Positions 1 through 24,202 of a stretch of DNA of 24,202 nucleotides are shown piece after piece; the stretch's first letter is position 1; the number at the start of each line of letters is the position of its first letter. The notes under the pieces are model-generated. The model saw only the letters and a program-made list of their open reading frames with translations. It ran no database searches and was not told where the DNA came from. The DNA is from a virus: IMG/VR virus record IMGVR_UViG_3300027791_000133, positions 1-24,202 of that record. One strand, given 5' to 3'. Both the position numbers and the translations under genes were made by a program.

Positions 1-238
1 CATTTACAATATCTTCAATCGCAGCATCACACTCCGATTGCATAGAGATATCTCTATATCTCCGAATGAGGTCAAGTTCATTGCGTTCCCGCCCATCTGT
101 ATCTAGTACAGATGAAAAGAATCCGCCGCCCGCAACCTCAATTGCGCCGTCATCAGGAGTGGGGTCCGTGAAAGTTTTTTCACGAGGCCCCATATCCTTT
201 TTAGCTTTTTGTATTGTAAAACCAAATAATTCTGCCAT
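1..238 (-). CDS. 20: Portal vertex protein gp20, N-terminal part (runs off left edge)
   Basis: This is the start of the T4-type portal protein, the dodecameric ring at the head vertex through which DNA is packaged and to which neck and tail attach. The minus-strand frame opens with ATG at 238 and stays open to base 1, giving 79 codons. It reads MAELFGFTIQKAKKDMGPRE at the N-terminus and ends in RRYRDISMQSECDAAIEDIV, the characteristic early gp20 segment. A good ribosome site (TAGGAG) lies 12 bases upstream. The gene follows gp19 after a 39-base gap, as in T4. About 450 further residues would be expected outside the window, since T4 gp20 is 524 residues. Identification is strong from both motif and position; only the N-terminus is visible. 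Confidence 0.93.
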   Translation of the reverse strand, partial: MAELFGFTIQKAKKDMGPREKTFTDPTPDDGAIEVAGGGFFSSVLDTDGRERNELDLIRRYRDISMQSECDAAIEDIVN

Positions 239-277
239 AATCTTTTTATCTCCTACTGTCTATTTAGTAGGTTCAAA

Positions 278-814
278 TTAGAAGTTTACGCCAGAAGCTT
301 CAAAGTGTTGATATCTCCAAGAAACTGTGAAATCTTCAACTGTACTTTCTGTATCCATACTCAGTTCAATTGCAGAACCACTTGTCGTTGGCCAACAGTT
401 ACGAAGAATATATGTCTTCAGAACTGTTTCGTCACGATCCAACTGTTCAACAGTTAAGTCTGTCTGATAGTCAGAGGGGGATACAACACCAGTATTCAAT
501 GCGAAATCATTGATACCATTTGACCAAAGTTCGATTGCATTCTTAATCATAAAGTCAGTGTCATTAAGAAATGTAACTTCCCAAGCTTCTGGTTCAGCTG
601 CATCACCCGCCATGTAGATTGTACGACCACGGAATTTCAAAGGAATTTCAGTGATAGCACGGGTTGGTAATGCTGCAGCTTTTACAAGAAACGAAGTTCT
701 ACGAGTATCAAGACCGATTGCGATACCTGATGGTGGAGTAATAGTTACCCTAAATTGGTTGGCTCTTGCACCACCACCGATTAGATTTGCTTTAAAGTCA
801 TCTATATTTGCCAT
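278..814 (-). CDS. 19: Tail tube protein gp19
   Basis: This is the 178-residue major tail tube subunit, which stacks as hexamers inside the contractile sheath and forms the channel for DNA. T4 gp19 is 163 residues, so the size fits. The start MANIDDFKANLIGGGARANQ, the central LPLKFRGR-like segment (here IPLKFRGRTIYMAGD), WEVTFLNDTDF and the end with SWRYQHFEASG are typical of the family. It lies 2 bases after the gp18 stop. Its ribosome site AGGAGG overlaps the end of gp18, so the two are probably cotranscribed from the late promoter in front of gp18. The call rests on sequence character plus the canonical 18-19-20 order and is very secure. Confidence 0.96.
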   Translation of the reverse strand: MANIDDFKANLIGGGARANQFRVTITPPSGIAIGLDTRRTSFLVKAAALPTRAITEIPLKFRGRTIYMAGDAAEPEAWEVTFLNDTDFMIKNAIELWSNGINDFALNTGVVSPSDYQTDLTVEQLDRDETVLKTYILRNCWPTTSGSAIELSMDTESTVEDFTVSWRYQHFEASGVNF

Positions 815-816
815 GA

Positions 817-3030
817 TTAACCTCCTACCTCACTAAACGCAACACCAGTTCGAACGGCGATGAAGTTTAGTGTAATAAAGTTGATTGACCTTGCTGGTTT
901 AATGTAGATGTCACCAATAAACTCGTTACGGTCAATGACCTCACCAGTATTATTAGTTGTATCACAAATTACCCTAAAGTCGAAAATACCTCTACGACCC
1001 TGCACATCCCGCAAGAAGGGTTCTACAAGATTACGGAACTGCGCCCTTGTAAATTCATCATTGAATTCAAAGAGTTGGAACTTAGAAGCAGTGGCGATTG
1101 CTTTTTCAAGTACAAGGAACAGACGACGCACGTTAATGCGGTCAAATGCACTTGGTTTGGAAAGAGCAGTCTTATCACCAAAGAGTGTAACACCCTGCCC
1201 GGGGAAATCAACCACTGGGTTAATCCGAGCCTTATAGAGAATGTCACGATCTGCTTTCATTGGGTTGTATGAAAGTTTAACTGCACCACGAACACCACCA
1301 CGATTGTAACCCGCTGGTGAAAACCAAGGGTCTGCAACAGCATCTGTATTTGCACAAAGACCCGCAGTATCACCATTCAAAGGAACAAACCGATACACAT
1401 CGTTGTATTTGTCATACATGTACTTGTATCCACTATCGAATACCATGTATGAAGACGATGGACATTTGTCAAATGCATTCTTAACATTTTCTGTTTGAGT
1501 AATGGATGATGTAACACCAACTGTTGCACCACGATAAGGAGATACGAAACCAACACAATCCCTACGCAATTCACAAAGGTCTGTGATCATTGTTACTAAA
1601 GTATCTTGACCCGCTTCTGTGTCTGCAACACCAGAACTTGGACCACCCATAATTAGGTTGATGTCAAGATTTTCTGTGTCAGCAAACTTGTCATAAGCAA
1701 GTTCTATTTCACCAGCAGTAACAGAGTAATCATCCGTTCCACCTGTCAGAGTATCACTATTAACACCGGCCACCACTGTGTAGTCCGTACCTGTGGCAAT
1801 ATCTGTACCCCAGTTAGTACCACCAGAAATATGATCTGTCCAGTAAATGAAACCGGAACCACGGAAGATAACATCTGGGTAGTAGTTACCACCACCCTGA
1901 GTTGTCTTTGCAGCTGAGTTCTTAGACATACTTGGCCAAACTTCAATAACTGAAGATGTGCGTTGTCCCTTAACATCAACATCATAACCTGTAATGTCAC
2001 CAGTTTTATCATAAACTGCAACATGCAATTCATCTAATTCGCCACGAGCATTTGCGATTGACCAATCTGATGTACCGGGGGCACTGTCAAATAGATCACT
2101 GAAACGCCAACGACGGCGAATGTATGAGTTATCAGGAATAATTGTCTGAAGTCCGGCACCACTAGGATCATCAAGAACTCGAATAGTTAGATCATTAGTT
2201 GAAACTGCTGTAACTTCGTATTCTACATTACCACTTTCTACCGCAGCATCTGTCGTAAATGCAAGAGGAATATTATCTGCAACCGTTATTGCTTTGTCAA
2301 GAATAACAGCTGTCTGCGAAGTAACTGTAGCAACCTTAACCACTTCATCACCATCAGAGATGCCTGCACCAACGACACGTTGACCAACTGCAAGAGTACC
2401 AGAAACCGTATCAACTGTTAAGTTTTTACTTGCAACTGTAATTGCCCCGTTGGAAGTAGCAATAACACTGTTATTTGTGATGAACTTAATAATATCCCCA
2501 ATCGCAATTGTTGCGGATGTTGCATTTTGATCATCTACTGTAATAGACAGATCACCAATTGCACCAGCACCATTAACTAGGTTAAGTGTTCCTAGTTGCT
2601 GACTAAATGCTTTTGCACTTGGACAAATATCAACACCAAGTGAGTTACCATGAGTACCAGCGGTACGAGCAGTCCACTCACCATGAGAACCTTGTCCTGT
2701 TGAGAAACTAGCTTCATAATGGTCATCGTCACGAATAAGGATACCACTGTTTGCACCAGCGTTTAGAATGGCTGATTCTGCACGAACCACCCTGAGTGCA
2801 TCACCGTACTGCAAGAAGTTTGCAGCAGTGAACCACCACTCAAAATTTGAACTATTTGGCTTACCAAATGTCGATAGCAACTGTTCTTCCGAACTAATGG
2901 CGGTAACTGCACTTACTGGACCCTTTTGAAAAGGTCCGGCAATTGCGCCAATCGACGTAGATACAGAAGGAACAACATTTGTAAGATCGATTTCCCTAAC
3001 GTGAACGCCGGGTGAAACTAAAAATCCCAT
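817..3030 (-). CDS. 18: Contractile tail sheath protein gp18
   Basis: This is the 737-residue tail sheath subunit, which polymerises around the gp19 tube and contracts at infection. The N-terminus (MGFLVSPGVHVREIDLTNVV, then SIGAIAGPFQKGP) and the C-terminus (DINVRRLFLVLEKAI-like, then FEFNDEFTRAQFRNLVEPFL) are sheath hallmarks. It is longer than T4 gp18 (659 residues). Residues roughly 150-300 hold a Ser/Thr/Val/Ala-rich, low-complexity beta-type stretch including VSGTLAVGQRVVGAGISDGD, which looks like an inserted or expanded surface domain. A late promoter (3072-3079) and a strong ribosome site (AGGAG, 8 bases before ATG) precede it. It begins the gp18-gp19-gp20 transcription unit. Confidence 0.96.
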   Translation of the reverse strand: MGFLVSPGVHVREIDLTNVVPSVSTSIGAIAGPFQKGPVSAVTAISSEEQLLSTFGKPNSSNFEWWFTAANFLQYGDALRVVRAESAILNAGANSGILIRDDDHYEASFSTGQGSHGEWTARTAGTHGNSLGVDICPSAKAFSQQLGTLNLVNGAGAIGDLSITVDDQNATSATIAIGDIIKFITNNSVIATSNGAITVASKNLTVDTVSGTLAVGQRVVGAGISDGDEVVKVATVTSQTAVILDKAITVADNIPLAFTTDAAVESGNVEYEVTAVSTNDLTIRVLDDPSGAGLQTIIPDNSYIRRRWRFSDLFDSAPGTSDWSIANARGELDELHVAVYDKTGDITGYDVDVKGQRTSSVIEVWPSMSKNSAAKTTQGGGNYYPDVIFRGSGFIYWTDHISGGTNWGTDIATGTDYTVVAGVNSDTLTGGTDDYSVTAGEIELAYDKFADTENLDINLIMGGPSSGVADTEAGQDTLVTMITDLCELRRDCVGFVSPYRGATVGVTSSITQTENVKNAFDKCPSSSYMVFDSGYKYMYDKYNDVYRFVPLNGDTAGLCANTDAVADPWFSPAGYNRGGVRGAVKLSYNPMKADRDILYKARINPVVDFPGQGVTLFGDKTALSKPSAFDRINVRRLFLVLEKAIATASKFQLFEFNDEFTRAQFRNLVEPFLRDVQGRRGIFDFRVICDTTNNTGEVIDRNEFIGDIYIKPARSINFITLNFIAVRTGVAFSEVGG

Positions 3031-3071
3031 GTCTTTACTCCTAACTTAAAGAGAGTTATTTGTTATACAGA

Positions 3072-3079
3072 TATTTATA
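3072..3079 (-). promoter_or_regulatory. T4-type late promoter for gp18
   Basis: Minus strand reads TATAAATA exactly. By T4 rules the transcript would begin about six bases downstream, near 3066, giving a 36-base leader with AGGAG before the gp18 ATG at 3030. It is arranged head to head with a second TATAAATA on the plus strand at 3123. Confidence 0.85.
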
Positions 3080-3122
3080 AAAAACCTCTTTTACATAACT
3101 CAATTTTATAAGTGTTATATCA

Positions 3123-3130
3123 TATAAATA
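3123..3130 (+). promoter_or_regulatory. Plus-strand T4-type late promoter for the HNH-like gene
   Basis: Plus strand reads TATAAATA exactly, the only such octamer seen on this strand. The predicted transcript start (about 3136) coincides with the ATG of the small plus-strand gene, so the message would be leaderless or nearly so. It could instead be a chance match in AT-rich DNA. Confidence 0.5.
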
Positions 3131-3135
3131 GAATT

Positions 3136-3435
3136 ATGAATGATCATTATGAAAAATACAAAGATACCATCAAGAAGGTTTCACGAAGAAATTATCAGAA
3201 GCGAGTATTTCTTCTAAACGAATTTCTCACAGAAAAATCATGTGTTCACTGTGGTGAGGCAGAACATGTCTGTCTCAAATTTTGGCCTCATGATGCAGAG
3301 ATACGCAAAGTATCCAAGAGAGTTGGAACAAGTGATGCTAGTCGCAAAGAAGTCTTCCATTTGATCGATCAATCTGTTATTCTATGTTACAACTGCTACA
3401 TCAAAAAACATCATGACTTAATCGAATTTATTTAG
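3136..3435 (+). CDS. Small HNH-like zinc protein, possibly degenerate homing-type endonuclease
   Basis: This 99-residue protein is the only convincing plus-strand gene. It has two Cys pairs, CVHCGE (about residues 37-42) and CYNC (about 85-88), spaced as in small HNH endonucleases that bind a structural zinc. The usual catalytic His in a DH-type motif is represented by LKFWPHD, and the NCH position reads NCYIKKH, so the active site is altered and nuclease activity is doubtful. The N-terminus is basic (KKVSRRNYQKR). I chose ATG at 3136; an in-frame GTG at 3112 is possible, and neither has a good ribosome site. The gene stops 4 bases before the gp17 stop, converging with it. It looks like an insertion between gp17 and gp18, as mobile HNH genes often are. 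Confidence 0.7.
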   Translation: MNDHYEKYKDTIKKVSRRNYQKRVFLLNEFLTEKSCVHCGEAEHVCLKFWPHDAEIRKVSKRVGTSDASRKEVFHLIDQSVILCYNCYIKKHHDLIEFI

Positions 3436-3439
3436 GATA

Positions 3440-5083
3440 TTACCAACTTCCAGAACTGTCTCTTACAAAGGGCGACCAACGGGTTCCATACTCATCTACC
3501 ATTTCTCCAATATTCTCATCTTCAAGTCCATTTACTATGAAACCAAAGGGTGCCATATCCTGTTCTAAAGCGTCTTGTTGTTCAGACATCATTGTTCTAC
3601 GGATATCATTATTAGTTAATTCTTTGAAATACTGTTGGTCTGTGACCCATGCAAAGATAAAGAGACATGCAACAAGGTCATCATTACACCCATCATCAGC
3701 CTCAAAAGATGAACCCTTAACAATAAAGGTTGACAACTCATTAATACATTCGTAGTCCTCAATAATAAGTTTATTGTCCTCAACCAACTGTTTAAGATTT
3801 GAACAACCAATCTTCTTTGTTGCCTTTGTGGTTCTTACCCCCAACTGCGCTTTACCACCGCTGAACCCCCCACCAAGGACTTGTCCCGCCCGCCCACGCA
3901 TACTAGCCATAATAAGGTTGTCGTACTCCAAGTCAAACTGCATAGCGTTAGCAACCTGTTCTCCTATGTCATTGACCTCAATCAACACAAATGCTTGATT
4001 GTATGCCCGTGCAGTGTCATAGATTTTAGATGGGAATATGAGAGGTTTGATCTCATTGTCACGGTATTTTGCAACTACCCGATACGGTATTTCAGTCACA
4101 TCCACAACCACAAATGCTGAGTAATCGTTTGATGTTCCCCGTGAAACATCAGCAGTGAGAAGGTATGTGTGATCTGCTTGTGGTGGAATATGAACGTCTA
4201 GACCGCCACTAGACTGTTTCGGTGATCGATATGTTAACTGTTTAAGTTTATGGGGTGCAATCAGTGTATCAATAGAACCAAGGAACTCGCATTCAAACTC
4301 TGTGTTAAACTGAGCTTGAGAGGTGTTCTTGATAGTCTGTTCCTTCCATGCTTCATCACGACCCGGAACTTCACTCCAATGCACCTCAATCGGAATGTAT
4401 TCGTTTCTCTGTTCTTCTGCATCCACCCATAGTTTATAGAACATATTCATACCATGTGGGGTGGAAACGATCATTACCTTCGTAGTTTTACCCGAACTTA
4501 TTGTAGGGTAGACTGAACTGAAAAATTGTTCTGCAACATTACTTGGGACATATGCAAACTCATCAAGGAAAATAATGTTGTAAGACCCACCACGAACAGC
4601 AGAAGCACTAGTAGAACTTGCCAATATTTTTGAACCATTTTCTAACTCCAAAGAACCCTTGTTCCAACTCATTACTCCTTGTTGTAACCACTTTGGAAGA
4701 TGTTCATATGCAAGTTGTAAACGTGATAGTAAATCACGAGCAGTTGCCGCCTTATTCGCAAGGATAGCAATATTGACATTTGGGTTGAACAGTGCGTAAT
4801 GTAGAAGATATGAAACCATGACGGTAGACTTACCTGATTGTCTAGGTAGTTTACAGATGGTGAAACGATTATTGTGAAACGTACCTACCATTTCTTTCTG
4901 AAAGCCATACATCTTAAATGGTATAAGACCCTCATCAAGAGAAATAATCTTAACGTAATTCTCTATAAAATATTGCGGGTCTTCCATACACAAAGAATAC
5001 TCTTTAAGTTCTTTCTTTGTCCAAGACTGTTGAACATTAGCCTTCTTCAGATTTGGATTTCCAAGGTAGGTTACATCAGCCAT
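3440..5083 (-). CDS. 17: Terminase large subunit gp17 (packaging ATPase-nuclease)
   Basis: This 547-residue motor protein pumps DNA into the prohead and cuts the concatemer. The ATPase half shows Walker A LPRQSGKST (residues 79-87), Walker B IIFLDE (170-175) and the coupling motif MIVSTPHG (204-211). The nuclease half shows LLTADVSRG with the metal-binding Asp at 312, VLIEVND in the middle, and an Asp-rich DDGCNDDLVA segment near the C-terminus. It is shorter than T4 gp17 (610 residues) but all catalytic elements are present. Its ATG overlaps the end of the upstream nuclease gene by 8 bases, suggesting translational coupling. It ends the gp13-to-gp17 run. Confidence 0.97.
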   Translation of the reverse strand: MADVTYLGNPNLKKANVQQSWTKKELKEYSLCMEDPQYFIENYVKIISLDEGLIPFKMYGFQKEMVGTFHNNRFTICKLPRQSGKSTVMVSYLLHYALFNPNVNIAILANKAATARDLLSRLQLAYEHLPKWLQQGVMSWNKGSLELENGSKILASSTSASAVRGGSYNIIFLDEFAYVPSNVAEQFFSSVYPTISSGKTTKVMIVSTPHGMNMFYKLWVDAEEQRNEYIPIEVHWSEVPGRDEAWKEQTIKNTSQAQFNTEFECEFLGSIDTLIAPHKLKQLTYRSPKQSSGGLDVHIPPQADHTYLLTADVSRGTSNDYSAFVVVDVTEIPYRVVAKYRDNEIKPLIFPSKIYDTARAYNQAFVLIEVNDIGEQVANAMQFDLEYDNLIMASMRGRAGQVLGGGFSGGKAQLGVRTTKATKKIGCSNLKQLVEDNKLIIEDYECINELSTFIVKGSSFEADDGCNDDLVACLFIFAWVTDQQYFKELTNNDIRRTMMSEQQDALEQDMAPFGFIVNGLEDENIGEMVDEYGTRWSPFVRDSSGSW

Positions 5084-5504
5084 CGAGCTTTACCAATGAC
5101 CGATTCTTTATATGCTCCTCTTCAATATCGTCTTTGGACTGGCCGAAATAACGAACCGCATTGTGAGTCTTGATAAGTTCTTCATTAACTGTTGTTTTTA
5201 TTGTTGTCCCTTCCCACTCAGACTCAATAAGAAACTCACCAAGAATACGGCCATACTTACCTACGCCGTCTTTCCTTGTGCGTAGAATCTGTGTAGAACC
5301 TTTTGGTAAGAAATTTTCAACAAAATGTTTTGCAGCCAATCCGTAGATTTTTTCTTCTTTATCGCTAGTTCTTGACTCAGGTGTATCAACTCCATAGAAA
5401 CGAACTCGTTGTTTCTTCATCCATACACCAAAACCCAGATCGATATCTACGTCAGCTGTGTCACCGTCTACTACTCTAACAATTTTACATGGATATTCGT
5501 ACAT
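5076..5504 (-). CDS. Staphylococcal-nuclease-like (TNase) endonuclease
   Basis: This 142-residue protein belongs to the thermonuclease (SNase, OB-fold) family, Ca2+-dependent phosphodiesterases that cut DNA or RNA. VVDGDT is at residues 11-16. RFYGVDTPE at 35-43 supplies the catalytic Arg35, Asp40 and Glu43 equivalents, and GKYGRIL at 82-88 supplies the second catalytic Arg (86). All key residues are intact, so it should be active. No signal peptide is present, so it acts in the infected cell or is packaged. It starts in a TAATG overlap with gp16 and overlaps gp17 by 8 bases, so it is embedded in the terminase operon. A link to packaging or concatemer processing is inference; host DNA degradation is an alternative. 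Confidence 0.9.
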   Translation of the reverse strand: MYEYPCKIVRVVDGDTADVDIDLGFGVWMKKQRVRFYGVDTPESRTSDKEEKIYGLAAKHFVENFLPKGSTQILRTRKDGVGKYGRILGEFLIESEWEGTTIKTTVNEELIKTHNAVRYFGQSKDDIEEEHIKNRSLVKLDG

Positions 5505-5905
5505 TATTTTTCCTTTAACATTTTTTGCAATTCAGCAGTACTGCCAACAAACAATGCATTGGTTACATTCTTTGGTGCGTTATTTGGAACCTCTTTTAGT
5601 TTTCTCATTTTTTCTTGTAAGTCACCCAGTTTTTCGGTAACCTCTGCGACTTGTTTGATAAGATTTCCAGCAACCTCATATGCTCTTGGATGCTCTCCTT
5701 CTCTTGCAAGTTCCAGTATTCCTTCAATCGCAGTTGAACCTTGCTCAACCATTCGATAAAAATTATCCCGTTGGAACTTGTAATCATCGTCAATATCTTC
5801 TCCCACCGTCACAATTGGTTTAGGTTCCGATGGAGTGTCATAATAGGAAACTGGTGTTGATATTTTTTCCACCACACCAAGGGCCTTATCTATAGAATTA
5901 CTCAT
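5504..5905 (-). CDS. 16: Terminase small subunit gp16
   Basis: This 133-residue protein is the small terminase subunit that recognises phage DNA and regulates gp17. T4 gp16 is 164 residues. The middle is predicted helical and coiled-coil-like (FQRDNFYRMVEQGSTAIEGI, then AYEVAGNLIKQVAEVTEKLG), and the C-terminus carries NALFVGSTAELQKML, the tail segment typical of marine T4-like gp16. Its ATG overlaps the gp15 stop by 8 bases, and its stop overlaps the next ATG as TAATG. Position between gp15 and the nuclease-gp17 pair supports the call. Confidence 0.92.
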   Translation of the reverse strand: MSNSIDKALGVVEKISTPVSYYDTPSEPKPIVTVGEDIDDDYKFQRDNFYRMVEQGSTAIEGILELAREGEHPRAYEVAGNLIKQVAEVTEKLGDLQEKMRKLKEVPNNAPKNVTNALFVGSTAELQKMLKEK

Positions 5906-6704
5906 CTTCGCCTGTCACTGGATTATAATTTTTTGCGTCTTCGAAGAACGATGTCACCTCATTGAAACCAAAATCATCATCAGCATCAGCACTAGTTGGA
6001 TTTGGTGTAACAGTAAGTCTCTGTTGTCGTGTTGGCGATTGGTCAGGCATATCAGTATATGCATCAACCTGTACCGTCTTGATAACCTTACTGGAAGTAA
6101 CAGGACCATAGAGATAGAACTTACAAGTGAAATCCAGAGTATATATGATTGCACGTCTTGTAGTGAAGTCACCCTGATAATCATCCTCATAATTAATACT
6201 GTTTAGAATAACAGGTATATCTTTTTTAACACCCATATCAGCATTATCATTCATCGTGATTGTGTAATCTGGTTGAAAGTATGGTAGAATCTGTTCAACG
6301 ATTTGTAGAGCATCATCCGATTGTTTAGCAAGAATGTAAAGTTGAAAACCAATGTTATAAGGAACAGGCATATATTGCGTGTCCAACTGTTGTGTTTTGT
6401 TTGTGTCACCCTTAACCTTCTTGAACTTCTGTATACGATTTAATTTTCGTGCAGGGTCATAACTAAGTCCTGTAATATCAAATCCAATGCGAGGCAACGT
6501 AACCGCTGCAGCTTTACTGAGATCAGCATCATCATTCAGTCGAACAAGAAACTTCTGCCTTGGACCATATGCCAAAGGAACCTTCATAGTCTGTTGAACT
6601 ACCCCAGCATTATCCTTACGAACTAACTGAATATTATTAAAAATTGTTCCGAAACCCACAACTATGTTGCGTACTGTTTCGTGGTAGAATTGTTGTCCTA
6701 GCAT
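5898..6704 (-). CDS. 15: Tail completion / sheath stabiliser protein gp15
   Basis: This 268-residue protein matches T4 gp15 (272 residues), the hexamer that caps the finished tail and joins it to the neck. MLGQQFYHETVRNIVVGFGT at the N-terminus, YGPRQKFLVRL near residue 46, and LPRIGFDITGLSYDPARKLN are family signatures. The C-terminal 30 residues are acidic and probably flexible. It begins in a TAATG overlap with the stop of the upstream gp14 copy and overlaps gp16 by 8 bases, so the whole neck-to-terminase run looks translationally coupled. Confidence 0.95.
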   Translation of the reverse strand: MLGQQFYHETVRNIVVGFGTIFNNIQLVRKDNAGVVQQTMKVPLAYGPRQKFLVRLNDDADLSKAAAVTLPRIGFDITGLSYDPARKLNRIQKFKKVKGDTNKTQQLDTQYMPVPYNIGFQLYILAKQSDDALQIVEQILPYFQPDYTITMNDNADMGVKKDIPVILNSINYEDDYQGDFTTRRAIIYTLDFTCKFYLYGPVTSSKVIKTVQVDAYTDMPDQSPTRQQRLTVTPNPTSADADDDFGFNEVTSFFEDAKNYNPVTGEDE

Positions 6705-7672
6705 TAATCTGCACTCCCTGCATCACCAAATGGATTCGATTCACTGAAGTCCAGTATCGTATCATCCAATGTTTCAAACAACTCATTTTGAGATGTCTTA
6801 TCTGTACTCATGTCACCTACTATATAGTCTTCTGATATAAGATAATCATCACCACCAGTTTCAAGTAGGATACTCTCACCACCAAGTGTAGTTTCATCTT
6901 CACCAATAATATTGTCACTATCTGTCTCATCCAACAGCAAACCAATACCATCAATAATGGAATGATCAATTGCAATTCCTTGATTAATAGTCGTTCCCGC
7001 TGCTTGTTCAAGAGTAATCTGATAGTCAGAACTTGCAGTTGAAAGCGCAGTTTCAATTGCGTCAATATCTGTGATACCTGTATCAAGAGCTTCTGAACCG
7101 TAATCGAACAGACGGCAGCGCATCTTGTAAACTGGGTTATTGTCCAACTGGTGGAAAGGGTCATCATGATCCACAAAGTTAATCTCAAACAATTTCTTTA
7201 GTGTTGGGTGATAAATCGCATCACCCTCTAAGGGTCGATCTACATCAGTCGCATCAGTTTCATTTACAATATAAAATACTTCACCTTCTAATTTAGATGC
7301 TGATATTGTTCCAGATTCCAACAGGATAGAACCAGACGATGTTGAATCTGTACCTTCCTCAATCTGAATCTGTTTTGTTTTCTCTTGAAATCTTGTCTTA
7401 CTAACTACAAAGGTTGCCTCACTTAGATTTCCTAAACCAAACTGAGTCATTACTTCTTGTTCACCAGCGTAACCCCCATCAGAGTCTTCCATATACATTT
7501 CAATAGGAGCCTGAGTGTTAAACTTAGATAATGCGTCTTCACCAAGAACTGTATCTTCTGCAACTAATGTGCGGTCAAGATAATACACATCATGACCGTG
7601 AATTTGAATTGCTTCTGCAACCAAATTAGCATATAATGATTGTTCAGATGCAATAAGTTGACCCGTAGTCAT
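6704..7672 (-). CDS. 14: Neck protein gp14, second (downstream) copy
   Basis: This 322-residue protein is a gp14-type neck (head completion) protein. It is clearly paralogous to the gene immediately upstream: both contain VYYLDRTLVAEDTVLGED, IEMYMEDS, NLSEATFVVSKT, DAIYHPTLKKLFEINFVDH, CRLFDYGSE and ESNPFGD. Differences cluster between about residues 225 and 265, where this copy has an insert with short acidic repeats (LLLDETDSDN, LLETGGDDYLISE). It is longer than T4 gp14 (256 residues). Start and stop are both TAATG overlaps with neighbours. Whether both copies enter the virion, or one has a new role, cannot be told from sequence. Confidence 0.9.
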   Translation of the reverse strand: MTTGQLIASEQSLYANLVAEAIQIHGHDVYYLDRTLVAEDTVLGEDALSKFNTQAPIEMYMEDSDGGYAGEQEVMTQFGLGNLSEATFVVSKTRFQEKTKQIQIEEGTDSTSSGSILLESGTISASKLEGEVFYIVNETDATDVDRPLEGDAIYHPTLKKLFEINFVDHDDPFHQLDNNPVYKMRCRLFDYGSEALDTGITDIDAIETALSTASSDYQITLEQAAGTTINQGIAIDHSIIDGIGLLLDETDSDNIIGEDETTLGGESILLETGGDDYLISEDYIVGDMSTDKTSQNELFETLDDTILDFSESNPFGDAGSAD

Positions 7673-8637
7673 TAGTTTACCTTCCCTACATCACCAAATG
7701 GATTTGACTCAGTGAAGTCCAGTACTGTATCATCTAATGTATCAAACAACTCATTTTGAGCTGTCTTATCTATAACACCATCACCTATTATATATTCTTC
7801 GGATATAAGATAATCATCACCACCAGTTTCGAGTAGGATGCTTTCACCAAACGAAGCAGGGGCTGTAGTAACTATTGCACTATCCAAAGTTACACTATCA
7901 AAATCTAAGGTATATCCAGAAATATCTAAAGTTGATGGTTGCCCAACAATTGATGCATTTTCAAGTGTTAATTGATATTCGGAACTTGCAATTGATAGAT
8001 CATCTGAGATTGCATCAATTTCAGTAATACCTGTGCTAAGTTCTTCAGAACCATAATCGAACAAACGACATTTTAATTTATATACTGGATTACTATCTAA
8101 CTGATGAAAAGGATTGTCATGGTCTACAAAGTTAATCTCAAACAATTTCTTTAGCGTTGGATGATAAATTGCATCACCCTCAAAAGGACGGTCTGAATCA
8201 GTTGCATCAGTTTCATTTAAAATATAAGATATTTGACTATCAGATACCGTACCAGATTCTAACTGAATGGAACCAGACGATGTTGAGTCTGTTGCCGTTT
8301 CTATTTGTAATTGTTTTGTTTTTTCTTGAAACTTTGTTTTACTTACAACGAAGGTTGCTTCACTAAGGTTCTGCAAACCAAACTGAGACATAAGTTCTTG
8401 CTGTCCGGCAAAACCACCACCAGAATCTTCCATATACATTTCAATGGAAGATTGTGTATTAAATTTAGATAATGAATCTTCACCAAGAACAGTGTCCTCT
8501 GCAACAAGTGTGCGGTCAAGATAATACACAGAGTGTCCTCTATGATGAATAGCTTCTGAAACTAAATCAGCATATAAAGATTGTTCAGTTGCAATTGCAG
8601 CTACACCACCTGTATGAAAATGTTTATTAACCGCCAT
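7672..8637 (-). CDS. 14: Neck protein gp14, first (upstream) copy
   Basis: This 321-residue gp14-type protein helps seal the head after packaging and forms the collar joint for the tail together with gp13. The conserved N-terminal block EQSLYADLVSEAIHHRGHSV, then YYLDRTLVAEDTVLGED, is the gp14 signature. The C-terminal half has short acidic repeat-like segments (ILLETGGDDYLISEEYIIGD). Compared with its downstream paralog it has a different linker (residues about 225-255). It starts 3 bases after the gp13 stop, the normal place for gp14, so this may be the ancestral copy. Very secure as a gp14 homolog; the division of labour is unknown. Confidence 0.92.
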   Translation of the reverse strand: MAVNKHFHTGGVAAIATEQSLYADLVSEAIHHRGHSVYYLDRTLVAEDTVLGEDSLSKFNTQSSIEMYMEDSGGGFAGQQELMSQFGLQNLSEATFVVSKTKFQEKTKQLQIETATDSTSSGSIQLESGTVSDSQISYILNETDATDSDRPFEGDAIYHPTLKKLFEINFVDHDNPFHQLDSNPVYKLKCRLFDYGSEELSTGITEIDAISDDLSIASSEYQLTLENASIVGQPSTLDISGYTLDFDSVTLDSAIVTTAPASFGESILLETGGDDYLISEEYIIGDGVIDKTAQNELFDTLDDTVLDFTESNPFGDVGKVN

Positions 8638-8640
8638 TAA

Positions 8641-9462
8641 TTATCCTATCATATAATTAACTGGTAACTCAAAGGTAAGTTGAATTTGTTCTTCCAACTT
8701 ATTAATCTCTTCTTGTGCTTGTGAGTAAATAGTTTCACCATTCATGGTAACACCACCAAGCATTGCAACACCACTGAACTTTGATAGGTTTGCGCCCCAC
8801 TGTTGTTTAATTAAAGCTGTTGCATATCTCTTTAGGAAGATATCATCAAAAATATCTGTGTAAGTTGCTGGGTCTATTTTACGATAACATTCTGCAATGA
8901 TATAGTCCTCACCAGCAACGAAGTCGTTCGTCCAATCCCCATCAATATAAAGACGATTCTGGTGTTGATTAAATCTAATTGGTGTTTCTCCAACAAGAAT
9001 ATGTTCTAGAAGGTCTAGGTTGTCCATTGCCATCTGATACTGAATGACAGAAGTAGAAGATAGGTCATATAAGTCATTAAGACGCAACTGGTAACGAACA
9101 TCAAACATGTTGGAACCGCCGCCCGTGCCTGTAAACGGCCAGACCTGTATCACCGAAACAATAGCAGAGGGCATCGGAATAAAATTACTACCTTCTAGAA
9201 ATGTATCAGTAATAGTGCTATCTACTGTATCAGTTCCCGTTGAGGTTATATTTGCGGTTCCCCGTGCAACATCTGCTGCGGTAATTAGATGTTTAAGATA
9301 CATTTTCTCAATACCATCATAGTGATATTGTGCAAAATATTGAAGAGCTTCATCAATACGATCATCCGCCTGATCATCTGATATGTTGATATCAATGACC
9401 CCAGAACCCAATGCTCTTAAGCAATAATCTTTGAATGTTGACTTAGATGTAGGTATGGCCAT
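8641..9462 (-). CDS. 13: Neck protein gp13
   Basis: This 273-residue protein is the T4-type gp13 head completion protein that binds the portal after packaging. The N-terminus MAIPTSKSTFKDYCLRALGS, then INISDDQADDRIDEALQYFA and YHYDGIEKMYLKHLITAADV, is the standard opening of marine T4-like gp13. The C-terminal helix carries EEINKLEEQIQLTFELPVNY. T4 gp13 is 309 residues. A late promoter (9482-9489) with a predicted 14-base leader containing AAAGGAT precedes it. No other late promoter was seen before gp18, so this one may drive the whole gp13-to-gp17 run. Confidence 0.94.
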   Translation of the reverse strand: MAIPTSKSTFKDYCLRALGSGVIDINISDDQADDRIDEALQYFAQYHYDGIEKMYLKHLITAADVARGTANITSTGTDTVDSTITDTFLEGSNFIPMPSAIVSVIQVWPFTGTGGGSNMFDVRYQLRLNDLYDLSSTSVIQYQMAMDNLDLLEHILVGETPIRFNQHQNRLYIDGDWTNDFVAGEDYIIAECYRKIDPATYTDIFDDIFLKRYATALIKQQWGANLSKFSGVAMLGGVTMNGETIYSQAQEEINKLEEQIQLTFELPVNYMIG

Positions 9463-9481
9463 AAAGATATCCTTTTTTATA

Positions 9482-9489
9482 TATTTATA
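9482..9489 (-). promoter_or_regulatory. T4-type late promoter for gp13 and downstream genes
   Basis: Minus strand reads TATAAATA exactly, in the 67-base gap before gp13. The expected start near 9476 leaves a short leader holding the ribosome site AAAGGAT. Confidence 0.85.
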
Positions 9490-9529
9490 AGAATTCGTTT
9501 ATTGCGATAATGGATATCATAGTAATAGA

Positions 9530-10297
9530 TTAATTATGAGGTTTAGGCGGTAGTGATTGATAACTAGACAGTTTTGGTTTCCAAACTGGAAATCTTTGGT
9601 CAGCATAAGCATCATGTCTCGTTTCTGGAATACTTTCTTTTGTGTAATATTTCCCGTATTTTCCTTCTTTCATAATGATATCATCAAGTTCTGCAGCACT
9701 AAATCCTTCCTCTTTCTTTTTATTATACCAATCACAACATTTGCATTTAGCACACTTTCCACAGGGGCAGTTAGAAACTAACTTTTGGAGTTCCTTTGGT
9801 AACAACTCCCATGTCTGCCACCTTCCCATAGGTTCGTCTTTACGATTCATTAGTGGCCATTCAATGGGAATATCTGTATAATCCCTAAAAATAGAATGGT
9901 CTACTCTATAATAAAGATTACCTCTTCTATAAAAATTTTCAGTCGGTTCTGTAGTTTGAAAATACCAAGTAGAATGACTCCAATTATATGTATTGTTGCC
10001 AAGGCATATTAAATCTGCGTTATGCATTTCTGACAACAATGCAATATTATAATCTTTCGATCTTATAGTTTGTAATTTATTATCCTCAGCACGATCTTCA
10101 AACTCAGCAAAATCAAAATCAAAATCACGAACATTTTCTTTCAACCAATTACATACAATAGGATATTGTGTTACGTCCTGATCAGATGCATCTAAACGAA
10201 GTATCCTTGATATAACATCATCTGTAGTTTCAGTAAGAAGTTTATATAACATAGACACACTATCTGAAGAAGAGCTTGTTGCAGCAAAAATTTTCAT
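9530..10297 (-). CDS. QueC-like protein with eroded PP-loop and Cys cluster
   Basis: The 255-residue protein has the outline of a PP-loop nucleotide-binding protein. It has a beta strand at the extreme N-terminus followed by SSSSDSVSMLYKLL (residues 8-21), where the family has SGGxDS. A Cys cluster NCPCGKCAKCKCC at 176-188 resembles the CGxCxxC zinc site of QueC (7-cyano-7-deazaguanine synthase, about 230 residues). In between, MHNADLICLGNN (91-102) fits the Rossmann-like core. The two glycines of the PP-loop are Ser here, so ATP use is uncertain. It starts 3 bases after the preceding stop without a clear ribosome site, so coupled translation is likely. I infer a QueC/PP-loop relative, not necessarily a deazaguanine synthase. 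Confidence 0.6.
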   Translation of the reverse strand: MKIFAATSSSSDSVSMLYKLLTETTDDVISRILRLDASDQDVTQYPIVCNWLKENVRDFDFDFAEFEDRAEDNKLQTIRSKDYNIALLSEMHNADLICLGNNTYNWSHSTWYFQTTEPTENFYRRGNLYYRVDHSIFRDYTDIPIEWPLMNRKDEPMGRWQTWELLPKELQKLVSNCPCGKCAKCKCCDWYNKKKEEGFSAAELDDIIMKEGKYGKYYTKESIPETRHDAYADQRFPVWKPKLSSYQSLPPKPHN

Positions 10298-10300
10298 AAT

Positions 10301-10702
10301 TTATTCTGAATAATTTTCCCACTCGATTTTGTTGATCTGTCTCTTTCTTTTAATTAGAGTATCATCTGCATCATAAATGTACCTTATAACTGTGATATTA
10401 TTATCTTCATTGTATGTGCCCTCAGCAAGCTTGCGGTCAGTATAAGCACTATTTTCACTTCTTATTTTGTCTGCATCACCCACAGATGCTCTCATGATAT
10501 CTAAACTATCCCATACACGAGTAGTGATGTGAGTGAGATCATCAGGGGTTTCTATCAACGATGTCCCACTCTCGCCCAAACTTACAGTTTGTGAGCCAGT
10601 ATCAATATCTATGGGTGTGATTATATTGCCGTTGTTATCACGGTTATACCAATTCACGGCGGCATCAAGTCTAGTTCGTTTAATTACCACTTTGATTGTC
10701 AT
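10301..10702 (-). CDS. Unknown 133-residue protein under a late promoter
   Basis: I do not recognise this protein. It is 133 residues with no membrane segment or signal peptide. It starts MTIKVVIKRTRLDAAVNWYN, is rich in Asp and Thr, and ends with a basic-aromatic stretch (LIKRKRQINKIEWENYSE). An exact late promoter lies just upstream (10728-10735) and the leader has AGGGGAA as ribosome site, so it is expressed late, when virion parts are made. It is followed after 3 bases by the QueC-like gene. A minor virion or assembly protein is plausible but only from timing. Confidence 0.75.
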   Translation of the reverse strand: MTIKVVIKRTRLDAAVNWYNRDNNGNIITPIDIDTGSQTVSLGESGTSLIETPDDLTHITTRVWDSLDIMRASVGDADKIRSENSAYTDRKLAEGTYNEDNNITVIRYIYDADDTLIKRKRQINKIEWENYSE

Positions 10703-10727
10703 TTAATTTCCCCTACCATTTATAATA

Positions 10728-10735
10728 TATTTATA
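10728..10735 (-). promoter_or_regulatory. T4-type late promoter for the 133-residue protein gene
   Basis: Minus strand reads TATAAATA exactly, 25 bases before the ATG at 10702. A second, imperfect match (TATAAATG) follows at 10717-10724. The leader carries AGGGGAA. Confidence 0.8.
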
Positions 10736-10754
10736 TATTTAATTGGTGGGACAT

Positions 10755-11999
10755 TTAAGTCATAGCATCTAAGTTAATCCAATTTTCATCACAGGACACT
10801 ACTTGATTAAGTAATGCGTCTGGTATTGGATTCATTATTTTTTCGAAGTCTCCACGATTATCCATGAGTTCCCCATAAGTGAAGTTATTAAACGATGCGT
10901 CCACCATAGAGGGTACTTTGCCGGTTTCTTTTTTTTCTTTAAGTTTTTCTGGGGTGTTAACTTCTATATCATCTGAAAACCTAGTTGGCCCAGACGATTC
11001 TTTTAACTTATGATCCCGATAATCAGCATCACCAGTAAAATTATATATCACATCCTTCATAACATACTTATAAGATTCTTTTGTATCTTTTATTTTAAGA
11101 TCATGATTAACCATAGACCATATTTGGAAATCTGTTGAATCATAGAAATTATAAACAGACGCAAGTTTTTCAGCGGTTATGTTTGAATTTAAACTGGTTA
11201 TTCTCATATTAAGGGTCTGCCATTTGAGAGTAAAATTTACCCACCAGTAAAAATCAAAAGCGGTTTTAATTTCGAATGGCGCTTTATCTAAGAATGATTG
11301 AATGTTATCTCGTATGTGATAACGCACACTTTGTTTTTTATAATTACCCCTTACCTGATTTTTATTATCTCTTTTATAAAACAGTGACAGTTGATCAAAA
11401 ATGTTAACCCATGGCATGTTTTTAACTTTGAAGTTATTAATAACGACGCTACAAGAAAAAAGTAAATCGCCGGGATTACCAGTTACTAATATTTCATTCG
11501 GGCTCTGTTCATACCTATGAATATGTTGATCAAGAATTTTATATTTTAATTTTCCTTTGATATGATTTTCAAAAAACCACGGATATTCTTTCAAAGAACG
11601 AGGTTCAAATAATACCGTAATTTGTTCTGGTAATGCTACTTGCATAAGGGTTGTAAGTACCGCAGTAGAATCTATACCACCTGACCACATAACAGATATT
11701 GGTTGACCAAGATCAACTATTTCTTGGGCACGTTCAAAGCAGATATCATTAAATGATTTTGTGAATGTCGGGGGTATTTCTGGTATAGGTGAAAGAATAT
11801 GATATTTGAATCTATTATGAAAAGTTTCAGTTCGATCTACTGCTGTGCAACTTCCACAAAATAACATATCAGACAATAAATCACATATAGTTAAATAACA
11901 AGATTTTTCATCACCCCTAAAGGGGAAGTTTCGATCAGACGGATGAAATCGCAATGCTGCATTTTGATCACAAAAAATAATTTTATCATCTAAAATCAT
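10755..11999 (-). CDS. Asparagine-synthase-like PP-loop enzyme, copy A
   Basis: This 414-residue protein has a canonical PP-loop, MWSGGIDSTAVL (residues 104-115), preceded by FNDICFERAQEIV. This is the layout of the asparagine-synthase C-terminal domain, which adenylates a carboxylate (or other acyl/keto group) for attack by an amine. There is no N-terminal glutaminase domain: residue 2 is not Cys and the first 80 residues do not resemble class II amidotransferases. It is paralogous to the enzyme at 13280-14656. Both share a VTGxPGD motif, PFEI with an FDF-WW segment, a WS-x3-NHDLK block and GxADYRD near the C-terminus. The gene starts 15 bases after the TRAP gene with no obvious ribosome site. 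The substrate is unknown; sugar or amino-acid amidation is a guess. Confidence 0.75.
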   Translation of the reverse strand: MILDDKIIFCDQNAALRFHPSDRNFPFRGDEKSCYLTICDLLSDMLFCGSCTAVDRTETFHNRFKYHILSPIPEIPPTFTKSFNDICFERAQEIVDLGQPISVMWSGGIDSTAVLTTLMQVALPEQITVLFEPRSLKEYPWFFENHIKGKLKYKILDQHIHRYEQSPNEILVTGNPGDLLFSCSVVINNFKVKNMPWVNIFDQLSLFYKRDNKNQVRGNYKKQSVRYHIRDNIQSFLDKAPFEIKTAFDFYWWVNFTLKWQTLNMRITSLNSNITAEKLASVYNFYDSTDFQIWSMVNHDLKIKDTKESYKYVMKDVIYNFTGDADYRDHKLKESSGPTRFSDDIEVNTPEKLKEKKETGKVPSMVDASFNNFTYGELMDNRGDFEKIMNPIPDALLNQVVSCDENWINLDAMT

Positions 12000-12014
12000 A
12001 ATATATATTTTTTA

Positions 12015-12959
12015 TTAATTAACTTTTTTTATTGATTCCAATAATCCCGGTGTGAACATATCATCATATTTTTCATACATATACTCAGTTGCCTCTTTGA
12101 AACGTAGACGCTCCTCATCAGACATGGTGACTACCTTAATGGTATCTTCCTCACATTTGGACTTAACAATGTCAATGTCTTCTACAGACCAGACCCGTTC
12201 TGCCCTAGCTGCATCAAAAGATGCATCTTCAATTTCGGTTTGCAACTCAAGATCAAGAGTGTTCCAGAAATCCTTAGCAACAAGAATTGAAGTAAGGAAC
12301 AATGAATGTTCTGCATCGTTGATTGTGTCCATGAACTCATTCTGTTTCAAACCATAGAAACGAGGATAAGTAGACTCACCACCAACAATATCATTACTCT
12401 TTATGCCTTCGTTGATCTGCTCAAGTTCCATAGGAACAGGGATAGCACCAACTGCACTAAGAGTTTCTTCTGCGATAGGAGATTTGTTGCAACGCAACTT
12501 CTGACCTTTGAAGTCTTCAATTGTATTCAGTTCTACGTTAGCAGGGATCATTCGAAACCCACCAGAATAGGTAAACGCAAGACCTTGAACATTACTGTTC
12601 TTATTAAGACCAGCAAGGAGAGACTTACCGATATCACCTTCAAGCACTTCTTGTGCGTGATCGTGATCTTTAAAGATGAACGGCATGTCTAATGCCCACA
12701 TGTCTTTGGCGTGAGTGCGTCCAAGCGTAGAAGTATACATCTGGGACATTTCTATCTCACCATCTTCCATCAACTGAAGAAGATCGTGTTTCGTGATCTT
12801 TTCACCCGGCTTGTATTTCTCAGCATATTCTGAAAGAGTTAAGATTTCCAAGTTAATAGCGCCTGGCATCTTCTCTTCCATAGTGGCTTTAAAATGTTTT
12901 GCTGCCCTAAGAAATAATTCAATAGGTTCATGAGCTAGTACCCAACGGATGGTTTTCAT
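12015..12959 (-). CDS. TRAP-type (DctP) solute-binding protein without signal peptide
   Basis: This 314-residue protein has the full DctP/TRAP periplasmic binding-protein pattern. It has WVLAHEP at the N-terminus, FRMIPANVELNTIEDFKGQK then LRCNKSP with the family's ligand-binding Arg, LSAVGAIPVPMELEQI, and a GGESTYPRFYGLKQNEF block. The usual late helices around FWNTLDLELQTEI and the final MYEKYDDMF are also present. Such proteins normally bind organic acids in the periplasm and hand them to DctQM membrane partners. Here the mature domain begins at residue 1 (MKTIRWVLAHEP), so there is no export signal and it should stay in the cytoplasm or virion. No transporter subunits are in the window. 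An exact late promoter (12983-12990) and GGGAG ribosome site precede it. Confidence 0.85.
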   Translation of the reverse strand: MKTIRWVLAHEPIELFLRAAKHFKATMEEKMPGAINLEILTLSEYAEKYKPGEKITKHDLLQLMEDGEIEMSQMYTSTLGRTHAKDMWALDMPFIFKDHDHAQEVLEGDIGKSLLAGLNKNSNVQGLAFTYSGGFRMIPANVELNTIEDFKGQKLRCNKSPIAEETLSAVGAIPVPMELEQINEGIKSNDIVGGESTYPRFYGLKQNEFMDTINDAEHSLFLTSILVAKDFWNTLDLELQTEIEDASFDAARAERVWSVEDIDIVKSKCEEDTIKVVTMSDEERLRFKEATEYMYEKYDDMFTPGLLESIKKVN

Positions 12960-12982
12960 GTGAGTCTCCCTTTATCTATATC

Positions 12983-12990
12983 TATTTATA
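12983..12990 (-). promoter_or_regulatory. T4-type late promoter for the TRAP binding-protein gene
   Basis: Minus strand reads TATAAATA exactly and overlaps the stop codon of the DUF2061 gene (its TAA is the third to fifth base of the octamer). The predicted leader is 18 bases with GGGAG before the ATG at 12959. Confidence 0.85.
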
Positions 12991-13237
12991 ATATAATTTT
13001 ATCTGTATCAGAAGAAACTTTGTTCCAATCAAATCGATTCCAGAGTCTTTCATGGCAAATGTATAAAATACTATTAATGACTAGTGCCATTAAACCCACT
13101 ATTAACCCCTTCATCCAATCTCCTGTGACGATCCACCCAATAAGACTGTTGGTAATCATCATCCAACTTCTCCAAGTAACTGCCTTAGCAATTGTTCTTG
13201 GTAATTTTTCGAACCAAACTGGTTTTGTAAAACTCAT
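12986..13237 (-). CDS. Small DUF2061-family membrane protein
   Basis: This 83-residue protein matches the DUF2061 pattern: a basic amphipathic start (KLPRTIAKAVTWRSW), then a hydrophobic segment (about residues 24-37, ITNSLIGWIVTG). A second longer hydrophobic segment (about 43-62, GLIVGLMALVINSILYI) follows, then the hallmark CHERLWNRFDW. It should span the inner membrane twice. Function of the family is not known to me. It has its own late promoter (13265-13272) and a leader with AAAGGCG. It lies directly before the TRAP binding-protein gene, whose promoter overlaps its stop codon. It is not a recognisable TRAP DctQ subunit. Confidence 0.88.
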   Translation of the reverse strand: MSFTKPVWFEKLPRTIAKAVTWRSWMMITNSLIGWIVTGDWMKGLIVGLMALVINSILYICHERLWNRFDWNKVSSDTDKIIL

Positions 13238-13264
13238 AATTATCGCCTTTCTGTTTATATTTAC

Positions 13265-13272
13265 TATTTATA
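13265..13272 (-). promoter_or_regulatory. T4-type late promoter for the DUF2061 gene
   Basis: Minus strand reads TATAAATA exactly in the 42-base gap after the modification operon. The predicted leader is 22 bases with AAAGGCG. Confidence 0.85.
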
Positions 13273-13279
13273 CGTCATA

Positions 13280-14656
13280 TTATTGTCGATCAAGTTGAGT
13301 TTTCCACTCTTCCCAAACAGGTCTATTATATATATCCCATTTATCATACAAGTTAATCGATCCATCATAGTCACGATTATTCATAACCCAACTAGAATCG
13401 CTATGTTGTGGCCAACTGATGTTGTCATTTTTTTTATGGTATGAACCATCAGTCATTACTAAATGATTAAAAAACGGTGACTTGCCCACACTACCCCCCA
13501 TATTCCACACCTTGTTTATACTTTTCTCTTTGGTTTTATTATCTCTGTAATCTGCATTACCATCATATTCATATATAAAATCTTTAGATGGCCACTTGTA
13601 TGACTTCCAAGTGCCTTTGTGTTTTAGATCGTGATTATGAATACTCCACTTCTGTATCTCTTGTGAATTATAAAAACCAATCATATTTTGCCATTCAGAA
13701 GGATTTGGCATCTGTGCGAACATACGAGTTTCTATCCACTGCCATTTTGTTGCAAATGCTATCCACCATGTAAAGTCAAACGGATTTCGTATTTCGAATG
13801 GACATTTTGCGTTAAATCGTTCACAGAACTCTATAAATCGTGGACGATGAAAGTCCAAAGCTTTAGCAGGATCACATGGTGGTTCACCCTTGGGTTGGTG
13901 AGCAGTCATATATTTACCATTATTAGGAAACATATATTGAATATCTGGCCAATTAAATATATCTGTCCAGTGTTTATCCAAATCCTCAATATGATTTTGT
14001 ACAACAAATGTTCCATAAAACGGATCACCGGGCTCACCAGTTACATTAATAGTACCATCAGAAAAATTAGAAAACTTAAAAAAATCTTTTGATAGACTAG
14101 ATTCAAATTTGATATCATCTATCTTTTTTAGCATTGACCAGAAATGTGGATTTTCTTCAATTGAATATCCATTGTAGTAAATAATAAGTTCATGTTCTGG
14201 TTTCCTAGTTCGTAAGAAAGCAATCAACGCTGTTGTAGAATCAATGCCACCAGACCACCATAAACGTACTGGTTTATCCATTGCCCAGATTTCTTCTGCT
14301 CTTTCAAGGAAAAGTTCTTCTATACTGCGATTCCATCCAGATTCTACTTTAGGTATTGGGTCCACATGGTAATTATATTGATTGAACTCGTTACCATCTG
14401 TCCTATCCATAGCAATAGGACATTGTACTAATTGTCCCAAACTATGCAAATAATTGTTAAATTGTTCACCAACACGGCCGGGTGCAGCATCATAACTATG
14501 CATACCGGGTTGCCAAATTTTCCACCATCCCCGTGCAGCCTTGTGTGATGTATTTTCAAACCAACCAATATCTAGAGGATTATGGTGTTTCAACCACAAA
14601 TGTTCACTGTCACTATGACGTGTACAAACAACCTTCAAATCATTTAAAATTTTCAT
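13280..14656 (-). CDS. Asparagine-synthase-like PP-loop enzyme, copy B
   Basis: This 458-residue protein carries the PP-loop WWSGGIDSTTAL (residues 133-144), preceded by IEELFLERAEEIW, as in asparagine synthase C-terminal domains. There is no glutaminase half. The C-terminal third is rich in Trp and shares with copy A the PFEI, FDF-WW, WSIHNHDLK and GNADYRD motifs. I start at ATG 14656 (MKILNDLKVVCTRH), which overlaps the preceding glycosyltransferase by 17 bases; an upstream in-frame start at 14704 would add 16 residues lying within that gene and is less likely. It is the last gene of the modification operon. It presumably activates and amidates or conjugates a small substrate; the substrate is unknown. 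Confidence 0.8.
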   Translation of the reverse strand: MKILNDLKVVCTRHSDSEHLWLKHHNPLDIGWFENTSHKAARGWWKIWQPGMHSYDAAPGRVGEQFNNYLHSLGQLVQCPIAMDRTDGNEFNQYNYHVDPIPKVESGWNRSIEELFLERAEEIWAMDKPVRLWWSGGIDSTTALIAFLRTRKPEHELIIYYNGYSIEENPHFWSMLKKIDDIKFESSLSKDFFKFSNFSDGTINVTGEPGDPFYGTFVVQNHIEDLDKHWTDIFNWPDIQYMFPNNGKYMTAHQPKGEPPCDPAKALDFHRPRFIEFCERFNAKCPFEIRNPFDFTWWIAFATKWQWIETRMFAQMPNPSEWQNMIGFYNSQEIQKWSIHNHDLKHKGTWKSYKWPSKDFIYEYDGNADYRDNKTKEKSINKVWNMGGSVGKSPFFNHLVMTDGSYHKKNDNISWPQHSDSSWVMNNRDYDGSINLYDKWDIYNRPVWEEWKTQLDRQ

Positions 14657-15338
14657 AATCTTCCCATTCGTGCGGTTTGTTTCTATGGTTTGTAAAATGC
14701 ACAAACTTTATATCGGGGTGAAATTCTCCCCCCATATACATCCAATCGTTACCAGTTGCCTTCTCATATCTCTGAGTCATCTTGTACTGCCAAGTTTCAC
14801 TATCTCTAAAGTCTATAACCTTATTATCAGCAACCCATCTTGCAAACCATTCATTGGGTAACGTAACGAGTTCTAGTCTTTCCCTCACACTATCTTCTAC
14901 AAAATACTGTTCACCATTAACAGGTCCAGTGGTCTGACCATTCTTAATATAGAACTGTTGCCAATGATGAATATCTTTCATAAATTTATCATAGATATAT
15001 TTACATTCCTTTGGATAGTACTTGAAGAATCCACCATTGATCTTATAAGTATTAGAATCATTTCTCCACCATCCCGGCATTGCTAAAAACTGACCCGGTT
15101 TTATGGGATAGTCAAAGACTTTTTTATAATCACCCACAAGTAAAATATCAATATCTATTACACAGATTGGTTCATCAATATCCATCTGCATACCTAACAT
15201 TTTATTCCACTGAAGAGTAACCCTTGGATCATATGGTTCATTTATCCAAATAATATTATACTCAGAAAGTTTTTCTTCTAAATAAACCTCATATTCTGGA
15301 CCATACTTATCACCAATACGAACTGCTATGATATCCAT
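14640..15338 (-). CDS. Putative GT-A glycosyltransferase (small, DxD)
   Basis: This 232-residue protein looks like a nucleotide-sugar glycosyltransferase of GT-A fold. It begins with a beta strand (MDIIAVRIGDKYGPEYEVYL), has LQWNKMLGMQMD leading to ICVIDIDILLVGDY with the metal-binding DID at 62-64, then PGWWRNDSNTYKINGGFF, a GT8-like acceptor-side block. A C-terminal His-containing segment, KFVHFTNHRNKPHEWEDY, resembles the late metal-ligand region of such enzymes. No membrane segment is present. It overlaps the preceding gene by 13 bases and the following PP-loop gene by 17, so it is part of one operon. Donor and acceptor are unknown. Confidence 0.78.
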   Translation of the reverse strand: MDIIAVRIGDKYGPEYEVYLEEKLSEYNIIWINEPYDPRVTLQWNKMLGMQMDIDEPICVIDIDILLVGDYKKVFDYPIKPGQFLAMPGWWRNDSNTYKINGGFFKYYPKECKYIYDKFMKDIHHWQQFYIKNGQTTGPVNGEQYFVEDSVRERLELVTLPNEWFARWVADNKVIDFRDSETWQYKMTQRYEKATGNDWMYMGGEFHPDIKFVHFTNHRNKPHEWEDYENFK

Positions 15339-16639
15339 CCGTAATCCTGTTGTTTAGTTGGTTTAGTTCCCCTAAAATAAGTTTTATTAGATAGCTTTAA
15401 AACCCCGTGCAATTTTTTATATGAAGACACTAGTTCATCTAAAGTATAGTAAGCATGTGACATGTGATAACTAAAAATATTACTAGCATCAAAAAATACT
15501 GTCTTACCTTGAATTTTTTCCAAAATTCTATCATAGTCAGGAGATATTAAATTCATTAACCAATATTCAATATCACAACTATTGTACATTTTTTCTTCTA
15601 ATTTTCTTTTTCTTTCAAATGATCCCATATACACCGTCTCTGTCGCCATCGACGCCCTATCGTCCATATGTTTTTTGGCTTGAATGTCTGGACTTACCAT
15701 AAAATGATTAACGGTTTTTGAATATAAATTAATTTCTTCCAGAGACATGTTCATTTCTATTATCATTTGTTTTATGTCAAGATTTTCTTGACAATAATCA
15801 TATAACACAATCTCACCATCAAATTCTAATTTATCAAAAAGAACTGCCGCACGATATCCAGCAGTAGTAGTAATTATCAAATCAAATTTTTCTTCAGGGA
15901 GTTTTTTTAAAGATTCCGTATTGTCTATATAAAATTGTTTTCGTATTCTTGTCATAAATCTACTAAAATAATAATCATTCATATCTACATTTTCAAGGTT
16001 TTTCCAGTATTCAGTTTGAGTATTCCTATAATATGAAAAAGATTTCCTTGCTCTTTCAGACCGGGTAAAATTTATGATAGTAGGCATCCCCTCCACATCT
16101 GCCCATGAGGGAGTATAGTCATCGTGGAAATTATCATCTGATCTTTTAATAAGATCATATCTTTTAGACATATCAGGAGCACCAATATCTTTCCATACCG
16201 TAAGATTTAAATTCATATGTTGGTGGTGAAAAAATACTTGTTGTCCAGGCTTTGCCATTATATGAGCTTTACAAAACTTATCGCTCTTCACAAAATCATA
16301 GAAGTCTGTTATTGGAGTAACCCGTTTTTCGGGTCCGCTCGATACCATATCAAAAACCATACCAACTGAAACAATCATAGCATGAGTATGATTACATTCC
16401 AAAAGAAGATTATGAACTTCACTTCTATAACAGAAACGAATATCATGGCCGCATCCTGCTCCAGTAGCACCTCCTGACATCATAAGTGTTGTAGTTTGAA
16501 TTTGTTTCTCTATTCCAAAATCCCATTTTAATTTGTCAGGACAAACTACCAGAAACAACATGTGTTTGAAGTCTTTTTTAATTTTTATAGATTCAGTTTC
16601 TTCTTTCCATAAGGAAACAAATTGATCAAACTCCTTCAT
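15326..16639 (-). CDS. Unknown 437-residue protein, possibly methyltransferase-related
   Basis: I do not recognise this protein with confidence. The N-terminal half contains SGGATGAGCGHD, a His-rich stretch (VFFHHQHMNLNLTVWKDIGA, about residues 135-154) and scattered acidic patches. The C-terminal half has an alternating strand-helix rhythm: FDLIITTTAGYRAAVLFDKL, GEIVLYDYCQENLDIKQMII, and later KTVFFDASNIFSYHMSHAYY. That is reminiscent of a Rossmann-type (methyltransferase-like) fold, but I see no clean SAM-binding Gly loop. It begins in an ATGA overlap with the oxygenase gene and overlaps the next glycosyltransferase by 13 bases. Context suggests a role in the same modification pathway. It looks more AT-rich than the structural genes. 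Confidence 0.7.
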   Translation of the reverse strand: MKEFDQFVSLWKEETESIKIKKDFKHMLFLVVCPDKLKWDFGIEKQIQTTTLMMSGGATGAGCGHDIRFCYRSEVHNLLLECNHTHAMIVSVGMVFDMVSSGPEKRVTPITDFYDFVKSDKFCKAHIMAKPGQQVFFHHQHMNLNLTVWKDIGAPDMSKRYDLIKRSDDNFHDDYTPSWADVEGMPTIINFTRSERARKSFSYYRNTQTEYWKNLENVDMNDYYFSRFMTRIRKQFYIDNTESLKKLPEEKFDLIITTTAGYRAAVLFDKLEFDGEIVLYDYCQENLDIKQMIIEMNMSLEEINLYSKTVNHFMVSPDIQAKKHMDDRASMATETVYMGSFERKRKLEEKMYNSCDIEYWLMNLISPDYDRILEKIQGKTVFFDASNIFSYHMSHAYYTLDELVSSYKKLHGVLKLSNKTYFRGTKPTKQQDYGWIS

Positions 16640-17379
16640 TTCACAACTTCATTTATTTCTTTAAGAACATCTTTACCAAACTGTTTAACAAGAGACTTTT
16701 TCATAAGTTCTTCACGTTCCTTGTTGAAACCGCCATGCATAATAAAATGATATCTATTCTCATCAGAAGCATTATACGCCTCATGCATTACACCGTTATC
16801 AAACCAAAATCCTGTGCAGTTCTCAAAGGGAAGCTCTTCTGTTCTATCAGTTACATTACCTAACTCATCTTCAAAAACCCGCCTCATATAACAATTATCT
16901 GGTTGATAAAAGGCAATATTAATTGCTCCAGATATATTTCGTCTGCGACCTTCTCTGTCTCGTTTTGTATTAGAATCATGATGTTGTTTAATGGAACCTT
17001 TTGGTTCTAACAACATAAACCGCAGCCGCCGATATGAATTTTTTTTGTGGGGGAAATCCTCTAACCACCGCTTAGTCTCAGGAGCAATTTCTGCAATTTC
17101 AGTCCATCCCCACTTAACATGATTTTCATTAAAACCATGACCGTCTGGATTTTTAGTATGATGCCATCCCATTCTAGTATCGGGTTCATCCCTATGAACA
17201 AAACTATGTATGGAAGCAGAACACCAACCATCACCATCACCAAACCTATGGTCAACAAAATAACCTTCGTCATATACAGATTGTGCTTCTTTGATGCAAA
17301 CTTCGGGAATTTCTATATCCATTTTAAGATACCAAACATCATTTTTTCTGCACCATTCTGTAATCTGTTTATGACTCAT
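16636..17379 (-). CDS. Asp/Asn beta-hydroxylase-like 2-oxoglutarate oxygenase
   Basis: This 247-residue protein resembles the aspartyl/asparaginyl beta-hydroxylase branch of Fe(II)/2-oxoglutarate dioxygenases. RRLRFMLLEPKGSIKQHHDS provides the first iron ligands (His133/134 with Asp135), CTGFWFDNGVMHEAYN provides the distal His199, and NRYHFIMHGG provides the Arg209 expected to hold 2-oxoglutarate. It would hydroxylate a peptide side chain or small molecule, consuming O2 and 2-oxoglutarate. Its ATG overlaps the last codons of a decayed methyltransferase-like remnant (ATGA), a fossil of former coupling. Its stop overlaps the next gene, also as ATGA. The substrate is unknown. Confidence 0.8.
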   Translation of the reverse strand: MSHKQITEWCRKNDVWYLKMDIEIPEVCIKEAQSVYDEGYFVDHRFGDGDGWCSASIHSFVHRDEPDTRMGWHHTKNPDGHGFNENHVKWGWTEIAEIAPETKRWLEDFPHKKNSYRRLRFMLLEPKGSIKQHHDSNTKRDREGRRRNISGAINIAFYQPDNCYMRRVFEDELGNVTDRTEELPFENCTGFWFDNGVMHEAYNASDENRYHFIMHGGFNKEREELMKKSLVKQFGKDVLKEINEVVK

Positions 17380-17501
17380 TTTCCTATCACCATAAACCTT
17401 GTCATACCACTGTCCAATACCTTTGTACCACTATATAGTAGTTCTGTAAAATTTACTTGTTTAGCTAATTCTTCTGGTCCGCTAACACAATTGATATGAT
17501 T
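17376..17501 (-). pseudogene. Remnant 3' end of a second methyltransferase-like gene
   Basis: The 120 bases between the methyltransferase-like gene and the oxygenase gene are not empty. In the frame shifted by one from the upstream gene they encode 41 residues, starting NHINCVSGPEELAKQ and ending MTRFMVIGK, with a TGA that overlaps the next ATG as ATGA. The upstream gene itself ends with DHINCVSSPDELIEQ through MKRFMVIGY. By hand alignment 26 of 39 residues are identical. It has no start codon and is fused at its left side to the new stop codon, so it is the surviving tail of a homologous gene that was replaced or partly duplicated. Confidence 0.88.
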
Positions 17502-18237
17502 AATCAACAACATCATCATTCCTATACACATCTTTAGATGGATATCCAATAACCATAAATCTTTTCATCCCATTATCTAGTTCCCGTTTACCAGAATAAA
17601 GAACTTCTGTTATCTTTGCTTGTTCAATAAGTTCATCTGGAGAAGATACACAATTTATATGGTCATCCCATTGTTCATCATCTGTTGATTGTAAAACATA
17701 CAGTGGATAGTTCTTAAATTTATTTAAAGAATAAAATCGTGTCATTGGAAACATGTGTTCGCATGAAGTGTTTATTATAAGGTCGTAGATAATTCTTTTT
17801 TCTTCTCTTTCAACAAATTTCTCCCACATGATATCTTTCACATTACATCTATACTTATCTTTATCTTTATATCTTTTATTAAATCTCTGACTTATATCTT
17901 TAACATCTCTATCTATTTCATAATTCTGGATAAAATCAGGTTTCAAATGTGTCATTAATAATTCTACACCAAATTGAGCATACCATCCACCTAAAAAAAC
18001 AATATTTTTTGGTCGTAAAGGACCAATAGTTCTTAATCCATCCTTAGGCATATAAATGTTCAGCAGTTCATTGATCATCCACAACTTACTTTGTAATTGT
18101 GAAGCCGTAATTGCGGCGAATATTCTTTTTGACTGCTGATAATATTTATGATCCTGATCGTTTGACGAAGAAATCTTCTGGAAAATAGCTTTCCAATCAT
18201 CACAAACTTCTGTAGTAAAATGTATTCCCTCTACCAT
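17500..18237 (-). CDS. Putative class I SAM-dependent methyltransferase-like protein
   Basis: This 245-residue protein shows a Rossmann-type core: KNIVFLGGWYAQFGVELLMT (residues 77-96) as the glycine-containing first strand and loop, NYEIDRDV (105-112) with an acidic residue at the end of strand two, and YDLIINTSCEHM (151-162) as strand four with its following motif. This fits a class I methyltransferase or a close non-methyltransferase relative. The C-terminus contains HINCVSSPDEL and MKRFMVIGY and then a 14-residue Asp-rich extension. It starts in a TAATG overlap with the glycosyltransferase upstream. Directly after it lies the remnant of a homologous gene, so this copy seems to have arrived by recombination. 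Substrate unknown. Confidence 0.72.
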   Translation of the reverse strand: MVEGIHFTTEVCDDWKAIFQKISSSNDQDHKYYQQSKRIFAAITASQLQSKLWMINELLNIYMPKDGLRTIGPLRPKNIVFLGGWYAQFGVELLMTHLKPDFIQNYEIDRDVKDISQRFNKRYKDKDKYRCNVKDIMWEKFVEREEKRIIYDLIINTSCEHMFPMTRFYSLNKFKNYPLYVLQSTDDEQWDDHINCVSSPDELIEQAKITEVLYSGKRELDNGMKRFMVIGYPSKDVYRNDDVVD

Positions 18238-19145
18238 TATAGATTCACCTTATCAATATCATACATCAATTCTTTTTCGTCTTCTAAAATATGTCCTCTC
18301 TTGGTGGTTAATTTGCTATTATTAAACAAACATATTTTATGGTCTTCTCTAAATTTTTTAAGCTCCATATCTTCTGGAAAAATATTTCCTTTGTACCAAG
18401 AATAAATATCCCCTTTAGGAAATCCTTGAAAAAAACTCTTCTCTTCATTCCATACATCATAACCACGATGATTAAAATAATTATCTATAGTCGGATATGT
18501 AAAAAATACCATTTCTGGATTAGCATAAATTTCTTTCCACATCTCATATAGTTGTCCTCTATTCCAACGAATAACAGAAGAATTTAGTGGAGTAGCTTTA
18601 TATTTTGCAAAATTCCTTTTACAGTCTTCTATATTATTCCACCACCCCCTAACAATATAAGGCTTGTCCATTGGTAAATCAAAGAAGTATTTTAAATCTT
18701 GATGTATAATAAGGTCGAGATCAAGGAAAAGAAATTTTTCTCCTTGTATTCTATTAAATTGCCAAAGTTTAGTTTCAATATCATTTTTCCATTCCATATT
18801 ATATTTCATACTTGTTTCATTATGTTTTCTATTGTATTTATGTTTCAACCACCAATGATATCTAGTCTCTCTAGTTTCCACATCGTCATACGATAACGCA
18901 AACATATAACATTTGCGATATGCCCAAAAGAAGTTTTTTTCTGGAAGGAAAAATTGATCCCAATAAGAAGGCATATTAATATCATATTTTGACCCAAGTT
19001 TGGGTCTATCAGTTATACAATAAAAATTAAAGGGAATAGAACAGTTTGCTTCACACTGTTCTTTCAACTTCTCAACATAGGATATATCATACTTATCACC
19101 CCACGACACACATATTATAGTATTTTCAATCATCATCTTTTTCAT
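18237..19145 (-). CDS. Putative GT-A glycosyltransferase (GT8-like)
   Basis: This protein of about 302 residues has the layout of a GT-A glycosyltransferase. IICVSWGDKYDISYVEKLKE at the N-terminus forms the first strand and helix; FYCITDRPKLG follows; FLFLDLDLIIHQDLKYFFDL holds the metal-binding DLD; RGWWNNIED and a TPLNSSVIRWNRGQLYEMW block resemble the acceptor side of GT8. The start is uncertain: in-frame ATGs lie at 19166, 19145, 19136 and 19133. I favour 19145 (AGAG nine bases upstream); the later ones would overlap the stop of the small ORF, also plausible. It ends in a TAATG overlap with the methyltransferase-like gene. Confidence 0.75.
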   Translation of the reverse strand: MKKMMIENTIICVSWGDKYDISYVEKLKEQCEANCSIPFNFYCITDRPKLGSKYDINMPSYWDQFFLPEKNFFWAYRKCYMFALSYDDVETRETRYHWWLKHKYNRKHNETSMKYNMEWKNDIETKLWQFNRIQGEKFLFLDLDLIIHQDLKYFFDLPMDKPYIVRGWWNNIEDCKRNFAKYKATPLNSSVIRWNRGQLYEMWKEIYANPEMVFFTYPTIDNYFNHRGYDVWNEEKSFFQGFPKGDIYSWYKGNIFPEDMELKKFREDHKICLFNNSKLTTKRGHILEDEKELMYDIDKVNL

Positions 19146-19233
19146 ATATAAATTCTCTTTCCTCATAGTGACGTTGTTTTTTAAATCTAGAAAAGAAAAA
19201 ACGTAACCTATATATAAATTTTTTTATACGCAT
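19126..19233 (-). CDS. Small ORF, 35 residues, basic then acidic
   Basis: This short reading frame bridges the SGNH hydrolase and the glycosyltransferase. It encodes MRIKKFIYRLRFFFSRFKKQ followed by RHYEEREFIYEKDDD: a strongly basic aromatic first half and an acidic end. It has one of the best ribosome sites in the window, AGGAG seven bases before ATG, located inside the end of the SGNH gene, and its stop overlaps the ATGs of the glycosyltransferase. That arrangement suggests a real small protein or a translational coupler for the glycosyltransferase. No known family is recognised. It could be a chance frame in AT-rich DNA, but the ribosome site argues against that. Confidence 0.6.
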   Translation of the reverse strand: MRIKKFIYRLRFFFSRFKKQRHYEEREFIYEKDDD

Positions 19234-19951
19234 TATATATCTCCTGTGCTATAATCTTGTGACCTTCAGCATTGGGATGACTATCTTCATCTGAAATCCT
19301 TAACTGTTTTCTTTCTGGATCAACTTTATCTAATATATCTATTACGGTATATCCACCAATCTGTTTCAGTATTGGCCAACCTATAAACTGATCTGGATTT
19401 ATTTCATCAAAGATTTTAGAATTTATCATTGGGGCGGGGAGCGCTTTCTTCCAATGCTCCCCAATATCGGAAACCGGCACTGGCCCTTGTATCATAAGAT
19501 AAGGAATATCCTTTAATAACATTTGTGCTATTAAGAAGTGTCTAAGGGATTTCATAGTTACATCATATGTATTATTATACTGTAATATACTATTCCTAGA
19601 TTTTGAATCTATAGGATACTTTTCAGTTTCAGAATTGTCTCTATGTGGATGAAAGGAGTACCATCCATTTGCCGGGTCTTGAAAATCCTGTCTCATCCAT
19701 TCACTCCACATCAAAACTACAAGACCAATATTTTTTTCTGATAAGACCGTATCAATAAGCTTTGATGAAATCTGTTGGTTACCTGCTCCGCACCTTCCAA
19801 GGTTAACACATTCCATATCAAGTTTATCAGCAAGATGTTGTGGCCAACGGGGGAAATTATGATCAAAATCTGGAGACATAGGATTGTTCAGATAATGTTC
19901 TGTAAAACTGCATCCAATGGCAATCAGTTTTTTTCTAGAAGATTTTAACAT
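19208..19951 (-). CDS. SGNH/GDSL-type hydrolase
   Basis: This 247-residue protein resembles SGNH hydrolases, which remove or transfer acyl groups on carbohydrates and lipids. LIAIGCSFTE (residues 9-18) is block I with the nucleophile Ser15. NLGRCGAGNQQI is the block II glycine region. LVVLMWSEWMRQDF stands where GxND is usual, so block III is atypical. DEDSHPNAEGHKIIAQEIY near the C-terminus is block V with the catalytic Asp and His. No signal peptide is present, so it acts in the cytoplasm. It overlaps the carbamoyltransferase by 17 bases. With glycosyltransferases nearby, a role in O-acyl editing of a glycan is a reasonable inference. Confidence 0.82.
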   Translation of the reverse strand: MLKSSRKKLIAIGCSFTEHYLNNPMSPDFDHNFPRWPQHLADKLDMECVNLGRCGAGNQQISSKLIDTVLSEKNIGLVVLMWSEWMRQDFQDPANGWYSFHPHRDNSETEKYPIDSKSRNSILQYNNTYDVTMKSLRHFLIAQMLLKDIPYLMIQGPVPVSDIGEHWKKALPAPMINSKIFDEINPDQFIGWPILKQIGGYTVIDILDKVDPERKQLRISDEDSHPNAEGHKIIAQEIYNAYKKIYI

Positions 19952-21272
19952 TATATAATTTTGAAAACTCCACTGCGTTATCCCAAGTATCTACCATTGG
20001 TTTACCCTTTATATTTAGGGAGGTGTTCAGAAGCATCGGACAACCTGTTTCATCATACCACTCTTCCAGTATTGAACGAATTACAGAACCGCAATCTCTC
20101 TTGACCACCTGTACTCTTGCCGTGCCATCTACATGAGTCACTGATGTATAATCATGTTTTGCCTTTGCGACAAACTGCATATACTCGTTCATTGGTCCTT
20201 CGAAGTATTCGTCTGCATACTCTTCTAGAATGGCTGGTGCAAAGGGACGGAACTTCTGTCTCTTTTTGATATCATTCACCGTATCTTTAATGTCATATCG
20301 TGGATCACCAAGTAATGAACGATTACCTAATGCACGAGGTCCAAACTCTGCACGGCCATTTGCAACACCACACACCTTATTTTCTAATAGTTCTTTCACT
20401 ACTTCCTTTGGTTTTATATTATTTAAAATGAGAGTTCCAAGATAGGGATGCTTCCACTTCAACTTCTTTTTAAGAACCAACGCAGCTGCGCCTAATGCAC
20501 TACCAGCATCGCCGGGGGATGGCATAATCCATATATTTTTCCCTTTGATCTTTGAGTTAGCAACACAATTCAGCGCACATCCACCCATGATGACTAAGTT
20601 TTCATGGGGACATAACTCTACCAGTTTAAGTAGTTCCCTCTCGTAGAGGTCTTGTATGGACGATGCGAGGTCTTCTGGACGTGCTTCTGGGTAAATGTTA
20701 CCAACACCTCGGTGGTTGTTTTCCCACAGGTGGTCTTCTAAATTATATTTGGATTCACCAAATGCTGACATACCCATTGTGATGTATTCATCCTCGTTGG
20801 GTTTCAAGCCTATACGTTGTGTAATTGCTGAATATAAAAGACCAAGAGAGTGAGGATATTTCCACGATGTTCTCTTTTTCATCTTATTATCTTTACAATC
20901 CCATATAGACATAGTGTCCCACTCACCGATTGCATCAATGACTAAGACGTTGCACTCATTAAAGGGGGATGTGTAGTAACCAGCAGCAGCATGAGATTCA
21001 TGATGACCAAAACATGTATCATATCCTATACGAGTCTTCTGCCACTTCTGTCCAGCATATAATCGCCGCAAGTTCTTACGAAAGGGTTTCTCGTAATATG
21101 CAATTACATCTGGTTTATTTAATTTAGATTTAGGTAACTGTGCAGGGTGTGCCCACTTGTCACCCTTCTTTTGACTATGACGCTCACTATGTGAAGCAAA
21201 ATGTATTCGGTCATTCCTCAGTAAACAAATACCCGCATCATGGAACCCCTCTGAAACTCCAAGTATATTCAT
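19935..21272 (-). CDS. NodU/CmcH-type O-carbamoyltransferase
   Basis: This 445-residue enzyme would transfer a carbamoyl group from carbamoyl phosphate via carbamoyl-adenylate to a hydroxyl, typically of a sugar. The N-terminal TsaD-like domain has MNILGVSEGFHDAGICLLRN, GHHESHAAAGYY (His90, 91 and 94), MGGCALNCVANSKI (229-242) and PSPGDAGSALGAA (251-263). The C-terminal domain has GRAEFGPRALGNRSLLGDPR (306-325), FRPFAPAILEEY and LLNTSLNIKGKP. All known landmarks are present though the protein is shorter than NodU (roughly 550-600). GGAG nine to twelve bases before ATG is the ribosome site. It is the first gene of the overlapping modification operon. Confidence 0.93.
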   Translation of the reverse strand: MNILGVSEGFHDAGICLLRNDRIHFASHSERHSQKKGDKWAHPAQLPKSKLNKPDVIAYYEKPFRKNLRRLYAGQKWQKTRIGYDTCFGHHESHAAAGYYTSPFNECNVLVIDAIGEWDTMSIWDCKDNKMKKRTSWKYPHSLGLLYSAITQRIGLKPNEDEYITMGMSAFGESKYNLEDHLWENNHRGVGNIYPEARPEDLASSIQDLYERELLKLVELCPHENLVIMGGCALNCVANSKIKGKNIWIMPSPGDAGSALGAAALVLKKKLKWKHPYLGTLILNNIKPKEVVKELLENKVCGVANGRAEFGPRALGNRSLLGDPRYDIKDTVNDIKKRQKFRPFAPAILEEYADEYFEGPMNEYMQFVAKAKHDYTSVTHVDGTARVQVVKRDCGSVIRSILEEWYDETGCPMLLNTSLNIKGKPMVDTWDNAVEFSKLYNVKIF

Positions 21273-21289
21273 AATAAATCTCCATTATA

Positions 21290-22063
21290 TTATTTTAGTG
21301 GGATATATACTCCCTCAACTTCAAACTTTTCTTTCTCACTCATAGTAAGTTCAGCAGTATTTGAAAAAACCATATATCCTAATAGAACTTCCATAGGAGA
21401 TTTTGCTTTACGAATGAAAGTTTTTGCATTTTTAAGATTATCATCTTTATTTGAATTCTTAACAATATCTTGTTCAAAAATTCTAAGTTTAAGTTTAAAT
21501 AACTGTTCTTTTTGGTATGAGTTGTCGTTATCATACGATCCAAAAAACATATCAAAAATATTATCTTTTGGTATATTAGTATCAAGTAACAATATATTAT
21601 CAGGATTTTTATCTTCGATAGTTTTTTTCCACGTTTCATAATCTAATTTAAGTGCTGTTTTAAGTGCTGTCGATTGTTCTTCAGCCTGAGTAGCTGATGC
21701 TTCAGCCTGGGCAGCTGCTTTATCTTCGAGAGTTTTTTTCCACGATTCATACTCTAATTTTGTTTGATTCTTTATCTCTTCAACTTCCATAACTTGCGAC
21801 TCTTGTTCACGGCTCATAAAATCCCTAAAAGATTCTCTATATTGCTCACGAAACTGTTCGTGACGAACCTGAGTACGCTTATCTATATCCTCATAAGAAA
21901 CTACTTTTATAAAATCTCTCCACTGTTCATCTTCTTCATCTACCATAATATAGTGTTCTCTAACAAGATCATCATCTGGGCTTGTCCACAAAACTGCAAC
22001 AGTATTTAGTTCTGGATTACTATAATAATAATCTGTAATTTTATCTGACCATAAATACGACAT
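21290..22063 (-). CDS. Coiled-coil protein with internal repeat, unknown role
   Basis: I do not recognise this 257-residue protein. The N-terminus (MSYLWSDKITDYYYSNPELN) is followed by a highly charged Glu/Gln/Arg-rich helical region from about residue 55 to 150 that should form a coiled coil. Within it, LEYESWKKTLEDKA and LDYETWKKTIEDKN are two copies of a 37-residue unit, separated by an Ala/Gln-rich linker. The C-terminal 90 residues look globular. AGGAG nine bases before ATG is a good ribosome site. Its place just after two fiber-like genes suggests a tail-associated or assembly protein, by position only. Confidence 0.78.
   Translation of the reverse strand: MSYLWSDKITDYYYSNPELNTVAVLWTSPDDDLVREHYIMVDEEDEQWRDFIKVVSYEDIDKRTQVRHEQFREQYRESFRDFMSREQESQVMEVEEIKNQTKLEYESWKKTLEDKAAAQAEASATQAEEQSTALKTALKLDYETWKKTIEDKNPDNILLLDTNIPKDNIFDMFFGSYDNDNSYQKEQLFKLKLRIFEQDIVKNSNKDDNLKNAKTFIRKAKSPMEVLLGYMVFSNTAELTMSEKEKFEVEGVYIPLK
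21610..21760 (-). repeat. Intragenic direct repeats in the coiled-coil gene
   Basis: Plus-strand bases 21610-21649 and 21721-21760 match at 37 of 40 positions, 111 bases (37 codons) apart. Between them lie two smaller tandem repeats: TTAAGTGCTGT at 21648 and 21660, and TTCAGCCTG followed by a near-copy of AGTAGCTG at 21680 and 21701. All periods are multiples of three, so the reading frame is kept. Confidence 0.85.
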
Positions 22064-22096
22064 TAATATCTCCTACTCTCTATATATGCGTACATA

Positions 22097-23047
22097 TTAA
22101 CCACCTTTAACAATCCTAAGAGCATAAGTTGTTATTGTTGCGGCCGAACCATCTGGAAATTCCTGTGAACGATAATCATCACCAACTTGTCTGGTTTGGT
22201 AGTTACCATTACCATTAAGGCGAGTATCAACTATACCAGAACCTCTTGTGTTACCACCAGATGTTGCCATTGTGTATACAATTTTTTGACCACCAGTGTT
22301 AGCAGCATCATAACGTATCCAGTTTCCTATGAGAGTTTTCATAGTGGCGGTGGCACCTTCTATAAGTCCACCTGTCCCACCTTCTGCAACTAAAAGATTT
22401 CTACTTGGTGTACTATCTGCGCCATTCCTTCTGTGAAGAAAATAACTTGTGATAGTAGTTGGTTGATCAACTGTCTCTGGAATACCAGCCGCTCCAAACG
22501 CACCCGTATTTGCTCGTGTATCAAGGAAAAATGCAGTAGTAGATACGTTAGTATATCCCGATGCCGCTGTCGAAGATGTAGTAACAGTATAAGTTCCACC
22601 AGTATTGTTTGATTCTGTTCCTGCAACCAAAAGGTCAATTGCTGGTTCAACAAAGGTATCTTTAAAATCTGTTAGCGTCATTGCTTGGATAGTATTAGTA
22701 CTATTGTTCCACCACACAGGAAAAGAGATGCCAGTATCAGCAGTCTGTCCAACACCACTTGTGGTATATGCTTGATGAACTCTATCATAGGAAACTGTGA
22801 CTGTGCCCGGTTCAGCAGTACCAGATTCAGCAATAAAGGCAGTTGCATTAGTAGATGTAGCACCAGCAGACTTCCTTGTATCAGACATAGCAGCAAGGTT
22901 ACCAGCTGAACCAGTATTCACAGTAAGAACTGAGGTTGGACCACCAGCATATACAAAAATTCCTGCTACTTGCCATTGGACAATTTCAGCAGCAGACATC
23001 TCTTGAAGATTGCCACTATTGTACCATAAAGGTGAACGTGCTGTCAT
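22097..23047 (-). CDS. Virion structural / fiber-like protein
   Basis: This 316-residue protein is rich in Gly, Ala, Thr and Ser with little charge, as in phage fibers and appendage proteins. The start MTARSPLWYNSGNLQEMSAA and a later FPVWWNNSTNTIQAMTLTDF look like two copies of one short module (aromatic, Asn, then a Met-containing helix). The C-terminal part, YFLHRRNGADSTPSRNLLVA, then RGSGIVDTRLNGNGNYQTRQ and a VGDDYRSQEFPDGSA block, probably forms a beta-rich head. Similar proteins are found beside tail-fiber genes in marine T4-like phages. A weak late promoter (CATAAATA) lies at the end of the preceding gene. The exact virion location is not decidable here. Confidence 0.75.
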   Translation of the reverse strand: MTARSPLWYNSGNLQEMSAAEIVQWQVAGIFVYAGGPTSVLTVNTGSAGNLAAMSDTRKSAGATSTNATAFIAESGTAEPGTVTVSYDRVHQAYTTSGVGQTADTGISFPVWWNNSTNTIQAMTLTDFKDTFVEPAIDLLVAGTESNNTGGTYTVTTSSTAASGYTNVSTTAFFLDTRANTGAFGAAGIPETVDQPTTITSYFLHRRNGADSTPSRNLLVAEGGTGGLIEGATATMKTLIGNWIRYDAANTGGQKIVYTMATSGGNTRGSGIVDTRLNGNGNYQTRQVGDDYRSQEFPDGSAATITTYALRIVKGG

Positions 23048-23081
23048 TAATTATTCTCTATATTACTCATAATATTACTCA

Positions 23082-23089
23082 TATTTATG
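23082..23089 (-). promoter_or_regulatory. Possible late promoter (CATAAATA) for the fiber-like gene
   Basis: Minus strand reads CATAAATA, one base off the T4 consensus but fitting the looser NATAAATA form described for marine T4-like phages. It covers the stop codon of the upstream fiber gene and lies 35 bases before the next ATG. It may also feed the modification operon by read-through. Confidence 0.45.
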
Positions 23090-24202
23090 CACCCGCACCG
23101 TAGAGTGTTTTCAATGTAGTGCCACCAGAGTTTTTAATCAGCAGGGTGGAAACTGTTTTAAGTTCTGCTGCACCAATTGCATCATTTGCCATCATAGCTT
23201 CTGTAACAATATCTGTTCTACCTTGGTGGACAATCTGATATTTAGCAGCGCCCATTGACCAACCACCAACAGCAAGATTATTACTATCTGCATCAAGTCC
23301 AAAGTATAATGCAAAGTCACCACCAGCATGAAATGACATAAAAGCATCATTACCAGCGCCAGTGTTCTGGATTTCAATCGATCCTTGCGATCCCGTACCT
23401 GTTGCTATGTCATCATGGTCATTTGTAAGACAGCCAGAAAAGATAATCCTGCCCGTAGCAGTGTCAGCGGCGGCAGCATGAACAAAATCGTTTGCCAGAT
23501 GTGCGTCATCGACACTTCCATCTACATACTGGTCACTATCAACGGAGTTTGCTGCCATCTTTGCGACTGTTATTTGAGCATTAGCAATGTGTGCGGTATC
23601 AATACTACCATCAACATACTGGTCAGAGTCGATTGAGTTAACAGACATATGAGCAAGGTCAATAGAACCATCAACATAAGAACCACTATCAATGGAGTTA
23701 TGAGACATATGTTCTGCATCAACAGCACCAGCAATGATATGTTCTGAATCAACTACATTATCAGCAATTTTAGTACCATCTATGATATCAGCGGCAAGAT
23801 GCTCTCTATCAATACTACCGTCTATATATTCATCACTGTCGATGGAGTTTGCTGGCATAACTGGTATCTGACTAAAGGTTACAACACCGTTAGAAGCGAT
23901 TGCAATGGCATCAGTGTCACCAGCAGAACCAATATTACCAGCGTTAGGAATAACAATGTTTCCACCTGTGGTCATAAGACCACCACCAGTAATTGCACCA
24001 GCACCCACTATGGTTCCAGAAACATCTAGGTTGCCATTGACATCAATCAAAGTTGAGTTAAGTTCTATTTCATCGTCAGCATTAATATCTAGATCACCAT
24101 CTGCTGGTGAACCGATATTGATAGCAGAGTCACGGAACTGAACAACCATAGCTGCGTTCAAAAGAAGTCCTGTATCAGCAACATGGGTTAGAGTAACATC
24201 TT
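23085..24202 (-). CDS. Tail-fiber-like protein with tandem repeats (runs off right edge)
   Basis: The frame is open to the right edge, so the visible 371 codons are the C-terminal part of a longer protein. A TTG at 24161 should not be taken as the start, since codons continue upstream (DVTLTHVADTGLLLNAAMVV). The segment NIGSPADGDLDINADDEIEL is a common marine phage fiber opening. Residues encoded by about 23500-23855 hold at least four copies of a motif like NSIDSDQYVDGSID, typical of a trimeric fiber shaft. The C-terminal AFMSFHAGGDFALYFGLDAD, then LAVGGWSMGAAKYQIVHQG, is a fiber-tip-like domain seen in many ocean phages. It probably helps in host attachment. Confidence 0.85.
   Translation of the reverse strand, partial: DVTLTHVADTGLLLNAAMVVQFRDSAINIGSPADGDLDINADDEIELNSTLIDVNGNLDVSGTIVGAGAITGGGLMTTGGNIVIPNAGNIGSAGDTDAIAIASNGVVTFSQIPVMPANSIDSDEYIDGSIDREHLAADIIDGTKIADNVVDSEHIIAGAVDAEHMSHNSIDSGSYVDGSIDLAHMSVNSIDSDQYVDGSIDTAHIANAQITVAKMAANSVDSDQYVDGSVDDAHLANDFVHAAAADTATGRIIFSGCLTNDHDDIATGTGSQGSIEIQNTGAGNDAFMSFHAGGDFALYFGLDADSNNLAVGGWSMGAAKYQIVHQGRTDIVTEAMMANDAIGAAELKTVSTLLIKNSGGTTLKTLYGAGA
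23500..23855 (-). repeat. Tandem fiber-shaft repeats
   Basis: Plus-strand copies of a roughly 33-base unit (ccatcwacatactggtca followed by ctatcaacggagtt or close variants) start near 23517, 23607, 23667 and 23817, encoding the DSDQYVDGS motif. Spacings of 60, 90 and 150 bases are multiples of 30, so the units keep the frame and probably arose by slippage or unequal recombination. Confidence 0.8.

Follow-up and report, generated by a model that had tools for sequence, protein, structure and literature searches.

The 24,202-nucleotide stretch of viral DNA analysed here, referred to as the window, encodes a DctP-family solute-binding protein (SBP) that has kept the ligand pocket of its family, has dropped the export signal and lies beside a putative ATP-dependent enzyme of the PP-loop type. 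It belongs to a large, selected and phage-centred clade with these same properties. The fold and the pocket are known from TRAP transporters; the inferred location, the partners and the architecture are new. A leaderless binding protein, predicted to be made late and placed next to a putative ATP-using enzyme, suggests an uncharacterised phage handling of small organic acids inside the host, and the reading that we favour, at a little under an even chance, is that the phage DctP binds a carboxylate in the cytosol, in the service of the PP-loop enzyme encoded next to it. If true, this would be a new use for a well-known fold and a new kind of metabolic module carried by marine T4-like phages and by large phages. 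Ligand sequestration or sensing, unconventional export, catalytic reuse and structural use of the fold all weigh less than this reading.

Table 1. Features of the DctP cassette and its surroundings in the window, with strand and line of evidence
Feature	Position	Strand	Evidence
Leaderless DctP-family solute-binding protein, 314 aa	12015..12959	-	profile, PDB, AlphaFold, VIA, alignment
DctP ligand-site columns, numbered from M1	R136, R156, E195, S196, H218		alignment
In-frame TAA stop, five codons (15 nt) upstream of the DctP ATG	12972..12974	-	
TATAAATA, predicted late promoter of the DctP gene, 24 nt before the ATG	12983..12990	-	motif
DUF2061 predicted membrane protein, 83 aa, conserved upstream neighbour	12986..13237	-	PF09834, 4e-14
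TATAAATA, predicted late promoter of the DUF2061 gene	13265..13272	-	motif
PP-loop (SGGIDST) ATP-pyrophosphatase-like protein, downstream neighbour of DctP	10755..11999	-	
Second PP-loop (SGGIDST) protein, same family; listed from TTG, true start probably near 14656	13280..14704	-	
Junction of gp17 (terminase) and HNH-like gene; DctM and TAXI SBP pair of sister phages absent here	3435..3440	.	

The window protein is established as a member of the DctP family (PF03480). The profile covers residues 17-298 with E=3.3e-45 (155 bits, cut-off 23.4), and of the NCBIfam DctP models NF037995 scores above its cut-off and TIGR00787 below. At E<=0.001 the protein matches 77 distinct PDB sequences, the best TRAP SBP with E=8.5e-24. 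An AlphaFold2 model based on a 36-sequence alignment (A2) has a pLDDT of 94.7 and a pTM of 0.90 and contains a long helix at residues 237-271. The solved structures nearest to this model are TRAP SBPs, with Foldseek E-values down to 2e-27, and VIA gives Z of 33-36 and rmsd of 2.1-3.0 over ~300 residues for them, in a ranking that reorders the Foldseek hits and from which a missing fold is not thereby excluded. The sequence-only reading had ascribed to this gene the full DctP fold pattern with its ligand arginine, and profile and structure prediction bear this out, with R156 retained. The phage protein thus has in common with the DctP-type TRAP SBPs (SiaP, PDB entries 4xfe and 4n8y) the family, the whole fold and the carboxylate-binding arginine. 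Unlike the solved TRAP SBPs, to which it is ~15-24% identical, it has no signal peptide and is sometimes split into two chains, and it differs from SiaP-type proteins in its predicted late phage promoter, its PP-loop and DUF2061 neighbours and, in the window, the lack of an adjacent DctQM.

The protein begins at the mature domain, as that reading had also claimed. In the model the beta1 strand starts at residue 2, so that nothing lies N-terminal to the mature domain, and the in-frame TAA upstream of the ATG (Table 1) excludes an N-terminal extension. In 113/113 distinct viral DctP 5' regions an ATG is found no more than 14 codons from the conserved [RK]WV[LI]AH[ED]P motif, and 83 of the regions have an in-frame stop codon no further than 20 codons upstream; a hydrophobic extension is possible in just two, both of which also have a nearer ATG. 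A misplaced start or a lost N-terminus of the window DctP is ruled out by the conserved stops and the placement of the ATG. The TctC-type SBPs of the same loci provide an internal control: all 65 have a hydrophobic leader, compared with 2 of 64 DctP N-termini, and these two belong to bacterial proteins in which strand beta1 accounts for the hydrophobic run. A signal-peptide extension was sought in relatives and is present solely in a bacterial sister branch, with none in the phage lineage, and for this lineage the leaderless claim therefore survives. Solute-binding proteins are defined by their function outside the cytoplasm; as the defining export signal is absent, functional membership of the window DctP in a TRAP transporter is not established.

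Loss of the leader was not accompanied by loss of the pocket. All 36 aligned family members keep R136 and R156, whose spacing with S196 (20 and 40) is that of R127, R147 and N187 in SiaP. R156 aligns with the arginine of the K-[LIV]-R motif in 4xfe and 4n8y and occupies the alignment column of SiaP Arg-147; this arginine coordinates the carboxylate group of the ligand, and 96.8% of DctP SBPs have it (PMC4646407). At 72 conserved positions, which include H10, E11, S72, Q73, Y75, T76, R136, R156, E195, S196, R200 and H218, two secreted sister proteins (L238 and L242) have the same residue, and because these sisters bear signal peptides the pocket has outlived the leader. A further 14 conserved positions, including R18, K57 and P199, differ in both. 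From alignment to known TRAP SBPs, the shared positions are predicted to line the pocket. Among relatives dN/dS is 0.05-0.11, the lowest ratios depending on saturated dS; a degenerate gene is ruled out by these values. Together, the conserved pocket and the low dN/dS place the binding site under selection in a protein without an export signal.

Pattern-plus-tblastn scans of IMG/VR, the database whose record of the window spans 24,202 bases in all, yielded at least 356 viral loci with DctP relatives and a second branch with 76 loci that partly overlap these, on contigs of up to 357 kb. An oddity of a single assembly is ruled out by this number of relatives. The window itself derives from a T4-like phage, its terminase being 69% identical to that of Methylophilales phage Melnitz and 68% to that of Pelagibacter phage HTVC008M, and the T4 capsid protein Gp23 is encoded on 13 of the 21 large contigs that bear DctP relatives. 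The 50,697 annotated phage records contain no member of the leaderless family, only distant DctP matches at <27% identity, and none of the papers covered by a literature search describes a DctP without a leader or the PP-loop cassette.

Leaderless members are also found on seven bacterial MAG contigs. Two of these (L093 and L098), from Bacteriovoracaceae, look chromosomal: the DctP gene is flanked by flagellin-like genes, and its neighbours include genes for an MFS-like transporter and for a short conserved protein resembling a 2OG hydroxylase by eye. Signal-peptide-bearing proteins with the same motif occur in five genomes of the order to which these two contigs belong, and the closest such relatives found are orphan DctPs of Bdellovibrionota (L417, L419, L423/L238, L424/L242 and L427). 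They have the [RK]WVLAHEP motif and the pocket residues of the phage proteins, to which L238 and L242 are ~50% identical, but they are bacterial and carry clear signal peptides. In the tree the secreted L238 and L242 cluster with the leaderless family (support 83/65), and with support of 61/38 the tree is compatible with a single as well as a repeated loss of the leader. Two genomes (G032 and G037) each have one leaderless and one secreted DctP copy. Inspection by eye of two 15-kb Bdellovibrionota stretches found no PP-loop, TctC, DUF2061 or DctQM partner.

The exact T4 late promoter proposed from the sequence stands, on placement and conservation and with the bare motif count set aside. All five minus-strand copies of TATAAATA in the window sit 20-42 nt upstream of ORF starts, those of the tail sheath and DUF2061 genes included, while the total of six copies is a mild excess only over the chance mean of 2.9. 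Within the 60 nt upstream of DctP in T4-like relatives, TATAAATA is found in 24 of 37 cases and [N]ATAAATA in 36 of 37, against random-window backgrounds of 0.7% and 1.8%. The window DctP gene thus has a promoter of the T4 late type, from which late expression would be expected. The earlier proposal of a late-made, non-periplasmic, ligand-binding version is well supported by the conservation of leaderless starts, late promoter and pocket and by purifying selection.

The DctP gene is syntenic with PP-loop genes and with a gene for either DUF2061 or TctC; the cassette with PP-loop and DUF2061 genes had escaped the sequence-only reading. Across 48 non-redundant loci (DctP <80% identity), proteins with the PP-loop motif SGGxDS account for 40/186 DctP neighbours at distance 1-2 versus 7/286 at distance 5 or more (odds ratio 10.9, Fisher p=2.6e-11), and a PP-loop gene lies within four genes of DctP in 38 loci. 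The second partner is the small membrane protein DUF2061 or a secreted TctC-type SBP; of the 32 loci with at least one of the two, only 1 has both (p=0.006). In 8 of the 48 loci, some of which are contig ends, none of the three kinds of neighbour (PP-loop, TctC and DUF2061) is found nearby. In the reciprocal test DctP is adjacent in 59/80 DUF2061 viral loci and in 9/80 PP-loop loci, and the latter count indicates that the PP-loop family is the broader one, with DctP as an occasional partner. The family of the two window PP-loop proteins has at least 487 viral loci, and most copies are without DctP. Since the family is far commoner in phages than DctP, the enzyme does not need DctP.

The SGGxDS motif is present in 98% of the PP-loop cluster PPa, and S-G-G-x-D-S is invariant in the alignment of the first PP-loop family (A4). 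Against the PDB this family gives weak matches to diverse PP-loop enzymes, GMP synthase and LarE among them (E 0.0002-0.002), and the second family (A5) gives no meaningful match. Scores for Asn_synthase (PF00733) fall short of assignment, with a best E of 0.0015 among members and 12.8 bits for the window protein against a cut-off of 21. The 50,697 annotated phage records hold no match for the second of the two window PP-loop proteins in Table 1, and the neighbours of PP-loop genes without DctP gave no clue to the substrate of the enzyme.

Split versions of DctP occur in the second branch, where an N-lobe (~156 aa) and a C-lobe (~162 aa) are separate ORFs in 24 loci. The junction falls at the lobe boundary (...LTDEDQN-stop / MKIRTNRNP...) with a frame offset that varies among phages, and the occurrence of the split in different samples and with both frame shifts speaks against assembly error. 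Loci recorded as split are L186, L210-L227, L230, L169, L173, L180, L184 and L193; in three loci (L214, L215 and L230) two C-lobe genes follow one N-lobe. The UniProt entries A0A6J7WI33 and A0A6J7WKL0, DctP/TeaA halves from uncultured Caudovirales known from automatic annotation only, belong to the same family and likewise encode the lobes separately, as two chains in place of the one in the window. The split DctP would be a natural case of a two-chain SBP. One further locus (L072:5989-7905) has tandem full-length leaderless DctP paralogs, of the IELF and LSLF types, beside a PP-loop gene.

We propose a mechanism in which a DctP-type SBP that has lost its signal peptide would work in the host cytoplasm, made late in infection from its own T4-type late promoter. 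The retained double-arginine pocket would close on a small carboxylate, and the protein would concentrate, deliver or hold the substrate or the product of the adjacent PP-loop ATP-dependent enzyme, to which it would be coupled physically or metabolically. DUF2061 or TctC may act as the membrane-side or periplasmic partner. The ligand would probably cross the membrane via transporter parts of host or phage; in relatives the candidate suppliers are DctM with a TAXI SBP, or TctC, either alone or together with TctA.

A binding protein that lacks a leader and has a conserved pocket would also suit a cytoplasmic ligand sponge or sensor of a host metabolite or signal, which would act in anti-defence or metabolic control and would not feed the PP-loop enzyme. 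The several copies in some genomes, including the tandem paralogs and extra C-lobes, and the prevalence of PP-loop genes without DctP point in the same direction. We nevertheless regard this alternative as unlikely, as the promoter is of the late and not the early type, DctP is strongly coupled in position to PP-loop genes, and the cassette proteins tested against PADLOC gave one marginal match only (a PP-loop protein, E=0.0097).

The sequence-only reading had further noted the lack of a DctQ or DctM partner, and in the 24-kb window neither is found. This is only locally true for DctM, as close relatives carry it: seven sister phages (L003, L005, L009, L015, L016, L018 and L023), whose DctP is 83-95% identical to that of the window, have a DctM-family gene between the terminase and the HNH-like gene. 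That of L005 matches PF06808 with E=2e-56 (sister region L005:10199-12461), and six of the seven also have a TAXI/NMT1 SBP (PF16868) that starts with a hydrophobic leader. A search of nine related contigs, all of which may be fragments, found no DctQ. Of the 21 large phage relatives, seven have TctA and one has DctM. TctA-family genes accompany the leaderless DctP at L177:2558-3856 and on the contigs of L074, L155, L172, L174, L225 and L228; immediately upstream of DctP, L177 and L070/L071 have a TctA-like gene together with a small protein that bears a leader. The DctM and TAXI genes of the sisters and the TctA genes of other relatives indicate that these phages invest in organic-acid uptake via leader-bearing SBPs. 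Phage-borne components of organic-acid transporters have been described before, namely tctA in SUP05 viruses (PMC4164917) and a TRAP solute receptor-like ORF in the Ralstonia phages RP12 and RP31 (PMC5468394); the passages on these genes describe neither a leaderless binding protein nor a PP-loop cassette.

Such transporter genes would also fit a DctP that leaves the cytoplasm, by a non-Sec export route or through lysis, and binds solute for a transporter of the phage or the host: DctM and a secreted TAXI SBP lie next door in the sister phages, TctA and TctC occur in other relatives, and DUF2061 is a predicted membrane protein. The lack of DctQ in the nine related contigs argues against this possibility, which we consider quite improbable, as do the leaders on the phages' other SBPs, TctC and TAXI alike, which indicate that export is available to DctP and is not used. 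As for the cytosolic reading, its extension to a TRAP binding protein turned into the intracellular ligand-handling subunit of a PP-loop enzyme, two-chain in some lineages, which together with phage TTT/TRAP transporter parts would form a new uptake-and-modify module for organic acids, is in our estimate possible but on balance somewhat doubtful.

The SBP fold could instead have become an enzyme whose substrate is the bound carboxylate and which forms a short pathway together with the PP-loop protein and the products of associated hydroxylase or desaturase genes. Fatty acid desaturase, 2OG-Fe(II) oxygenase and AMP-binding ligase genes neighbour DctP in several loci, and further neighbouring ORFs resemble SDR and BKACE enzymes by eye. 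The conserved pocket residues are, however, identical in the secreted orphan binding proteins, and no leaderless-specific, catalytic-looking cluster is found among the 14 differing positions, so that we hold this to be decidedly unlikely.

DUF2061, DctP and the PP-loop gene move as one unit, the intact DUF2061-DctP-PPa order being found at differing genome positions. In the lineage of the window the cassette is among neck and terminase genes, and in another T4-like group it lies, judged by eye, in a block with UvsX-, DnaB helicase- and MazG-like proteins. Of the new roles suggested from the sequence, intracellular ligand binding, be it sequestration, sensing or delivery, fits these data, whereas a structural or virion protein built on the SBP fold fits poorly and is highly improbable, since the late promoter and the placement among neck, terminase and tail genes in the window lineage that would favour it are set against a conserved ligand pocket, a mobile cassette that other T4-like relatives have in a replication-gene block, bacterial contigs with DctP and no obvious phage genes nearby, and the split of DctP into two ORFs in some phages.

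At four loci (L087, L092, L075 and L080) metabolic islands surround the cassette, with genes for an AMP-binding ligase, SDR-like and BKACE-like proteins, a fatty acid desaturase, an AdoMet decarboxylase and several PP-loop proteins; parts of these islands recur on a 504-kb bacterial MAG contig as well as on phage contigs. In the window, a Nol/NodU-like carbamoyltransferase gene (phrog_1601; 19935-21272, minus strand) lies upstream of the cassette beside GDSL-like, glycosyltransferase-like and Asp/Arg-hydroxylase genes, and this neighbourhood may be an island for modification of the virion or of a surface.
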